Of a stretch of 64,000 bases of DNA, positions 1 through 64,000 are shown piece after piece. Below the pieces are notes generated by a model. That model ran no database searches and was not told where the DNA came from. It saw only the letters and a list, made by a program, of their open reading frames with translations. The DNA is taken from the NCBI RefSeq assembly GCF_002161805.1, contig NZ_NFIP01000002.1, forward strand, positions 62,001 through 126,000. Reading direction: 5' to 3'. This stretch comes from Collinsella sp. An307 (lineage in GTDB: Bacteria; Actinomycetota; Coriobacteriia; Coriobacteriales; Coriobacteriaceae). Position 1 is the stretch's first letter, and each line of letters begins with the position of its first letter. The position numbers and the translations under genes are program-made.

Positions 1-78
1 GCAGCCGAGGGCGCAAACGAGCTCCCGCATGAGGATGGCGCGGTATGCTCGGTAGATGTTCTCGGTCTGCTTGCCCAT
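1..78 (-). CDS. N-terminal fragment of an unidentified protein (cut by window edge)
   Basis: An ATG on the minus strand at 78 has a strong ribosome site (GAGGAGGAC) just upstream and opens 26 codons running off the window: MGKQTENIYRAYRAIL..., helical and charged. Too little is visible to name a family. It lies divergent to the MFS gene at 411, so a regulator of that transporter is possible, but no helix-turn-helix can be seen in this fragment. Confidence 0.6.
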   Translation of the reverse strand, partial: MGKQTENIYRAYRAILMRELVCALGC

Positions 79-284
79 GGGTCCTCCTCGGTGTGCCGTC
101 GCCGGTATCTTGGCCTAGTCCGCGAAAGAGTATCCCATATCGTTGCGGTTCGGGGCAAAGGCACTCGGGTGGAAGGGCTTGGGGCTAGGGCTCAAGGGCT
201 CGGAACAAGGATCCGGAGCCCTGCTCGCAAGGGGAAGAAGCGTTTCATAAGAGGGCGAGGGTCCTGCAGTCGCTCGGTCTTTTA

Positions 285-303
285 TCAACTTGTTCTGACA
301 AGT
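285..303. promoter_or_regulatory. Operator-like dyad upstream of the MFS gene
   Basis: ACTTGT-TCTG-ACAAGT (288-303) is a perfect inverted repeat. The nine bases TCAACTTGT at 285-293 recur in inverted orientation as ACAAGTTGA at 384-392, on the transcription start of the MFS gene. Two matching sites flanking a promoter suggest a repressor, perhaps the product of the divergent gene at 78. The regulator is not identified. Confidence 0.4.
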
Positions 304-375
304 TTGCGAATTGCTTGAATATACGTACTGATAGGTTCACTATGCTGCGACGGGGCGGAAGTAACCGACCCGCTC

Positions 376-392
376 TGCTATAGACAAGTTGA
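376..392 (+). promoter_or_regulatory. Extended -10 promoter overlapped by operator half-site
   Basis: TGCTATAGA at 376-384 fits an extended -10 element (TGnTATAnT-like). It is directly overlapped by ACAAGTTGA (384-392), the inverted copy of the upstream dyad. The start codon of the MFS gene follows at 411. A repressor bound here would block initiation. Confidence 0.45.
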
Positions 393-410
393 TTATGCCG
401 AGGGGACGGT

Positions 411-1628
411 ATGCAATCGCTTCAGCTGCGCTACGGCGCCCTGCAGTTTTTCTACTACATAGCTACCTGCGCCGCATGTGCGTTCGTGACGGTGGTGTTG
501 CAGTATCGAGGACTCGATAACACGCAGGTCGGCATCGTGACGGCATCGGCGTGCGTCCTCTCTGTTCTCGCTGGCCCGGTGCTCTCGCGCGTGGCGGCGC
601 GCTTCTCGCTTGCCCAGGTCGCCCGGCTTTTTGATGTCGAGTTCATCGCGCTGGAGGTGCTCTTTGCGGCGATCATCGTGGTGCCGCTTCCCATTCCTGC
701 GGTTATGATCGCCTACATTCTGCTCTACGGCGCGATCATGATCTCATCACCTCTTACCTCGCAGATCGCGATTGACTACCTGCGTGCCGGCAAGCCCATC
801 AACTTTGGTCTCGCACGCGGCATGGGTTCGGTAAGTTACGCGATATGCGCTGCCCTGGCAGGGCAAGGGGTAAACGTGCTGGGGCCTGCGGTGCTCCTTC
901 CGGTGTTTGTCATCTCTGCTGCGGCATTTCTTATATCTATGCATGCCCTGCCGCCTATCGCTCCCCGCGAGGCGGAAGGCACGCCGCCGACCGCCCCGTC
1001 TGCGCCGGCACGCGGTAGGGGAGTGGCCGCCTTCGTTGCGCGCTACCGGCTCCTCATGCTCATCCTCGTGGGCTTTGGCTTTGCCTATTCGGCGAGCTCA
1101 TGCCTGTCGACCTACCTCATTAACATCGTCACCTCGCTCGGTGGCGACGTGTCGCTCTACGGTATCGGCATCTTCTTGAATGCCATGAGCGAGCTGCCGT
1201 TCATGGCGCTTGTCCCGCGCCTGCGTCGGCGTTTTGGCACGGGTGCGCTGCTTATGGTTGCGGCCGTGGCCTACCTTGCGCGGAACCTTTTGATTTCGTT
1301 CGCGCCGTCGTTGCCGGTGGTGTTTTTGGGCCTTGCCTTCCAGGGCCTCAGCTTCGGTACGCTCACCTCGCTTCTCACCTATTACGTGGGCGAGACCTGT
1401 GAGGAGGCCGATGGCATGCTCGGCCAGACCCTCATTGCGATTATGACCTCGGGCTTTGGCTCCATGGCGGGCAACTACCTGGGCGGCAGGCTGCAGGACA
1501 CGCTCGGTCTCGACGCCATGTTTGTCTACGCCGCCGCGTGCACGGTGATAGGCGTTGCGTTCCTCATAGCGGGCGGCGTGCTCGAGCGCCGGCGCGCATC
1601 GGTGGCTGCAGCGCGCCGTGCGGCCTAG
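411..1628 (+). CDS. MFS transporter (MFS_1-like)
   Basis: 405 residues with about twelve hydrophobic membrane helices and a basic central loop around residues 185-210, the usual two-halves layout of major facilitator proteins. The opening LQLRYGALQFFYYIATC resembles the MFS_1-like/nucleoside:H+ symporter branch, in which the N-terminal helix is preceded by a short LR.G...F motif. The ribosome site GAGGGGA precedes the ATG. The substrate cannot be told from sequence. The gene stands alone, convergent with the HAD hydrolase, and its promoter region carries operator-like dyads (285-303, 384-392). Confidence 0.85.
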   Translation: MQSLQLRYGALQFFYYIATCAACAFVTVVLQYRGLDNTQVGIVTASACVLSVLAGPVLSRVAARFSLAQVARLFDVEFIALEVLFAAIIVVPLPIPAVMIAYILLYGAIMISSPLTSQIAIDYLRAGKPINFGLARGMGSVSYAICAALAGQGVNVLGPAVLLPVFVISAAAFLISMHALPPIAPREAEGTPPTAPSAPARGRGVAAFVARYRLLMLILVGFGFAYSASSCLSTYLINIVTSLGGDVSLYGIGIFLNAMSELPFMALVPRLRRRFGTGALLMVAAVAYLARNLLISFAPSLPVVFLGLAFQGLSFGTLTSLLTYYVGETCEEADGMLGQTLIAIMTSGFGSMAGNYLGGRLQDTLGLDAMFVYAAACTVIGVAFLIAGGVLERRRASVAAARRAA

Positions 1629-1652
1629 GCTGCGCCCTCGAGCGGGCTCGCG

Positions 1653-2489
1653 CTAGGCGATGCCCTTGGCCGCGAGGATGGCGTCGATGAGGACGGCGAC
1701 GCCGCGGTCGTTGTTGCTCGGCAGCTCAAAGTCGGCGTGCGCGCGCATGTCGGGCGTGGCGTTGGCAACGATAAAGCTGTGACCCGCGGCATCGAGCATC
1801 TCGGTGTCGTTGTAGGTGTCGCCCACCGAGGCGGTCTGCGCAAGGTCGACGCCCAGAAGCTCGCAGAGGTGCGCGAGCCCCGCGCCCTTGTTGACACCGG
1901 GATTCATGAAATCGATCCACTCCACACCCGCGCACGCCACGCATAGGCGCTCGCCAAAGGCGGGCGAGAACACCTCGTCAAAGAGGCGCTTGCTCTCGTT
2001 GGTGGGGACGTAGATGGTGAACTTGTTGGCCTCGACATCGACCGTGCCGAGATCATCGACGTAGACGATGTCGTGGTAGTAGACCGAGAGTGCGTCGTGG
2101 TGGGGCTTGCCAAAGGTGGGGACGAAGGCGCGGTTAAAGGCGCAGAGCACAGGCACGCCCGCCTTGTGGTCGATGGTTGCGCGCGCAAGCTCGTGGTAGA
2201 GGTCGGGTGCGATGAGGCTCTTGTAGATGAGCTCGCCGCGGTAGGTGATGGCGGCGCCGTTGTCGGCGATAAAGGCCATGTCGCGGGCGTGCTCAGAGAA
2301 CATCTCCACAAGCGTGGGTCCGGGACGCCCGCTCGCGGGACAGAAGACAACGCCTGCGCGCGCGAGGGCGTCGATGCGCTCTGCCATGTGCGGCGGCTGC
2401 GTCTTATCGTCCGCAAGAAGCGTGCGGTCCATGTCGCACGCGATGAGGCGGATGGAGGCGAGGTCGGTGTCCTGCGTGTAGGGAAGCAT
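1653..2489 (-). CDS. Cof-type HAD-superfamily phosphatase
   Basis: 278 residues. The start MLPYTQDTD was chosen because CCAAGGAGAAACCG precedes it; the open frame continues upstream without a ribosome site. Motif I is DMDRTLLADD (nucleophile Asp in ACDMDRT), motif II lies in CPASGRPG, and motif IV is VGDTYNDTEML near the C-terminus. The long C2-type cap is typical of Cof/YidA sugar-phosphate phosphatases of 260-290 residues. The second position of DxDxT is Met and the fourth Arg, which is within family tolerance. It is probably a cytosolic phosphatase of uncertain substrate. Confidence 0.85.
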   Translation of the reverse strand: MLPYTQDTDLASIRLIACDMDRTLLADDKTQPPHMAERIDALARAGVVFCPASGRPGPTLVEMFSEHARDMAFIADNGAAITYRGELIYKSLIAPDLYHELARATIDHKAGVPVLCAFNRAFVPTFGKPHHDALSVYYHDIVYVDDLGTVDVEANKFTIYVPTNESKRLFDEVFSPAFGERLCVACAGVEWIDFMNPGVNKGAGLAHLCELLGVDLAQTASVGDTYNDTEMLDAAGHSFIVANATPDMRAHADFELPSNNDRGVAVLIDAILAAKGIA

Positions 2490-2695
2490 GCGGTTTCTCC
2501 TTGGTGGGTTTGGTCCTTTCGAGATTGTAACGCGTGCCCGCCCACGGAGGCACGCCTGTGTCCGCACCCCAACGCAAAGGCGTGCGTTTTCGTTTGGGGA
2601 GCGCCTTGCATAGGCCTCGTTCCGTTTATCTTCCGGAAATAAAACCGCCTGCTTTGTGCCCGATTGGAGAAACTCGCGAACTTTGCGAGGTAATC

Positions 2696-2752
2696 GTGTA
2701 ATATACACACAAGCGTTATGTATATCCTCAAATATGCAAATTCGCGTATATT
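2696..2752 (+). promoter_or_regulatory. argG upstream AT-rich dyads (possible ArgR site)
   Basis: Two AT-rich dyads sit in otherwise GC-rich DNA before argG: GTGTA-ATA-TACAC (2696-2708, perfect arms) and an imperfect one at 2731-2752 with outer arms AATAT/ATATT. ArgR boxes are AT-rich imperfect palindromes of about 18 bp, often in tandem, upstream of arginine genes, so regulation by ArgR is plausible. TAATAT at 2699-2704 may be the -10. Confidence 0.4.
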
Positions 2753-2774
2753 ACTACGAGCACAGGAGGGCGCT

Positions 2775-3992
2775 ATGGAGAAGGAGAAAGTCGTTCTTGC
2801 ATATTCCGGCGGTCTTGATACGTCGGTGTGCATCAAGTGGCTGCAGGTTGAGAAGAATCTCGACGTCATTGCCATCTGCGGCAACGTCGGCCAGGACGAG
2901 AAGGACCTCGAGTGGATCCGTCAGAAGGCGCTCGACATGGGCGCGATTGCGAGCGAGGCCGTGGACATGCGTGCCGAGTACGCGCGCGACTTCCTCTCCA
3001 AGGCGGTCTGGGCAAACGGCAAGTACGAGGGCATCTACCCGCTGCTCTCGGCGCTCTCGCGTCCGCTCATCTCCAAGCACCTCGTGGACCTCGCCCATAA
3101 ATACGGCGCCAAGTACGTGGCGCACGGTTGCACGGGCAAGGGCAACGACCAGGTGCGTTTTGAGACCTCCATCCGCGCGCTCGACCCCGATCTCACCATC
3201 ATCGCGCCGGTGCGCGAGTGGGACCTGACCTCTCGCGAGTCCGAGATGGAGTGGGCTGCCGCGCACGACGTGCCTGTGCCCACCACCAAGAAGAAGCCCT
3301 ACTCCATCGACGACAACCTGTGGGGTCGCGCCATCGAGTGCGGCGTGCTCGAGGACACCTGGAACACCCCGCCCGATGACATCTGGACGATGACCGCGGC
3401 TCCCGAGGACTGCCCGGCCGAGCCCGAGACCGTCATCATCGGCTTTACAGGAGGCGTGCCCACGAGCATCAACGGTGAGGAGATGGAGCTTCTCGACCTC
3501 ATCATCAAGGCGAACGAGATTGCCGGCCGCAACGGTTACGGCCGCCTCGATATGATTGAGGACCGCGTTGTGGGCATCAAGAGCCGCGAGTGCTACGAGT
3601 GCCCGGGCGCGCTTTTGCTCATCGAGGCGCACAAGACGCTCGAGACGCTCTGCCTTGACTACGAGACTCTGAAGGAGAAGGCGAAGCTCGACGTGGAGTG
3701 GGCGAGCGCGGTCTACCGCGGTCTCTGGTACTCGCAGAACCGTCACGCCATCGACGCGTACAACGCCTACACGCAGAAGTACGTCACCGGCGAGGTGCGC
3801 TTCAAGCTCTGCCGCGGCGGCATCTTTATGGACGGTGTGCGCAGCGACTACAGCCTCTACTCCAAGCCGCTCGCAACCTACGACGAGGGCGATATCTTCC
3901 CGCACGAGGCGGCGCCCGGCTTTATCGAGCTTCACAGCCTGCAGTCGCGCACCTGGTCGCGGATGCAGGGCCCGGGCTCGGGTCTCGCGTAA
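2775..3992 (+). CDS. argG: Argininosuccinate synthase
   Basis: 405 residues, normal for the family. It joins citrulline and aspartate using ATP in the penultimate step of arginine synthesis. The N-type ATP pyrophosphatase loop AYSGGLDTSV lies at residues 8-17, followed by the conserved CxxGNVGQ, EGIYPLLSALSRPL and GKGNDQVRFE blocks and by KSRECYECPGA. The ATG at 2775 follows CAGGAGGGCGCT; an earlier in-frame ATG at 2718 lacks a ribosome site. argH follows in the same direction after a hairpin, so the two may be separately expressed. AT-rich dyads upstream suggest arginine control. Confidence 0.97.
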   Translation: MEKEKVVLAYSGGLDTSVCIKWLQVEKNLDVIAICGNVGQDEKDLEWIRQKALDMGAIASEAVDMRAEYARDFLSKAVWANGKYEGIYPLLSALSRPLISKHLVDLAHKYGAKYVAHGCTGKGNDQVRFETSIRALDPDLTIIAPVREWDLTSRESEMEWAAAHDVPVPTTKKKPYSIDDNLWGRAIECGVLEDTWNTPPDDIWTMTAAPEDCPAEPETVIIGFTGGVPTSINGEEMELLDLIIKANEIAGRNGYGRLDMIEDRVVGIKSRECYECPGALLLIEAHKTLETLCLDYETLKEKAKLDVEWASAVYRGLWYSQNRHAIDAYNAYTQKYVTGEVRFKLCRGGIFMDGVRSDYSLYSKPLATYDEGDIFPHEAAPGFIELHSLQSRTWSRMQGPGSGLA

Positions 3993-4036
3993 GGGGTCGA
4001 CGGAGCCGTTCGGCACCGGTTGCATCACGAGATACG

Positions 4037-4068
4037 CGCGCCGTCGCCTCAATGCGGCGGCGCGTTTG
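4037..4068 (+). terminator. Terminator-like hairpin after argG
   Basis: CGCGCCGTCGC (4037-4047), loop CTCAAT, GCGGCGGCGCG (4054-4064): an 11-bp stem with one G-U pair, followed by TTTGT. It lies between argG and argH. The U-run is short, so partial read-through into argH is likely. Confidence 0.5.
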
Positions 4069-4204
4069 TATACTTGAACATCGACTTGTTTCCGGTTGCG
4101 CGTGATGCGGACAAGCCGCAGCGCGCGGGAGCGGACGAAGCGGGCGAGTATGACGACGCCGGTAGGGACTGGCCGGTGCAAACGGGAACCATGGGAGGTT
4201 TGAC

Positions 4205-5629
4205 ATGGCGCTTTGGGGCGGAAGGTTTGAGGAGAACGTAGCGGAGGCGACACAGGAGTTTGGTGCATCGCTGCCGGTGGACCGCGCGCTCTACCGCCAG
4301 GATATTGCGGGGAGCATCGCGCATGCGACCATGCTCGCCCAGCAGGGGATCATCACGTCCGATGATGCTGCCGCCATCGAGCGCGGCCTGCGCGACATCG
4401 AGCACGACATCGATGCGGGGAACTTCACCTTCGATATCAACGACGAGGACATCCATATGTCGATCGAGGCTGAGCTCACGCGCCGCATCGGCGGGGCGGG
4501 CGCGCGCCTGCACACCGGTCGCAGCAGGAATGACCAGGTGGCGACCGACACGCGCCTTGCCGCCAAGGCGCTCGCCAAAGAGCTCATGGAGGCAAACCTC
4601 GCACTCAGGAAAACGCTGGTAGAGGCCGCGCACAACGCCGGCGACACCGTCCTGCCCGGCATGACACATCTCCAGCACGCCCAGCCCGTGCTCTTTGCGC
4701 ACCACCTGCTCGCCTACGCCTGGATGTTCGCGCGCGACTTCGGCAGGCTCGAGGCCGCCTTCGACGCGGCGGACGCCTCGCCGCTCGGCGCCGCGGCGCT
4801 TGCGGGTACGAGCTATCCGCTCGATCGCGAGGCGACCGCCTGGACACTTGGGTTCTCGCGCGTGATCGAGAACTCGATGGACGCTGTCTCTGACCGCGAT
4901 TTCTTACTCGATCTTGAGTACGCCTGCAGCGTCATGGCGGTGCATCTCTCACGCCTCTCTGAGGAGATCGTGCTGTGGTCGAGCCAGGAGTTTGGCTTCA
5001 TCACCCTCTCGGACGCCTTCTCAACGGGCTCGTCGATCATGCCCCAGAAGAAGAACCCGGACTTTGCCGAGCTCATCCGCGGCAAGACCGGGCGCGTGGT
5101 GGGCGACTTGGTCCAGCTGCTCGTTACCGTGAAGGGCCTGCCGCTCGCGTACAACAAGGACCTTCAGGAGGACAAGGAGGGCGCGCTCGACGCCGCCCAC
5201 ACGCTCATCTCCTGCCTGAACGTCATGAAGGGGATGGTGGGAACCTGGACGGTCAACGCCGACAGGATGCGCCAGGTCATGGCGCGCGGCCATCTGGCGG
5301 CGACCGACGTGGCGGATTACCTCGCCAAGCGCGGCATGCCGTTCCGCGAGGCACACGCGGTGGTGGGACATCTGGTGCTTGAGGCCGAGCATCGCGGCGT
5401 CGACATCTCCGAGCTGCCCTTTGAGGTGTTCCGCCAAGCGAGCGACCTGATTGACAGCGACATCACCGACGCGCTCGACATCGACGCCGTGGTGGCGGCG
5501 CGCACGACGCGCGGCGGTACGGCGCCCTCTGCGGTCGAGGTCCAGTTCGCGCGGGTGGAGGAGGGGCTTGTCAACGATGAGGCCGCCCTGGCCGAGCTCA
5601 CCCCCGTCGTGGAGATGGGCACGCTCTAG
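4205..5629 (+). CDS. argH: Argininosuccinate lyase
   Basis: 474 residues. It cleaves argininosuccinate to arginine and fumarate and belongs to the fumarase/aspartase superfamily. MALWGGRF at the start, HTGRSRNDQVATD, the TH-containing PGMTHLQHAQPV, and the signature GSSIMPQKKNPDFAEL (catalytic Ser in the flexible loop) are all present. Ribosome site GGGAGG precedes the ATG by six bases. Together with argG upstream it converts citrulline to arginine; the earlier pathway genes are not in this window. Confidence 0.97.
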   Translation: MALWGGRFEENVAEATQEFGASLPVDRALYRQDIAGSIAHATMLAQQGIITSDDAAAIERGLRDIEHDIDAGNFTFDINDEDIHMSIEAELTRRIGGAGARLHTGRSRNDQVATDTRLAAKALAKELMEANLALRKTLVEAAHNAGDTVLPGMTHLQHAQPVLFAHHLLAYAWMFARDFGRLEAAFDAADASPLGAAALAGTSYPLDREATAWTLGFSRVIENSMDAVSDRDFLLDLEYACSVMAVHLSRLSEEIVLWSSQEFGFITLSDAFSTGSSIMPQKKNPDFAELIRGKTGRVVGDLVQLLVTVKGLPLAYNKDLQEDKEGALDAAHTLISCLNVMKGMVGTWTVNADRMRQVMARGHLAATDVADYLAKRGMPFREAHAVVGHLVLEAEHRGVDISELPFEVFRQASDLIDSDITDALDIDAVVAARTTRGGTAPSAVEVQFARVEEGLVNDEAALAELTPVVEMGTL

Positions 5630-5760
5630 GGGCTCCTTGAGCTCTTAGGCTCATTACAGGTGACATCAGGGCATAGGCGCTCCGCAGGCGTTATGCCATA
5701 CTGGATTAAGGACATGAACGGGCGCCGCCCGCAGCGGCTGCCCCGGCGAAAGGAGCTCCC

Positions 5761-6177
5761 GTGGCCGAGATTGAGAAGACCTACATCATGATCAAGCCCG
5801 ATGCCGTGCGCGACCGCAAGATCGGCGAGATCATCACGCGCATCGAGCGCACCGGCCTTGTCATTGAGCGGCTCGATATGGCCACGCTCGACGCCGACGT
5901 GGTGCGTGAACACTATGCGCACCTCGCCGACAAGCCGTTCTTTGGCGACCTCGTCGCGTTCATGACGAGCGGACCGGTGGTGAAGATGGTCGTCTCCGGC
6001 CTCGGGGCCATTGGCAAGATGCGCACCATCATGGGTGCGACCAACCCGCTCGACGCCGCCCCCGGCACCATTCGTGGCGACTTTGCCACCGACGTGAACT
6101 CCAACGTCATCCACGGCTCCGACGGTCCCGAGACGGCGGCTATTGAGATCGAGCGCTTCTTTGGCAAGGATGCGTAA
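5761..6177 (+). CDS. ndk: Nucleoside diphosphate kinase
   Basis: 138 residues, standard length. It transfers the gamma-phosphate between nucleoside triphosphates and diphosphates through a phosphohistidine. The motif NVIHGSDGPETAAIEI carries the catalytic His; TYIMIKPDAV at the start and MGATNPLDAAPGTIRGDFA are conserved. It starts with GTG at 5761 behind AAAGGAG. Its last eight bases overlap the start of the next gene, a translational GTPase, suggesting translational coupling. Confidence 0.96.
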   Translation: MAEIEKTYIMIKPDAVRDRKIGEIITRIERTGLVIERLDMATLDADVVREHYAHLADKPFFGDLVAFMTSGPVVKMVVSGLGAIGKMRTIMGATNPLDAAPGTIRGDFATDVNSNVIHGSDGPETAAIEIERFFGKDA

Positions 6178-8218
6178 CGAAGCGCAGGCTCGCAGCGCAA
6201 TCAACGCGGTGGTGGGCCTCGTTGCCCATGTAGACGCCGGCAAGACGACGCTTGCCGAGGCGATGCTCTACCATGCGGGCGCCATCCGGCGGCAGGGCAG
6301 GGTCGACCACGGAGACGCCCACCTCGATACCGACGCGATGGAGCGCGCCCGGGGCATCACCATCTTCTCCAAGCAGACGGCGCTCGACCATGCGGGCGCC
6401 CATCTCATGCTGCTCGACACGCCCGGGCACGTTGATTTTTCTGCAGAGGCGGAGCGGACGTTTCAGGCGCTCGACTACGCCATCATGGTCGTGGGGGCAA
6501 ATGACGGTGTGCAGGGTCACACCGAGACCCTCTGGGAGCTTCTCGAGCGCTACGGCGTGCCCGCCTTTGTGTTCGTGAACAAAATGGATTTGGTTGACGA
6601 GGAGCCTGCTGCGGTGCTTAAGCGCCTGCGCGAGAGGCTCTCGGCTGCGTTGGTGGACGGTGCTGCGCTCGCGCGCGCGGTACGCGGCGGTGCGGCGAAC
6701 GGCGATGCGACGGCGCTTGAGGATGCGGCTGCACTCGATGAGGCGGCGCTCGACGAGTACCTCGACACCGGCGCGCTCGGCGCCTCCACGGTCCGTCGTC
6801 TTGTTGCGGAGCGCGCTGTCTTTCCCTGTTTCTTTGGTTCGGCGCTCAAGGGTGCGGGCATCGATGCGTTTCTGGACGGCGTCGCCAGCCTGGTGCGCGA
6901 GCGCCCGTGGCCGAGCGAGTTTGCCGCCCGCGTGTACCGCGTGAGCCGCAGCCCGCGCGGCGAGCGCCTCGCTTGGCTCAAGGTGACCGGCGGCGCGCTG
7001 CGCGCCAAGATGGTTCTTTCTGGCGTAGAGCGCGGCGAGCCCTGGCAGGAGAAGGTAGATCAGGTGCGCCGCTACGATGCGGACGCATTTGAGATTGTGC
7101 CCGAGGTGGCGGCCGGATGCGTCTGCGCGGTAACGGGCCTTACGCACGTCATGCCCGGCAGCGCCCTCGGGGCCGAGGCGGAAGGGGAGGCCCCGGCGCT
7201 CGTCCCCGTCGTCTCCTATCAGGTTCTGCCGGGTGAGGAGGACGTCACCGCGGTGGTGCGGGCGCTTCGCGAGCTTGCGGACGAGGACCCGCTTCTGGCG
7301 GTGAGATGGCACGAGCAGCTCCAAGAGGTGCACGTTCAGCTTATGGGGACGGTTCAGCAGGAGGTTGTGCAGGAGACGCTCCGCGAGCGCTTTGGCCTTT
7401 CTGTCACCTTTGGCGAGGGCGGCATTCTCTATCGGGAAACGGTGACCGCACCGGTGCGGGGCGTTGGCCACTTTGAGCCGTTGCGCCACTACGCCGAGGT
7501 GCAGCTCCTCATCGAGCCCGGGCCGCGCGGGTCGGGCGTGGTGGCGGGGTCGCGGGCGGCCGAGGACGACCTCGACCGTAACTGGCAGCGCCTCATCCTG
7601 ACCCATGTGCTCGAGCGCGATCACGCCGGCGTGCTTACCGGCGCGCCGCTTACCGATGTGCGCATAACGCTTTTGGCGGGACGCGCCCATCTAAAGCACA
7701 CCGAGGGCGGCGACTTTCGCCAAGCGACCTACCGCGCCATCCGTCAGGCGCTTATGGAGGCGCGCGCTGCGGGTGCGTGCGAGCTCCTCGAGCCCTGGTA
7801 CCGCTTTAGGCTGAGCATCCCCGCGGATAACGTGGGGCGCGCCCTCGCGGACGTGCAGCGCATGGCGGCGGAGTTCGATCCGCCCGAGCTCGCGGGCGAG
7901 CGAGCACGGATTTGCGGGTACGCTCCGGTTTCTAAGATGCGCTCCTATGCCCTCGAGGTGAGCGCCTATACAGGGGGCCACGGGCGCCTGGCACTTGAGT
8001 TTGCGGGCTACCGGCCGTGTCACGATGCGGACGAGGTCATTGCGGAGACCGCCTACGATCCGGTCGCCGACCTTCCCAACACGCCGGACTCGGTCTTCTG
8101 CGCCCACGGGGCGGGCTACAACGTGGCGTGGGACGAGGTTCCCGCGCACGCACATACCGCGGCCGATGAGGCACGTCTGCGCCCTTGGCGCTCCGCTGAC
8201 GAGGTCTTTGCCCCATAG
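6170..8218 (+). CDS. Tet(M)/EF-G-like ribosome-associated GTPase
   Basis: 682 residues with the domain order of EF-G and Tet(M)/Tet(O). Intact GTPase motifs are AHVDAGKTT (G1), RGITI (G2), DTPGHVDF (G3) and NKMD (G4). Domains II-V follow, including a C-terminal TGGHGRLALEFAGYRPC stretch like the EF-G domain V. The ATG at 6170 overlaps ndk by eight bases with a weak ribosome site (GGCAAGG), so coupling is likely. It is more like Tet(M)-family proteins than housekeeping EF-G. Many gut bacteria carry such chromosomal relatives without proven tetracycline resistance, so resistance should not be assumed. Confidence 0.85.
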   Translation: MRNEAQARSAINAVVGLVAHVDAGKTTLAEAMLYHAGAIRRQGRVDHGDAHLDTDAMERARGITIFSKQTALDHAGAHLMLLDTPGHVDFSAEAERTFQALDYAIMVVGANDGVQGHTETLWELLERYGVPAFVFVNKMDLVDEEPAAVLKRLRERLSAALVDGAALARAVRGGAANGDATALEDAAALDEAALDEYLDTGALGASTVRRLVAERAVFPCFFGSALKGAGIDAFLDGVASLVRERPWPSEFAARVYRVSRSPRGERLAWLKVTGGALRAKMVLSGVERGEPWQEKVDQVRRYDADAFEIVPEVAAGCVCAVTGLTHVMPGSALGAEAEGEAPALVPVVSYQVLPGEEDVTAVVRALRELADEDPLLAVRWHEQLQEVHVQLMGTVQQEVVQETLRERFGLSVTFGEGGILYRETVTAPVRGVGHFEPLRHYAEVQLLIEPGPRGSGVVAGSRAAEDDLDRNWQRLILTHVLERDHAGVLTGAPLTDVRITLLAGRAHLKHTEGGDFRQATYRAIRQALMEARAAGACELLEPWYRFRLSIPADNVGRALADVQRMAAEFDPPELAGERARICGYAPVSKMRSYALEVSAYTGGHGRLALEFAGYRPCHDADEVIAETAYDPVADLPNTPDSVFCAHGAGYNVAWDEVPAHAHTAADEARLRPWRSADEVFAP

Positions 8219-8311
8219 GCCGTGGCGGCTCCGGCTTACGCGGGAAGCGCAGCGTCGACTATAGGCTCGCTTATTGCCCTGTAGCGCATGAGCATTCGGA
8301 CGCGTGGCGTC

Positions 8312-8989
8312 TTATGCTAGCCGTTTGCGTCGCACCTGTTTGAGCCAGTTGCGTTTGAAAGCTCCGATGCCGCCAAAGAACTTGTCGTAGGTGGCGCCGT
8401 CTTCCTTGGCAGCATACTTGACGGCCGCGAGCTCGATGGTGCAGAGGTAGTCCGCGACCTGCTCGAGCCGATAGTCGGTCATGGATGTGCGTCGCCGCTC
8501 AACCGCATGCTTAGAGAGCACAAAGCCGATGGACTGGTCGAGTGCCTGCTTCACGATGTCTTGTCCGTTGTCGTAGTAGACCTTAACGTCATCAAAAGAT
8601 TGGAAGAACGCCAGATGGTCAAACAGCAGGCTGGAGATATCACGCTTCATCCGCGCCGTGAGCTGCGCAAGATCGCTGCATTCTTGTCGGCGGTATACAA
8701 AGGTTCGATAGGAGAAGGGGAGATAGCGAACTAGGGCGCCAAAGCTGTTGAGTAGCTTTTTTCTGGCGGACAGCTCAAGCGATTCATAAGGGCCGTGACC
8801 ATTTAGCAGCGGTTCAGAATGAAAAGGAATATTGGGAAGATCAGCTATGCGGAGGCTATGCTCATACGTGGCGATATTCTCTCGTATCGAATCAGATTGA
8901 TTATGGAAAACAAGGGTCAGGAGATAATAGCGCGACGCTCCTTCGCGGTCGCCACTCTCGTCGACAAATATCGAAAGCTCGCGAGCCAT
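8312..8989 (-). CDS. DUF3800 domain protein
   Basis: 225 residues. The N-terminus ELSIFVDESGDREG is the hallmark DESG motif of DUF3800, a family with an RNase H-like acidic active site (Asp-Glu here) that is often found in phage-defence islands and mobile DNA. Further acidic residues (YYDNGQD, near residue 140) could complete a metal site. The ATG at 8989 follows a weak GGGGGCG ribosome site. An intrinsic terminator stands between its promoter and its start codon (9009-9035), so expression may be conditional. AT content is higher than in the neighbours, suggesting acquisition. Function unknown. Confidence 0.8.
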   Translation of the reverse strand: MARELSIFVDESGDREGASRYYLLTLVFHNQSDSIRENIATYEHSLRIADLPNIPFHSEPLLNGHGPYESLELSARKKLLNSFGALVRYLPFSYRTFVYRRQECSDLAQLTARMKRDISSLLFDHLAFFQSFDDVKVYYDNGQDIVKQALDQSIGFVLSKHAVERRRTSMTDYRLEQVADYLCTIELAAVKYAAKEDGATYDKFFGGIGAFKRNWLKQVRRKRLA

Positions 8990-9008
8990 AAGTCTGCGCC
9001 CCCTAAAC

Positions 9009-9035
9009 AAAAAATGCCGGGGGACTGCCCCCGGC
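9009..9035 (-). terminator. Intrinsic terminator in the DUF3800 leader
   Basis: Read on the minus strand: GCCGGGGG, loop CAGT, CCCCCGGC, then ATTTTTTG. The eight-pair GC stem and six-U tract are a textbook intrinsic terminator, ending only 20 bases before the DUF3800 ATG. No gene upstream on this strand needs it, so it probably controls DUF3800 itself. Confidence 0.75.
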
Positions 9036-9060
9036 GCTTGGAGGTAGCGCGCTGCGCCAC

Positions 9061-9076
9061 CGCTATCTTTATACCA
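9061..9076 (-). promoter_or_regulatory. Extended -10 promoter for DUF3800
   Basis: On the minus strand TGGTATAAA (9068-9076) is an extended -10 element; transcription should start near 9061. The resulting leader of about 70 nt would contain the terminator at 9009-9035 and two mutually exclusive upstream hairpins (9043-9061 or 9034-9050). Confidence 0.5.
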
Positions 9077-9185
9077 CAAATGGTTCGGAGTAATCCATTG
9101 CGCTGAAAGCCCCTGAAGCGTCGTCCGCGCTATACTCAAACGCCTGTGGTCATCATGGGCTCGGTCGTCGCAAGGGGGAGAGGGT

Positions 9186-10334
9186 ATGCCGCAGATTGTG
9201 CATCGCAGGCCGGATATACGGGAGTTCGTGCGCCGCGATCCGGTACTCGTCATCGCATGTACGCTCGCAGTGCTGTCATGCGCCGCGGTTCCGCCCGATG
9301 CGCACTACCTCACCTATGTCGACGTGCGCACGCTCGGGCTCCTTTTCAGCCTCATGACCGTCATGACGGGCCTTACGCGCCTTGGGGTTTTTCGGGCGGC
9401 GTGCCGCGCGCTGCTTCGTGCAGTGCACGGGCCGCGCTCGCTTTCGCTCGCCCTTGTGCTGCTTACGTTTTTCTCGAGCATGCTCATCACCAACGATGTC
9501 GCTCTCGTGACGTTCGTGCCGCTTGCGCTGCTGGCGCTGGGGCATCTCAAGTCGGTGCGGCTCACGTCGTTTACCGTGGTGATGATGACCATCGCAGCGA
9601 ACCTGGGCAGCATGGCGACCCCTGTGGGCAACCCTCAGAACCTGTATCTCTATTCCGCCGCGCGTATGCCTCTGGGGGAGTTTCTCATCCTCATGCTCCC
9701 CTTCACACTCGCCGCCCTAGTGCTGCTCGTGGGCGCGATCGTGCTGTTTGGGCGCGCCCCAGATGCGCTGCCTCTCTCGTCGGCGCCGGTGCTTGCAGAC
9801 GATGGGGAGGACGCGGGCGTTCCGCTCGCGCGCACGGTACCTTGGATCGTGCTCTTTGCGCTGGCGCTCGCCTCGGTGGCGCGCGTGCTGCCCTGGCAGG
9901 TGACGGTCGCTGCCGCCGTCGCCGTGGGTATCGTCTTCGACAGGGCGGCACTTCGCCATGTCGACTATGCCCTGCTTGCAACTTTTGTGGCGTTCTTTGT
10001 GTTCGTGGGCAACATGGGACGTATCGAGGCCATCGACGCCTTTATTGCTCAGGCGGTCGTGGGCAACGAGCTCGTCGTCTCGGTTGTGGCGAGTCAGGTC
10101 CTCTCCAACGTGCCGGCGGCAATTCTGCTCTCGGGCTTCACCGACGCGTGGCGCGAGCTTATCATCGGCTGCAACTTGGGCGGGCTCGGTACGCTCATCG
10201 CCTCCATGGCGAGTCTTATCTCCTACAAGCAGTTTGCGCTCGTGCATCCCCGTGCTAAGGGCTCCTACCTTGCACTCTTTACCGGCTGGAATATGGTCTT
10301 TCTCGCCGTGCTGCTTGTGTTTGCGCTGGTATAG
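9186..10334 (+). CDS. SLC13/citrate-type anion permease
   Basis: 382 residues and about ten membrane helices. [16 protein letters not shown] and [17 protein letters not shown] are the paired helical-hairpin signatures of the IT superfamily (ArsB, CitM, NhaD, SLC13), where the Asn-Asp and Gly-Asn-Pro-Gln segments line the substrate and sodium sites. The C-terminal [12 protein letters not shown] repeats the second hairpin. It is shorter than most SLC13 proteins. Ribosome site GGGGGAGAGGGT. The substrate (dicarboxylate, citrate or other anion) is not determined. The GGQ-domain gene follows 10 bp downstream, probably in the same operon. Confidence 0.82.
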
Positions 10335-10344
10335 GGGGGAGCTC

Positions 10345-10737
10345 ATGGGTAGCGGAAAGGACGGCGGTAAGGGCGCCGATTGGCGCACGTATGCCCGCTA
10401 TGCCGCGTTGACGGATGATGAGCTCGCGCGGCAGTGCGAGGTCCAGGTGTTTCGTGCCAAAGGGCCGGGCGGGCAGGGTGTGAACACCACCGACTCGGCG
10501 GTGCGCATGGTGCATGTGCCCACCGGTATCGCGGTCACCTCTCGCGAGTCGCGCAGCCAGCATCAAAACCGTCGCGTCTGTCTAGAGAAGCTCAAGCGCA
10601 TCTTCGAGCGCCGTGCAAAGCCCCCAAAGCACCGCATCAAAACGAAGGTCCCCCGCGCCGTGCGGGAGCGTCGCCTGTCAGACAAGCGGCATCGCTCCGA
10701 GCGCAAACAAATGCGACGCAATGTGTCCTGGGAGTAG
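10345..10737 (+). CDS. Release-factor-like GGQ domain protein (ArfB-type)
   Basis: 130 residues. It consists of a single RF-1 catalytic domain: [17 protein letters not shown] carries the GGQ (residues 42-44) that hydrolyses peptidyl-tRNA, and the C-terminus (residues 98-126) is strongly basic, like the ArfB/YaeJ tail that enters the empty mRNA channel. It lacks the codon-recognition domains of RF1/RF2. It is therefore likely a stalled-ribosome rescue factor or a PrfH-like relative; the basic tail favours rescue. The start ATG follows GGGGGGAGCTC. Confidence 0.85.
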
Positions 10738-10779
10738 ACCAGGCTCACCTGCACAGGCGGGCGGGCGACAGGTGCGCCT

Positions 10780-12315
10780 TTACGCAAGCCCTATGGAGCG
10801 CAGCCGGTGCCAGCGAAGCGAGCTCACCGCAAGCGCGCCGCCCTCCGCGCAGAGCTTTACCGCGCGCGGGCCGGGCGTGGGGAAGCTGTAGGCGCTCATG
10901 GCGGCGCGCCCACCGTCCACATACACCTCTATTGAGCCGCGGTCAATATATATGCGCAGCTTAAGCGTACCGAGGTTAGAGTCGTGCCCTTCTCGCGGCG
11001 CGGCGCGATAGCCTCGCTCGCCGAGGCGTACCGCCCCGCGGTCGAGAACGACCCGCCCCGTCTGGTCGTCGTAGGCAACATACACATACCCGCCGTCCTC
11101 GGTGGCGTGGACCTTGAGGCCGACGCGCTCGGCAGTAGACGCTGCAAGGTCAATCGAAAGCTCGATCTCTGTAGCCTCGGCGTCTTCGATCACGGTCAGG
11201 TCCTCGTTGGCACCAAGCGTTGCCGGGCCGACGTCGACCGTGTCCTCGCGCAGCGCTTCGAGCTCGCGTGCAGGCGTGGTGATGAGCGCGCCGTCCGCCG
11301 CAAGCGAGACCTCGCGCGGCAAGGTGAGCTGCCCGCACCAGCCGTCATCTTGCATGGGCGAGGCGCCCGCAGGGCTCATCCAGCCAATCATAAGGCGTCT
11401 GCCGTCCGGCGCCGCCATGCTCTGCGGGGCGTAGAAGTTCTGGCCCCAGTCCCACAGATGGAACGCGCCTTCAGGCTCAAACGTCCGCCCCGGTTCCCAG
11501 GTACCCACCACGTAGCCCGCGTTGTTGCGGTTGCGATTCATGTAGCCCTGTGCCTTCGCGCCCATGGCCGAGAAGCAGAGCACCCAGCGCGTCTTGCCGT
11601 CCGGCGCCGTAAGGGGAAAGAAGTCGGGGCATTCGAGCATGTAGACGTTTGGATCGGGGTGGCGGTAGAGAATACCCTCGCGCCGCCAGTTCACAAGATC
11701 GTTGGAGGAGAAAAGGACGATCTCGCCGCGGTTCACGCGCGAGCGCTGGCCGAGGACCAGATACCAGCGCCCGTCCTGCCGCCAGACTTTGGGATCGCGG
11801 AAGTCAATGAGGTCCTCGGGGTTGTCGATGACGACGCCGTGCTTTTCGAACCGCACGCCGTCGCGGGAGGTCGCGAGGCACTGCACCTCACGGTTGCCCG
11901 CGCTGTCGTCGCGTCCGTTGTGCCAGCGATGTCCGGTGTAGAGTAGGTTGAGGGTGTCGTTGGCGTCCACCACGGCGGAGCCGGAGAACACGCCCGCGTT
12001 CTCGGCCTCAATGCTCGGGGCGAGGGCCACGGGTTCGCGCCGCCAGGTGACGAGGTCAGCGCTCGAGACGTGGCCCCAGTGCATGGGGCCCCACTGCGTG
12101 CCAAAGGGATGGAGCTGGAAGAACACGTGCCAGCGACCCTGGAAGTAGGAGAGGCCGTTGGGATCGTTGATCCATCCGCCCGCCGAAGCGATGTGGTAAA
12201 GCGGGTACCAGCGGTCGCGCCGTGTGCACTCGAGGGCGCTCACGCCCTGCTCAGCGCGTTCGAGCGCTTCGGTATGGTCGATAAACGGCGCGTTCAAATC
12301 GATGGCAGGTGCCAT
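10780..12315 (-). CDS. GH32 beta-fructosidase (sucrose-6-phosphate hydrolase type)
   Basis: 511 residues. GGWINDPNG (nucleophile Asp51), the DFRDPKVW transition-state motif and the LECPDFF acid/base motif define glycoside hydrolase family 32: a five-bladed propeller followed by a C-terminal beta-sandwich (EDGGYVYVAYDDQTG...DRGSIEVYVDGG). No signal peptide, so it is intracellular and cleaves sucrose, sucrose-6-phosphate or short fructans. The start at 12315 follows AAGGAAC. It is encoded 55 bp downstream of a sugar kinase in the same direction, making a small fructoside-utilisation operon; no PTS or ABC transporter gene adjoins. Confidence 0.92.
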   Translation of the reverse strand: MAPAIDLNAPFIDHTEALERAEQGVSALECTRRDRWYPLYHIASAGGWINDPNGLSYFQGRWHVFFQLHPFGTQWGPMHWGHVSSADLVTWRREPVALAPSIEAENAGVFSGSAVVDANDTLNLLYTGHRWHNGRDDSAGNREVQCLATSRDGVRFEKHGVVIDNPEDLIDFRDPKVWRQDGRWYLVLGQRSRVNRGEIVLFSSNDLVNWRREGILYRHPDPNVYMLECPDFFPLTAPDGKTRWVLCFSAMGAKAQGYMNRNRNNAGYVVGTWEPGRTFEPEGAFHLWDWGQNFYAPQSMAAPDGRRLMIGWMSPAGASPMQDDGWCGQLTLPREVSLAADGALITTPARELEALREDTVDVGPATLGANEDLTVIEDAEATEIELSIDLAASTAERVGLKVHATEDGGYVYVAYDDQTGRVVLDRGAVRLGERGYRAAPREGHDSNLGTLKLRIYIDRGSIEVYVDGGRAAMSAYSFPTPGPRAVKLCAEGGALAVSSLRWHRLRSIGLA

Positions 12316-12370
12316 AGCGGTTCCTTTCCGTGGCACGTACACTTGCGGGTTGCGGGCGCGTTTAGCAGCG

Positions 12371-13291
12371 TTACGCTGCGCCCGCTTTGTCGAGCCGACG
12401 GCGGAGCAAGAGACACGCGCCCACATCCGGTTCATGTACTGGCGCAACGAGCCGGCAGCGTTCGGGTAGCGCCTGCTCAAGGGAGTCTAAGAGGAACCGT
12501 CCTGCCTTGAAGGTCCCGCCAATGTAGGTAACGGGCACGATGGAGTCGTCCTCGGCAAAGATGCCGCGTACGACGGCATCGATCATCGCCGCCTCCTCGC
12601 GGGCGGCGCGCTCGAGGATGTCGCGGGCGCAGGCGTCTCCTGCCTCTGCGGCACGGGTAACGAGTGGGGCGAGTGCGGCGATGCGTCCGCGCTCGGCCAT
12701 GTGCTTTTGGGCGAAGGCGATGAGGTCAAAGTCGTCAGTAAGGTCGAGCTCCTCGCGCACCAGGTCGAGAATCGCCCCGGCGGGCGCGCGCCCGTCGCTC
12801 TCGCGGGTGAAGGCAAAGAGCAGCTCCTTGCCGAGCCATCCGCCCGAACCCTCGTCCCCGAGCTCATAGTCCCAACCTCCGCAGCGCATGGCGCGCCCCG
12901 CGCAGGCGCCGTAGGCGATAGAGCCCGTGCCCGCAATGATGACAACGCCGTCGGCAAGGTCAAGACCCGCCGCCCAAGCGGCCTCCACGTCGTTCACAAG
13001 CTCGAAGGGGTGCTCGCCCGCCACGCGGCCCACGGCCTCGCGTATGCGCCGCGTGGCCTCCGCACCCTCGCCATAGCCGCAGATGCCAAGGCCTATACCA
13101 AAGTCGGAACCAAGAAGGCCCGTGCCCGCTGCCCGGGCCACGCCCTCGGCGAGCACGCGCTCCATACCCTCAAAGCCCGCCTGGGCGTAGTGACACGTGC
13201 CGAGCTCAAAGCGCTCGAGTGCGTGCATGCCCTCGTCATAGATCGTGAAAGCGGTCTTGGTGCCGCCGCCGTCGATGCCGAGCCATCTCAT
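12371..13291 (-). CDS. BadF/BadG-family sugar kinase (N-acetylglucosamine kinase-like)
   Basis: 306 residues of the ASKHA fold. MRWLGIDGGGTKTAFTIYD is the phosphate-1 loop, VEAAWAAGLDLADGVVIIAGTGSIAYG the phosphate-2 region, and GDEGSGGWLGKEL the conserved GDEGSG motif of the BadF/BadG/BcrA/BcrD group that includes eukaryotic and bacterial GlcNAc kinases. It likely phosphorylates a free sugar. Position upstream of a GH32 enzyme makes a hexose from fructoside cleavage a possible substrate, but the family points to amino sugars. Start at 13291, ribosome site GAGAGGA. Confidence 0.82.
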   Translation of the reverse strand: MRWLGIDGGGTKTAFTIYDEGMHALERFELGTCHYAQAGFEGMERVLAEGVARAAGTGLLGSDFGIGLGICGYGEGAEATRRIREAVGRVAGEHPFELVNDVEAAWAAGLDLADGVVIIAGTGSIAYGACAGRAMRCGGWDYELGDEGSGGWLGKELLFAFTRESDGRAPAGAILDLVREELDLTDDFDLIAFAQKHMAERGRIAALAPLVTRAAEAGDACARDILERAAREEAAMIDAVVRGIFAEDDSIVPVTYIGGTFKAGRFLLDSLEQALPERCRLVAPVHEPDVGACLLLRRRLDKAGAA

Positions 13292-13419
13292 GTGAAATCG
13301 TCCTCTCGCCTCAAGGTCCACCCGGCGTGCGACGCTTGGTGACTACAGCGCACGTGGGCGGGGCATAATAATTCGGATTATAGGTCAGCCCCTACAGGGT
13401 CCAAGAGAGGAGAGCTCCC

Positions 13420-13782
13420 ATGGCAGTGTTTTTTAAGGACGCGAACGGCAACTTCTTTACCGCGGTCAAGGCGGGTGTCGGTGCGCCCGACGGGTTCGAG
13501 CCCGTTGAGGCTAATTCCGTTGATGCTGCCAAGGAGAAGCACGTTCCCGCTGTGGAGCTCCAGCGCGACGGTCACATCATCCATGTCCAGGTGGGCGAGG
13601 TCGCGCATCCCATGGATCCCGATCACTACATCGAGTGGATCGCGCTCGATACAGACGGTCGTCTTGAAGTGCACGCCCTGAAGCCCGGTCAGACGCCGGC
13701 GACCTTCTTTGCGGGCGGCGTCAAGTCGGGCCGCGTCTACGCTTACTGCAACCTCCACGGCCTTTGGGTCAAGGAGTTCTAG
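13420..13782 (+). CDS. Superoxide reductase (desulfoferrodoxin family, centre II only)
   Basis: 120 residues. The catalytic iron site is complete: E39-K40-H41, H63 and H69 in AHPMDPDHYIEWI, and C110/H113 in YCNLHGLW. It reduces superoxide to hydrogen peroxide without making oxygen, suiting an anaerobe. The N-terminal 38 residues keep the length of a desulforedoxin-like domain but have no cysteine, so the Cys4 centre I is absent, as in class III enzymes. Ribosome site GGAGAG. Promoter and an ATAAT-TCGG-ATTAT dyad (13368-13381) lie in the divergent gap to the kinase gene. Confidence 0.93.
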   Translation: MAVFFKDANGNFFTAVKAGVGAPDGFEPVEANSVDAAKEKHVPAVELQRDGHIIHVQVGEVAHPMDPDHYIEWIALDTDGRLEVHALKPGQTPATFFAGGVKSGRVYAYCNLHGLWVKEF

Positions 13783-13824
13783 TCGCCCTATCGGTGTCCT
13801 CGGTATACTGGTAGGTACGAGAAA

Positions 13825-13888
13825 CGCAAAGGGTCGCCTCAACGGCGGCCCTTTGCGGCAACCGGGTGCCGGCGTCCCTGCACCCGGT
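13825..13888 (+). other. Two stable hairpins in the leader of the NadE-like gene
   Basis: A 14-bp stem (13825-13838 with 13844-13857, one G-U pair) is followed at once by a perfect 9-bp stem ACCGGGTGC/GCACCCGGT (13861-13869, 13880-13888). TATACT at 13804-13809 may be the -10 of the downstream gene, placing both hairpins in its leader. No U-run follows either. They may instead be a weak terminator for the superoxide reductase gene. Confidence 0.5.
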
Positions 13889-13926
13889 GACGCTGCGGTA
13901 TGGCTTCGTGAGGGGAGAGGCGGGTC

Positions 13927-15858
13927 ATGAGAATCGCGCTGGCGCAAATCGACATGCGACTCGGTGACATCGAGGGCATCTGCGCCCGTATCGAGGATCA
14001 GGCTCGGCTCGCCGCGAGCCAAGGGGCGTCTCTTATCTGCACGCCCGTACCGCTCTTTGGCGGCATGATGCCGGGCGCGCTTCTGGAAGCGAAAAACTAC
14101 GAGCACGCATTGCTCAGCTCTCTCACCGGCCTCGCCGCTCGGCTGGACGCCCTTTCCATTCAGGCGGTCATCCCGGCACCCATCGCCATCGACCATACCC
14201 CGCTATTCGAGGTGTTCCTCCTTAAGGAGGGCCGGGTCGTGCCCCTGCGCAGCCTGTTCGCCGCGCGGCGTGCGGGTTCTGCCGAGGACCTGTGGCTGCC
14301 CCCGGTATTTGATATCGAAGGACTTCGCGTGGCGGTCACGTTTGACGCCGTGAACGATCTTAAGATTCTGCCTCCCGGTTGCGACCTCGTTCTCTTCTTG
14401 CAGGCGAGTTCGTTCGACGTGGGAGATGAGTCGACAAGCTGCGTTGCCTCGGTGGCGGACGGTCACTTTGCGCCGCTCGCAAAGGAGAAGAGCGTCTGGC
14501 TCGCCTGCATGGCGCCCATCGGCGGGTACGACGAGGCGGCCTTCACGGGCGGTTCGTTTTTCATGGACGATGCCGGCCGCGTGGTTGCGGCAGCGCCCTG
14601 CTTTAGCGAGGCACTGCTTGTGCAGGATATTGAGCGTGGCATGGTGCTTCCCGCACTTGAGGCTCACGAGCTTCCCCGCTACCAGCGGGAGGAGTGGCTC
14701 TGGGAGGCGCTGCGCCTGCACCTTGCCGACAGCGTGCATGCGTTGGGGTCAACGTCTGTCGTCGTCGCGCTTACCGGGGACCTGCCCAGCTCGCTTACCG
14801 CCCTTCTCGCCGTCGACGCGCTCGGCCCACGTAACGTTACGGGGCTCTTTGTCGAGCGCTCGCAGGTGCTCACCCCCGCTCAGGAGAGTGCTGAGCACGA
14901 GCGTTCGGACCGTGTGCGCGAGTTGGCGTCCAATCTGGGTATCCGTCTGATCGAGCGCGCGCCGGCCGACGCCGCACGCCTGCTCGATCGTGACGCCCCG
15001 GGGCTCGGCCTTGCCCTCGCGCGCGAGCGTATCGAAGGGCTCTACCTGGAGGATGTGGCAATCGAACTCGGTGCCGTGGCGGTGAGCTCGATCACCAAGA
15101 CCGACGCCGCTCTTGCCGCGCCGCTGGCGGCCGCCGGCTATCTTGGCGCCGTCGCTCCCTTTGGAGACGTCTATCTGACAGCACTCGAGTTTTTGGCCCG
15201 CGCGCGCAGCCGCGCCGGGTCCGCCATTCCCGCTCGTCTGATCACCCTGAACGCGGTCGAGGACCGCATGGCGTCCATCCTGGCGGCGTCCATCGCCGGT
15301 GCGCCCGAGTCGCCCGTCTGGCGCGAGCGTATGGCGCGCCTGTTGGCACCGCTCGAGGCGGCGCAGATCGACGGCGTCCTCGAGGCGCACGTCGACCACG
15401 GCCTCTCTCAGGACGAGATCCCGCTTGCCGCCACCGCCCCAGATGCCGTGGCACTTCTGCTCATGATCGTTCGTGCTGGAGAGGTGTGGCGCCGGCGCCT
15501 TCCGCTTGTCCCCATGGTCTCCTCTCGCTCGTTCCCCGAGCGTCGCTGGCCCGCGCAGCTCGCATGGTCGGATACCGGGCGCGGCGGCGAAGACCCTCTG
15601 ACCTGTGCGGGGCTGGTGAGCGCCGAGTCCGAGCGCGTCCTCGAGCTCGGGGAGGAGCACGGCAGGCGCGTCCGCGGCGAGATCGTGGGTCTTATCGCGG
15701 GCATGCTCGGCGTGCCTGTCGATGATATGGACGAGGACGAGGTTGAGTCCGAGCTGCTCCGTCGCATGCGTGAAGCCTTCGAGGCGGACGAGGGCGGTCA
15801 GAATCCGCCCTTCGCCGGCGGGCGTCCCCACGGCTTCACCTTCTTTTCGCAGAACTGA
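13927..15858 (+). CDS. NAD synthetase-like protein lacking catalytic residues (pseudoenzyme)
   Basis: 643 residues, colinear with glutamine-dependent NAD synthetase: nitrilase-type amidase domain (1-240) then synthetase domain (250-560). Homology is visible in MRIALAQIDMRLGDIEG, FTGGSFFMDDAGRVV and VVALTGDLPSSLTALLAVDALG. But key residues are gone. The amidase Glu is replaced (TPVPLFGG, Val41), the nucleophile Cys region ICED reads TFDA (Phe139), the Lys appears as Arg108, and the ATP loop SGGxDS reads TGDLPSS (283-289). The motif TGNKSE reads SITKTD. It is probably a regulatory or scaffolding relative, with real nadE elsewhere. ruvC follows 69 bp later under its own promoter. Confidence 0.85.
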   Translation: MRIALAQIDMRLGDIEGICARIEDQARLAASQGASLICTPVPLFGGMMPGALLEAKNYEHALLSSLTGLAARLDALSIQAVIPAPIAIDHTPLFEVFLLKEGRVVPLRSLFAARRAGSAEDLWLPPVFDIEGLRVAVTFDAVNDLKILPPGCDLVLFLQASSFDVGDESTSCVASVADGHFAPLAKEKSVWLACMAPIGGYDEAAFTGGSFFMDDAGRVVAAAPCFSEALLVQDIERGMVLPALEAHELPRYQREEWLWEALRLHLADSVHALGSTSVVVALTGDLPSSLTALLAVDALGPRNVTGLFVERSQVLTPAQESAEHERSDRVRELASNLGIRLIERAPADAARLLDRDAPGLGLALARERIEGLYLEDVAIELGAVAVSSITKTDAALAAPLAAAGYLGAVAPFGDVYLTALEFLARARSRAGSAIPARLITLNAVEDRMASILAASIAGAPESPVWRERMARLLAPLEAAQIDGVLEAHVDHGLSQDEIPLAATAPDAVALLLMIVRAGEVWRRRLPLVPMVSSRSFPERRWPAQLAWSDTGRGGEDPLTCAGLVSAESERVLELGEEHGRRVRGEIVGLIAGMLGVPVDDMDEDEVESELLRRMREAFEADEGGQNPPFAGGRPHGFTFFSQN

Positions 15859-15886
15859 GCCCATCCTTCCCCTGTTGCCAAGCGCG

Positions 15887-15910
15887 TGTTATAGTAGAAC
15901 AAATGTTCTA
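15887..15910 (+). promoter_or_regulatory. LexA (SOS) box and extended -10 promoter of ruvCAB
   Basis: TGTTATAGT (15887-15895) is an extended -10. It is followed directly by TAGAAC-AAAT-GTTCTA (15895-15910), which contains GAAC-N4-GTTC, the Gram-positive LexA box, and matches the consensus GAACRNRYGTTC at every position. LexA bound here would cover the start site, giving SOS induction of ruvCAB. Confidence 0.85.
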
Positions 15911-15927
15911 GCGCTGAGGGGAGGCGT

Positions 15928-16452
15928 ATGATCGTATTGGGCATCGACCCCGGTCTGGCAAACACCGGATGGGGCATTGTGGAGGAACGTGGCGGCGAGG
16001 TCCGCTGTCGGGCCTACGGCTGCATCCATACGGGGGCGGACGAGGCACTCGATCAGCGCCTCCGCGTCATCGTGGACGATCTGGCGCGCGTCGTGGGACG
16101 CTACGGGCCCGAGGCCGCGGCCGTCGAGGGCATCTACTTCGGGGCGAACGTTCGCTCCGCTATCCCTACCGCGCACGCCCGCGGAGCGGCACTCGTCGCC
16201 TGCTCGCTTGCCGGGGTCTCGGTGGGGGAGTATACCCCCATGCAGATCAAGCAGGCCGTGGTGGGCACCGGCGCGGCGGACAAGCGGCAGGTGACTTTCA
16301 TGGTCCGCAGCCTTCTGCACCTCGACCACGACCCAAAGCCAGATCACGCGGCAGACGCCCTCGCATGCGCTATCTGCCATGCGCACCTCGTGCGCACCGG
16401 CGAGCTCACCGGCGGCGGCTACGTTCAGAAGAAAGGTGACCCCTACTCATGA
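15928..16452 (+). CDS. ruvC: Holliday junction resolvase RuvC
   Basis: 174 residues. The RNase H-like endonuclease nicks Holliday junctions moved by RuvAB. Catalytic residues are D7 (GIDPGLANTGWG), E67 (VEGIYFG), and in PDHAADALA H140 and D143. The third acidic position is His, as in the Thermus thermophilus enzyme, rather than the Asp of E. coli. Starts at ATG 15928 behind GAGGGGAGG. Its stop overlaps ruvA by four bases (ATGA). A perfect LexA box lies on its promoter. Confidence 0.96.
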   Translation: MIVLGIDPGLANTGWGIVEERGGEVRCRAYGCIHTGADEALDQRLRVIVDDLARVVGRYGPEAAAVEGIYFGANVRSAIPTAHARGAALVACSLAGVSVGEYTPMQIKQAVVGTGAADKRQVTFMVRSLLHLDHDPKPDHAADALACAICHAHLVRTGELTGGGYVQKKGDPYS

Positions 16453-17066
16453 TCTCTCAGGTTCACGGCATACTTCTGGAGGCCACCCCGTCTGTTGCGG
16501 TGGTGGACGTATCGGGCGTGGGGTTCGAGCTCGGCATCTCGGGCATCACGGCAGCGTCTCTGCCGGCGGTGGGGGATGAGGTCAGGCTCTACACGCGGTT
16601 CCGTCTCGCTAACGACGCGATGGCGCTCTACGGATTTGCCACGGTGGAGGAACGCACCATGTTCGACCGGCTCATCGCCGTGTCAAGCGTGGGTCCGCGC
16701 ATGGCGCTGTCGGTCCTCTCCAAGTTCTCGGTGGCCCAGCTCTACACCATCGTCATGGCCGAGGATACCAAGAGCATGGCTACGGTCCCGGGTGTGGGCA
16801 AGAAGACCGCCCAGCGCCTGATACTCGAGCTCAAGAGCACGCTTGCCAAGGACCGCAGCCTCTCCGGTGCGGCCGTTCCCCTCGCGGGGCAGCTGCCGCT
16901 CGACGCGGCGGCGAGCACGGCTATCGAGGACGCGCGTGCGGCGCTGCTTTCCATGGGCTTCAGCCCGCAGGAGACCGATCTTGCGCTCGAAGGGTATGAT
17001 GGTCAGGATATGCGTGTCGAGGATATCCTCGCCGCCTCGCTTAAGCGCTTAGGGATGGATGCATGA
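16449..17066 (+). CDS. ruvA: Holliday junction branch migration protein RuvA
   Basis: 205 residues. The OB-fold N-terminal domain ([26 protein letters not shown]), two helix-hairpin-helix motifs ([36 protein letters not shown]) and a C-terminal RuvB-binding domain ([16 protein letters not shown]) are all present and of normal length. Tetramers bind the four-way junction and recruit RuvB. Translation is coupled to ruvC and to ruvB by four-base overlaps at both ends. Confidence 0.97.
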
Positions 17067-18130
17067 TGTGGGAAGCCGATGACTCGCGCGATCTGTTCGA
17101 TGACGCTCCGGCGCCTGCCGCGCGTGCTGTGCACGGCGACCGCTTCGTGACCGGCAACCTCACCTCCGACGATCTGGATGTGGAGCGTTCGCTTCGTCCT
17201 CAGAAGCTCGACGACTATTGTGGTCAGGATCACATCAAGCAGAGCCTGCGCATCCTCATCGAGGCGGCGCAGAGTCGTGGCGAGTGCCTCGATCACGTGA
17301 TCTTCTCGGGCCCTCCCGGCCTCGGTAAGACGACGCTCGCGACTGTGGTGGCAAACGAGCTCGGCGCCCAGATCAAGACGACCTCCGGCCCCGCCATCGA
17401 GCGCACGGGGGACCTCGCCGCCATCCTCACTAATCTCCAACCCGGTGACGTGCTTTTTATTGACGAGATTCATCGCCTGAACCGTTCGGTGGAGGAGATT
17501 CTCTATCCCGCGATGGAGGACTTCGCCCTCGATATCGTGATTGGCAAGGGTCCTGCCGCCCGTTCCATTAGGCTCGAAATCCCGCATTTCACCCTTGTGG
17601 GCGCGACGACGCGCTCGGGCATGCTCACGGGACCCTTGCGCGACCGTTTTGGCATCTCATTTAGGCTCGACTACTATGCGGTGCGCGACCTTGCACAGAT
17701 TGTTCTGCGTTCTGCATCCATCTTGGGGGTGGAGGTGGACGAGGAGTCCGCGATCGAGATTGCCTCGCGTTCGCGCGGCACGCCGCGTCTTGCCAACCGC
17801 CTGCTCAAGCGCGTGCGCGATTACGCACAGGTGCGCGGAACGGGATCGGTTGACCTCTCGATTGCGCGTGAGGCGCTGGAGTTCTTTGAGATCGACGAGC
17901 TCGGCCTCGATTGGATGGATATCCGCATCCTAGAGACGCTCGCCAAGACCTACCGCGGTCGCGCGGTCGGGCTCTCCACGCTCGCAAGCGCGGTCGGCGA
18001 GGATCCTGCGACGCTCGAGGATGTATATGAGCCGTACCTGTTGCAGCGCGGTCTTATCGTTCGCACGCCGCAGGGTAGGCAGGCAACGCTCGCCGCGCTC
18101 GAGCATCTGGGCGTGGAGGCCCCGGCGTAG
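17063..18130 (+). CDS. ruvB: Holliday junction helicase RuvB
   Basis: 355 residues. AAA+ motor with Walker [12 protein letters not shown], Walker [10 protein letters not shown], sensor 1 GATTRSGML and the C-terminal winged helix ([37 protein letters not shown]) that grips DNA. It drives branch migration with RuvA. The ATG overlaps the ruvA stop by four bases; a second in-frame ATG follows immediately. Last gene of the LexA-controlled ruvCAB operon. Confidence 0.97.
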
Positions 18131-18245
18131 AGCCAAAGCCGCTATGGGCCAGATCGGCGTTGCCCGTGCAGCCCGCCTCGCCGCTGCCATCCATTTGAGC
18201 TACCATGGCTGAGAAACGGTTTCGAGACGACGGGAGGGATGGCCC

Positions 18246-19793
18246 ATGGCCTGCACCACCATTCTGATTGGCAAGGCGGCGAGCTTTGACGGCTCGACTA
18301 TCATCGCGCGCAATGAGGACTCACCGGGCGGACAGTTCGAGCCTAAAAAGATGCATGTCGTTTCGCCCGAAGAGCAGCCGCGTACCTACACGGCGACGGC
18401 GTCCCATGTGACCATCGAGCTTCCCGATAACCCCATGCGCTACATGTCGGTGCCTGACGCCTTGCCTGGCCACGGCATCTGGGCGGCTGCGGGTATCAAC
18501 GAGGCAAACGTCGCGATGACAGCGACCGAGACCATCACGAGCAACGAGCGTGTGCTTGGCGCAGACCCTCTGGTGGAGCTGCGTCCTGCGCGCGGACGTG
18601 AGGGCGAGGAGGGTTTTGAGCCCGAGGTGCCGGGCGGTATCGGCGAGGAGGACATGGTCACCCTCGTGCTGCCCTACATCAGAAGCGCCCGCGAGGGCGT
18701 CCAGCGCCTGGGCGAGCTGCTCGAGCGCTACGGCACCTACGAGATGAACGGCATCGCGTTTTCTGACGTGGACGAGATTTGGTGGCTCGAGACCGTCGGC
18801 GGTCACCACTGGATCGCCCGCCGCGTGCCGGACGACGCCTACGTGACCATGCCCAACCAGCTTGGCATCGACTCCTTCGACCTCGCTGACGCGGAGGGGG
18901 CGCATAAGGAGCATATGGCGAGCGCCGACCTGCGCAGCTGGATGGCCGCAAACCACCTCGATCTCACGCTCTCCTCGAGTAGTGTGGGCTTTGCGGCAAA
19001 GGCCTCTTCCGCCTCGCAGGTTACAGATGTCTTCAATCCGCGCGATGCTTTTGGCTCGCATTCGGACAGCGATCACGTCTACAACACCCCGCGCGCTTGG
19101 TATATGCAGCGCTGTCTCAACCCGAGCGATAGGTGGGACGGCCCTGCGGCCACGTTGCGCCCTGAGTCGGATAACATCCCCTGGTGCCGCGTGCCGGAGC
19201 GCAAGCTCACCATCGAGGATGTGAAGTACGTGCTCTCGGCCCATTACCAGGGCACGCCCTATGATCCGTACGGCAAGCTCGGCACCGATGCGACGCGTGG
19301 CCTCTACCGCCCCATCGGCATCAACCGCAACGGCCAGCTTGCGGTGCTGCAGATTCGCCCCGATAAGCCCGAGAGTTGCCGCGGCGTCCAGTGGATGGCG
19401 TTTGGCTCAAACGTCTTCAACGCGCTCGTGCCCTTCTACACCAACGTGGATGAGGCGCCGGCGTATCTGGAGAACACGACTGAGCGCGTGACGAGTGAGA
19501 GCTTCTACTGGGCAAACCGCTTGATCGCGGCACTCGCCGACGCTCGCTTCCGCGAGAACTCCGCCCATATCGAGCGCTACGCCGAAAAGGTGGGAGCGCT
19601 CGGCCATCAGATGCTTCGCGAGACCGACGCAGCCATTGCCGATCTGGAGGCTGAGGCCGCTCCGTACCTGCTCAAGGACGCCAACGAGCGGATGGCAAAG
19701 GATTTGAAGCGAGAGACCGAGAAGCTCCTCTCCAACGTACTGTTCACCACGAGCCTCTCGATGAAAAACGCCTTCGCCATGTCCGACAACTAA
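18246..19793 (+). CDS. C69-family dipeptidase
   Basis: 515 residues. MACTTILIGKAASFDGSTIIARNEDS places the N-terminal nucleophile Cys at position 3, exposed after removal of Met-Ala as usual for peptidase family C69 (PepD/acid ceramidase-like Ntn hydrolases). NEDS and DVDEIWWLETVGGHHWIARRVPDD are family blocks. No signal peptide, so it is cytosolic and probably releases amino acids from dipeptides. Ribosome site GGGAGGG. Not obviously linked to the genes on either side; 58 bp separates it from the phasin-like gene. Confidence 0.92.
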   Translation: MACTTILIGKAASFDGSTIIARNEDSPGGQFEPKKMHVVSPEEQPRTYTATASHVTIELPDNPMRYMSVPDALPGHGIWAAAGINEANVAMTATETITSNERVLGADPLVELRPARGREGEEGFEPEVPGGIGEEDMVTLVLPYIRSAREGVQRLGELLERYGTYEMNGIAFSDVDEIWWLETVGGHHWIARRVPDDAYVTMPNQLGIDSFDLADAEGAHKEHMASADLRSWMAANHLDLTLSSSSVGFAAKASSASQVTDVFNPRDAFGSHSDSDHVYNTPRAWYMQRCLNPSDRWDGPAATLRPESDNIPWCRVPERKLTIEDVKYVLSAHYQGTPYDPYGKLGTDATRGLYRPIGINRNGQLAVLQIRPDKPESCRGVQWMAFGSNVFNALVPFYTNVDEAPAYLENTTERVTSESFYWANRLIAALADARFRENSAHIERYAEKVGALGHQMLRETDAAIADLEAEAAPYLLKDANERMAKDLKRETEKLLSNVLFTTSLSMKNAFAMSDN

Positions 19794-19851
19794 GATGGCG
19801 GGCAAGCGGGTAGAAGAAGGGCGAGTTTGTTGCCGTAAGAAAGGTGAGACC

Positions 19852-20298
19852 ATGGCTCAGAAGTTCGAGGACATCGTAAACAACATGGTTAACGTCGGCC
19901 TCGGCGTGGCCGCCACGGCAGCCGAGAAGGGCAAGGAGGTCTTCGACGACCTTGCCGCCAAGGGCTCCGAGGTGCGCAACGACGCCGCCCAGAGCGACTT
20001 TGGAAAGTCCATGGCCGATATCTTCCAGCAGGCGGGCGGCGCCTTCTCCGAGGCGACCGATCGTTTGAGCGCACAGGGCGCCACCGTTGCCGAGCGCATC
20101 TTGGATGAGCTCATCATGGCCCGCGTGCGCCCCATGACCAAGACGGAGCGCATCGACTTTCTCGCCCACGTACGCGACCTGGTGGATTCTGCCGACAACG
20201 CGACCGTGACCGTCGAGGTGGAGGTCGACGAGCCCGCCGACAAGGCAGCTTCCGAGACGGCCGCCGCAGACACGGACGCCGAGAGCACGGAAGCGTAA
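19852..20298 (+). CDS. Phasin-like amphipathic helical protein
   Basis: 148 residues, mostly predicted helix with heptad-like alanine and small-residue spacing, a DIVNNMVNVGLGVAATAAEKGKEVFDDL start and an acidic alanine-rich tail. This is the pattern of PhaF/phasin-family proteins. The ATG at 19852 has AAAGGTGAG upstream; an in-frame ATG at 19795 lacks a site. It lies six bases before a UbiB-type kinase whose start has no clear ribosome site, so the two are co-translated. There is no polyhydroxyalkanoate gene here, so a lipid- or membrane-associated helper of the kinase is more likely than granule coating. Confidence 0.7.
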   Translation: MAQKFEDIVNNMVNVGLGVAATAAEKGKEVFDDLAAKGSEVRNDAAQSDFGKSMADIFQQAGGAFSEATDRLSAQGATVAERILDELIMARVRPMTKTERIDFLAHVRDLVDSADNATVTVEVEVDEPADKAASETAAADTDAESTEA

Positions 20299-20304
20299 CG
20301 CATC

Positions 20305-22092
20305 GTGGCAAAAGACACAGGGCTCACAGACAATCCAGCAGCGCATGAGCCTCTCGTTCCCGAGGAACCGGAGTTCGAGCAGGGCATGGGCGAAGAGGAG
20401 GCGGTGCCGAGCCGCACGGCGCGCCGTCGCGAGCGCGCCGTCGACACGGTTCCCGCTGAGCCCGAGGTCATGGCGGATGCCGAGAAGTACCAGCTGACGC
20501 CGGTCGGCCGGCGCCGCCGCATCGCCACTATCTTCCACATCGCACGCAAGTACGAGGTCTGGAACAACATCACGCCGGTGCGCCTGCGTTGCATGCTCGA
20601 GGAGCTCGGTCCGATGTTCGTCAAGATGGGGCAGATTCTCGCCAACCGCTCCGAGATCCTGCCCCAGCGCTTCTGCGACGAGCTCCGTCGCCTGCGCACC
20701 GAGGTGGACCCCGTGCCGTACAAGGTGGTGCTCGAGTGCCTTGAGGCGGAGTACGGCCAGAAGCTGGGCGAGATCTTCGACGCGGTCGACCCCAACCCCT
20801 TGGGCAGCGCTTCGCTTGCCCAGGTGCACCGGGCGCGCCTCATTACCGGCGAGGACGTTGCCATCAAGGTCCAGCGCCCCGGCGCTCAGCAGGTCATGGC
20901 GCAGGACATCGATATCATGCGCTCGCTTGTGCGCCATATCTCACGCTTCGTGAAGACCGATCAGTTCATCGACTTGCGTGATGTGGTGGAGGAGCTCTGG
21001 CAGTCCTTCCGCGAGGTGACGAACTTCCTCATGGAGGCTCGCAACCTCGACGAGTTCTACGCGTACCACGTCTCAACGCCCGGCGTCTCGTGCCCGCGCT
21101 CCTATCTGGACCTCTGCACCGAGCACGTCGTGGTGATGGACTACGTGGACGGCATTTCGATTGCTGACCCCGAGGCGCTCGTCGCCGCTGGATACGACCT
21201 CGAAGAGGTAGGTGCGCGCATCGTCGACGACTATGCGACGCAGGTCCTCGATCACGGTTTCTTCCATGCCGACCCGCATGCCGGCAACATCATCCTGCGT
21301 GACGGTGTTATCTACTTCATCGACCTTGGCATGGTGGGGCGCATGTCGACGCACGACCGCAGGCTCGTGAAAGACATCGTCTTTTCCGTTGCAGAGGACG
21401 ACGTGCCTAAGCTCAAGGACTCGCTCATGCGCTTCGCGGTAACGCGTGGCAACTCCTCCGAAATCGATCATACGGCGTTCCTCTCTGACCTTGACTTTAT
21501 CGTCCAGGATTTCGGCAGCCTCGATCTGCGCGATCTGGACATAGGCAAGTTTTTGACCTCGCTTATCAATCTCACGAGGAAAAACAACGTCGAGCTGCCG
21601 AGCGTGGTTACTATGTTCGCGCGCGGCATGGTGACGCTCGAGGGGCTGCTCACCGAGTACATGCCCGACGTCAACATGATCGAGATCATCACCGCGCACA
21701 TCCAAAACGAGAAGAGTTCCTACACTCGGGCGCGCGAGATGGCGGGCGACCTCGCTCGCAGCTCTGCCCGTGCTGCCAAGGGGACACTCGAGGCGGCCGA
21801 GCACATCGGCCTTGCGTCGCGCATGCTCACGCGCGGGCAGCTCAAGTTCAACACCGAGGTCATCGGCTCCGAAGAGGTCCTCAAGCGCGTGGGCGGCATC
21901 GTGGACCGCATGTCGATGTCGATCGTTATCGCGGGTCTCTTCATCGGTTCGTCGGTTGTGTACTACGCAAAAATCGAGCCGGTTATCATGGGCATCCCCG
22001 TCATCGGCTTTTTGGGCTACACCTCGGCGCTCGTGCTCGCTCTCATGCTCGGTCGTGAGATTTGGCGCAACAGCCACGGCAAACGACGGTAG
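20305..22092 (+). CDS. ABC1/AarF/UbiB-family atypical kinase
   Basis: 595 residues. Diagnostic motifs are KMGQ (residues 107-110) with ILANRSEILPQRFCDELRRLRTEVDPVP, GSASLAQVHRARL (the alanine-rich nucleotide loop), EDVAIKVQRPG (lysine), and HADPHAGNIILRDGVIYFIDLGMVG (catalytic and metal-binding Asp). Two membrane helices end the protein (near 540-590), typical of UbiB. In quinone-making bacteria the family supports ubiquinone synthesis and lipid trafficking; here the role is open. It starts with GTG six bases after the phasin-like gene and depends on that gene for translation. Confidence 0.9.
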   Translation: MAKDTGLTDNPAAHEPLVPEEPEFEQGMGEEEAVPSRTARRRERAVDTVPAEPEVMADAEKYQLTPVGRRRRIATIFHIARKYEVWNNITPVRLRCMLEELGPMFVKMGQILANRSEILPQRFCDELRRLRTEVDPVPYKVVLECLEAEYGQKLGEIFDAVDPNPLGSASLAQVHRARLITGEDVAIKVQRPGAQQVMAQDIDIMRSLVRHISRFVKTDQFIDLRDVVEELWQSFREVTNFLMEARNLDEFYAYHVSTPGVSCPRSYLDLCTEHVVVMDYVDGISIADPEALVAAGYDLEEVGARIVDDYATQVLDHGFFHADPHAGNIILRDGVIYFIDLGMVGRMSTHDRRLVKDIVFSVAEDDVPKLKDSLMRFAVTRGNSSEIDHTAFLSDLDFIVQDFGSLDLRDLDIGKFLTSLINLTRKNNVELPSVVTMFARGMVTLEGLLTEYMPDVNMIEIITAHIQNEKSSYTRAREMAGDLARSSARAAKGTLEAAEHIGLASRMLTRGQLKFNTEVIGSEEVLKRVGGIVDRMSMSIVIAGLFIGSSVVYYAKIEPVIMGIPVIGFLGYTSALVLALMLGREIWRNSHGKRR

Positions 22093-22360
22093 TGTGACGC
22101 GTCCGATGCGTCATCCCTTGCCGCGCCGCGCCGTGCCGCGGGCGTGGTGCAGTTCATGCAAAATGTGGGGTAGTGAACCCGGATAAACGCTTCATGCAGA
22201 AATCGAGGTAGTGAACCCGAAAAGGCGCTATTCGGCGCCCTTCCCGGTGTTGGGTTCACTGCCTCTATTATTGCAGGCCCTCTACCGGCGATTCTTTAGC
22301 CGCCTTTTTCTCGGGTTCACCACCCGGGTTCACTACCTCAATTCTTGCAAAATCGCGACG
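22093..22360. repeat. Cluster of four short repeats in head-to-head arrangement
   Basis: Two direct copies of a unit TTCATGCA-(A/G)AA-n-GAGGTAGTGAACCCG-like lie at 22153-22182 and 22191-22219. Two copies in the opposite orientation follow at 22252-22276 and 22325-22349, with an extra half-copy CGGGTTCAC at 22312-22320. The common core is GGTAGTGAACCC. Between them are an AGGCGC/GCGCC hairpin and CGGC/GCCG followed by TTTTTC (22287-22310), which may end the UbiB transcript. No gene is visible. The layout resembles REP-type or MITE-like palindromic elements. Confidence 0.7.
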
Positions 22361-22978
22361 CTAGCGCTCAAGTGCACCGGGTTCGGCCACGTTGACGATG
22401 CTCGTGTTGGCAAACGTTTGCGTAGCCTGATCGTAGTCAAAGGTGAGGATGCAGCAGTTGGCGAGCTTCACGTCCTGGTCGCAGCGGGCGTAGGGCTCCA
22501 TGGTGGTCTTGAAGAGCGTGATAATCGACCCATGCGCGACGGCGAGCGCGTCTCCGCCCGCCGCCTCGTCCATAAGGCGACGCAAGGCGTCCACCACGCG
22601 TTCGCGGGCGCTCTCCTCGGAATCACCGCCACACGAGACGAGCGCGTTGCCCGGTACCCAGGGGCTGACGGGGAACTCGTCCATGGGTCTTCCCTCGTAG
22701 ACGCCGTAGCAGCGCTCCATAAGGCCGTCCTCATCGGTGCGAGGGAGCAGCTCGAAGCTGGGGTTCTCTTCGATCACGATATCGAGCGTGCGACGTGCGC
22801 GGCCGAGGGGCGAGGTGGCGAGGCGCACGGGGCGCACGCCATGCTCTCGGTACCATGCGGCGGCGCGGCGCGCCTGCGTTTCGCCGAGTGCGGTGAGAGG
22901 GGAGTCGCAGCGACCCTGCACGAGCTTGCGCACGTTGAACTCGGTCTGACCGTGACGCATAAGATAAAGGGTTGCCAC
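22361..22978 (-). CDS. Histidine phosphatase family protein (phosphoglycerate mutase-like)
   Basis: 205 residues. LYLMRHGQTEFN carries the phosphorylated His of the RHG motif; TSPLGRARRTLDIV, the acid/base Glu in GLMERCYGVYEG, and AVAHGSIITLF (second His) complete the active site. It could be a broad phosphatase, a cobalamin-pathway CobC or a true GpmB-like enzyme; the sequence does not decide. It starts with GTG at 22978 behind GGGGAGG and lies 12 bp after the acetyltransferase gene, forming a two-gene operon. Confidence 0.9.
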   Translation of the reverse strand: MATLYLMRHGQTEFNVRKLVQGRCDSPLTALGETQARRAAAWYREHGVRPVRLATSPLGRARRTLDIVIEENPSFELLPRTDEDGLMERCYGVYEGRPMDEFPVSPWVPGNALVSCGGDSEESARERVVDALRRLMDEAAGGDALAVAHGSIITLFKTTMEPYARCDQDVKLANCCILTFDYDQATQTFANTSIVNVAEPGALER

Positions 22979-22990
22979 GCGATGCCTCCC

Positions 22991-23530
22991 CTAGACGAGC
23001 TTCTCGTATGCGACGCGCTCCGGATCGGGGTCGTCGCGGATGAGTCTGATGGTACCGCATTCGCTGAAGCCCATGCGCTCGAGAAGGCGGCGCATTGGGG
23101 CGTTGCCGGGGTGCGTGTCCGCGCGCACACTCTCTGCGCCGTGCTCCTGTGCGATGTGCTCCGCCTCGCGGAAAAGCGCGCTCATGACGCCGCGGCGTGC
23201 AGCAGCGCGACGGACGGCGGTGCGATGGATGGTCCCGTAGCGAGCGCTTGCGCTGGTACTCTCGGTAAGCCAGGCACCCTCGATCGCGTCGTAGGTTTCA
23301 TCGCCGTCGAAGGACAGGGAGATGGTGCCGAGTACTTCGCCCGTGCCGTCCTCGGCAACGTAGCAGGAGCCTGCCGCGATGTCGTTCGCGACATCGGCGC
23401 GACTGGGATAGGCAGCGCTTTGCCACTGGGATATGCCGAGCTCGGCAATGGCGGCCTTGCCTTCGAGCAGGACCTCTTCGACAGCGGCGATGTCCGCATC
23501 GGTCGCGCGGCGAATCGAAAGTTCGGACAT
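22991..23530 (-). CDS. GNAT-family N-acetyltransferase
   Basis: 179 residues. MSELSIRRATDADIAAVEEVL opens the GNAT fold; the acetyl-CoA loop region is RTAVRRAAARRGVMSALFREAE with the following ADTHPGNAPMRRLLERMGFSECG, the usual C-terminal motif B. The start at 23530 follows CCAAGGAGGTACC. The acceptor substrate is unknown. TATAGT on the minus strand (about 23616) is a probable -10. The phosphatase gene follows 12 bp downstream. Confidence 0.88.
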   Translation of the reverse strand: MSELSIRRATDADIAAVEEVLLEGKAAIAELGISQWQSAAYPSRADVANDIAAGSCYVAEDGTGEVLGTISLSFDGDETYDAIEGAWLTESTSASARYGTIHRTAVRRAAARRGVMSALFREAEHIAQEHGAESVRADTHPGNAPMRRLLERMGFSECGTIRLIRDDPDPERVAYEKLV

Positions 23531-23658
23531 GGGCGGTACCTCCTTGGTCGGATAGACGACGAAGCGCCCCGCATCGGCGCCGGGTAGGTTTCGGCAAAGC
23601 GGGGCGAACCCAGCAACTATACCCCAACAGATGCAGGGTTTATTCATGGGAGCATAAG

Positions 23659-23688
23659 GGAACAGCCGCCCTGCACGGCGGCTGTTCC
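23659..23688. repeat. Strong 12-bp inverted repeat downstream of the MetRS-like gene
   Basis: GGAACAGCCGCC (23659-23670), loop CTGCAC, GGCGGCTGTTCC (23677-23688), a perfect stem. GGGC-TTC-GCCC and GCGCGC-TTTA-GCGCG hairpins follow towards 23740. No U-run flanks the main stem on either strand, so it is either a Rho-assisted terminator for the minus-strand synthetase gene or a leader structure of the acetyltransferase operon. Confidence 0.6.
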
Positions 23689-23757
23689 AGACGGGCTTCG
23701 CCCGCATGCCACTAAACAGGAGGCGCGCTTTAGCGCGGTCCCGGTAGAGAGGCGTTT

Positions 23758-25818
23758 TTACGCCTTATACGCGAAGAAGTCAAAGCGTGGGGGCAGCATC
23801 TTCACGCGATGGGTACCCGGCTCCTCGCCGAGGGCGCGCACGAGCTCGTCGGTCGTATCGAAGATATGCTCCCAGCTGAAGAAGACGTCGCTGTCGATGG
23901 CAAAGTACTCGCAGATGAGCTCGCAGCCGCGGGGGACGGTCGCGTGCATGAGGACGGTCGCCACGCGCAGCTCCGCAAAGGCATCGACGAGGGCCTGGTG
24001 CATGAGGGCGTCGCCGGCGGCCTGGTCCTCTTTCTGCGCCGCCTTGGCAGCCTTGCTCGCATCACTCCAGCGCTTGTTGGCAGCGCGGAGATAGGCGTCA
24101 CAGACACCGAGCGCGTGATGGAACTCAAAGCGGTGGACGTCCTGCTCAAAGGCGAGAATCGCCTGCTCTGCCGCCTCAACAACGGCGGGGGAGGCGTCGC
24201 CTGCGGGAATGCAGCCCGTTCGGACCGAGCTCGGGTCGCCCTCTTTTTCTGCCACGCCATAGAAGCACGAGCGCGCCAGGCGGTTGAAGACGCCCGTGAG
24301 CAGCGCCCCCTCCTTCAGAACAGGGTCGATCACGCGCTTGTCGTCGCGTGCCAGAAGCGGCGTGCCGTCGGGGTTCTTGCCGGTCTCGCGCGTGTCGTAG
24401 GCCTTGGGCGAGAAGCTCACCGGCTTCTCACCGAGTCCGAGCGACAGGAAGTGGGCGCGCAGCTGCTCGGCGTCGTAGTGCTCGAGGAGTTCCGATGCGG
24501 GCGGCGGCGGGGTTTTGCTCGAGGAGCTCGCCTTCTTACCCATGTAGAGGACGTGGTAGTTGGCGACGAGTGTCGACTGACGCATGCCACAGCCGAGTGC
24601 TTCCCACAGCGCCGTCTGGGCGACGCCGTAGAAATAGATGTTGTCCTGCCCGATGAACTGGTAGGCGTGCGAATCCTCGCTGCACCACCAGTCGTGCCAG
24701 TCCGTGCTCGCATAGCGTCCCTCGGGCGCCTCGGCGAGTGCGGTGCGGGTGAAGCTGATGGGCGCCCAGAGGCTCTCGGGCCATACCCAGCAGGTGAGGC
24801 CCGAGCAGCCGCAGGTATCGGGCACCGGCACGCCCCAGTCGATGTTGCCGGTGATGCGGAAGGGGACGAGCGCCTTGCCGGAGCGGAAGCGCACGCCGCC
24901 CGCGGAGAGCACCCCGTGCGCCTCGTCGCGCTCGCGCCAAGAGGGGAACACGACGGTGAAGGAGCTCTTGTTGCCCTCGGGCTCCACCACGGTGTGGGCG
25001 GGAAGCTTGGCCTCGACGGCGTCAAATGCCTCGCGGAACTTGTTCTGGATGAAGAGGACGGGCTCGCCGAGCCACTCCTCCATGGTCTTTACCACCACGG
25101 GGCGCACCGTGTCGTCCGCCTCCAGCTCTGCGGTGTAGGAGCGCAGGTAGTCAAGGTAGGCGGGAAGGTCAAAGTAGAGGTTGTCGACGGGGCGGAGCTC
25201 CGGCGTCTCACCGGTCAGGGCGGAGACGGGGGCGATGAGCTCCTCCGGCTCAAACTGATGGCCCAGGTCGCACTCGTCGGCGTACGCCTTCTCGGACTTG
25301 CAGCCCTGGATGGGGCAGTGACCGAGCACCTGGCGGCCGTTTAGGAACTGTCCCGCCTTGGCGTCGTAAAACTGGAGCGTAGAGCGTTTCTCGAGCACGC
25401 CGGCATCGCGGAGGCGAGCAATGACCTCGGCCGTTATCTGCTCATGCACGCTTGCCGCGGGCGCAAGGGCGCTGCCGCCAAAGAAGTCGCAGTCCACGTC
25501 GTAGCCCTCGAGCGTCGAGGTTTGCTTATCGTGGTTGGCCCGCACGTAATCGGAGATGGTGCCGCAGCAAGTGCCTTCTTCGGTGAGCTTGCGGTAGCTC
25601 TCCATAATGGGGGAGCCAAAGCAGTCGGTGCCCGAGACAAAGAGCACGTTCTTCTCGCCGATGCGATCGCGGAGGAACCGCGCAAAGAAGTCGGCCGGAA
25701 TGAAGACGCCGCCCACGTGGCCGAAGTGCAGGTTCTTGTTGCCATAAGGCATGCCGGCGGTGACGACGGCGCGGTGTGGCCAGACGGGACGCGTGTCTTT
25801 GGTGAGGTGAGGGGCCAT
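23758..25818 (-). CDS. Divergent methionyl-tRNA synthetase-like class I aminoacyl-tRNA synthetase
   Basis: 686 residues, with the MetRS layout: HxGH motif LHFGHVGG (31-37) after TAGMPYGNKN, FVSGTDCFGSPIM, a zinc knuckle CPIQGC..CDLGH, FRITGNIDWGVPVP and a helical anticodon-binding C-terminus. The KMSKS loop reads GKKASSSSKTPPP, keeping lysines and serines but not the usual sequence. The anticodon-recognition aromatic pattern is hard to place. It may be the cell's only MetRS in divergent form or a second, specialised copy. The start at 25818 follows AAGGAG; a much longer open frame upstream has no ribosome site. Confidence 0.75.
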   Translation of the reverse strand: MAPHLTKDTRPVWPHRAVVTAGMPYGNKNLHFGHVGGVFIPADFFARFLRDRIGEKNVLFVSGTDCFGSPIMESYRKLTEEGTCCGTISDYVRANHDKQTSTLEGYDVDCDFFGGSALAPAASVHEQITAEVIARLRDAGVLEKRSTLQFYDAKAGQFLNGRQVLGHCPIQGCKSEKAYADECDLGHQFEPEELIAPVSALTGETPELRPVDNLYFDLPAYLDYLRSYTAELEADDTVRPVVVKTMEEWLGEPVLFIQNKFREAFDAVEAKLPAHTVVEPEGNKSSFTVVFPSWRERDEAHGVLSAGGVRFRSGKALVPFRITGNIDWGVPVPDTCGCSGLTCWVWPESLWAPISFTRTALAEAPEGRYASTDWHDWWCSEDSHAYQFIGQDNIYFYGVAQTALWEALGCGMRQSTLVANYHVLYMGKKASSSSKTPPPPASELLEHYDAEQLRAHFLSLGLGEKPVSFSPKAYDTRETGKNPDGTPLLARDDKRVIDPVLKEGALLTGVFNRLARSCFYGVAEKEGDPSSVRTGCIPAGDASPAVVEAAEQAILAFEQDVHRFEFHHALGVCDAYLRAANKRWSDASKAAKAAQKEDQAAGDALMHQALVDAFAELRVATVLMHATVPRGCELICEYFAIDSDVFFSWEHIFDTTDELVRALGEEPGTHRVKMLPPRFDFFAYKA

Positions 25819-25956
25819 ACGATGAAACTCCTTGGATGCGGAGGGTCGGGATTTCCGGTGGCGGGGGTTTGCGCGCGAGCAACGCTCGCAGGCGCCAGCC
25901 CGCCGTCGCCCCACATTATCGCACAGCTCGCCGCTTGCGCGTGTACACTGGTGGAC

Positions 25957-26571
25957 ATGAGAAAAATCGCCGACATACGAACCTTTGAGGACCGCGCTCT
26001 TTTGCGATGGATCTCGCGCGCATCCGCCCTTGCCTTCGGTGCTGGGGCGCTCGCTACCGCAGGGCTTGCCGTTGCACTGCGCGTTTTCGTGCCGTCTGCT
26101 CTCGACCCGGCACTCGCCGGGCTGCTCGGCGCTTGCGCGTTTAGCTCCGCACTTCTGCTGGGGTGGCTCGTTGCGCTCGTAGCGGCATCGATGGTGGCGT
26201 TGCTTGCGCACGAGCTCGTGCACGCCTTGTTTTTCAAGCTTCTCGCTCCGTCGGGTGCGCGCGTGACGTTTGGCGCCAACTGGAGCGCGGGCATGCTCTT
26301 TGCCTGCGCGGAGGGCATCGTCTACGCGAGGCGCCGCTATCTTACGATCGTTATCGCCCCAACGGTTGTCGTCACGGCCCTTGTGCTTATCATCGGCGTT
26401 GCCTTTGGAACTCCAGTGCTCGGGTGCGCCGTCGCGGCGATACATCTGTGCGGCTGTGCGGGGGATTGGTATTATGTGCGGACCATCTGCCGCAACCCCG
26501 CCATCGCGTACTGCGAGGACACGACATGGGGTGTGCGCCTGTTCGGTGAGGGAGAGGAGGCTCGCGCATGA
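25957..26571 (+). CDS. DUF3267 membrane zincin-like protein
   Basis: 204 residues with four or five hydrophobic helices. HELVH (residues 85-89) at the start of a membrane helix is the zinc-binding motif of the DUF3267 putative metalloprotease group, seemingly related to site-2-like membrane proteases. A TACACT -10 at 25944-25949 places the transcription start on or next to the ATG, so the mRNA may be leaderless; no ribosome site is visible. GTG at 25951 is an alternative in-frame start. The stop overlaps queH by four bases. Confidence 0.78.
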   Translation: MRKIADIRTFEDRALLRWISRASALAFGAGALATAGLAVALRVFVPSALDPALAGLLGACAFSSALLLGWLVALVAASMVALLAHELVHALFFKLLAPSGARVTFGANWSAGMLFACAEGIVYARRRYLTIVIAPTVVVTALVLIIGVAFGTPVLGCAVAAIHLCGCAGDWYYVRTICRNPAIAYCEDTTWGVRLFGEGEEARA

Positions 26572-27176
26572 CGCGTCTTTTGCTGCACGCCTGCTGCGCG
26601 CCGTGCTCCCTCGAGCCGGTGCGTCTGCTGGTAGGCGAGGGGTTTGAGCCCACCATCTGCTGGACAAACCCCAATATCCAGCCCGCCGAAGAGCATGAGC
26701 GTCGCCTTGTCGAGCTCAGGCGCTGGTGCGCCGCGCAGGACATTCCGCTCATCGAGGCGCGCGAGGACTACGATCGATGGGAGAGCTCCGTGGCGCCCAT
26801 AGGGGCACGCCGTCGCGAGGCGCGCTGCCGCGCCTGCTACGCGCTGCGGCTTGCCGAGGCGTGCCGCGTGGCAGAGGAAGAGGGCTTCACGCACGTTGCG
26901 ACGACGCTCGCGGTGTCTCCCTATCAGCTGTTCGAGACTTGCAACGACGTTTTAGTCCGGCTTTGCGAGGCCCGAGGTCTGACACCGGTCATACGCGACT
27001 TTCGCCCCTGGTACCCCGAGGCAACGCGTCGCTCGCGCGAACTCGGCATGTATCGACAGAACTATTGTGGCTGCCGCTTCTCGGCTGCCGAGGCGGCCCT
27101 CGACCGTGCGCGTCTGCGCGACGAGCGCCGCAGCGGGCATGTGCAGGCAAACGGCAGCCGAGAGGAGATCCGTTGA
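26568..27176 (+). CDS. queH: Epoxyqueuosine reductase QueH
   Basis: 202 residues. LLLHACCAPCS near the start is the Cys-Cys signature of the QueH (formerly DUF208) family, which uses an iron-sulphur and a second iron site to reduce epoxyqueuosine to queuosine in tRNA, replacing QueG in many anaerobes. CRACYALRL and NYCGCRFS supply the remaining cysteines; TTLAVSPYQ is conserved. It is coupled to the DUF3267 gene by ATGA and to the MFS gene by TTGA. queA and tgt lie 11 and 18 kb away in the same window. Confidence 0.93.
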   Translation: MTRLLLHACCAPCSLEPVRLLVGEGFEPTICWTNPNIQPAEEHERRLVELRRWCAAQDIPLIEAREDYDRWESSVAPIGARRREARCRACYALRLAEACRVAEEEGFTHVATTLAVSPYQLFETCNDVLVRLCEARGLTPVIRDFRPWYPEATRRSRELGMYRQNYCGCRFSAAEAALDRARLRDERRSGHVQANGSREEIR

Positions 27177-28573
27177 CGGAAAAGCACCATGAGCGCGCCG
27201 CGCTTGTTGTGATACTCGCCATGACGTTCATGGAGGTTCTCGACGGCACCATCGTCAACGTCGCGCTGCCGTCGCTTCAGCGGGAGCTTGGCGTCAGTAT
27301 GGCCGACATCCAGTGGGTGACGAGCATCTACAGCATCGTCACCTGCGCGATGCTGCTTATCTTCGGGCGGCTGGGCGATATGTTTGGCAAGGTGCGCATA
27401 TTCCAAGCGGGTGTGGTCCTTTTCACGCTGGGGTCTGCGCTCTGCGCCGCTTCGAGCACCTTTCCGACGCTCGTTGCCTCGCGGGCGGTCCAGTCCCTCG
27501 GCGGCGCCGCGTCGCTTGCCAACAACCAGGGCATCATCACCGAGTCGTTCCCCACAAGCCGTGGGCGCGCGCTCGGCCTCGTGGCAACGTTCACCGCGCT
27601 CGGCGCCATGTGCGGCCCCACGCTCGGCGGGTTCATCGTGTCGGTGCTTCCCTGGGAGTTCATCTTCATCATCAACATTCCCATCGGGGTGCTGTCGTTT
27701 CTCATCGGTCTCAAGGTGCTCAAGAACAGTCCGCCCCAGCGGCGCGCCGCCTTCGATCCAGCGGGCACGCTTCTGATCGTACCTGCGATACTCTCGCTTT
27801 TCTTTGCGATCTCGCTCATGGAGACCGGCGTGACGCCTGTGAACGTGCTTCTGCTCGTGGTCGGGGGCGTGTTGCTCGTCGTGTTCGTTGCCGTCGAGGG
27901 GCATGTGGCATCACCGCTCGTGACGCTCGGCGTGTTTCGCGATGTACGCTTTGCCATCGACCTCGTCAATATGGTTATCATCTTCCTTGCCATGAGCGCC
28001 TATACGTTCATCTTCCCGTACTACCTGCAGGAGGCGCGCGGCATCGCCATCGGGCTCTCAGGTGTCATCATGGCCTGCTATCCCTTGGTGAATTCCATTT
28101 GCGGTCCTATCTCGGGCGCGGTGTCCGATAAGGTCGGCTGCGAGCGGCCGACGCTGGTGGGCCAGACCATCTACCTGTGCGGCCTTGTCATCATGGGGAG
28201 CGTCGCCGTCGATACCCCGCTGTTTGTGCTCATCCCCTGCATCATGTTCACTTCGCTCGGCAGCTCCATCTTCCAGGCGCCCAACAACTCGCTCATCATG
28301 GGGCACGCGCCCGAGGGCGCACTCGGATTTGTGGGGTCGCTCGGCAACCTCATGCGCTACCTTGGGCAGTCGCTCGGCATTACGGTGGGCTCGGCACTTC
28401 TGTACGGTGGCATGTCGCGCTCGATTGGGTATCCGGTGACGAGCTATGTCGAGGGCAGGCCGGACGTCTTTATGGATGGCATGCATACGGCGTTTCATGT
28501 GCTCGCCGCCCTTGTTTTGGTGAGTGTTGCGCTTGCGCTTGTGCGCGAATGGCTCGGCCGCCGCAAGCGCTAG
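27173..28573 (+). CDS. MFS multidrug transporter (DHA2, EmrB/QacA type)
   Basis: 466 residues, about fourteen membrane helices. FMEVLDGTIVNVALPSLQREL is the DHA2 motif D1 in helix 1; IFGRLGDMFGKVRIFQAG is motif A; LGGFIVSVLPWEFIFIINIPIG is motif C and beyond, the drug:H+ antiporter-2 signature. It starts with TTG at 27173, overlapping the queH stop (TTGA) behind AGAGGAG; no other start lies before the first helix. Export substrate unknown. A 13-bp hairpin (28647-28679) follows. Confidence 0.9.
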   Translation: MTEKHHERAALVVILAMTFMEVLDGTIVNVALPSLQRELGVSMADIQWVTSIYSIVTCAMLLIFGRLGDMFGKVRIFQAGVVLFTLGSALCAASSTFPTLVASRAVQSLGGAASLANNQGIITESFPTSRGRALGLVATFTALGAMCGPTLGGFIVSVLPWEFIFIINIPIGVLSFLIGLKVLKNSPPQRRAAFDPAGTLLIVPAILSLFFAISLMETGVTPVNVLLLVVGGVLLVVFVAVEGHVASPLVTLGVFRDVRFAIDLVNMVIIFLAMSAYTFIFPYYLQEARGIAIGLSGVIMACYPLVNSICGPISGAVSDKVGCERPTLVGQTIYLCGLVIMGSVAVDTPLFVLIPCIMFTSLGSSIFQAPNNSLIMGHAPEGALGFVGSLGNLMRYLGQSLGITVGSALLYGGMSRSIGYPVTSYVEGRPDVFMDGMHTAFHVLAALVLVSVALALVREWLGRRKR

Positions 28574-28646
28574 CAAAGGGGAGCGCGGGCGGTCTCTCGT
28601 GCGCCGGGCGGCCTCTTGCCGAGTGACGGGCCGGTGCGGGGGCGAG

Positions 28647-28679
28647 AAGGGCCGCCCGCGGGGACGGCGGGCGGCCCTT
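28647..28679. terminator. Hairpin between the MFS gene and the kdp operon
   Basis: AAGGGCCGCCCGC (28647-28659), loop GGGGACG, GCGGGCGGCCCTT (28667-28679): a 13-bp perfect stem in the gap between two convergent genes. The U-run is only two long on either side. It probably acts as a bidirectional terminator of convergent transcripts. Confidence 0.6.
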
Positions 28680-28745
28680 CCGCTCTCGCGGCGCGCTTCC
28701 CCGCGCCGCTCCCGCGCCCCGCGCGCGGCGGGGGCAGCGCGGGGC

Positions 28746-31253
28746 CTAGTAGTCCATGATGCCGTCGAGCATGAGGTTGACCTCGAGGACGTTCACCACA
28801 TCCTCGCCGAAGACGCCGAGGAACTTGCCCGTGGTCGCGGCGTCGATGATGCGGTGCACCTCTTCCGCGCTCTTGCCGGTCGCCTGGACGAGGCGCGGCA
28901 CCTGGTATGCGGCGGCCGCCCGCGAGATGTGCGGGTCGAGCCCCGACCCCGAGCCCGTGACGAGGTCGACGGGTATGGCGTCGAGGTCGGCGTCGGGGTT
29001 GGCGGCGCGGATCATCTCCACGCGGCGCGCGACGGTCCGCTCGTAGGAGGCGCCATACACCGCGACGGTCGCCTCGTCGTCGTAGTCGGACGCGGGTGTC
29101 TTGTTGGAGGGGGCGGCGTACACCGCGAGCTCGCCGTCGGCCCCCTCGACGATGGAGAGGTCCTGGATGCGGCCCCACATATGGCGCTCGTCCTCGAAGC
29201 GCTGGCCGATGAGCTTGATGAACACAAACGGCGCCACGAGTCCTCCCAGGCCCCAGACGAGGAGGTTGTGGGCGAGCAGCTCGCCCGAGGAGACCTCGCG
29301 GTAGCGCACGCCCTTGAGGGCGGCGGGGATGAGGGCGATAATGACGAGCGCGTTGTAGATGATGGCCGAGAGCACCGCCGACTGCGGCGTGGCGAGCGAA
29401 AGGATGTTGAGCGCCGCGAGGCCCGGGTAGATGGGGGCGAACAGCGCCGGGATGATGGCGAAGTACTTGGCGAGGTCGTTGGCCACCGAGAACGTGGTGA
29501 GCGAGCCGCGGGTCATGAGCAGCTGCTTGCCGATGCGTACCACCTCGATGAGCTTGGTGGGGCTGGAATCTAGGTCGACCATGTTGCCGGCCTCCTTGGC
29601 CGCCTGGGTGCCGGTATTCATGGCCACGGCGACATCCGCCTGGGCAAGGGCGGGGGCGTCGTTGGTGCCGTCGCCGGTCATGGCGACGAGGTGCCCCTCG
29701 GCCTGGAACGCGCGGATCTTGGCGAGCTTTCCCTCAGGGGTCGCCTCGGCGAGGAAGTCGTCCACGCCCGCCTCCGCGGCGATGGCGGCGGCGGTGAGGG
29801 GGTTGTCGCCCGTGACCATGATGGTCTTGATGCCCATGCGGCGCAGGTCGGCGAACTTCTCCTTCACGCCCTGCTTGATGATGTCCTTAAGGTAGATGAC
29901 GCCCATGACCTTATGGTTCTTGGCGACGACGAGCGGCGTGCCGCCCTTCTTGGCGATCTCGTCGACCACCTGGGCGCAGGCGTCGGAGTAGGTGCCGCCG
30001 GCCGCCTCGACCCAGGCGCGCACGGCGTCCGCCGCGCCCTTGCGGATCTCGTCGTCCCCGAAGTCGACGCCCGACATGCGCGTGGTGGCGGTGAAGGGGA
30101 TGAAAGTCATGTGCTTGTCCTCGAGCGTGCGCCCGCGCAGGCCGAACTGCTCCTTGGCGAGCACCACGATCGAGCGGCCTTCGGGCGTCTCGTCGGCAAG
30201 CGATGAGAGCTGGGCGGCATCGGCGAGCTCGTCGTCGGCGGTGCCGTCCACGGGGATGAACGCGGACGCCTGGCGGTTGCCAAGTGTGATGGTGCCGGTC
30301 TTGTCGAGCATGAGGATGTCCACATCGCCGGCCGCCTCGATGGCGCGGCCGCTCATGGCGAGCACGTTGGCCTGGTTCAAGCGGCTCATGCCCGCGATGC
30401 CGATGGCCGAGAGCAGGGCGCCGATGGTGGTGGGGGCGAGGCACACGAGCAGCGCGATGAGGGTCGTGACGCTCGTGGGGTCGTCGATGCCGTTGAGCGC
30501 GGCGCTCAGGTGCGAGTAGCTGGCGAGCGAGGCGGTGACGAGGATGAAGATGACGGTGAGGGCGATGAGGAAGATCTCGAGCGCGATCTCGTTGGGGGTC
30601 TTCTTGCGGGAGGCGCCCTCGACCATGGAGATCATCTTGTCGAGGAAGCTCTCGCCCGGGTCGTTGGAGATCTTGACGACGATCCAGTCGGAGAGGACCG
30701 TGGTGCCGCCGGTCACGGCCGAGCGGTCGCCGCCCGCCTCGCGCACCACCGGTGCGGATTCGCCGGTGATAGCCGATTCGTCCACGCTGGCCGCACCCTC
30801 GATGACGTCGCCGTCGCCGGGGATCTGCTCGCCGGCGCGCACGATGACGAGGTCGCCGCGCCTAAGCTCGCTGCCGGCGACGACGGTGAAGCGGTCGCGG
30901 TCCTCGACCGAGGCGATGCGGTGCGCCTCGACGTCCTTCTTGGCGGCGCGCAGGGCGTCTGCCTGCGCCTTGCCGCGACCCTCGGCGATAGACTCGGCGA
31001 AGTTGGCGAAGAGCACCGTGAACCACAGGATGCAGGCGATGGCCGCGGTGTAGCCCGCGCCCGCCCCGGTGTCGAAGAGGTCGGTGAACGAGACGACGGC
31101 GAGGGCCGTGGTGGCCACCGAGGACACCCACACGAGGAACATGACGGGGTTCTTGATCTGCGTCTTAGGGTTGAGCTTGACAAACGAGTCGCGCACCGCG
31201 CGCGCGACCATGGTACGGTCGGCGAGGGCCGAGCCCGTGGTGTTTCTGGACAT
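28746..31253 (-). CDS. kdpB: Fused potassium-transporting P-type ATPase KdpB with KdpC domain
   Basis: 835 residues in one frame. Residues 1-683 are KdpB: TGES 163-166, phosphorylated Asp317 in [19 protein letters not shown], and a last membrane helix [20 protein letters not shown]. Immediately after, [13 protein letters not shown] begins the KdpC periplasmic domain, ending [18 protein letters not shown] and [12 protein letters not shown]. The usual KdpC N-terminal membrane anchor is missing; the last KdpB helix takes its place, which fits because KdpB's C-terminus faces outside. No separate kdpC gene follows. Ribosome site AAAGGAGG; 30 bp after kdpA. Confidence 0.93.
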
Positions 31254-31283
31254 GCGTCCAAACCTCCTTTGCGCTATCGCCCG

Positions 31284-33107
31284 CTAGGCGATCATCTGGA
31301 AGAATTCGGCGATGGGACCCAGCGCGAGCGCCGGGAAGAAGCTCAGCGCGCCGATGAGCAGCACGATGAGGATGAGCAAAAACACGAACATCGGTCCGGT
31401 GGTGGAAAGCGTGCCCGCCGTCGTGGCGATCGTGCGCTTGGCGGCGAGCGACCCGGCGATGGCGAGGGCGGCGGCGATGGGCACGAAGCGGGCGCCGAGC
31501 ATCTCGATGCCGAGCATCACGTTCCACAGGGGCTCGTTCGCACCGAAGCCGGCGAAGGCCGATCCGTTGTTGCCGCCGCAGGACACGAAGGCGTAGAGCA
31601 TCTCGGAGAAGCCGTGGGCGCCGGGGTTGCCGAGCGCGTCGATCACGCCGGACACGAGCGCAGCGACGCCCGAGCACACCAGGATCGCGAACGGGGTCGC
31701 CAGGCACAGCACCACGGCCCACCTCATCTCGCGCGGCTCGATCTTCTTGCCCAGGAACTCTGGGGTGCGGCCCACCATGAGCCCGGCGATGAAGACGGTG
31801 AGGATGCAGAAGCCGATCATGCCGTAGAGCCCCGACCCCACGCCGCCGAAGACGACCTCGCCGAGGGCGATCTGCAGGGTGGCGATCATGCCGCCGAGCG
31901 GCGTGTAGGAATCGAGCATGGAGTTCACCGCGCCGTTGGAGGCGGCGGTGGTGAAGGCGGTCCACACCGACGAGCTCGCGATACCGAAGCGCGCCTCCTT
32001 GCCCTCCATGTTGCCGCCCGCCTGGATAGTGGAGGCCCCCACGTCGACTGCGCCGCCCTGCGCGAGCTGCGGGGTGGCCGCCTGCTCACTCACCGTGACA
32101 ACGACAAGGCACACGACGAGCATGATGAACATCGCGGCGAAGATGGCGCGGCCCTGACGGCGGTCGCCCACGCCGATGCCGAAGGTGAAGCAGCAGCCCA
32201 CGGCGAGGGCGAGCAGCCCCGTCGTCTCGATGAGGTTGGTGAAGGCGCTCGGGTTCTCATAGGGGTGCGCGGAGTTCACGCCGAAGAATCCGCCGCCGTT
32301 GGAACCGGTCTGCTTGATGGCGACCTGGCTCGCGGCCGGGCCCTGCGGCAGGAACTGCTCGGTGACGACGATGGCGCCGGGCACCTCCTCGCCGTCGACG
32401 GTCACGGTGTCGCCCGAGATCTCGGCCCCGTAGAGCACGGTGTAGCCGCCCTCTCCGTCCTCGACGACGGCGACGGGCTCGAGGAGCTCGGCGTAGTCGG
32501 CCCCCTTGAGGTTCTGCACTACGCCGCCGCCCGCGAGGGCGATGGCCACGACGAGGTTGAGCGGGATGAGCACGTACAGGGTCACGCGGACGATGTCGAC
32601 CCAGAAGGAGCCGAGCCCTTCGCCTCCCACCTGGCGAAACCCGCGGATGAGCGCGAACATGACGGCGATGCCCACGGCCGGCGAGGCGAAGTTCTGCACC
32701 GTGAGCCCCAAAAACTGGGTGAGGTAGGACAGGGTGGTCTCGCCGGAATAGGCCTGCCAGTTGGTGTTGGTCAGAAACGAGGCGGCCGTGTTGAACGCGA
32801 GGTCCCAGGAAACGCCCCCGAGCTGCTGGGGGTTGAGGGGCAGAATCGCCTGCGCCATCTGCAAGGCGATGAGCAGCGCCAGGCCCAGAACCGAGAAGGC
32901 GAGGACGGAGGCGAGATAGCGCTTCCACCCCATCTGCTCGGTCTCGTCGACGCGAAGGATCCGGTAGACCCCGTGTTCCACCGGGCGGATGACGGGGGTG
33001 AGAACGGTTCGCCTTCCGTCCATGACCCGGGCCATGAGCACGCCCAAGGGGATGCCCGCAGCTACGAGGACGGTAAGGTAGAGAACGCATTGGATGATGA
33101 CGTTCAC
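31284..33107 (-). CDS. kdpA: Potassium-transporting ATPase subunit KdpA
   Basis: 607 residues, slightly long for the family. Potassium-channel-like pore protein of the Kdp pump. Four selectivity-filter loops are visible: TNTNWQAYSGE, KQTGSNGGGFFGVNSAHPYENP, SCGGNNGSAFAGF, and the last near LSTTGPMF. An extra loop (about residues 215-245, rich in Val, Asp, Glu) explains the length. Starts with GTG at 33107 behind GAGGTGA; the four-base overlap GTGA with the small KdpF-like gene shows coupling. Confidence 0.95.
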   Translation of the reverse strand: MNVIIQCVLYLTVLVAAGIPLGVLMARVMDGRRTVLTPVIRPVEHGVYRILRVDETEQMGWKRYLASVLAFSVLGLALLIALQMAQAILPLNPQQLGGVSWDLAFNTAASFLTNTNWQAYSGETTLSYLTQFLGLTVQNFASPAVGIAVMFALIRGFRQVGGEGLGSFWVDIVRVTLYVLIPLNLVVAIALAGGGVVQNLKGADYAELLEPVAVVEDGEGGYTVLYGAEISGDTVTVDGEEVPGAIVVTEQFLPQGPAASQVAIKQTGSNGGGFFGVNSAHPYENPSAFTNLIETTGLLALAVGCCFTFGIGVGDRRQGRAIFAAMFIMLVVCLVVVTVSEQAATPQLAQGGAVDVGASTIQAGGNMEGKEARFGIASSSVWTAFTTAASNGAVNSMLDSYTPLGGMIATLQIALGEVVFGGVGSGLYGMIGFCILTVFIAGLMVGRTPEFLGKKIEPREMRWAVVLCLATPFAILVCSGVAALVSGVIDALGNPGAHGFSEMLYAFVSCGGNNGSAFAGFGANEPLWNVMLGIEMLGARFVPIAAALAIAGSLAAKRTIATTAGTLSTTGPMFVFLLILIVLLIGALSFFPALALGPIAEFFQMIA

Positions 33108-33232
33108 AGATAGTCACCTCTCTTGTTGGAATCGGTGCGATCGGTCTTGGTGGTCACGCAGACCAAGAGGTAGGTGCAGTAGGCTGGCAGCAGGATGCTG
33201 ACGGCGCCCGCGCACACCATGAACAGGTCCAT
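33104..33232 (-). CDS. kdpF: Small membrane protein, KdpF-like
   Basis: 42 residues: MDLFMVCAGAVSILLPAYCT and a further hydrophobic stretch form one membrane helix, followed by a charged tail. KdpF is a single-helix subunit of about 30 residues encoded just before kdpA and stabilises the complex. Sequence identity among KdpF proteins is low, so the call rests on size, topology, position and the GTGA overlap with kdpA. Strong ribosome site AAAGGAGGGG. Confidence 0.7.
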   Translation of the reverse strand: MDLFMVCAGAVSILLPAYCTYLLVCVTTKTDRTDSNKRGDYL

Positions 33233-33475
33233 GGCCCCTCCTTTCCATCGGCGCGGCGCCAACGGGCCCGCGTGCCGTGCCGGCCCTCTTTCCATGCCGG
33301 TCCGCAGGGCTCCTCGCCCTGTGTCACCAAGTACACCGCGTGCCCGATAAAGGTGGCGTTAAGCTTGCGCGCAGACGCATTAAGATGTCATAAAGATGCT
33401 GGTAGACGCGTTATCGTGCTCTATACTTGCCAAAGCTTGCCCACAGGGGGCTCCGACGGGGAAGGGAGGCGCGCG
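33233..33475. promoter_or_regulatory. Divergent control region between kdpFAB and kdpDE
   Basis: The 243 bases separate the structural operon from its sensor/regulator operon. TATACT at 33422-33427 can be the -10 of kdpD. Near-direct repeats TAAGATG (33381-33387) and TAAAGATG (33391-33398), about ten bases apart, are the AT-rich part of the gap and suit a tandem OmpR-family regulator such as KdpE. GGGC/GCCC hairpins lie closer to kdpF. No c-di-AMP (ydaO) riboswitch is recognisable. Confidence 0.45.
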
Positions 33476-36217
33476 ATGCGCGGGGAAGGGGACGGCCGCA
33501 CGGATCCCGACCGCCTGCTCCAGGCGATCGGGATGGGCGAGGGGGAGGCATCGGCCTCACGGCGCGGTCAGCTCAAGATTTTTTTCGGGTACGCAGCGGG
33601 TGTGGGGAAGACCTACGCCATGCTCAGCGCGGCACAGGCCGCCCGGCGCCGCGGGGTGGACGTGGTGGCGGGCTATGTCGAGCCTCATGACCGTCCGGAG
33701 ACCCGGGCGCTGCTATCTGGGCTCGAGGTGGTCGAGCCGCGTCTCGTGCGCCACGGCGCCATGGAGCTCGCGGAGTTCGACCTCGACGCTACGCTCGCCC
33801 GGGCGCCCCGGCTCGCGCTTGTGGACGAGCTCGCCCACACCAACGCGCCGGGCAGCCGCCACGCCAAGCGCTACCAGGATGTCGAGGAGCTCTTGCGTGC
33901 GGGCATCGATGTGTACACCACGGTCAATGTGCAGCACATCGAGAGCCTGAACGACATGGTGGCGAGCATCACCGGCGTCGTCGTGCGAGAGCGCATCCCC
34001 GATCGCGTCTTCGACGACGCCGACCATGTGGAGCTCGTGGACATCGAGCCCGAGGACCTTCTCGAGCGCCTGCGCGAGGGACGCGTCTACCATGCGGACC
34101 AGGCTCGCCGCGCCCAGGAGAACTTCTTCACGGTGGAGAACCTCACCGCTTTGCGCGAGATTGCCCTCAGGCGCTGCGCGGACCGCACCGGGCGCCTTGC
34201 GGCGGCCGCACGCGTCCTCAACAACCGCGACTACCACACGAGTGAGCACATCCTCGTCTGCGTTTCCCCCTCGCCCGCCAACCCGCGCATCGTGCGCACG
34301 GCGGCGCGCATGGCACGCGCCCTTTCGGCCCAGCTCACGGCGCTGTTCGTGGAGACGCCGCTGACCCAGGGCATGCCCGACGCGGATCGAGACCGCCTGC
34401 GCGAGAACATGGCGCTCGCCGAGCAGCTGGGCGCTGCGGTGGAGACGGTGTACGGTGACGACGTGGCGTTCCAGATTGCGGAGTTCGCCCGGCTCTCGGG
34501 CGTGTCCGAGATCGTGATGGGCCGCAGCGGCGATCGGCGCGGTCTGATATCGGTCGTGCTGGGTCGCCCCTCGCTCACCGATCGGCTCATCGCGCTCGCC
34601 CCCAACCTCGATATCCACATCATCCCGGACCGGGAGCTCGCAGTCGGTTCGGGGCATCCCGCCGCTACGCGCGGTCGCGCTCCCGAGCGCGATCGGAATG
34701 TGCTGCGCCACGTGCTCGTCACCTGCGCGCTCATCGCCTCCTCGACGGGCATCGGCATCATCTTCCACCGGCTCGGTTTCGCCGATTCGAGCATCATCTC
34801 GCTCTACATCCTGGTCACGCTGCTCACGGCCATCACCACCACGGGGCGTATCTGCACGCTGCTCTCCTCGGTACTCTCGGTCATGCTCTACAACTACTGT
34901 TTCGTGGCGCCGCTGTACTCGCTGCAGTCTTTCGACAAGAGCTATCTCGTGACCTTCGCCATCATGTTCGTCACTGCCTTCATCGCCTCCGAGCTCACGG
35001 GGCGCATCGCGCAAAACGCCCGGCAGGCCGCTCAGACGGCCTACCGCACGCGCGTCCTGCTCGAGACCAATCAGCTCCTGCAGCAGAAGAGCGGTTTTGC
35101 GGACATCGCGCAGGTGGCCATGAACCAGCTCACCAAGTTGCTCTCGCGCGACATCGTGTTCTACCCCGTCTGCGGCGCGACGCTCGGCGAGCCGCTCTAC
35201 GCGGAGGTGGGCGGGGCCCATCCGCACGGGCAGATCGTGAACGAAAACGAGCGCGCCGTGGCGGTCTGGACGCTCACCAACAACAAACGCGCCGGCGCCA
35301 CCACCGCGACGCTCGCCGATGCGCGCTGCCTCTACCTCGCCGTACGCACAGGGGAGCAGGTGTTCGGCGTGGTGGGGATCGTCATGGGGCCGCGCGGGCT
35401 CGATGCGTTCGAGAACTCCATCATGCTCTCCATCATCGGCGAGTGCGCGCTGGCGCTCGCGCGCGAGAAGGAGGCGCGCGAGCGCCAAGAGGCAGCCATC
35501 GTCGCACGCAACGAGCAGCTCCGCGCCAATCTGTTGCGCTCCATCGGACACGACCTGCGCACGCCGCTCACGGCCATCTCGGGCTCGGCGGCGATCCTGC
35601 GCGACGCGGGCGGCCGCCTCGCGCCCGAGAAGCGCGCCGAGCTGGCGGGCAACATCCATCGCGACGCCCTCTGGCTGATCGACATGATGGAGAACCTGCT
35701 CACCGTCACGCGCTTCGAGGACGGCTCCATCAGCCTCAACCTCACCTCGGAGCTCGTGGATGATGTGCTCGCTGAGGCCGCGGCGCATCTCGCGCGCCAA
35801 GCGGCCGGCCACCGCATCGTGATCGAGCCGACCGACGGGCTCCTGTTCGCGCGCATGGACGCGGGCCTGGTGATGCAGCTTTTGGTGAACCTCATCGGGA
35901 ACGCCGTCAAGTACACCCCGGAGGGGTCCACCGTCACCGTGAGCGCCCGGCGCGTCGGCGACATGGTGCGCATCTCGGTTGCCGACGACGGTCCGGGCGT
36001 TCCCGATGCGGACAAGGAGCGTATCTTCGATCGTTTCCGGACGGGGGCCGCTGCTCGTCGTCCGGCCGATGCGACACGCAGCTTCGGGCTCGGCCTGGCG
36101 CTCTGTCGCTCGATCGCCGAGGCGCATGGGGGTACCATCGAGGTGCGCGACAACGTTCCCCACGGCGCCGTGTTCACATTCACCCTTCCGGCGGAGGAGG
36201 TCTCCGTTCATGCATAG
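33476..36217 (+). CDS. kdpD: Sensor histidine kinase KdpD
   Basis: 913 residues. Order: KdpD domain with Walker A GYAAGVGKT (39-46), a USP-like domain (about 250-390) ending VMGRSGDRRGLISVVLG, four membrane helices (about 410-500), a GAF-like region, HisKA with SIGHDLRTPLTAISGS (phospho-acceptor His), and HATPase (NLIGNAVKYTPEGS, DDGPGVP, GLGLALC). It senses low potassium or turgor; the USP domain binds c-di-AMP in some Gram-positives. Start at 33476 behind GGGAGG; an upstream extension has no ribosome site. Overlaps kdpE by eight bases. Confidence 0.95.
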   Translation: MRGEGDGRTDPDRLLQAIGMGEGEASASRRGQLKIFFGYAAGVGKTYAMLSAAQAARRRGVDVVAGYVEPHDRPETRALLSGLEVVEPRLVRHGAMELAEFDLDATLARAPRLALVDELAHTNAPGSRHAKRYQDVEELLRAGIDVYTTVNVQHIESLNDMVASITGVVVRERIPDRVFDDADHVELVDIEPEDLLERLREGRVYHADQARRAQENFFTVENLTALREIALRRCADRTGRLAAAARVLNNRDYHTSEHILVCVSPSPANPRIVRTAARMARALSAQLTALFVETPLTQGMPDADRDRLRENMALAEQLGAAVETVYGDDVAFQIAEFARLSGVSEIVMGRSGDRRGLISVVLGRPSLTDRLIALAPNLDIHIIPDRELAVGSGHPAATRGRAPERDRNVLRHVLVTCALIASSTGIGIIFHRLGFADSSIISLYILVTLLTAITTTGRICTLLSSVLSVMLYNYCFVAPLYSLQSFDKSYLVTFAIMFVTAFIASELTGRIAQNARQAAQTAYRTRVLLETNQLLQQKSGFADIAQVAMNQLTKLLSRDIVFYPVCGATLGEPLYAEVGGAHPHGQIVNENERAVAVWTLTNNKRAGATTATLADARCLYLAVRTGEQVFGVVGIVMGPRGLDAFENSIMLSIIGECALALAREKEARERQEAAIVARNEQLRANLLRSIGHDLRTPLTAISGSAAILRDAGGRLAPEKRAELAGNIHRDALWLIDMMENLLTVTRFEDGSISLNLTSELVDDVLAEAAAHLARQAAGHRIVIEPTDGLLFARMDAGLVMQLLVNLIGNAVKYTPEGSTVTVSARRVGDMVRISVADDGPGVPDADKERIFDRFRTGAAARRPADATRSFGLGLALCRSIAEAHGGTIEVRDNVPHGAVFTFTLPAEEVSVHA

Positions 36218-36917
36218 GAACGCTTCAACGCAGCTCATCTTGGTGGTCGAGGACGACGCCGCGGTGCGGAGCCTCATCACCACCGCGCTCGAGATGCACG
36301 ACTACCGCTTTGAGACGGCGGCGACGGGCGAGGCGGCGATTATGCAGGCGGCCTCGCACGCGCCGGACCTCGTCATGCTCGACCTTGGTCTTCCCGACCG
36401 GGACGGGGTCGAGGTCATCGAGAAGATTCGCACATGGTCGACGGTCCCCATCATCGTGATATCGGCGCGCACCGAGGACGCCGACAAGGTCGAGGCGCTC
36501 GACGCCGGCGCAGACGACTACCTGACCAAACCGTTCTCCGTGGATGAGCTGCTGGCGCGCGTGCGCGCCTGGATGCGGCGCACGCAGATGGCCGCCGCCG
36601 AGGGCCCGCAGCAAAGCGTGTTCGAGAACGGGCCCTTGCGCATCGACTACGCGGCGGGGTGCGCCTATCTGGACGGTGCGGAACTGCATCTCACGCCGAT
36701 CGAATACAAGCTCTTGGTGCTCCTCGCCCATAACGCCGGCAAGGTGCTCACCCACACGTTCATCACGCGCGAGATCTGGGGCACCTCATGGGAGAGCGAT
36801 ATCGCCAGCCTGCGCGTGTTCATGGCGACGCTGCGCAAGAAGATCGAGCCCGACGCGGCGCACCCGAAGCTCATCCAGACGCACGTGGGTGTGGGGTACC
36901 GGATGCAGCACCTTTGA
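36210..36917 (+). CDS. kdpE: Response regulator KdpE
   Basis: 235 residues. Receiver domain with VVEDD, phospho-acceptor Asp58 in MLDLGLPDRDG, and KPFSVDELLARVRA; OmpR-type winged helix (LTPIEYKLLVLLAHNAGKVLTH...VFMATLRKKIEPD...QTHVGVGYRM). It activates the kdp pump genes when phosphorylated by KdpD. Strong ribosome site GGAGGAGG at 36193-36200 inside the end of kdpD. Confidence 0.95.
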   Translation: MHRNASTQLILVVEDDAAVRSLITTALEMHDYRFETAATGEAAIMQAASHAPDLVMLDLGLPDRDGVEVIEKIRTWSTVPIIVISARTEDADKVEALDAGADDYLTKPFSVDELLARVRAWMRRTQMAAAEGPQQSVFENGPLRIDYAAGCAYLDGAELHLTPIEYKLLVLLAHNAGKVLTHTFITREIWGTSWESDIASLRVFMATLRKKIEPDAAHPKLIQTHVGVGYRMQHL

Positions 36918-36980
36918 GCCCGTGTGCTATGCGCATCGCGCTGCCGCACCCGCCTCCCACGGCGACTTCGTGATGATTTC

Positions 36981-37000
36981 CTCCGCAGAGACGCGGAGGC
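36981..37000 (+). terminator. Hairpin after kdpE
   Basis: CCTCCGC-AGAGAC-GCGGAGG, a perfect 7-bp stem without a U-run, between kdpE and queA. GATAAT at 37014-37019 just after it is a good -10 for queA. The hairpin probably marks the end of the kdpDE transcript, perhaps with Rho. Confidence 0.4.
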
Positions 37001-37052
37001 ATCGCGGGGCGTGATAATGGGGCGCTGATACGTTTTTTTGGAAGGGTCCGCC

Positions 37053-38273
37053 ATGCACACTGATGATTTCGATTACAACCTCCCCGCAGAGCTCATCGCC
37101 CAGGCTCCGGCCGAGCCGCGCGATTCGTGCCGGCTGCTGGTCCTTCACCGCGGCGAGCCGCTTGCGACGACGGGGGAGTCCGTGCCCCTCGCGCATGGCG
37201 GCAGCGTCGAGCACCGGCACTTCTTCGACATCATCGACTACATCGAGCCGGGAGATGTGCTTGTCATCAACAAGACGCGCGTCATGCCGGCGCGCCTCAT
37301 CGGCCGCAAGCCCACCGGCGGCGTTGCCGAGACGCTGCTGTTGCGCCGCCGCGAGGACGTCGACGCCATGGGGCATGTGTGGGAGTGCCTGGTCAACCCG
37401 GGCAAGCGCCTTAAGCCCGGTGCGGTGATTGAGTATCGCGCCGGCGGGGCGCACGCCCCCGAGAGCGCGCCGGTGGTGCTTACCGGCGAGGTCATTGACT
37501 TTGTGCCCGAGAGCCGCGGAGGCCGTCTGGTGCGCTTCACGCCGGAGGGGGAGGGCGCAGACGGTGCACCGCGTACGCTCGATGAGGCGATTCATGCGGC
37601 GGGCCATGTGCCGCTGCCGCCTTACATCACCGACTACGCGGGCGACCCCGAGAAGTACCAGACCGTCTACGCCATGAAGGAGGAGCACTCCGCCGCGGCG
37701 CCCACGGCCGGCCTTCACTTCACGCCCGAGCTCATGCAGCGTATCGAGGACAAGGGTGCGCGCTTTGTGGCGGTCGAGCTCGAGGTGGGTATCGATACGT
37801 TCCGCCTGGTGGAGGAGGACGATCCCACCGAGCACGTCATGCACACCGAGCGCTATCACGTGCCTGCCGAGGTGATTGACGCCGTGCACGAGGCCAAGCG
37901 TGCGGGCCACCGCGTCATTGCCGTGGGTACGACGGCTGTGCGCTCGCTCGAGAGCGCCTTTGATGCCGAGGCGCCTGTTGCGGAGCCGCCCGTGGTCGCC
38001 CGCCGCTTCGAGGGCCGCGCCGACAGTGCCGACACCCTTGGGCGCGGAGACGTGGTCGTGCGCACGGACGCCACGACCAATCTCTACCTCATGCCTGGGT
38101 CGACCTATCACGTGGTGGATGCGCTCATCACCAACTTCCACGTGCCGCGCTCCACGCTCATGATGCTCGTGTCGGCCTTTGCCACACGCGAGCAGGTTAT
38201 GGACGCCTATGCCGCGGCGGTGCGCGAGCGCTACCGCTTCTTCTCCTTCGGCGACGCGATGCTTATCGAGTAG
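37053..38273 (+). CDS. queA: tRNA preQ1(34) S-adenosylmethionine ribosyltransferase-isomerase QueA
   Basis: 406 residues. It adds the cyclopentane ring to preQ1 in tRNA to make epoxyqueuosine. DFDYNLPAELIAQAPAEPRDSCRLLVL is the family opening; INKTRVMPARLIGRK, PPYITDYAGDPEKYQTVYA, AAPTAGLHFTPEL and LITNFHVPRSTLMMLVSAF are conserved blocks. The ATG at 37053 follows GGAAGGG; TTG at 37038 is in frame but lacks a site. Works with Tgt (44368) before and QueH (26568) after it in the pathway. Confidence 0.96.
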   Translation: MHTDDFDYNLPAELIAQAPAEPRDSCRLLVLHRGEPLATTGESVPLAHGGSVEHRHFFDIIDYIEPGDVLVINKTRVMPARLIGRKPTGGVAETLLLRRREDVDAMGHVWECLVNPGKRLKPGAVIEYRAGGAHAPESAPVVLTGEVIDFVPESRGGRLVRFTPEGEGADGAPRTLDEAIHAAGHVPLPPYITDYAGDPEKYQTVYAMKEEHSAAAPTAGLHFTPELMQRIEDKGARFVAVELEVGIDTFRLVEEDDPTEHVMHTERYHVPAEVIDAVHEAKRAGHRVIAVGTTAVRSLESAFDAEAPVAEPPVVARRFEGRADSADTLGRGDVVVRTDATTNLYLMPGSTYHVVDALITNFHVPRSTLMMLVSAFATREQVMDAYAAAVRERYRFFSFGDAMLIE

Positions 38274-38396
38274 TTCATCCGTCCCGGCGTTCTCGCGCTC
38301 AGTGCGTCCGCTTAGCTCGCCCGCATCCGTTCGCCGGCATGTTTCTACCGTTTGCGACAAGCGCCATTTTTCCTGTTAGATGTGGTATATAGGGCC

Positions 38397-38727
38397 GCTA
38401 TTCGGGAACAAGAGGAGTGACGGAAAAGGAAGTCGCTCCAGAGGAAAGCGACCGGACGAGGAGGTGAGTCCCATGGGCACAGAGGATATAGCTAGGGCCT
38501 GTGGGTACGGCGCCTGCGAGACCGAGGTCGTGTAAGTACCGTGGGTTCGTGAAGGTGGCCCGACGTCCGCCCCGCGTGAGATGGGGTTGAGACCGATGAC
38601 GTGGTCGTAGGGGCAGCCCACAGGAGAGCATACGGGTTCCGTTCCTTCGGGAGTGGAATGGAGGAGAGTCCACCGTAATAGTTACTTGCCGGGGAGGCAC
38701 CGCTTAGGCGGTGCCTCCCTTGGTTTT
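38397..38727 (+). ncRNA. Structured non-coding RNA of unidentified class
   Basis: An extended -10 TGGTATATA (38383-38391) and a strong intrinsic terminator (38692-38727) bracket about 330 bases with no good open frame and much pairing. Stems: GGAGTGAC/GTCGCTCC near 38415-38440; CCTGTGGG (38498-38505) with CCCACAGG (38617-38624), enclosing a multi-branched region with a CCCC/GGGG hairpin; and TACGG..CCGTA (38631-38677) around a UUCG-capped stem. It is neither tmRNA nor a convincing RNase P RNA. Size, purine-rich conserved-looking loops (AGAGGAAAG) and Coriobacteriia context make a raiA-type RNA one hypothesis. Confidence 0.7.
38692..38727 (+). terminator. Intrinsic terminator of the structured RNA
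   Basis: GGGAGGCACCGC (38692-38703), loop TTAG, GCGGTGCCTCCC (38708-38719), then TTGGTTTT. A 12-bp perfect stem, the strongest terminator in the window. Confidence 0.85.
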
Positions 38728-38814
38728 GGACTCACGATAATCTTTCAAGGCAGAAATCCCGACTATTCAATAGCGCATCAATTTCTTACCCTATGTGCAT
38801 AGAAATATCATTAT

Positions 38815-38839
38815 TTGACAGTAACTGAAAGCATATAAT
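38815..38839 (+). promoter_or_regulatory. Promoter hexamers before the RelB/YoeB module
   Basis: TTGACA (38815-38820) and TATAAT (38834-38839) are both perfect consensus hexamers, but only 13 bases apart instead of 17. The region is AT-rich compared with the rest of the window. Either an activator or a different -35 is used, or the spacing was altered. Confidence 0.4.
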
Positions 38840-38882
38840 GTTAAAAAGGTACTTATTATCAGCCATCCGAAGGGAGCTGGAC

Positions 38883-39143
38883 ATGGCATCAGACACCATT
38901 GCGGTGACGCGTCGTTTTGATAAAAACCTATTGATTGAATTTGACTCGACGGCAGATGCCATTGGAATTTCTCCGACAAGTGCCATGACGGTCTTTATGA
39001 AGCAGTTCGTGGCTCATAGGGGTTTTCCGTTTGAGGTGAAGGTGCCAGTCCCTACAAAGGATGAGTACATCCGCGAGATGGATGAGATTTTCGCCGAGAT
39101 GCGCGCTGGAAAAGCCGAGGCTCATGAGCTTATCGAGGTATAG
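38883..39143 (+). CDS. RelB/DinJ-family antitoxin
   Basis: 86 residues. MASDTIAVTRRFDKNLLIEFDSTADAIGISPTSAMTVFMKQFVAHRG is the ribbon-helix-helix DNA-binding part typical of RelB/DinJ, followed by a flexible acidic C-terminus (DEYIREMDEIFAEMRAGKAEAHELIEV) that would wrap the toxin. ATG at 38883 behind AAGGGAG; an upstream ATG at 38838 has no site. Two bases separate it from the YoeB-type toxin. The surrounding AT-rich DNA suggests recent acquisition. Confidence 0.9.
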   Translation: MASDTIAVTRRFDKNLLIEFDSTADAIGISPTSAMTVFMKQFVAHRGFPFEVKVPVPTKDEYIREMDEIFAEMRAGKAEAHELIEV

Positions 39144-39145
39144 CC

Positions 39146-39403
39146 ATGGAGAAGTCTTGGTCGGAAAAGGCTTGGGATGACTATCTGTGGTGGCAGTCGC
39201 AGGACCGAAAGACGCTTCGTCGCATCAATGCTCTCATCAAGAGCATTGAACGCTCCGACGGAAAGCCAATGGGCAAAGCGGAGATGCTGAAGGGAAACCT
39301 CGCAGGGTATCAGTCAGTGCGCATAGATAAGGCCAACAGGCTTACCTACACCGTTCAGGATGGCGTGCTGTATATCCTTCGTTGCCGAGGCCACTATCAG
39401 TAA
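39146..39403 (+). CDS. Txe/YoeB-family mRNA endoribonuclease toxin
   Basis: 85 residues, the usual size. Catalytic residues fall at the same numbers as in E. coli YoeB: E46 (KAEMLKGN), R65 (NRLTY), H83 and Y84 (RGHYQ). The toxin cleaves mRNA at the ribosomal A site and is neutralised by the preceding RelB-type antitoxin. YoeB usually pairs with a YefM/Phd antitoxin; pairing with a RelB-type partner is a known exchange between families. All key residues intact. Confidence 0.93.
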   Translation: MEKSWSEKAWDDYLWWQSQDRKTLRRINALIKSIERSDGKPMGKAEMLKGNLAGYQSVRIDKANRLTYTVQDGVLYILRCRGHYQ

Positions 39404-39420
39404 AGGTGGCGTCGGGGTCC

Positions 39421-40842
39421 TTATAGGACAAAGACGAGCACAAGCACAATTATCACGACGACGATGATGCCCGCGATCGCGGCGCCGAAGCGCAGGCGGG
39501 ATCCGCGGGTTTGCGCGCGCACGTCGTTTTCGGCGGCGGCGAGCGACTCGACCTCAGCGAGCGACTCGTCGCGCTCGGCGCGGTCCGCCTCCAGACGCGC
39601 GGCTATGGTCTCGGTCACCTCCGGGTGTGCGTGGATATCCTCGGCCTCGTCGATAACGGTTTCGGCGACGGCGATCTCGTCTGAGGCATCCTGCTCGACC
39701 TGCTCCTGGGCGCGTTTTGCCTTCTCCTGATCAGAAATCTGACCCTTCAGGGCGCGCTGCCGCTCCTGAGCGTCGTCCTTAGCGCTCTGGTAGGCCTCAC
39801 GCGCCTTGTCCGCAGCGGCAGACGCCTCCTTAAACGTAGTCTTGGCGGCTTCGATAGGCTTCTCGTTTTCGGTGAGAGCCCGCTCGGCCTGCGCGATAGC
39901 CTGCTCATTTTCCGAGGTCACGCGGGGCAGATCCTCCTGTGCGCGGCGCAGCGCATCGGTGGCGTCGGCAATGTCGAGCTCAAGTTCTTGGGCGCGCACG
40001 CTGTAGTTGGCGGAGTTGGCCGAGGGATTTCGCTGCACCTCGGTGAACTCTGCCTTCAGTGAGTCGAGGCGCGCCTGTGCGCTCTCCACTGCGGCCTTTG
40101 CCGCAGCAACGCCGCTCTCTTGCTCCGCACGGGCCTTGTCGAGGTTGTGCTTGGCGTCGTCGAGGCGGCGCTGAAGGCGCGAGCCCTGCTCGCGGGCGCT
40201 CGTTTCGGTGGCCTCCGCCGCCTCGAGGGCGGCCTTCAGGCGCTTCTCAGTCTGCGCGTCCTCGTCCTTCATGGTCTGGAGCTTTTCTTTGAGGGCGTCG
40301 ATCTCTTGCAGGATCTGTGCCTGCTGCTCCTGGGCGGCGGCGCGCTTCTCCTCGGCGGCAGCGATGCGAGCGCGCTCTTCGGTAAGAATCTCCTCGTAGC
40401 GCTCGGCGATATCGCGACGGTGCGCGAGCTCGTCCTCCTCGTCGGCGATGGTCTTCTCGAGCCCCTCGAGGTGCTCGCGCGCCTCGGCGTGGGCGCGCTT
40501 GGCGGCGCTCATAGCGCGTACGGCGCCCGCGCCCTCGGAGAAGAAGGAGCTGACGGCGCTCATCGCTCCGGCAGCGACCTCGGCCACACCGTGTTCGGCA
40601 TCCTCGGCGGCGTGCTCCGCTTCGACGTCCGCCGGTGCCAGCGTGGTGGGTTCGGTGCTCGCCAAACCGGCGGCATCGATTGCCTCATCGGCGGGGGCGT
40701 CCGCACCGTCGCCCTCTGTGGTTACGGTCTTGGCTTCGAGGGAGTGGTCCCGCTTAAGGAAATCGGGAATAGCCGCGCCAGTCTCCTCAACCGTATCGTT
40801 CATATCGTTCAGCTCCTCGTCCACGTGCTTCTGCTCGTCCAT
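39421..40842 (-). CDS. Tail-anchored coiled-coil protein
   Basis: 473 residues. An acidic disordered N-terminus (1-95) leads into long coiled coil (about 120-430) rich in Ala, Glu, Lys and Arg, then a positively charged patch (RAQTRGSRLRFG) and one C-terminal membrane helix AIAGIIVVVIIVLVLVFVL with nothing after it. This is a tail-anchored topology with the coil in the cytosol. No family was recognised; it could shape or tether the membrane or divide it from the nucleoid. The ATG at 40842 follows GGAGG; a TTG at 40854 is in frame. Confidence 0.75.
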   Translation of the reverse strand: MDEQKHVDEELNDMNDTVEETGAAIPDFLKRDHSLEAKTVTTEGDGADAPADEAIDAAGLASTEPTTLAPADVEAEHAAEDAEHGVAEVAAGAMSAVSSFFSEGAGAVRAMSAAKRAHAEAREHLEGLEKTIADEEDELAHRRDIAERYEEILTEERARIAAAEEKRAAAQEQQAQILQEIDALKEKLQTMKDEDAQTEKRLKAALEAAEATETSAREQGSRLQRRLDDAKHNLDKARAEQESGVAAAKAAVESAQARLDSLKAEFTEVQRNPSANSANYSVRAQELELDIADATDALRRAQEDLPRVTSENEQAIAQAERALTENEKPIEAAKTTFKEASAAADKAREAYQSAKDDAQERQRALKGQISDQEKAKRAQEQVEQDASDEIAVAETVIDEAEDIHAHPEVTETIAARLEADRAERDESLAEVESLAAAENDVRAQTRGSRLRFGAAIAGIIVVVIIVLVLVFVL

Positions 40843-40987
40843 CGCATCCTCCAAAGCGCCCTGCCGGCGGCTGAATGTTCAATGGTTCCATGATACTTGC
40901 TCGCGCGGTCAAAGGTTGGATGAATCAGGCCATTGAGCGAGCTTGTCGCTCGATGGCATTCGTTGGTAATAACGTTGAAAATGTTGC

Positions 40988-41018
40988 TTGCCTTGGAGTC
41001 GGCTCCAACAGATACACT
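40988..41018 (+). promoter_or_regulatory. MerR-type promoter of the aldo/keto reductase gene
   Basis: A -35 TTGCCT (40988-40993) and -10 TACACT (41013-41018) are separated by 19 bases, and the dyad TTGGAG-TCGG-CTCCAA (40993-41008) lies within that spacer. A long spacer holding the operator is the hallmark of promoters activated by MerR-family regulators through DNA untwisting. The regulator is not encoded next to the gene. Confidence 0.75.
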
Positions 41019-41109
41019 GCGGGCGAGCACCCGACCTTGTCAACCCGAGCTACGCTTTGGGCTGGCGCCGGCGTCGGTTTGCGACCGTATGCAATTTGGG
41101 GAGGCACGC

Positions 41110-42246
41110 ATGATTTACCGTGATTTTCAGGACCTCAAGCTCTCGGCGCTGGGCTTTGGCGCGATGCGCCTGCCCGTCATCGATGGCGACGACGGCAAGA
41201 TTGACGAGCCTGCCGCCACGGAGATGGTCGACTATGCGCTTGAGCATGGCATCAATTACTTCGATACCGCGTGGGGCTACCACAACGGCAACTCCGAGCT
41301 CGTGATGGGCCGCGCTCTTGCCCGTCACCCGCGTGAGAGCTTCTACGTGGCTACCAAGTTTCCGGGCTACGACCTTGCCAACATGGACAAGGTGGCCGAG
41401 ATCTTTGAGCGCCAGCTCGAGAAGACGGGGCTTGACTACTTCGATTTCTATCTCTTCCACAACGTGTGCGAGATGAACATCGACGCCTACCTCGACCCCA
41501 AGTTTGGCATCTATGACTATCTCATGAAGCAGAAGGAGGCGGGGCGCATCCGGCATCTGGGCTTCTCTGCCCATGGCTCCATCCCGGTGATGGAGCGCTT
41601 CCTCGAGGCGTACGGTAAGGACATGGAGTTCTGCCAGATCCAACTGAACTACCTCGACTGGGAGTTCCAGGACGCGCGCGGCAAGGTGGAGCTTCTGAAG
41701 AAGTGGAACATCCCCGTGTGGGTCATGGAGCCCGTGCGCGGCGGCAAGCTCGCCAACCTCTCTGAGGCAAACGCGGCCAAGCTTACCGCGGCGCGCCCGG
41801 ACGAGGAGCCGGTGGCATGGGCATTCCGTTTCCTGCAGGACATCCCCGAGGTGGTGGTGACGCTTTCTGGTATGTCCAATATGGATCAGCTGAAGGCAAA
41901 CATAGCCACCTTTGAGGAGGAGCGTCCGCTGAGCGACGCCGAGCGTGCCGCGCTTGCCGAGGTTGTCGCCGATATGCTCGGGCAGGGGACGGTGCCCTGC
42001 ACGGCTTGCCACTATTGCACAAGCCATTGCCCGCAGGGTCTCGACATCCCCACGCTACTGTCCATGTACAACCAGATGAAGCTCACGGGCAAGGGCGACT
42101 TTATCTCGAGCATGCTTGTGGGGGCGCTCCCGGACGACAAGAAGCCGAGCGCCTGCATCGGTTGCGGTGCGTGCGCCGCGGTCTGCCCACAGCAGATCGA
42201 CATCCCCGGCACGCTTGCCGAGTTTGCCGAGGCACTCGGGCTTTAG
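41110..42246 (+). CDS. Aldo/keto reductase with C-terminal ferredoxin domain
   Basis: 378 residues. AKR barrel with the catalytic tetrad D52 and Y57 (YFDTAWGYHNG), Lys in ATKFPG and His in LFHNV. The C-terminal part carries two 4Fe-4S motifs, CTACHYCTSHCP and CIGCGACAAVCP. Such iron-sulphur AKR proteins are common in anaerobes and may pass electrons to or from the NADPH site; the substrate is unknown. ATG at 41110 behind GGGGAGG. Its promoter has MerR-type architecture, so induction by an electrophile or redox signal is likely. Confidence 0.93.
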   Translation: MIYRDFQDLKLSALGFGAMRLPVIDGDDGKIDEPAATEMVDYALEHGINYFDTAWGYHNGNSELVMGRALARHPRESFYVATKFPGYDLANMDKVAEIFERQLEKTGLDYFDFYLFHNVCEMNIDAYLDPKFGIYDYLMKQKEAGRIRHLGFSAHGSIPVMERFLEAYGKDMEFCQIQLNYLDWEFQDARGKVELLKKWNIPVWVMEPVRGGKLANLSEANAAKLTAARPDEEPVAWAFRFLQDIPEVVVTLSGMSNMDQLKANIATFEEERPLSDAERAALAEVVADMLGQGTVPCTACHYCTSHCPQGLDIPTLLSMYNQMKLTGKGDFISSMLVGALPDDKKPSACIGCGACAAVCPQQIDIPGTLAEFAEALGL

Positions 42247-42311
42247 GTGCTAGCGGCGTTCATATTCTGGAGTCGATTAGCGTGCGGCCTTTTCGGCAGA
42301 TAGCGCGTTTA

Positions 42312-42349
42312 GGTGCCCGTACCGCCTCTTCTTAAGCGGTGCGGGCACC
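42312..42349 (+). terminator. Terminator-like hairpin after the aldo/keto reductase gene
   Basis: GGTGCCCGTACCGC (42312-42325) pairs with GCGGTGCGGGCACC (42336-42349), 14 pairs with one G-U, loop CTCTTCTTAA. It lacks a U-run downstream but is very stable. It lies 65 bp after the stop codon. Confidence 0.55.
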
Positions 42350-42387
42350 GTTGCTATGAACGCATGATTGCTTTTATAACCGTGCGA

Positions 42388-42602
42388 TTATGGCTGCTGC
42401 TTCTTTTTGTGCCGATTTCCCAGGAACCAACCTCCGACCATGAAAACGATGGCAAAGGCCGTCAGCATCATAATCTCGTTTCGGTATGCTTGCGCTCCCA
42501 GTTCGAGATGGTTTACCGGCTGACGTAGCAGGATTTTGCGAGGTCGTCCTGTAGGAGTCCTGCCGCTTCGCGGTGCTCGCGTATGTGTTGTCCAACGTTC
42601 AT
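42388..42602 (-). pseudogene. Broken XRE-family regulator with membrane tail
   Basis: From ATG 42602 (ribosome site GAGGAGG) the frame reads MNVGQHIREHREAAGLLQDD then LAKSCYVSR and stops at TAA (42513-42515). It continues in frame as TISNWERKHTETRL and ends again. The paralogue at 52939 reads CFVSRQTLSNWERNKT, so the first stop replaces Gln (CAA to TAA). Another frame then gives a membrane-helix tail (MLTAFAIVFMVGGWFLGNRHKKKQQP is split here for length: MLTAFAIVFMVGG, WFLGNRHKKK), implying a frameshift or internal deletion. It is decayed, next to a toxin-antitoxin module. Confidence 0.75.
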
Positions 42603-42681
42603 GCGCGCCTCCTCGCATTTGAGGTTCCGCATTGCCTGACCTCAGCATACCCCCAGGCCGCACGGCAGCTTGCGGCGTCGC

Positions 42682-42706
42682 GTCAAAAGGCTTTGACATT
42701 GTCAAA
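42682..42706. promoter_or_regulatory. XRE-type operator: GTCAAA/TTTGAC dyads
   Basis: GTCAAA-AGGC-TTTGAC (42682-42697) overlaps TTTGACA-T-TGTCAAA (42692-42706), giving three alternating half-sites. It lies 80 bp upstream of the broken XRE gene. The same dyad GTCAAA-N4-TTTGAC is found about 100 bp upstream of the intact XRE gene at 53625. This is best explained as the autoregulatory operator of this XRE group. Confidence 0.6.
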
Positions 42707-42730
42707 ATGGGGGACATAGCTCCCATTCAC

Positions 42731-42754
42731 CTTCTGTATACTTGTATACAGAAG
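42731..42754. promoter_or_regulatory. Perfect palindromic operator of the RelB/PIN module
   Basis: CTTCTGTATAC (42731-42741), centre TT, GTATACAGAAG (42744-42754): a perfect dyad with 11-base arms. It contains a TATACT -10 (42737-42742) and ends on the ribosome site. Such a site would let the ribbon-helix-helix antitoxin, with or without toxin, shut its own promoter. Confidence 0.75.
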
Positions 42755-42767
42755 GGAAGTGATCGGT

Positions 42768-43055
42768 ATGGCGACATCGGTTGTGTCCGGAAGGGTGGAC
42801 GATGCGGTGCGGGCGCGGGCGGACGCGGTTATTCGTGCGGCGGGTTTTTCAGTAGCGGATGTAATTCGAGTCGTATGGGAGAACATCGCGCGCACAGGCG
42901 TTGTTCCCGTCGTAGAAGACACTGCGCAAAATACCCCGGTCACTGACCCATGGGACGCGTTCATGGCGTTCCGCTCGGCGCTTCCCGAGTCCCCGTGGCT
43001 AGCGACGCTCTCTGACCAAGAGATGAAAGACGTGATTGCGAGCAGATATGAGTAG
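42768..43055 (+). CDS. RelB/DinJ-type antitoxin partnered with a PIN toxin
   Basis: 95 residues. MATSVVSGRVDDAVRARADAVIRAAGFSVADVIRVVWENIARTG is the ribbon-helix-helix of the RelB/DinJ family; the C-terminus (NTPVTDPWDAFMAFRS...) would bind the toxin. ATG 42768 lies about ten bases after AAGGGAAG; a GTG at 42759 is in frame but too close to that site. The gene overlaps the PIN toxin gene by eight bases. A perfect palindrome covers its promoter. Confidence 0.85.
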   Translation: MATSVVSGRVDDAVRARADAVIRAAGFSVADVIRVVWENIARTGVVPVVEDTAQNTPVTDPWDAFMAFRSALPESPWLATLSDQEMKDVIASRYE

Positions 43056-43545
43056 GCGGGATGGGTTTCGCATCCTGCTTGATACGAGCATCATTTTGGA
43101 TGCGGTGTGTCCTGCCCGCCCACAGTCAAAGGAGGCTTGCCTCGTTCTCAGGCGTTGCAGCAGCGAGGGTGACATGGGGTTTGTGACCTCGGGCTCGCTC
43201 AAAGATGCCTACTATGTCCTGTCCAAGCAATATGGGGAGCCTGCTGCGCGTGCAGCGGTGCACCACCTAATGGGCCTTCTGATAGTTGCTCCCACGAGTA
43301 CAGAAGACTGCCTCATGTCGCTTGAGTCCAATGAACCGGACTTTGAGGACGGGCTCATTCGTGCTTGTGCGGAACTGAACGACATGGATTTCATCATCAC
43401 GCGGGATGAAGCGGCCTTTCGCAAGTCAAAGGTCCGCGCCGTAGACTGCGCGGAGTACCTTTCCATCTGCGACGAGACTGATGCCGATTTGCTTGCGAGG
43501 CTTGGATTCAGCCCTAACGCCCTTGTGCAGAACGGCGCTCAGTAG
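43048..43545 (+). CDS. PIN-domain ribonuclease toxin (VapC-like)
   Basis: 165 residues, somewhat longer than typical VapC. Metal-binding acids: D12 (ILLDTSIILD), D53 (SLKDAYYVL), D101 (EPDFEDGLIRACAEL) and D120 (FIITRDEAAF), the expected spacing of a PIN nuclease. It overlaps the antitoxin gene by eight bases. A RelB-type antitoxin with a PIN toxin is a mixed pairing. Its end overlaps the convergent LUD gene by seven bases. Confidence 0.88.
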   Translation: MSRRDGFRILLDTSIILDAVCPARPQSKEACLVLRRCSSEGDMGFVTSGSLKDAYYVLSKQYGEPAARAAVHHLMGLLIVAPTSTEDCLMSLESNEPDFEDGLIRACAELNDMDFIITRDEAAFRKSKVRAVDCAEYLSICDETDADLLARLGFSPNALVQNGAQ

Positions 43546-44189
43546 CCGAGTTCCTCGCCAATAAGGACGACCTTGATACGGCCGGGGTGGCGCGAATGGC
43601 GCGTGACCACGACGTTGCAGCACATGCACTTGCGTGCGTGGCAGTCGATGCAGGCGCCCGTGAGCTCACAGGGCGTGCTCGTGTGAAGCCGCTCGGCGTT
43701 GAGCGGGCAGACGGTGGTGTGGATGCGTTTGATGCCGGCGTCCACGTCTGCCACGATCTTGTTCATTCCTACCAGCACCACCACGTGCTCGGGCCCGTGC
43801 AGAAGAAGCGAGCAGCGGTCGGAGTTGCCGTCGATGTTCACGAGCTCGCCGTTTAAGGTGAGGGCGTTGGCGCTCATGAAGAACCAGTCCGCCGTGGTGC
43901 GCGCCTGCCACATGGCGCGCTTCTCGTCAGCGGTGGTCGCGCGCGTACGGTCGAGCATGCGGTAGGTGCTCGCGCGAACGAGGGCCGCCTTCATGCCCGA
44001 CTCGGTGAAGGTCTCACTGCCGCCCCAGGTGATCGAGTCGCCGTCGTGGAGCCAGGAGCGGACGATATCGATGGCGTCTGCACGCGATGCGGCCCAGTAG
44101 CCCTCCATGTTGTTGCGCTCGAGTTTCTTGATGACAACCTTCGCCGTCTTTTTCCACGATGCAAGGGTCGTGGTGGTGCGCTCTGCCAT
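43539..44189 (-). CDS. LUD-domain protein (lactate utilisation-like)
   Basis: 216 residues of the LUD (formerly DUF162) family: DGDSITWGGSETFTESGM, WFFMSANALTLNGELVNIDGNSDR, and LLLHGPEHVVVLVGMNKIVADVDAGIKRI. The C-terminus adds cysteines in ACIDCHARKCMCCNVV, which could hold an iron-sulphur cluster. LutC and LutB carry this domain in lactate oxidation, but stand-alone relatives like this have no proven role and no lut genes adjoin. Start 44189 behind GGAGGGG; the open frame extends upstream without a site. Confidence 0.9.
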   Translation of the reverse strand: MAERTTTTLASWKKTAKVVIKKLERNNMEGYWAASRADAIDIVRSWLHDGDSITWGGSETFTESGMKAALVRASTYRMLDRTRATTADEKRAMWQARTTADWFFMSANALTLNGELVNIDGNSDRCSLLLHGPEHVVVLVGMNKIVADVDAGIKRIHTTVCPLNAERLHTSTPCELTGACIDCHARKCMCCNVVVTRHSRHPGRIKVVLIGEELGY

Positions 44190-44367
44190 GCCTGCTCCCC
44201 TCCGGGGTCGCGCCGCGCCCGGAGGGTGGGCGGCCCGTAGTTGCGATAGGTGCATATAGGCATATCCTACCCAGCTCGCTATACTGGAATGCCAATCAAA
44301 CCGGTAAACGGGCCAGCGGCAGGATGCAAGCCGGCACGCGGCAACCCTGCCATCTTGAGAGGAACCC

Positions 44368-45507
44368 ATGGACCAGTCGCTTTTCCGCTACGACGTTATC
44401 GCCGAAGATCCTTTGACCCATGCGCGCGCGGGTGTGCTTCACACGCCGCACGGCGATATCGAGACCCCCATCTTCATGCCTGTGGGAACCAAGGCCACGG
44501 TCAAGGGCATCCCGTGGGAGACGGTGCGCGACTTGGGCGCGCAGATTGTGCTCTCCAACACCTATCACCTGGCCATGCGCCCCGGTGCCGACCTTATTGC
44601 CGAGGCGGGCGGGCTGCACAAGTTCATGAACTGGCACCATCCGATCCTCACGGACTCGGGCGGATTCCAGGTCTTCAGCCATGGCGACGCGGTCAAGCTT
44701 TCCAACGAGGGCGTGCGCTTCATTGCAACCGACTACGACGGCAGCCACGTCTTCTGGACGCCTGAGGACAACATGGCCATCGCCCAGAAGCTGGGAAGCG
44801 ACATTTGCATGCAGCTCGACCAGTGCATCGGCTATCCTGCCGAGCGCCGCGACGTGGAGCGTGCTATGGACCTGTCGAGTCGCTGGGCGGAGCGCTGCTA
44901 TAAGGCGCATACGCGTCCCGACCAGGCGCTCTTTGGCATCGTGCAGGGCGGTATGCATCTTGATTTGCGCGTACGCTCGCTCGAGCGCCTGGAGGAGATG
45001 GGCGACTTCCCGGGCTATGGCATCGGTGGCTATTCGGTGGGCGAGGACCACGAGACCATGTTCGAGTCGCTCGAGCCGCTCGCTGCCGAGTACATGCCGC
45101 GCACCAAGCCGCGCTACCTTATGGGCGTGGGCAACCCCACCACGCTCGTGCGCGGGGTCGCCTGCGGTATCGATATGTTTGACTGCGTGCTGCCCACGCG
45201 TACCGGGCGCATGGGGTCTGCCTTTAGCCATGAGGGCCGCCTGAACTTCCGCAACGCCCGTTTTGCGCGCGACCTCGGCCCCATTGATCCTCAGTGCACC
45301 TGCCCGGTCTGCACGGGCGGCTACACCCGTGCGCACATCCGCCACATGGTCACGCAGCATGAGATGCTCGGCGGCATCCTGCTCTCGATGCACAACATCT
45401 ACTTCCTGCTTAACCTCATGCGCGAGGCGCGCGAGGCCATCATCGCGGGTACCTATGGGGAGTTCGTTCGCTCTTGGATGGACTCGCCCGCGGCGGCGGA
45501 TTACTAA
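44368..45507 (+). CDS. tgt: tRNA-guanine transglycosylase Tgt
   Basis: 379 residues. It swaps guanine-34 for preQ1 (or queuine) in tRNAs with GUN anticodons, the step before QueA. LTDSGGFQVFS holds the substrate-binding Asp, and DCVLPTRTGRMG the nucleophile Asp; the zinc site is CTCPVCTGGYTRAHIRHM with the later H. ATG at 44368 behind GAGAGG; TATACT at 44280-44285 is a likely -10. The 80-base leader forms a GGCAGG/CCTGCC hairpin but matches no preQ1 riboswitch. It overlaps the DUF2252 gene by one base. Confidence 0.97.
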   Translation: MDQSLFRYDVIAEDPLTHARAGVLHTPHGDIETPIFMPVGTKATVKGIPWETVRDLGAQIVLSNTYHLAMRPGADLIAEAGGLHKFMNWHHPILTDSGGFQVFSHGDAVKLSNEGVRFIATDYDGSHVFWTPEDNMAIAQKLGSDICMQLDQCIGYPAERRDVERAMDLSSRWAERCYKAHTRPDQALFGIVQGGMHLDLRVRSLERLEEMGDFPGYGIGGYSVGEDHETMFESLEPLAAEYMPRTKPRYLMGVGNPTTLVRGVACGIDMFDCVLPTRTGRMGSAFSHEGRLNFRNARFARDLGPIDPQCTCPVCTGGYTRAHIRHMVTQHEMLGGILLSMHNIYFLLNLMREAREAIIAGTYGEFVRSWMDSPAAADY

Positions 45508-46970
45508 TGGGCGCCGTGCCACGGGTGTCGCCCGATCGCCGTGACCGCGGGACGCGTGAGGAGCGCGTGGCGCGCGGCAGACTGGCGGCTTCACGCTGCC
45601 CTATCGAGGCGCTCGCGTCGTGGGGTCTCCGTCAGGACGGCGCTTCGGCCATCGCACTGCTTGAGGAACAGTCTGCTACGCGCGTGGCGGACCTCATCCC
45701 CATACGCTACGGCCGCATGAGCGCCTCTGCCTTTGCGTTCTTCCGCGGCTCGGCGATCATCATGGCAAGCGACCTTGCCACGCGCCCCGTCACCGGCATC
45801 GAGGTGCAGGCGGTGGGTGACGCGCATATCGCCAACTTCGGCATGTTCTTGAGCCCCACACGCCACCTGGTCTTTGATATCAACGACTTCGACGAGACGG
45901 CGCCGGGTCCCTGGGAGTGGGACGTCTGCCGTCTTGCGGCGAGCATCGAGATCTGCGGCCGCGCGCGCGGCTTCTCGCGCCACGACCGCCGCGTTGCCGT
46001 GCGCGCCTGCGCCAAGGCCTATGCGCGAGCGATGGCCGACTTTGCCGAGATGGGGGAGCTCGATGTATGGCATGCCCACCTCGACCTCGATGAGGTGGTC
46101 ACGCGCTTTGAGGACGAGATGAGCGGCAAAGAGAGCCGGACGCTTCGTCGGGCCATGGAGAAGGCGCGTTCCAAGAACAGCGCTCGTGCCGTGGAGAAGC
46201 TTGCGCGCGTCGAGGGCGGAAGGCTTCGCTTTGAGATGCGTCCGCCCGAGCTCGTGCCGCTCTCCGAGCACCACGGCTACCGCGATACCGTGGAGCTCTC
46301 CCACGCGCTCATGGTTCTTATGCGCCGCTACTTCGACAGCCTCTCCTACGACCGGCGCTTTCTGCTCAACCGCTACCGTTACCAGGATGCGGCGCAAAAG
46401 GTCGTGGGCGTGGGAAGCGTCGGCACGCGCGCATGGGCGGTGCTGCTCGCGGGCAAGGACGCCGACGATCCCTTGGTTATGCAGGTCAAAGAGGCGCAGA
46501 CCTCGGTTGTGGAGCGTTTCTGGCGTCCCGCGGGGTTTGCGAGCGCCGGTGAGCGCGTGGTCGAGGGCCAGCGCCTGATCCAATCAACGGCGGACATTCT
46601 ACTAGGCTGGACGAGCGTCGAGAACCCGCTCGGCGAGCACCGCGACTACTACGTGCGACAGCTCTGGAACGGCAAGGGGTCGATTGATCTCGAGGGTATC
46701 GGCGTGGAAGGGTTGCATTCGACGGCGCGCCTCTGCGCCTGGGCGCTTGCGCACGCGCACGCGCGCACGGGCGACGGTGTTGCCATCGCGGCGTATACGG
46801 GCTACGGACTTTCCAAGAAAGAACTGCGCGCCGCGGAGGATGCATTTGCCGACGCGCTCGCCGACTTCGCCCACGCTTACGCGGACCAAAACGAGGCGGA
46901 TTACCGCCTGTTCTGCGACCTGATTACGGCAGGGGAGCTTCCCTGCGCCTCCGAGGGCGCGGCAAAATAG
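45507..46970 (+). CDS. DUF2252 domain protein
   Basis: 487 residues. RYGRMSASAFAFFRGSA, VGDAHIANFGMF, DINDFDETAPGPWEWDVCRLAAS and VGVGSVGTRAWAVLLAG are the conserved blocks of DUF2252. The VGDAH..NFG and DFDE motifs resemble the catalytic loop and metal site of the APH/HipA-like kinase fold, so a small-molecule or protein kinase is an inference. It starts on TAATG shared with the tgt stop, so it is translationally coupled to tgt, though no role in tRNA modification is known. Confidence 0.85.
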   Translation: MGAVPRVSPDRRDRGTREERVARGRLAASRCPIEALASWGLRQDGASAIALLEEQSATRVADLIPIRYGRMSASAFAFFRGSAIIMASDLATRPVTGIEVQAVGDAHIANFGMFLSPTRHLVFDINDFDETAPGPWEWDVCRLAASIEICGRARGFSRHDRRVAVRACAKAYARAMADFAEMGELDVWHAHLDLDEVVTRFEDEMSGKESRTLRRAMEKARSKNSARAVEKLARVEGGRLRFEMRPPELVPLSEHHGYRDTVELSHALMVLMRRYFDSLSYDRRFLLNRYRYQDAAQKVVGVGSVGTRAWAVLLAGKDADDPLVMQVKEAQTSVVERFWRPAGFASAGERVVEGQRLIQSTADILLGWTSVENPLGEHRDYYVRQLWNGKGSIDLEGIGVEGLHSTARLCAWALAHAHARTGDGVAIAAYTGYGLSKKELRAAEDAFADALADFAHAYADQNEADYRLFCDLITAGELPCASEGAAK

Positions 46971-47016
46971 GGACGGCAGACAGGGGGGGCAGGCCCAGAC
47001 CGTTTCCGGGAAACGG

Positions 47017-48414
47017 CTACCCGTCTAGGTCGGCAAGCTCGCCGAGGTCGGCGAGGTCGAGCGCGCTCGCGTCCACAAGGGATTCCTCTGCCGCGGCCTG
47101 CCCCGCCTGCGTGGTGGGGATGGTCCCTGCGAGCTGCCCTTTGATGCTCTCGGCGCGCAGGCGGCAGAAGGTTTCGAGCGCGCTCACGCCTTCGAGGAAC
47201 TCCTCATAGGTGACGTAGGCGGTGGCATCGTTTTGCACGTAGGGCGCGATGAGCTCGCGCGCCTGCGCAATCGTTTGCGTGAGGCGCCCGCTGTCCACGA
47301 TGCCCTCGACCAACTCGCTGAGGTAGCCGTGGTAGCGCTCGCGGTAAGCGGGGTCGGCCATGAGACGGTAGAAGAGCGGGCGCTCGGAGATGACCTCACT
47401 TGCCGCCGGCTCATCGATGGGGAGGTTCACGTACGGTCCTGCTTCATCGGGCAGCTCGGCGCGGCCAAGCGCATAGGTCCCAAAGGCAAGGTTATAGTCC
47501 CACGGGAGCATCGCTATGCGGCCGTCCTGTTCGTAGAGCAGGTAGTTGTGACCGGTCGAGCCCAGGTAGCTGTCGAGGTTTGCGCAGAAGACCTGTGCGG
47601 CAAAGTAGCGCAGCGTCGTGTCCACATCGACCGCCTGCTCGAGGTTCTCGCCCGCATTGAGGTGTCGCAGCGCATCTATCAGGCGCTCTTGCGCCCCCGC
47701 ATCGGAACGCACGAGGGCTTGGTCGAAGATGCCCGGATAGAGCGCGGGATCGTTGCCGATATAGCGCAACGCCACGTCGGCGTTCTCATCCTCGAGCGAG
47801 CGGTAGTCGGGTTTGTAGAGCGCGCCGTGGGCGTCGCCCCATTGGCGCCGGGCGAAGGCGTCTTCGGGCTCCTCGACGGCGAGATAGAGACCGTGCGGCT
47901 CGCCGTTGACGGTAACGTTGGCAAAGCTCGATGCCGGGGCGGGCACGCCCATGTCGCGCATGAGGCCGAGCGCTACGTAGGTCTTGAGGTAGCTGTTGTC
48001 CTGGAAGGACGCGTCGAGCGACAGCTTGTCGAGCCCGTGGTAGGTGAGTCCGCTGTCGTAATGGTCGAACTCCACCTTCATGCTGAAGCGCGACAGACCG
48101 CGCTTTGTCACGTGGCCGAGCGAGTTGTTGCCCTTGGCGCGCAGGCCCACATTGGCGAAGTGCTCCCCGTCGATAGTCAGCGCTGCGCGCACGTATTGCT
48201 CAGCTCCGGCTGCCGCGACGAATCCGTCCCAGTCATCCACCTGTATATCGATCGCATGGACGCGGTCGGTAGTGAAAAGCCACTCGAGGTAGTCGTCATG
48301 GCGCTCGGGCTCGATGACTCCCGTGCGCCCCGCCAGCCAGAGGCCAGCCACAAGGGCGATGCCCGCGGCGAGCGCGACGAGGCAGACGACGTCGAGGACG
48401 TGCTCGCGACGCAT
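47017..48414 (-). CDS. CotH-family kinase-like protein, membrane-anchored
   Basis: 465 residues. An N-terminal membrane helix (LVALAAGIALVAGLWLAG) precedes the CotH domain: VGLRAKGNNSL, FDHYDSGLTYHGLDKLSLDASFQD, SYLKTYVALGLMRDMGVPAP, and YEQDGRIAMLPWDYNLAFGTY with the Asp of the DxN-like motif. CotH proteins are atypical protein kinases. The domain would lie outside the cell. The start at 48414 follows AGGGA. It is the last gene of a four-gene operon after RsgI-like, VTC and DUF4956 genes. Confidence 0.9.
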   Translation of the reverse strand: MRREHVLDVVCLVALAAGIALVAGLWLAGRTGVIEPERHDDYLEWLFTTDRVHAIDIQVDDWDGFVAAAGAEQYVRAALTIDGEHFANVGLRAKGNNSLGHVTKRGLSRFSMKVEFDHYDSGLTYHGLDKLSLDASFQDNSYLKTYVALGLMRDMGVPAPASSFANVTVNGEPHGLYLAVEEPEDAFARRQWGDAHGALYKPDYRSLEDENADVALRYIGNDPALYPGIFDQALVRSDAGAQERLIDALRHLNAGENLEQAVDVDTTLRYFAAQVFCANLDSYLGSTGHNYLLYEQDGRIAMLPWDYNLAFGTYALGRAELPDEAGPYVNLPIDEPAASEVISERPLFYRLMADPAYRERYHGYLSELVEGIVDSGRLTQTIAQARELIAPYVQNDATAYVTYEEFLEGVSALETFCRLRAESIKGQLAGTIPTTQAGQAAAEESLVDASALDLADLGELADLDG

Positions 48415-48418
48415 GACG

Positions 48419-49090
48419 CTATCCCTGGTAGTCGCCATTGTAGGAGACGAGCAGGGCCTCGCTGACCTCTTCGAGGGCGTTGAGATCCGTGACGATATCG
48501 GTCTTGCCGTCGGCGAGGCGCACCTCGTAGGTAAGGTCGACGGCATCGCCCGTCACCTGCTTGGCCTTGAGGCTCTGTGCGCGCGTGCCCGCCTTGATGA
48601 GGCCCTCGACGGTGAGTTCCGCCTTGCCGTCCGCACAGCGGACCACGAGTAGGTAGGGACGGTCCGCGCCGCCGCGACCCGAGAGGAGCAGCAGCACGAG
48701 TCCGATGAAGACGCAGCCGAATGTGGCGAGGAAGAGAAGCCCTGCCGCGAGCACGATGCCCGTGGCGATGCTCCAGAAGAGAAAGACGATGTCGAGCGGC
48801 TCTTTCACCGGCGTGCGAAAGCGCACGATGGACAGGGCGCCCACCATGCCGAGCGAAAGGAGGACGTTGCTCGACACCGCCAGGATGACAAGCGTCGTCA
48901 CCAGGGTGATCGCCACGAGGCACACGCCAAAGGTGGTCGAGTACATGATGCCCGTGGTTGTCTTGCGGTAGATGAGAAAGATGAACAGGCCGAGCGCGCA
49001 GGCGAGAAGCATCGCCACGATCATGTCGAGCATGGGCACGGCGTCCATGCGGTCGAGGAATGCGGAAGTGAAGATGTCGTTGAAGCCCAT
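48419..49090 (-). CDS. DUF4956 membrane protein
   Basis: 223 residues. Three or four membrane helices with the conserved block SLGMVGALSIVRFRTPVKEPLDIVFLFWSIATG, which marks DUF4956, followed by a cytosolic C-terminal domain (YLLVVRCADGKAELTVEG...). The family is found with VTC and CotH genes in many bacteria and may help place or export the polymer made by VTC; this is inference. Start 49090 behind GAGGA; four bases separate it from the CotH gene. Confidence 0.9.
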   Translation of the reverse strand: MGFNDIFTSAFLDRMDAVPMLDMIVAMLLACALGLFIFLIYRKTTTGIMYSTTFGVCLVAITLVTTLVILAVSSNVLLSLGMVGALSIVRFRTPVKEPLDIVFLFWSIATGIVLAAGLLFLATFGCVFIGLVLLLLSGRGGADRPYLLVVRCADGKAELTVEGLIKAGTRAQSLKAKQVTGDAVDLTYEVRLADGKTDIVTDLNALEEVSEALLVSYNGDYQG

Positions 49091-49117
49091 GGGGTCCTCG
49101 TTTCTGGTTGGGGGCGG

Positions 49118-49849
49118 CTACTCATAGCGGCGTGCGAGCGCGTATTTGGACCACGCCGTCCGCGCGGTCGACGTGCTCGCGGCGCCGGCGATCCAGTCGG
49201 GTAGGTAGGCGTCGTACTTAACCTCCACGACCGCCTCGCCGGGCGCAGCGGGGATCATGAGGGGGTTCTCGGCAAAGAAGGCGTCGGGACGGGCGCAAAC
49301 GCGCACCGCGGTATCGATGGTGACGCGGACATTGCCCGCGCGGTAGCGGAAGGCCTCGCGTTCGTAGATGACGACGGCCTTGGGCGCGAGCAGCCGACTT
49401 TTTGTGAGCTGACAGAACTCGATGCCCACCGTCCCCGGCGCATCGTTTGTGTCGGAGAGCGCTTCGAGCAAGGCGGGCTCGATGACGCCGCCTTCGGCAA
49501 GAAGATACGCCTGCGCGAGGTTGAGCGGCTCTTTGTGCTTCTGTCCGAGACCGTTTCGCTTCGTCTTCTTCTCGAGGTGTATCGGGCATCCGTTGGCACC
49601 GACGTCATTTCCGTAGGTGCGCAGGCGCCATTTGGCGCGGGTGCTTACCCCCTCGTGCTTCTCGCGTAAGGCATCGTCAAAGGGGGTGTCGAAGTAGAGG
49701 CTCCGCACCGTGTAGCGGCCGTCCGGCCCGGCGTGCCCGTCCCGGGGGAGGAGCGCGCCGAGCCGGCGTGAGATGACGATCGCCTCGCCTGCCGGAATGC
49801 CGAATTTCAGCTCATGGCGATACTGCGGGTTCGCAAGGGTCGTGCTCAT
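49118..49849 (-). CDS. VTC-domain polyphosphate polymerase
   Basis: 243 residues. The tunnel-forming triphosphate tunnel metalloenzyme fold of VTC4: YRHELKFGIP (Lys), YTVRSLYFDTPFDDALREK, STRAKWRLRTYG, IHLEKKTKRNGLGQK (basic), and VVEVKYDAYLPDWI (metal-binding acid). In yeast the domain makes polyphosphate from ATP while passing it through the membrane; bacterial single-domain forms are less studied. No clear ribosome site; it follows the RsgI-like gene by six bases and is likely translated by coupling. Confidence 0.92.
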   Translation of the reverse strand: MSTTLANPQYRHELKFGIPAGEAIVISRRLGALLPRDGHAGPDGRYTVRSLYFDTPFDDALREKHEGVSTRAKWRLRTYGNDVGANGCPIHLEKKTKRNGLGQKHKEPLNLAQAYLLAEGGVIEPALLEALSDTNDAPGTVGIEFCQLTKSRLLAPKAVVIYEREAFRYRAGNVRVTIDTAVRVCARPDAFFAENPLMIPAAPGEAVVEVKYDAYLPDWIAGAASTSTARTAWSKYALARRYE

Positions 49850-49855
49850 AGGGCG

Positions 49856-50827
49856 TTAGTCGTCGTAGCTGGAGTACCCGGAGTTGCCGCCGTCGTCATA
49901 GTTGGAATAACCGGAGTTACCGCCGTCATCGTAGCCGGAGTAGCCGGAGTTGCCGCCACCACCGCTGGGGGCGGGAGCCGGAGCCGGCGCAGGCGTCGGG
50001 GCCGGCGCTGGCGCGGGCGTTGTCTGAACGGGCGCTGGAGCGGGCGTCGCAGCTGCAGTCGAGCCGCCACCCGAGCTGCTGGTGGAGCTGGCACCGCCCG
50101 AGCTGGCGCCGCCCGTGCCGCCGCCCGAACCGGCACCGCCCGAGCCGCCGCCGGTCGAAGGCACGGTCGTGGTCGCCGCCACGGACTCGCCGTAGTCGGA
50201 GGTGTAGTCGGTCACGCCGTCGTTCAGCGCGCCATAGTCGGAGTCATAGTAGTCGGTAACACCGTCGTTATCGGGGCCGTAATCGGTGTCGCCGTAATCG
50301 GTCCAGCCGTAATTGCTCGTACCGGTGACCTCCATGGGGGCGCGGAGGTTCTGGCTCACCACGTAGGACTGGGAATCGTGCACGATGTTGCGTAAAAAAT
50401 CACTTGCGGGCAGCGCAGAGCCGTCCTCGACTTCAAGGTTGATGGTGTTGCCGCCCTCGTTTTCGACCTCTTCGACAATGTAGCCCGCGTCTTTGATCTT
50501 AGCGATGAGGGCCGATACGGCGGCACGGCACTCCTGCCCCTCGTAAGAGGCGAGGTCGAGCGCCATGGCGCGTGCGTCGTCATTGAGTTCGTCAACGCCC
50601 ACGACCTTGCCCTGAGCGTCGTAATGGATGGCAAATTCGGGGTTTACGCGCAGGATGAGCGTGCCACCGCCCTCAGGATAGGGCAGCTTGGGTTCGGCTG
50701 CTGCGGGTGCAGCCGTGGTGGTGGGCGTCGGGGCCGTTTTGCCCTGCGCGAGTGTGAAGACGGCGCCTCCCCCGATGAGGAGGGCAAGCACGGCGGCGAG
50801 CATAACGGCTAGGCGTTTGTTCGTCAT
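49856..50827 (-). CDS. Secreted or anchored RsgI-like protein with YDD repeats
   Basis: 323 residues. A signal or anchor helix (RLAVMLAAVLALLIGGGAVF) precedes TLILRVNPEFAIHYDAQGKV and VGVDELNDDARAMALDLASYEG, which resembles the extracellular domain of RsgI anti-sigma factors (VNPS..., NDEG...). Then come Asp-Tyr-Gly-rich repeats, a Gly/Ser and Ala-Pro linker, and three GGNSGYSxYDD repeats at the end. No cytosolic anti-sigma domain is present. ATG 50827 behind GAAGGGG. First gene of the VTC/DUF4956/CotH operon; perhaps a surface partner of the polymer. Confidence 0.75.
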   Translation of the reverse strand: MTNKRLAVMLAAVLALLIGGGAVFTLAQGKTAPTPTTTAAPAAAEPKLPYPEGGGTLILRVNPEFAIHYDAQGKVVGVDELNDDARAMALDLASYEGQECRAAVSALIAKIKDAGYIVEEVENEGGNTINLEVEDGSALPASDFLRNIVHDSQSYVVSQNLRAPMEVTGTSNYGWTDYGDTDYGPDNDGVTDYYDSDYGALNDGVTDYTSDYGESVAATTTVPSTGGGSGGAGSGGGTGGASSGGASSTSSSGGGSTAAATPAPAPVQTTPAPAPAPTPAPAPAPAPSGGGGNSGYSGYDDGGNSGYSNYDDGGNSGYSSYDD

Positions 50828-50885
50828 GGTGGTCCCCTTCATATCGACCGTTGACTGATGCGTTCCGGTTTTCGGTCCGGTGATC

Positions 50886-50926
50886 GGCTCCCCACCTTCG
50901 GGAGTCGGTCGCCCTTAAAGGGAGCC
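50886..50926 (-). promoter_or_regulatory. Leader with competing hairpins before the RsgI-like operon
   Basis: In the 5' leader on the minus strand, the segment 50888-50892 can pair with 50900-50904 or with 50920-50924 (GGCTCCC/GGGAGCC over 50886-50892 and 50920-50926), so two hairpins exclude each other. TATAAG (minus strand, about 50935) may be the -10, putting the structure at the start of the transcript. It matches no riboswitch known to me. An ACCGGA/CCGG stem follows towards 50860. Confidence 0.4.
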
Positions 50927-50996
50927 AGCTTTCTTATATCACGGGCAAGGGGGTGTCCTTTCAGGGGATACGGTAAGGGTTGTGTAAGCTAGCGGC

Positions 50997-51034
50997 AAAA
51001 ACCGGTAAGCCTTGCGTAAGGCGTCCGCTTACCG
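50997..51034 (-). terminator. Intrinsic terminator after XRE gene 1
   Basis: On the minus strand CGGTAAGC pairs with GCTTACCG (51027-51034 with 51003-51010) around an inner GCCTT/AAGGC hairpin, followed by GTTTTTG. It lies 47 bp after the stop of the XRE gene at 51081 and separates it from the RsgI-like operon. Confidence 0.75.
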
Positions 51035-51080
51035 AAAAAGTGATGCCGTTGACGAAAATCCCAATAGCGTTAATGTGCGG

Positions 51081-51815
51081 TCAACGAATGACTCTGCGCT
51101 GATTCCGCTCCCATGAGAAAGGGATTGCTACTACAAGAAACATAAGGGCAGGCGCGATGAGGACGGTCGGCTCGGCCTTGCTCGCAAAAACGGCGATCGC
51201 GCCGCCCACGGCATACATCGCCGCGGCGAGCCCGAGTAGCAGCGTCCAGAACCATCGGCCGATAAAGCGCAGGGCACGGTCGCCTGGGCTGCCGGGATGC
51301 GCTGAGGCAAGGCTCGCGAAGTCGATCATCTGGCGGATGGTGTGAAGCCCCTCGCGGCGTGCGATGCTCGTGATCCAAAGGCAGCCGACGACAAGGACGC
51401 CCAGCCTGAAGGCGGAGAAGGCCGCGCCGCCACCCCAATCGGGGTCGTTTGTGCCAACCGCGAAGCCGTTTAGAAGCATGGTGATGAGTTGGATGGACAA
51501 GATAATGCCGCAAACCAATACGAACTCACGGCGCGCCGCCGCCGCGCGGCGGCGGACGCTCGGGGCATCGGAGCCCAAGATGTCGTTTGCCGTGGTGCCC
51601 AGGACGTCGGCGAGGTTTGCGAGCATGAGGACGTCGGGTACGGTGCGGCCGCACTCCCAGTTGCCAATCGTCTGGCGAGACACGTGGCAAAGCTCGGCGA
51701 GCGCCTCCTGACTAATGCCGGCCGCCAGACGGTGCTCGCGCACGCGCTCGGCGATGCACGCCGGAACGCGACGGTCGCCGCTGGTCTCGGTCTCAAACAT
51801 CTTGTGTGTCGCCAT
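51081..51815 (-). CDS. XRE-family regulator with membrane tail
   Basis: 244 residues. HTH_3 domain (about 20-75): ERVREHRLAAGISQEALAEL, CHVSRQTIGNWECGRTVPDV. After it come about four membrane helices (residues 95-240). Membrane-tethered XRE regulators of this shape are common in Actinobacteria and Firmicutes and may sense the envelope. ATG 51815 behind GGAGG. It is a paralogue of the genes at 52939 and 42388. Divergent to the LOG gene. Confidence 0.88.
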   Translation of the reverse strand: MATHKMFETETSGDRRVPACIAERVREHRLAAGISQEALAELCHVSRQTIGNWECGRTVPDVLMLANLADVLGTTANDILGSDAPSVRRRAAAARREFVLVCGIILSIQLITMLLNGFAVGTNDPDWGGGAAFSAFRLGVLVVGCLWITSIARREGLHTIRQMIDFASLASAHPGSPGDRALRFIGRWFWTLLLGLAAAMYAVGGAIAVFASKAEPTVLIAPALMFLVVAIPFSWERNQRRVIR

Positions 51816-52045
51816 CTGTCCTCCTCGCGTGTTCATGGGCGGGTCGTTCACCCTGAGTGTAGGGCACGCCGCGGCGCCTGTCTGCCAAACATCTTTTCCA
51901 TGTGCGGTTACTTGCGAAAACTCGTCGGGGTCAAGAGAACCTTTGCGCGTTCATTACGGAACGGGGCGGCGGGCTGGGTACCATAGGGGGTAAACGCCTT
52001 GCTGTTTGCCGCTAACGAGTGCGGCAACGCGCGATAGGAGGATCC

Positions 52046-52840
52046 ATGAGCCAAGACGACGTACGGGACGACTACCGCGACGCTGATAATACCGGATCGT
52101 CCGGCACGGCAGCCGAGGACGATCGCACCTATTACCGCGGTCCCGTGATGATGCGCGGTCGCATGATTCCGACCGACAACACCTATGCGAATCTGCTCGC
52201 TCGTGAGAGGTCGACCGACTGGCTGCACATGGATCCGTGGCGCGTGCTCCGCATCCAGGCGGAGTTTGTGGACGGTTTTGGCGCGCTTGCCGAGGTGGGT
52301 CCGGCGGTGGTGGTGTTCGGCTCGGCCCGTACCGCACCCGAGGATCCCATGTATACCGCGGCGCGCGAGGCGGGGCGGCTGCTTGCCGAGCGGGGTGTAG
52401 CCACCATCACCGGCGGTGGGCCCGGCATCATGGAGGCGGCCAACCGCGGAGCCGCCGAGGCGGACGGCACCTCGATTGGCCTTGGTATCGAGCTCCCGCA
52501 CGAGCAGGAGCTCAATCGCTGGGTCAACCTCGGCATGACCTTCCGTTACTTCTTCGTTCGCAAGACCATGTTCGTCAAGTATTCCGACGGCGCCATCGTC
52601 TTTCCGGGCGGCTTCGGTACGCTCGACGAGCTCTTTGAGCTGCTCACCCTCGTTCAGACGCATAAGGTGGCGCGCACACCGGTGGTGCTTGTGGGGACCG
52701 AGTACTGGCAGGGTCTTTTCGAGTGGATCGACGATGTGGTGCGCGGCGAGGGCATGATCTCGGATCTCGACCCCAAGCTCGTGCATATCACCGACGACAT
52801 CGCGGAGGCTGTGGATCTTGCCACAAGCGGCATCTCCTGA
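52046..52840 (+). CDS. LOG-family protein (TIGR00730-like nucleotide phosphoribohydrolase)
   Basis: 264 residues. ITGGGPGIMEAANRGAAEA and FPGGFGTLDELFELLTLVQ are the two signature motifs of the LOG fold (often misnamed lysine decarboxylase), which releases the base from nucleoside monophosphates. VVVFGSARTAPEDPMY starts the Rossmann fold. An acidic 35-residue N-terminal extension is extra. ATG 52046 behind AGGAGGATCC. Role in this organism unknown; possibly nucleotide salvage or repair. Confidence 0.93.
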   Translation: MSQDDVRDDYRDADNTGSSGTAAEDDRTYYRGPVMMRGRMIPTDNTYANLLARERSTDWLHMDPWRVLRIQAEFVDGFGALAEVGPAVVVFGSARTAPEDPMYTAAREAGRLLAERGVATITGGGPGIMEAANRGAAEADGTSIGLGIELPHEQELNRWVNLGMTFRYFFVRKTMFVKYSDGAIVFPGGFGTLDELFELLTLVQTHKVARTPVVLVGTEYWQGLFEWIDDVVRGEGMISDLDPKLVHITDDIAEAVDLATSGIS

Positions 52841-52938
52841 GCTTGAGGAGCCACTGAGCGTAGCTTCTGAGCGGTGGACCCCGATGAAGGGGCACGCAAG
52901 CGCATGGAGCAGCGTGTGCCCAATCCACTGCGACGGCG

Positions 52939-53625
52939 TCACTCTCTGAGCTTGCGCATGATTGCAGGCCCATGCCGCGTGCAGATGTAGGCGAGGGCGA
53001 ATGCTACGATTCCCAGGATGGCGTGACCAGCAGTAAAACTGTCAGAAAAAGCGATGAGCGTGAGATAGATGAGCGCGAGAGTGGCGAATACAAGGACGTT
53101 GCTATAGCGCGCGATAAGTCTAAGTGCGCGGGCACTGATCATACAGGAACCGCTTTCATCGCGGGCGACGAACTCGAGGATTTCGGCGAGTTGGGTGGGG
53201 TTAAGACCACGCCGTTTGGCGATGATGGTCTCACATCTGCCGAGGCCGATGGAATATCCGAAGGCGAGCATCACAAGAGGGCCAGTAAGGAGAATCGCTT
53301 CGTTTTGCTCGGGAGCCAGGTAGTTCCAAATGACCCACGTCAAATACACGGCATCGATGATGATCCGCGTCCTTAGAATGTGCGTGAGTTCGGTTCGGTC
53401 CTCATCGATGCGCTCTACGATCTCAGGCACATCATCACCAATGAGGGCATCTACGGTGGTTTCAAATGTCGCCGCCATGCGACGGAGGCTCTCGATGTCG
53501 GGAAGAGTCTTGTTGCGTTCCCAGTTGCTGAGTGTCTGGCGGCTCACAAAGCACGTGCCTGCGAGCTTGGTCTGGCTCATGCCGGCGGCCTCTCGATGTT
53601 CGCGGATGCGCGTGCCGATGTCCAT
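52939..53625 (-). CDS. XRE-family regulator with membrane tail (paralogue 2)
   Basis: 228 residues. IREHREAAGMSQTKLAGTCF and VSRQTLSNWERNKTLPDIES form the helix-turn-helix (residues 5-60); three to four membrane helices follow (about 90-225). ATG 53625 behind GGAGGA. A perfect GTCAAA-AGCC-TTTGAC dyad lies about 100 bp upstream, between it and the divergent PARG gene, and is shared with the XRE pseudogene at 42602; autoregulation and control of the PARG gene are likely. Confidence 0.88.
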   Translation of the reverse strand: MDIGTRIREHREAAGMSQTKLAGTCFVSRQTLSNWERNKTLPDIESLRRMAATFETTVDALIGDDVPEIVERIDEDRTELTHILRTRIIIDAVYLTWVIWNYLAPEQNEAILLTGPLVMLAFGYSIGLGRCETIIAKRRGLNPTQLAEILEFVARDESGSCMISARALRLIARYSNVLVFATLALIYLTLIAFSDSFTAGHAILGIVAFALAYICTRHGPAIMRKLRE

Positions 53626-53727
53626 GCGTTCCTCCGTTTCGGTTACGCCGATAGATGGCGTAGAGCACTTGGATTGAGCTCCGGCTTCATCATAGGACGG
53701 TGCGCCGTCTCTGTGTCGCTCGCGGCG

Positions 53728-53743
53728 GTCAAAAGCCTTTGAC
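53728..53743. promoter_or_regulatory. XRE-type operator dyad
   Basis: GTCAAA-AGCC-TTTGAC, perfect six-base arms with four-base centre, in the divergent gap between the XRE gene (53625) and the PARG gene (53858). It is the same as the dyad at 42682-42697 upstream of the broken paralogue. Confidence 0.6.
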
Positions 53744-53857
53744 AGCGTGGTTTACGTGCGTCGTTTCCATTGCCGTTGGTCACCGATTTCTCAGGGGTTT
53801 GGGCGCCTGTTTGCCCTAGGATGGTTGCAAACAAAAAAGCCGGAGAAAGGTGTTCCC

Positions 53858-54895
53858 ATGGCAGAGCGTAGATTTGGACGCGGCAGGTCGGGCGGTCAGA
53901 ATCCGCGGCGCGAGGCGCGCGCCCGCGCGGCCGAACAGCATACCGACGAGGTGCGGACGCGCCTTGCAAAGGATATCGAGCGCTCGCTCGCCGGTGTGGT
54001 GCGCTACGACGGCGCACCCAAGCCAAAGAAGGCTCCGGTTGCAGAGAAGGTGGAGCCCGCAAAGGCTGACGAGGCCATCGAGCCGCTTGAGGCAGATGAA
54101 GCTGCCGTGCCGCGGGAGGTTGAGGAGGCGCCGTCCCCGGAGCTCCCCGCGGTTTCAGTCGTCGATATGGACTCCGTTGCAGCTGTGCTCGAGAACGGCC
54201 GCGGCTACGCGCAGTTCTGCGATCTGGCGCTGCTCGACTTTGCCTCCTTTACGAATCCCGGCGGTGGCTACATTCGCGGCGCGTGGGCGCAGGAGGAGGC
54301 ACTTTGCGCCGAGTCGTACCTGTTCAACGTCCTCGAACAGCAGCGTGACTGGTACCAGGAGAACCGCCGCCGCAACATCAACTGCGAGCTCTACCGTGAC
54401 CGTGCGCTCGTGGTGCCCGCCGTGCGCTTCGAGCGGGGGAAGATGCATGCCTATGCCGACGTAATCGTGGCGGCGGCGCCTAACGCCCGCCGGGCGCTCG
54501 AGGAGTATCGCGTGACGGACGAGCAGCTCGAGCGCGCTATGCGCGACCGTATCCGGCTCGTGCTTGCGATTGTGGATGACCTTGGGCGCGAGAAGGTCGT
54601 GCTCGGCGCCTACGGTTGCGGGGTGTTCGGCTGGGATGCCGAGCGCGTGGCCGAGATGTTCCGCCAAGAGCTCGCGAGCGGAGACTGGGGCGTCAAGCAG
54701 GTGATCTTTGCCGTTCCGCAGACGCGTTTTGACGAGAACCTCGCCAAGTTCCGTCACGTGCTCGCCAAATTCCCCGAGGCGCCGGCGATGTCGTTTGCCG
54801 AGGCCGCTGCTGCCGCCGCTAAGGTGCGCGAGGCAGAGGAAGCGTCTGCCGCTGATGATGATGAGGACGAGGACGACTGGCGCAAGTATTTGTAG
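53858..54895 (+). CDS. Bacterial poly(ADP-ribose) glycohydrolase-like protein (TIGR02452)
   Basis: 345 residues. A disordered charged N-terminus (1-100) precedes the macrodomain-like fold: FTNPGGGYIRGAWAQEEALCAES has the PARG signature GGG (135-137) seven residues before QEE (145-147), where Glu is catalytic. VVLGAYGCGVFGWDAERVAEMF is the phosphate loop. An acidic tail DDDEDEDD ends it. It should remove ADP-ribose from proteins or DNA. No ADP-ribosyltransferase gene is in the window. ATG 53858 behind AGAAAGG. Confidence 0.9.
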   Translation: MAERRFGRGRSGGQNPRREARARAAEQHTDEVRTRLAKDIERSLAGVVRYDGAPKPKKAPVAEKVEPAKADEAIEPLEADEAAVPREVEEAPSPELPAVSVVDMDSVAAVLENGRGYAQFCDLALLDFASFTNPGGGYIRGAWAQEEALCAESYLFNVLEQQRDWYQENRRRNINCELYRDRALVVPAVRFERGKMHAYADVIVAAAPNARRALEEYRVTDEQLERAMRDRIRLVLAIVDDLGREKVVLGAYGCGVFGWDAERVAEMFRQELASGDWGVKQVIFAVPQTRFDENLAKFRHVLAKFPEAPAMSFAEAAAAAAKVREAEEASAADDDEDEDDWRKYL

Positions 54896-54927
54896 TCCTG
54901 CCTCATTACGGGCTTATTGAATATCTG

Positions 54928-54985
54928 AAAAAAACGGAAAACGATGCCGCCCGCAACGCGTATCTCGCGTCGTGGGCGGCATCGT
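54928..54985 (-). terminator. Intrinsic terminator after the HdeD-like gene
   Basis: ACGATGCCGCCC (54941-54952) pairs with GGGCGGCATCGT (54974-54985); an inner CGCG/CGCG stem caps it. On the minus strand it is followed by TTTTCCGTTTTTTTC. It ends the HdeD transcript, 39 bp after its stop. Confidence 0.85.
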
Positions 54986-55023
54986 TGAGCGGGGTTTGGA
55001 GACGTTGACGCCTGCGGGCGCGC

Positions 55024-55614
55024 CTACCGGTCGATCTTCTTGATGGAGATACCCTCGACCACGAGCGTGATGCCGCCCATAACGAGGTAGGCGGCGAGCA
55101 TGTAGCTGAGCACGAGGCCCGAGACAAGCGGCATGAAGATGAAGGCAATGCCCAGGATGATGTTGAGAACACCCGTTGCAGTGCCCATGGAGCTCGCCGG
55201 AATCTGGTAGTAGTGCATCTGCCTGGCGAACGAGATGCGCTCGATCCCCGTCATGATGAGAAGAAACGCGAGCAGGTAGACGATGGTGCCCGCCATGACG
55301 CTGGTGGGAAGCATGAACAGCAGCACGCCGAGCAGCGCGTTCAAGATGCCCGTAGCGAGTTGCGCCCCGTTGCGGAAGAACTCGGGCGTTTGCACGTAGG
55401 TCGCAATCTGGCCGGCGCCGTGCATGATGAGGACGAGCGAGATGACGCCTTGCACAAAGGCGTAGGTGCTCAAGGGGGCGGCAAGGGCGGCGAAGCCTGA
55501 GAGGGCAAGCAGGATGCCGAGGATGATCATGCCGGTTTTGGCGCGCCCGGCGCTGCGGTTCCATTGGTCGATGTAGTCGTTGATGTAATCGTGATCGGCG
55601 TCATACCACTTCAT
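55024..55614 (-). CDS. HdeD-family membrane protein (DUF308)
   Basis: 196 residues with six membrane helices in three pairs, the DUF308 repeat of HdeD, e.g. GMIILGILLALSGFAALAAP, GILNALLGVLLFMLPTSV and GVLNIILGIAFIFMPLVSG. HdeD is linked to acid resistance in enterobacteria; in other phyla its role is unknown. ATG 55614 behind AAAAGGAG. An intrinsic terminator (55631-55663) ends only 16 bp before its start. Confidence 0.88.
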   Translation of the reverse strand: MKWYDADHDYINDYIDQWNRSAGRAKTGMIILGILLALSGFAALAAPLSTYAFVQGVISLVLIMHGAGQIATYVQTPEFFRNGAQLATGILNALLGVLLFMLPTSVMAGTIVYLLAFLLIMTGIERISFARQMHYYQIPASSMGTATGVLNIILGIAFIFMPLVSGLVLSYMLAAYLVMGGITLVVEGISIKKIDR

Positions 55615-55630
55615 AGTGGGCTCCTTTTCT

Positions 55631-55663
55631 AAAAAGCCCCCAACCGCTTGTCCGGTTGGGGGC
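55631..55663 (-). terminator. Intrinsic terminator between thiD and the HdeD-like gene
   Basis: On the minus strand GCCCCCAACCG pairs with CGGTTGGGGGC (55653-55663 with 55636-55646), then TTTTT. It lies 79 bp after the thiD stop, so it can end the thi transcript, but it also stands 16 bp before the HdeD start, leaving no room for a promoter between. Confidence 0.85.
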
Positions 55664-55741
55664 AGGGGATACTCTTGTTCTACCCGCGCTCAAGGGGGTT
55701 AAGCGCGAGAGGAGCCCGTACGGCTAATGATTAAGCTGCAT

Positions 55742-56584
55742 TTAAGAAACGATGCGGCTGGGGGCGAGCTGCCACATGTGGTCCATGGGGCCGCTGCCGT
55801 GACCAAGGTCGAGGCCGGCGGCGAGGGCGCCGGTGAGATAGGCCTTTGCCTGGTCGATGGCGTCATCGAGGGGAAGCCCCTGGGCAAGCCCGCACGCGAG
55901 GGCAGAGGAGAGCGTGCAGCCGGTGCCGTGGGTGTTCTCGGTCTCGATGCGCGTATGGCGGAACCACGTGGTGCGCGGCCGATCCTCGGGGTTTGAGGTT
56001 ACCTCGGCGAGCACGTCATTGGCGTCGTTCACGTTGTGGCCACCCTTGAGGAGCACGGCGCAGCCAAAGCGGCGCACGAGCGCGCAGGCGAGCTCCTCTT
56101 GGTCGTGCGCCGTGGAAACCTGAACATCTCCGCCGGCCAGCGCCTCGGCCTCAAGGATATTGGGCGTGATGACCGTGGCAAGCGGGAAGAGTCGGTTCAC
56201 GAGGGCGTCGACGGCGTCCTCACTGATGAGGCGCGCCCCCGAGGTCGCCATCATGACGGGGTCGAGCACGATGTTTTTTGCCCCCCACGCCTCGAGGCGC
56301 TCTGCGATGGCTTCGATGATCGCCGCCTGCGACACCATGCCGATCTTCACCGCCGCGGGTGGGATATCCTCAAACACGGCGTCGATCTCTGCCGCGACGA
56401 ACTCGGGCGTGGCGTCGAGAACGGCGCGCACGCCGCAGGTGTTCTGCGCGGTGAGCGCGGTGATGGCCGTCTCGGCAAAGAGATGGTGGGCAGAGATGGT
56501 CTTGATGTCCGCCTGGATGCCCGCCCCGCCCGAAGAGTCGGACCCGGCGATGGAGAGTACGGCGGGGATGGTCTTGCTCTGCAT
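55742..56584 (-). CDS. thiD: Hydroxymethylpyrimidine/phosphomethylpyrimidine kinase ThiD
   Basis: 280 residues. It phosphorylates the thiamine pyrimidine twice. VLSIAGSDSSGGAGIQADIKT is the substrate-binding start, VLDPVMMATSGARL the conserved core and HGTGCTLSSALACGLAQG the anion hole and catalytic Asp region (TGTGC-type). The start at 56584 follows GAGG; ATG 56596 is also in frame. It is 57 bp after thiC under the same TPP riboswitch. Confidence 0.96.
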   Translation of the reverse strand: MQSKTIPAVLSIAGSDSSGGAGIQADIKTISAHHLFAETAITALTAQNTCGVRAVLDATPEFVAAEIDAVFEDIPPAAVKIGMVSQAAIIEAIAERLEAWGAKNIVLDPVMMATSGARLISEDAVDALVNRLFPLATVITPNILEAEALAGGDVQVSTAHDQEELACALVRRFGCAVLLKGGHNVNDANDVLAEVTSNPEDRPRTTWFRHTRIETENTHGTGCTLSSALACGLAQGLPLDDAIDQAKAYLTGALAAGLDLGHGSGPMDHMWQLAPSRIVS

Positions 56585-56641
56585 GGTGGACCTCATTTCC
56601 CTTCTTACGTGTATCGAAGCCGCAAAGCGCGCGAACGAGGG

Positions 56642-58006
56642 TTAGTCAGCGTCCAGGTCGATTGTCGTTCCCTCGAAGATCTTGTTGACGGTGCGGACGG
56701 CGCACATCTTGCCGCACATGGTGCACGTTCCCTCGGTGGAGGCGGGGGAGGCCTCGTAGCGCGCCTTGGACGTCACGGGGTCGAGGGCGTACTGCCACAT
56801 CTCGTCCCAGGCGAGGCGACGGCGTGCGTCGCCCATGCGGTCGTCGACGTCGCGCGCGCCGGGTACGCCCTTGGCGATATCGGCGGCGTGCGCGGCGATT
56901 TTCGTGGCGATGAGGCCGTCGAGCACGTCCTTGGCGTCGGGCAGGCACAGGTGCTCGGCGGGTGTGACGTAGCAGAGGAAGTCGGCACCGGCAGACGCCG
57001 AGATGGCTCCACCGATGGCGGCGGTGATGTGGTCGTAGCCCACGCCGATGTCGGTCACAAGCGGGCCCAGCACATAGTAGGGGGCGCCGTGGCAGAGGCT
57101 CTTCTCGAGGCGGACATTTGCCTCGATCTCGTTGATGGGCATGTGGCCCGGTCCCTCGATCATCACCTGCACGCCGGCGTCCCAGGCGCGGCGGGTGAGC
57201 TTGCCGAGCTCGATCATCTCGGCGGTCTCCGCAGCATCGTTGGCGTCGAAGAGACAGCCCGGGCGGCAGGAGTCGCCGAGCGAGATGGTGACGTCGAACT
57301 CGTGGCAGATTTTCAAGACCTCGTCGTAGTACTCAAAGAACGGGTTCTCGTTGCCGGTGACCTCCATCCAGCCAAAGAGCAGGCTGCCGCCGCGGCTGAC
57401 GATGTTCATGAGGCGGCCGGTCTCCTTGAAGGTCTTGATGACCGAGCGGTTGATGCCGCAGTGGATGGTGAGGAAGTCCACGCCGTCCTCGGCATGTGCG
57501 CGCACGGTCTCGAGCAGGTCCTCGGCCGTGAGCTTGACGAGCGGCTTTTCCATATAGCCGATGGCGTCGTACATGGGGACGGTTCCCACCATGAGCGGCG
57601 TCTTCTCCACGAGTTCCTGGCGGAAGAACCGGGTCTTGCCGGAGTTGGAGAGGTCCATGATGGCATCGGCGCCAAACTTCTCCGCGGTGGCGACCTTCTC
57701 CCACTCTACGTCGGCGTTTGCCACGTCGCCGGAGATGCCGAGGTTTACGTTCACCTTGGTGGAGAGGCCCTCGCCCACGCCGGCGGGCTTGAGCGAGCCG
57801 GCGAGGTGGCGGATGTTAGCGGGGATGGCGATGCGCCCGGCAGCGACGCCTGCGCGGATGAATTCGGGGTCGCGGCCCTCGCGCTCGGCTACCGCGCGCA
57901 TCGCAGGCGTGATGACGCCGGCGCGCGCGAAGTCGAACTGGGTCACGCAGGGGGTGCCGTCGGCGCGCACAGGCGTTGTCTCGGTGGTGGTTGATGTTTC
58001 GGTCAT
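56642..58006 (-). CDS. thiC: Phosphomethylpyrimidine synthase ThiC
   Basis: 454 residues. A radical SAM enzyme that turns AIR into the thiamine pyrimidine. IPANIRHLAGSLKPAGVGEGL, KVNVNLGISGD, GADAIMDLSNSGKT, LGDSCRPGC, IEGPGHMPINEIEANV and the C-terminal CTMCGKMC cluster motif are all present. It is the short bacterial form without the long N-terminal domain. ATG 58006 behind AAGGGAGA, at the 3' edge of a TPP riboswitch. thiD follows. Confidence 0.97.
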   Translation of the reverse strand: MTETSTTTETTPVRADGTPCVTQFDFARAGVITPAMRAVAEREGRDPEFIRAGVAAGRIAIPANIRHLAGSLKPAGVGEGLSTKVNVNLGISGDVANADVEWEKVATAEKFGADAIMDLSNSGKTRFFRQELVEKTPLMVGTVPMYDAIGYMEKPLVKLTAEDLLETVRAHAEDGVDFLTIHCGINRSVIKTFKETGRLMNIVSRGGSLLFGWMEVTGNENPFFEYYDEVLKICHEFDVTISLGDSCRPGCLFDANDAAETAEMIELGKLTRRAWDAGVQVMIEGPGHMPINEIEANVRLEKSLCHGAPYYVLGPLVTDIGVGYDHITAAIGGAISASAGADFLCYVTPAEHLCLPDAKDVLDGLIATKIAAHAADIAKGVPGARDVDDRMGDARRRLAWDEMWQYALDPVTSKARYEASPASTEGTCTMCGKMCAVRTVNKIFEGTTIDLDAD

Positions 58007-58012
58007 GGTGCG

Positions 58013-58111
58013 TCTCCCTTCGCTGGCATTACCCATAGCAGGTGATGCGGGTCGGGGCGGGCGCGCCCCCTCTCAGCCTGCCGTCCCGCAAGCTCCCCTT
58101 CGCTGGTAGCG
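58013..58111 (-). promoter_or_regulatory. TPP riboswitch (THI element) of thiC
   Basis: On the minus strand GCAGGCTGAGAGGGGG holds the CUGAGA pyrimidine-binding box; GACCCGCATCACCTGCTATG follows, then GGGTAATGCCAGCGAAGGGA with the universal UAAUGCCAGCG. The 3' end overlaps the thiC ribosome site, so TPP binding should block translation. A GCGT-GCGCC/GGCGC-AACGC hairpin precedes the element. Confidence 0.95.
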
Positions 58112-58133
58112 TTGCGCCTTGTGGCGCACGCTC

Positions 58134-58139
58134 ATTATA
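58134..58139 (-). promoter_or_regulatory. -10 element of the thi operon
   Basis: TATAAT on the minus strand, a perfect -10, about 20 bases upstream of the riboswitch. No good -35 lies at 17 bases. A transcript starting near 58127 would begin with the leader hairpin and then the THI element. Confidence 0.6.
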
Positions 58140-58224
58140 CCGTTCGCCGCGCGCGCCCTCGCGAGCCCGTGTCAAACCGCTAAGCTTGATGAGAGGTAGT
58201 ACCCAAGAGCCAGAGGAGGTCGTC

Positions 58225-58449
58225 GTGTCAAACCAGCTCGACATCGACCGCAACGGGCGCTTGACGCCGACCGACGGCGCCTTTGCCCAGATGTATCACG
58301 ACGACTACCAACGCGCGCAGTGCCCTCACGGCCGTGCGGGATGCAGGGACGGTTGCTCGGGCTGCGCGATACTGGCGGGCATTTTGGTTGCCGCCACGAT
58401 GGCGCTTATGTTCTTTGCCTATGCGTTGGGTGTGGCATCGCGCTCGTAA
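58225..58449 (+). CDS. Small cysteine-rich membrane protein
   Basis: 74 residues from GTG 58225 behind AGAGGAGG. A charged N-terminal half ends in CPHGRAGCRDGCSGCAIL, followed by one membrane helix (AILAGILVAATMALMFFAYALG). Four closely spaced cysteines beside the membrane could bind metal. No family recognised. Its 3' end overlaps the convergent HAD gene by 31 bases. Confidence 0.65.
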   Translation: MSNQLDIDRNGRLTPTDGAFAQMYHDDYQRAQCPHGRAGCRDGCSGCAILAGILVAATMALMFFAYALGVASRS

Positions 58450-59177
58450 AAGCGTTCCTCTACCTCGTCGAAGTTGCGGGCGAACTCCTCCATCGTACCC
58501 GACCACGTCGCGCGGTCGCCCACGCGCCTGCCGCCCACATAAGCGGTCTGGATGCCGCAGTAGGGGTCGGGGAAGTCGCGCTTGGCGTCGTTGCCCACCA
58601 TAAGGACCTCTTCGGGCATGAGGCCGATCTTCTCGAGGCTCTCAAGATAATAGGTGGGGCTCGGCTTGCAGCGGGTGGAGTTGCCTGCGTGCGTCACGAG
58701 CTCAAAGGGCACGTCGTCAAGGCCGCCCCAGCCCATGCGGCACTCGATGCAGGCACGGCTGAAGCTGGGATTGGTGAGAAGCATGACGCGCAGGCCCCGC
58801 TCAAGGACGGCCTCGAGCGCCTCGTGTGCGCCGACGCGGGGGCGTGCGGCGATGATGCCGTCGTTCTTTTGGGGCAGGACCTCGCGCTCGTAGTAGGTGA
58901 AGACGTCGGCGATGACGGGGTCGGTCATAGGCACGCCAAGGCGGCTCTCCACCTCGTCGTCCAAAAACGTCTGGTTCGACCGCCGGTCATCGTCCTCACG
59001 CGCATTGTTGTTAAGGTTGAGAAGCGCGGTCGAGTAGGCAGCGGCGCAGGCGACAACACCCTTACCGCTGATATCGGCAAGAAGCATGGTCGTGTCTTTG
59101 GCGAACACGGCGATGAACGCGGATAGATTGATGCTGAGGAGTGTGTCGTCCATATCAAACGCGACAGCTTTGAGCAC
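58419..59177 (-). CDS. HAD-family hydrolase
   Basis: 252 residues. Motif I AVAFDMDDTLLSINL (nucleophile Asp of DMDDT), motif II LLTNPSF, motif III Lys in CKPSPTYY, and motif IV VGNDAKRDFPDPYCG. The small insert cap suggests a phosphatase of the PGP/N-type groups; substrate unknown. It starts with GTG 59177 behind CAAGGAGG. A 3' overlap with the small membrane gene may cause antisense effects. Confidence 0.88.
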   Translation of the reverse strand: MLKAVAFDMDDTLLSINLSAFIAVFAKDTTMLLADISGKGVVACAAAYSTALLNLNNNAREDDDRRSNQTFLDDEVESRLGVPMTDPVIADVFTYYEREVLPQKNDGIIAARPRVGAHEALEAVLERGLRVMLLTNPSFSRACIECRMGWGGLDDVPFELVTHAGNSTRCKPSPTYYLESLEKIGLMPEEVLMVGNDAKRDFPDPYCGIQTAYVGGRRVGDRATWSGTMEEFARNFDEVEERFYERDATPNA

Positions 59178-59279
59178 GGGTACCTCCTTGGCTCTGTGAC
59201 CGTTTGCCGCCCCATGCGGACCGTCCGCCGCGCGGATGCGCGAATTTTCGCACCCCTTGTAAAAATGCGCAAGTCATTC

Positions 59280-59308
59280 TTGAAAAACAGGTTGCAACAA
59301 CGTATTCT
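59280..59308 (+). promoter_or_regulatory. Promoter of rpsA
   Basis: TTGAAA (59280-59285), 17-base spacer, TATTCT (59303-59308): a good housekeeping promoter 145 bp before the rpsA start. The long leader (about 140 nt) might serve autoregulation by S1. Confidence 0.7.
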
Positions 59309-59452
59309 TTATTGCCGTGAGTTTCTCTAGAGGCTCACGTCCGTATCTGTCGGCCCCCGAGTGTGTTCCCAAGCGGTGGGTGTCGGTCTTAGCGATCGGT
59401 GCTTGTCGTAGGTCTAGCGGTCGGGGCCCCGTACATCGAAAGGGGTCCACCT

Positions 59453-60616
59453 TTGAGTGAGATTCAGAACGCGTCCATCTTCTCTCTTGACGATGTGAAT
59501 GAAGAGGAGATGAACAACCTTATCGACGGTACCATCACCGACTTCGATGAGGGTGATCTTGTCAGCGGCACGGTTGTCAAGATCGAGAAGGACGAAGTCC
59601 TCGTTGACATCGGATTCAAGTCCGAGGGCGTCATCCCGGTCCGCGAGCTCTCCATCCGCAAGGACGCTAACCCGGCCGACATCGTCAACCTCGGCGATTC
59701 CATCGAGGCCCTTGTCCTTCAGAAGGAGGACAAGGACGGCCGTCTCGTGCTCTCCAAGAAGCGTGCCGAGTACGAGCGCGCTTGGAACCGCATCGAGGAG
59801 AAGTTCAACTCCGGCGAGAACGTCGAGGGCGAGGTTATCGAGGTCGTCAAGGGCGGTCTTATCCTCGACATCGGCCTGCGCGGCTTCCTGCCCGCCTCCC
59901 TCGTTGACCTTCGCCGCGTGAAGGACCTCACCTCCTACCTCGGCACCCGTATCGAGGCTCGCGTCATCGAGATGGATCGCAACCGCAACAACGTCGTGCT
60001 CTCCCGCCGCGTGGTGCTCGAGGAGTCCCGCAAGGCCGAGCGCACTGAGATCCTCTCCAAGCTCAAGAGCGGCATGCGCCTCAAGGGCACCGTTTCCTCC
60101 ATCGTGGACTTCGGCGCCTTCGTGGATCTGGGCGGCATCGACGGCCTCATCCACATCTCCGAGCTCTCTTGGAACCACGTCAACCACCCCTCCGAGGTCG
60201 TCAAGGTCGGCCAGGAGGTCGAGGTCGAGGTTCTCGACGTCGATCTCAACCGCGAGCGCATCTCGCTTGGCCTCAAGCAGACCACCGAGGATCCGTGGCG
60301 CTCTCTCGTCAAGAAGTACCCCGTGGGCGCTATCGTCGAGGGCACCGTCACCAAGCTCGTGCCGTTCGGCGCGTTCGTTGACCTCGGTGAGGGCATCGAG
60401 GGCCTCGTGCACATCTCTGAGATGGCCAACAAGCACGTCGACCAGCCCAGCCAGGTCACCCATGTGGGCGCTAAGGTCCAGGTCAAGGTCATGGAGATCG
60501 ACCTCGACCGTCGTCGCATCAGCCTCTCGATGAAGTCCGCCGCCGAGACCCTCGGCGTCGAGATTGAGGTTACTCCGCTCGACAAGCCGGAGGAGAAGGC
60601 CGAGGACGCTGAGTAG
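59453..60616 (+). CDS. rpsA: 30S ribosomal protein S1
   Basis: 387 residues with four S1/OB repeats: GDLVSGTVVKIEKDEVLVDIGFKSEG, GENVEGEVIEVVKGGLILDIGLRG, GMRLKGTVSSIVDFGAFVDLGG and GAIVEGTVTKLVPFGAFVDLGEG. The last two are the strong RNA-binding type. The four-domain length is usual for Gram-positives. It starts with TTG 59453 behind GAAAGGGG. Codon use is strongly biased (mostly C-ending), as expected for a highly expressed gene. A strong terminator follows. Confidence 0.95.
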   Translation: MSEIQNASIFSLDDVNEEEMNNLIDGTITDFDEGDLVSGTVVKIEKDEVLVDIGFKSEGVIPVRELSIRKDANPADIVNLGDSIEALVLQKEDKDGRLVLSKKRAEYERAWNRIEEKFNSGENVEGEVIEVVKGGLILDIGLRGFLPASLVDLRRVKDLTSYLGTRIEARVIEMDRNRNNVVLSRRVVLEESRKAERTEILSKLKSGMRLKGTVSSIVDFGAFVDLGGIDGLIHISELSWNHVNHPSEVVKVGQEVEVEVLDVDLNRERISLGLKQTTEDPWRSLVKKYPVGAIVEGTVTKLVPFGAFVDLGEGIEGLVHISEMANKHVDQPSQVTHVGAKVQVKVMEIDLDRRRISLSMKSAAETLGVEIEVTPLDKPEEKAEDAE

Positions 60617-60642
60617 TCCTCATCGCCTGATCGCGTAACCAC

Positions 60643-60674
60643 AAGGCCCGCTGCATCCGGCAGCGGGCCTTTTT
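60643..60674 (+). terminator. Intrinsic terminator of rpsA
   Basis: AAGGCCCGCTGC (60643-60654), loop ATCCG, GCAGCGGGCCTT (60660-60671), then TTT. A 12-bp perfect stem 26 bp after the rpsA stop. Confidence 0.9.
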
Positions 60675-60708
60675 ACATGACAGAGAAAAGAAAGCTGAGG
60701 GAAGGGCC

Positions 60709-61371
60709 ATGACCGCACTCGATTTTGCGAAACGCCCGGTGGTGCTGTTCGATTTCGACGGAACGCTCGTCAACACGGGCGGCGCCGTCATCTCCACGGT
60801 GACGCGTGTGCTTTCCGCCCACGGCTTCTCGCAAGAGGAGATGGGCGACCTCAGGCGCTTTATCGGGCCGCCGCTCGTCGACTGCTTCCGTGACACCTGC
60901 GGACTCACGCAAGGGGAGGCGGAGGCCTACACGGCCGAGTACCGCGCCGTCTTTGACGAGCTTGGGCCCGCAGACTGGCCGGTCATGCCCGGTATGGCCG
61001 AACTTGCCGATGCCCTCCTTTCGACGGGGCGCCGGCTTGCCATCGCCACCTCGCGCAAGGAGGACCGCGCCCGGTGGATGGCCCACGAGCTCGGTCTTAC
61101 GCAGTTTGAGGCCATTATCGGCATGAACGATGAGGCGGGGCGCCACACCAAAGCCGACTCGGTGCGCGACGCCCTCTCTGCGCTCGGCGCCACGGCGCCC
61201 GAGGCGCTGCTTATCGGCGACACGGTGCACGATGTCCGCGGCGCTCATGCCGAGGGCCTGCCGTGCGCGTGCGTGACCTTTGGGGCAGGGGAGGCCGACG
61301 TCCTCGCGGCGGCGGGCGCTGACGCCGTCTGCTCGGGTGTCGACGCGCTTCGAGCGCTGCTGCTCCCCTAA
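60709..61371 (+). CDS. HAD-family phosphatase (phosphoglycolate phosphatase-like)
   Basis: 220 residues. Motif I VVLFDFDGTLVNTGGAV, motif II ATSRKEDRA, motif III Lys in HTKADSVRDAL, and motif IV LIGDTVHDVRGAHAEGLPC. The C1 helical cap (residues 20-85) and length match the Gph/PGP group. Substrate not certain. ATG 60709 behind GGGAAGGG; the promoter must lie in the short gap after the rpsA terminator. Confidence 0.92.
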   Translation: MTALDFAKRPVVLFDFDGTLVNTGGAVISTVTRVLSAHGFSQEEMGDLRRFIGPPLVDCFRDTCGLTQGEAEAYTAEYRAVFDELGPADWPVMPGMAELADALLSTGRRLAIATSRKEDRARWMAHELGLTQFEAIIGMNDEAGRHTKADSVRDALSALGATAPEALLIGDTVHDVRGAHAEGLPCACVTFGAGEADVLAAAGADAVCSGVDALRALLLP

Positions 61372-61511
61372 ACCTGGGCCCCCTAGACTCCTGCCGAACG
61401 GATGCCCCCGTATCAAGGCACCGCTTCGTGTTATATGCCGCGTTCGCGGCGTCTCCGGTGGGGTAAGCTAGTGCGGACGACTAATTCATCTCGCGAGAGG
61501 AGATCATAGGT

Positions 61512-62930
61512 ATGGACAGCACGCTCGAGGCTAGGGTAGACGCCTATATCAATGAGGTCTGGGACGATGTTCTCACCGACATCGAGACGCTTGTCGCCCA
61601 TCCGTCGGTCGCAGACGAGGGCAAGGCGGCGTCCGGTGCGCCGTTTGGCCCCGAGGTTCGCGCCGCACTCGACGATGCGCTCGCTATCGCCGATAAGCTT
61701 GGCTATGAGACGGGCGAGGACGACGGCTACATCGGCTGGGGCGACCTTGCCGGTGCCGAGGACGCCCAGGTTGCGACCATCGCGCATATCGACGTGGTGC
61801 CCGCAGGCCCCGGTTGGACGGGTGACCCCTTTACCGTGCGCCACCGCGAGGGCTGGCTCATCGGCCGCGGTGTCTCTGACGACAAGGGGCCGGCGGTCCT
61901 GTCGCTTTACGCCGGTGCGTTCTTTAAGCACGAGGGCATCACGCCCCGCTACACGTTCCGCGCGCTTCTGGGGTGCGACGAAGAGGTCGGCATGACCGAC
62001 GTCCACCATTACCTGGAGCATCACGCCAATCCTGCTTTCCTCTTCACGCCCGATGCGGAGTTTCCGCTCTGCAATGCCGAGAAGGGCCTCTTTGGGGCGA
62101 CGTTTGTGAGCGGTGCTATCGAGGACGGGCGCATCCTCAGCTGGACGGGCGCTGAGGCAACGAACGCCATTCCGAGCGAGTCGATCTGCGAGGTCGCCGT
62201 CGACGCCGCCGAGCTGCCCGCGCCGTGCGCGAATGCGGACCGCCTTGCGATCGAAGCCGTTCGCCCGGGTGTCGCCCGTATCGTCGCGCACGGCATCGGC
62301 GGTCACGCCGCAATGCCCGAGGGATCGCTCAACGCCGTCGGCCTCATCGTGGGCTACCTGCGCGAGCTCGAGGGCGTTCTTGCGCCTGCCGAGGAGCGCT
62401 TCCTCGAGCTTCTTGCCCTCATCCACGCCGACACCGCCGGCGAGGCGATGGGCATTGCGAGTGCGGACGAGGCCTTCGGTCCACTTACCTCCAACGCCGG
62501 TGTGGTCGCTGTCTCAGACGGCCACATCACCCAGTCGCTCGACTGCCGCTGCCCGGCAAGCATCACCGCCGAGGAGATCACCGCGACGCTTACCGAGCTC
62601 GCGGGTCGTTTTGGCGCAACCATCACCGATATCAGCACCAAGGTTCCCTTCTCGGTCGATGTCTCGCATCCCGCGGTCCAAGCGCTCATCAACGTCTACC
62701 GCGATGTGACGGGCGACACGGAGGCCAAGCCCTTCTCCATGGGAGGCGGCACCTATGCGCGCAACTTTGCGTGCGCGGTGTCCTTTGGCCCCGAAGAACC
62801 CATGGCAAACGCTCCTGCATGGGTCGGCCCCATGCACGGCCCCGACGAGGGTGCGAGCGAGGAGGCACTGCGCCGGGCGCTCAAGATCTACATTCTAGCG
62901 CTGCTAAAGCTGCAGGAGATTGACCTGTAG
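61512..62930 (+). CDS. M20-family dipeptidase PepV/Sapep
   Basis: 472 residues. Zinc ligands and catalytic residues in IAHIDVVPAGPGW (His, Asp), GRGVSDDKGP (bridging Asp), GCDEEVGMTDVHHY (catalytic Glu-Glu), TPDAEFP and GPMHGPDEGASEE (last His). The lid domain with HGIGGHAAMPEGSLNAV is present. Cytosolic dipeptidase for unspecific or beta-Ala dipeptides. ATG 61512 behind GAGAGGAG. pstS follows under its own promoter. Confidence 0.93.
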   Translation: MDSTLEARVDAYINEVWDDVLTDIETLVAHPSVADEGKAASGAPFGPEVRAALDDALAIADKLGYETGEDDGYIGWGDLAGAEDAQVATIAHIDVVPAGPGWTGDPFTVRHREGWLIGRGVSDDKGPAVLSLYAGAFFKHEGITPRYTFRALLGCDEEVGMTDVHHYLEHHANPAFLFTPDAEFPLCNAEKGLFGATFVSGAIEDGRILSWTGAEATNAIPSESICEVAVDAAELPAPCANADRLAIEAVRPGVARIVAHGIGGHAAMPEGSLNAVGLIVGYLRELEGVLAPAEERFLELLALIHADTAGEAMGIASADEAFGPLTSNAGVVAVSDGHITQSLDCRCPASITAEEITATLTELAGRFGATITDISTKVPFSVDVSHPAVQALINVYRDVTGDTEAKPFSMGGGTYARNFACAVSFGPEEPMANAPAWVGPMHGPDEGASEEALRRALKIYILALLKLQEIDL

Positions 62931-63007
62931 GGTGTTGGGCCCGGCGGCGGGCGAGCGCCGCATTGCCGCATGGTTCGTCAGCCGATGCTGACGAGTGCCG
63001 TGCGTTT

Positions 63008-63055
63008 GTAAACCCACCGTAAGCCCGCCGTAGCGGTGCGGTAACGTTTGATAAG
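63008..63055 (+). promoter_or_regulatory. Pho-type promoter: four 11-bp repeats before pstS
   Basis: GTA occurs at 63008, 63019, 63030 and 63041, exactly 11 bases apart, inside four related units (TTGTAAAC, CCGTAAGC, CCGTAGCG, CGGTAACG). One repeat per helical turn is the PhoB/PhoP binding pattern. GATAAG (63050-63055) can be the -10 and would put the start near 63062. Low-phosphate induction of pstS is expected. Confidence 0.7.
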
Positions 63056-63099
63056 AGGTGCGTAATGGCTGTCGATTGCAGCCTGCGCACCTCTTTTTT
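63054..63099 (+). terminator. Intrinsic terminator overlapping the pstS promoter
   Basis: AGAGGTGCG (63054-63062) pairs with CGCACCTCT (63086-63094) around an inner GGCTG/CAGCC stem, then TTTTTT. It would end pepV read-through. Its 5' arm overlaps the -10 and start site of the Pho promoter, so mRNAs started there would lack that arm and escape termination. Confidence 0.75.
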
Positions 63100-63221
63100 C
63101 GGGCGTACTCTACCTTCCGAAGTTCAGACGGGGATGATTCCGCGGCAATGGAGCCGCCCTCCCCGCGGTACAGCTCCGCGGCGCCCCGCCTGATGCATTT
63201 CGTGTTCTTGGAAGGAGAACC

Positions 63222-64000
63222 ATGCTCGCATTCGATTGCTCTCGTCGTCAGTTCCTCGGTCTCGCCGGTGGCCTCGCTGCCTTCGCCGGCCTCGGTCTCG
63301 CCGGTTGCGGCGGCACCACCGCTCCCGCTGGCTCCACCGCCGCCGACGCCGCCCTCACCGGCACCGTGACCTATGACGGCGCCTCCTCGTTCCAGGCCCT
63401 CGTTGAGGCCGCTGCCGAGCAGTTCATGAACGATAACCCCGATGTCTCCATCACCGGTTCCGGCAATGGTTCGGGCACCGGCCTTACCGCCGTGGCCGAT
63501 GGCACCGTGAACATCGGTAACTCCGACGTCTTCGCCGAGACCAAGCTCGAGGCCGATCAGGCTGCGACCCTCGTCGATCACGAGGTCGCCGTCGTGGGTA
63601 TGGGCCCCGTGGTCTCCCTGAACGTCACCGTCGACGACCTCACCCTCGAGCAGCTCGCCGGCATCTTCTCTGGCCAGATCACCAACTGGAGCGAGGTCGG
63701 CGGCGAGGATGCCGAGATCCACGTCCTCAACCGCAAGGCCGGCTCCGGTACCCGCGCCACGTTTGAGGCCGCCGTCTTTGGCGCCGACGTGCCCGACTTT
63801 GCGGGCGAGGCTGAGCTCGACAAGTCCGGCGACGTCCAGACCCAGCTCGGCAGCACCGACAACGCCATCTCCTACCTCGACTTCTCGCACTTCGACGAGA
63901 CCAAGTTCAAGGCCATCAAGGTCGGCGGCGTCGAGCCCACCTCCGAGAACGTCACCGACAACTCCTTCCCCATCTGGGCGACCGAGCACATGTACTGCCA
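63222..64000 (+). CDS. pstS: Phosphate ABC transporter substrate-binding lipoprotein PstS (3' end beyond window)
   Basis: 259 residues visible. The signal has a twin-arginine motif (S-R-R-Q-F-L, residues 7-12), a hydrophobic stretch and the lipobox LAGC with Cys29, so it is likely Tat-exported and lipid-anchored. The mature part GTVTYDGASSFQALVEAAAEQF, SGNGSGTGLTAVADG, GIFSGQITNWSEVGG and NRKAGSGTRATFEAAV is PstS, with the SGT-type phosphate-binding loops. ATG 63222 behind GAAGGAG. Phased Pho-type repeats lie upstream. The rest of pst is outside the window. Confidence 0.93.
   Translation, partial: MLAFDCSRRQFLGLAGGLAAFAGLGLAGCGGTTAPAGSTAADAALTGTVTYDGASSFQALVEAAAEQFMNDNPDVSITGSGNGSGTGLTAVADGTVNIGNSDVFAETKLEADQAATLVDHEVAVVGMGPVVSLNVTVDDLTLEQLAGIFSGQITNWSEVGGEDAEIHVLNRKAGSGTRATFEAAVFGADVPDFAGEAELDKSGDVQTQLGSTDNAISYLDFSHFDETKFKAIKVGGVEPTSENVTDNSFPIWATEHMYC

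Follow-up and report, generated by a model that had tools for sequence, protein, structure and literature searches.

A structured RNA with an embedded short ORF in Coriobacteriaceae and Atopobiaceae, a candidate RNAIII-like dual-function sRNA

Introduction

The raiA RNA is a free-standing, conserved structured RNA of Firmicutes and Actinobacteria. SgrS and VcdRP are sRNAs in which a short ORF is kept separate from the base-pairing region. VcdRP has been described as a dual-function RNA that encodes a protein of 29 aa (PMC8672173), and Collinsella-1 RNA (RF01700) has been reported as a candidate structured RNA from Actinobacteria of the human gut (PMC2864571). For the regulator AgrA, two direct repeats are found upstream of the RNAIII promoter (PMC4227749), and operators of LytTR regulators consist of 9-bp repeats that lie 12 bp apart, e.g., ACCGCTTGT-12-ACCGCTTAT (PMC6193735). 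No regulatory RNA network was found described for Collinsella, Olsenella and relatives, and the literature covered holds no description of an RNA such as the one analyzed here in these bacteria; a fragment of it might already be among the motifs that supplement the paper of Fremin and Bhatt (PMC8040213).

Here, we analyze an RNA locus in a 64,000-nt stretch of Collinsella sp. An307 DNA (the whole stretch is referred to as the window), for which an initial annotation had proposed a free-standing structured RNA of unidentified class. At a probability of roughly 45%, we read it as the founding example of a new family of free-standing regulated RNA that would be both the messenger for a 15–22 aa peptide and a structured regulator, i.e., an RNAIII-like dual-function sRNA.

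Results

The RNA locus is flanked by queA, whose stop codon is at 38273, and by a RelB/YoeB toxin–antitoxin pair (38883–39403). Its transcribed part would cover positions ∼38397–38727 of the plus strand, the same extent as given in the initial annotation, and the regulatory repeats push the 5′ limit of the unit to ∼38326 (Table 1). The stretch folds at a minimum free energy of −149.1 kcal/mol (z = −4.8), and none of 100 dinucleotide shuffles folds as well. The strong terminator noted before was confirmed by its 13-bp stem, and a terminator-like stem is present in 75 of 81 loci.

Table 1. Features of the RNA locus (window coordinates).
Feature	Position	Strand	Remarks
Distal 9-bp direct repeat TCCGTTCGC, putative LytTR-type operator	38326–38334	+	21-bp period, 12-bp spacer
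Proximal 9-bp direct repeat ACCGTTTGC	38347–38355	+	Pair with distal repeat
−10-like box TATATA	38386–38391	+	Aligned A+T-rich box in homologues (GTATAT, GGAATA, TTTAGT and others)
Conserved 5′ hairpin GTCGCT/AGCGAC, just 5′ of the ribosome binding site	38432–38452	+	GTCGC/GCGAC-type stem in ∼60 of 82 loci
5′ initiation block AGGAGGTGAGTCCC: Shine-Dalgarno AGGAGG and conserved GTGAGTCC	38459–38472	+	Kept in all strong homologues
Small ORF, 20 aa, MGTEDIARACGYGACETEVV, stop TAA	38473–38535	+	Perfect Shine-Dalgarno; frame conserved
P1 5′ strand CCTGTGGG, inside ORF	38498–38505	+	12-pair consensus helix, 91.2% of cells paired (87 sequences)
P3 5′ strand, conserved CGAGGTC, last ORF codons	38526–38530	+	Helix 5: 94.8% paired, 5/5 pairs change on both sides
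H3 hairpin	38542–38561	+	Helix 6: 90.5% paired, 6/6 pairs change on both sides
H4 hairpin, CCCC/GGGG here, TCCGA/TCGGA elsewhere	38570–38586	+	Helix 7: 86.9% paired, 5/5 pairs change on both sides
P3 3′ strand, conserved GACCG	38590–38594	+	Partner of 38526–38530
P1 3′ strand CCCACAGG	38617–38624	+	Partner of 38498–38505
UUCG-capped stem, lineage-specific	38639–38656	+	Seen in the window and closest relatives only
3′ block GGAGGAGAGTCCACCGTAATAG, degenerate initiation-block copy without start codon	38660–38681	+	Consensus AGGYGAKTCCA(AA/CC)GTA
Intrinsic terminator, 13-bp stem and T tract	38691–38720	+	Terminator scan

Of 60 relatives searched by BLASTN, 22 carry the stretch. The homologues share a block, AGGAGGTGAGTCCcATGGGCACAGAgGATATAGC, in which a Shine-Dalgarno sequence and a start codon are followed by the opening codons of a short ORF. 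Searched for as a degenerate pattern, this block matched in 35 of 397 Coriobacteriales genomes, with 0 control matches, and among 84,980 named species genomes it matched 36 contigs. Collinsella, Enorma, Olsenella, Thermophilibacter and relatives account for 34 of these; the other two (Lewinella and a Lachnospiraceae) were discounted as probably due to chance. A covariance model of the core (R1) scored at least 54 bits, below which there is a clear gap in the scores, in ∼70 of the 397 Coriobacteriales genomes, all of them Coriobacteriaceae or Atopobiaceae. Carriers include 9/9 genomes of the window's own genus, about one third of a Collinsella-like genus (g3) and nearly all of an Atopobiaceae genus (g18). 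Among the matches at 20–33 bits are genuine distant relatives that share the initiation block and have an ORF of 15–22 codons, and probably some noise. An even, phylum-wide sample of 396 genomes gave no match to the covariance model outside Coriobacteriaceae and Atopobiaceae. As judged from these searches, the RNA family is restricted to these two families of gut and oral bacteria.

The region had been thought to hold no plausible protein and the RNA to be purely non-coding. Neither view holds: a small ORF with its own ribosome binding site overlaps the fold, and its frame is kept at 15–22 codons in 77 of 78 distinct homologous sequences, while the one frameshifted copy reads 32. What stands of the earlier description is a structured, stand-alone RNA of no known class. 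Among the 78 sequences the ORF starts with ATG (43), GTG (30) or ACG (5) and stops with TAG (50), TAA (20) or TGA (7), and even variants that escape the block search pattern keep both frame and stop. The peptide consensus is roughly [MV][GN][TS]E[ED]I[AV]xFGPAxxxTE[VA]x. Compared to shuffled columns, amino-acid conservation reaches z = 21.9 in frame versus 7.1 and 8.9 out of frame, and out-of-frame values of this size indicate that a constraint at the nucleotide level acts as well. The second half of the ORF doubles as the 5′ strand of helices P1–P3, so that part of the peptide pattern is forced by the stem; the third-position codon bias is modest (39%), which is expected with a stem over the ORF, yet leaves some ambiguity. 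That the ORF is translated is suggested by the ribosome binding site in combination with start codons that alternate and with stop codons of three kinds at one aligned position.

Five Collinsella copies (L166, L169, L170, L173 and L189) carry ACG in place of ATG, with the same frame and stop, which would mean either that ACG serves as a natural start or that the peptide has been lost. Together with the frameshifted copy, they indicate that the peptide may not be needed everywhere.

The consensus fold consists of an outer helix P1, inner helices P2–P3, and the hairpins H3 and H4 in the junction. Cross-pairing strands between species gave a partly decisive result, since close relatives share helices, and slid strands and shuffles served as controls instead. 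In alignment A1, 25 sequences aligned without reference to structure, 84.3% of the cells are paired and 81 are changed on both sides, compared to at most 48% and 31, respectively, for slid strands. Building a covariance model from homologues and searching for covarying pairs, as the initial annotation had proposed, revealed strong covariation: among 87 model-aligned sequences, 87.2% of the cells are paired and 395 are changed on both sides (slid strands, 35–46% and 69–125), 35 of 36 pairs show changes on both sides, and none of 500 shuffles reaches the observed values. A1 is the fairer test, because the 87-sequence alignment was fitted to the structure. All consensus pairs of P1 vary on both sides among the 87 sequences.

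The previously proposed stem enclosing 111 bases thus corresponds to this covariation-supported outer helix, P1. Two further stems were borne out in part. The GGAGTGAC/GTCGCTCC hairpin loses its 5′ half in relatives and gives way to a conserved GTCGC/GCGAC hairpin that uses the same strand and shows compensated variants now and then; the UUCG-capped stem exists, but is not conserved beyond the closest relatives. Folded on its own, the window copy has a minimum-energy structure that departs from the consensus around the start codon, and we prefer the consensus fold because it covaries. As the ORF lies inside the 5′ strand of this fold, translation and folding must compete.

These features could in principle belong to a small messenger RNA and nothing else, with the peptide as the product, the fold as a 3′ UTR and coding structure that sets stability or translation rate, and no targets of its own. 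A perfect Shine-Dalgarno sequence, the conservation of frame and stops, and the strong terminator would suit such an RNA. Heavy covariation far past the ORF and a second conserved block at least ∼125 nt after the stop argue against it, as do the variable length and C-terminus of the peptide and the copies that lack an ATG but keep the structure. We therefore regard a pure messenger as unlikely, though as a serious alternative to a dual-function sRNA.

The second conserved block, here called the 3′ block, was detected in 73 of 81 loci, typically 20–30 nt before the terminator. It resembles the 5′ block, with AAG or CCG replacing the start codon, and in four loci it was recovered as a second match of the 5′-core model. 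The 3′ block is the best candidate for a functional tail of the RNA. In a distant relative (L188), the block lies ∼30 nt before the terminator and retains an ATG, giving an ATG-AAC-AGC-TAA mini-ORF, which is in line with the 3′ block being a former initiation site. An alternative helix between the 3′ block and the P1 5′ strand (TTTGGA/TCCAAA), seen by eye in some copies, was rejected, since the two kinds of 3′ block do not vary in step with the type of P1.

The likeness of the two blocks also allows for a reading in which translation matters and the peptide does not. A stalled or terminating ribosome would then decide whether P1–P3 form and whether the 3′ block is available. In line with such a switch, the ORF and the 5′ strands of P1–P3 share nucleotides, the stop codon lies just past P3, and the initiation site is outside the core; overall, however, we consider it rather doubtful. 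Equally doubtful is its further step, in which the freed 3′ block would bind the 30S subunit or a protein recognizing both blocks. When pairing of the two blocks with the 3′ end of the 16S was extended, it proved inconsistent: full pairing of GGYGAKTCCA requires a bulge and, in many copies, a C-A mismatch, so that there is little support for the 3′ block binding to the 16S. Slightly more doubtful still is a ribosome-gated sRNA, whose shared nucleotides would be read as codons or serve as a core strand, with the start-less copy as a decoy or effector exposed by the translation state.

Upstream of the transcribed part, CCGYYNR-type repeat pairs occur in 50 of 66 non-redundant upstream regions, compared to a mean of 0.5 and a maximum of 3 in 200 shuffles. 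The repeat period is 21 bp in 42 cases and 20–19 bp otherwise, and the exact repeat pair of the window occurs only once in the host genome, at the RNA locus. Scanning the region for a sigma-70 consensus gave no promoter match. The promoter of the initial annotation thus lacks a consensus match, but a TATATA box is located at the expected place and the direct repeats upstream of it are conserved. Across homologues, the −10 box lies either 28 or ∼38 bp past the proximal CCGTT, two distances about one helical turn apart. Taken from these elements, transcription would start near position 38397.

The repeats are close to, although not identical with, published LytTR repeats, and by this resemblance a LytTR-family protein may activate the RNA. 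Seven LytTR matches are found in the host genome; none of the LytTR genes examined there has the same repeat nearby, so that no autoregulated LytTR gene sharing the repeats was seen. A correlation between LytTR and RNA presence was uninformative, as LytTR proteins are encoded in all 67 family genomes as well as in genomes without the RNA. In Atopobiaceae, the gene directly ahead of the RNA encodes a membrane protein that has two LuxR helix-turn-helix domains, and the repeats fall into the last codons of this gene. One of the LuxR domains is central and the other C-terminal in this protein (L083:5552–6964, minus strand, and relatives). This LuxR-type membrane regulator was discarded as a general activator, since neither the host genome nor most RNA-bearing relatives have an orthologue.

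The neighbors of the RNA vary by lineage and include queA, DAHP synthase, the LuxR-type membrane protein and others. No downstream gene is common to the loci; the next gene differs and is often on the opposite strand, which, along with the terminator-like stems, favors a separate transcription unit. The RelB/YoeB pair, on the plus strand directly 3′ of the RNA in the window, was otherwise seen in just a few of the closest relatives and is absent from most others. Further downstream, at 39421–40854 on the minus strand, the window encodes a protein that is predicted to form a coiled coil, has a hydrophobic segment at its C-terminus and does not match Pfam; its cluster (c1) is a frequent neighbor of the RNA in Collinsella-like genomes. 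A leader-peptide-like ORF, a competing structure and a terminator are the usual parts of an attenuator, but the lack of a shared downstream gene, including the toxin–antitoxin pair, speaks against a cis-acting leader in which peptide and terminator control the gene behind it, and we consider this very unlikely.

cmscan against Rfam, suggested along with the initial annotation, gave no match anywhere in the window at the gathering (curated) thresholds, and only below-threshold chance matches in the region at E≤5. The raiA-type identity that had been considered is not supported, as the raiA model did not match even at E up to 5, and the covariance model of RNAIII likewise gave nothing at either setting, gathering threshold or E≤5. 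Collinsella-1 (RF01700), whose model was included in the library, gave no match either. RsmY, which would have suggested CsrA-type GGA motifs, scored 16.9 bits against a threshold of 57 bits and was treated as chance. The RNase P RNA (RF00010, 285 bits) and tmRNA (RF00023, 144 bits) of the genome are located on other contigs, and ARAGORN found no tmRNA in the window. The 6S model (RF00013) yielded a single candidate, at another place on the same contig, with 36 bits compared to a cut-off of 46 bits. This sub-threshold candidate (L037; G000 contig C10:173606–173767) is possibly an unannotated 6S RNA of this lineage. Because the genome's copies, or candidate in the case of 6S, are found at other loci, our RNA is not 6S RNA nor, as had been anticipated, RNase P RNA or tmRNA. 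Size and free-standing location would fit some known classes, but Rfam gave no match at gathering thresholds, and the genome has its RNase P RNA and tmRNA at other loci; that the RNA is a diverged form of a known class (raiA, 6S, tmRNA, RNase P RNA, SRP RNA, Collinsella-1 or RNAIII) is the least probable reading of all. Of the two identities suggested at the outset, a new family is the better one.

Discussion

At the level of sequence, the family is defined by a conserved fold, a conserved ORF, operator-like repeats, a terminator, a start-less copy of the initiation block and its restriction to two bacterial families. A presumably transcribed, stand-alone unit that combines a conserved structure with a conserved ORF would fit the class of dual-function sRNAs. 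In the dual-function reading that we favor, a LytTR-family regulator would bind the repeats and turn on transcription, and the peptide would be produced from the ORF. Ribosomes on the ORF would melt P1–P3, so that the RNA would alternate between translated and folded forms. The latter would act in trans via the parts that it leaves exposed, of which the conserved 3′ block is the likeliest.

If true, this would be the first candidate RNAIII-like regulator in Collinsella, Olsenella and relatives, which are abundant gut and oral Actinobacteria. With its covariance model, conserved ORF and operator, the family is defined well enough to be located in any such genome. It is unusual for a conserved ORF to overlap a core that covaries so strongly, and this makes it directly testable how one molecule might serve both translation and RNA regulation. 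Should the ribosome-gated reading be correct, translation of the ORF buried in an sRNA would directly determine the activity of that sRNA.

Like raiA RNA, the Collinsella RNA is a free-standing structured RNA, but its region has no match to the Rfam model of raiA, and the model of Collinsella-1 RNA sets that candidate apart in the same way. The closest likeness in architecture is to RNAIII of Staphylococcus aureus, the delta-haemolysin-encoding effector of agr: both are stand-alone, highly structured RNAs of a few hundred nucleotides with an intrinsic terminator and a short peptide ORF which, here from sequence, has its own ribosome binding site. Moreover, the promoter repeats follow the LytTR (AgrA) architecture of 9-bp direct repeats with 12-bp spacing (PMC4227749, PMC6193735). 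We do not assign the RNA to RNAIII itself, because the Rfam model does not match, and the analogy stands beside clear differences: the Collinsella peptide is unrelated and acidic, there is no linked agr locus, the ORF lies inside the covarying core, and the 3′ end carries a start-less copy of the initiation block. The pairs SgrS/SgrT, SR1/SR1P and VcdRP/VcdP likewise join an sRNA to a short conserved ORF; in contrast to SgrS and VcdRP, the ORF and the conserved fold of the Collinsella RNA share the same nucleotides.
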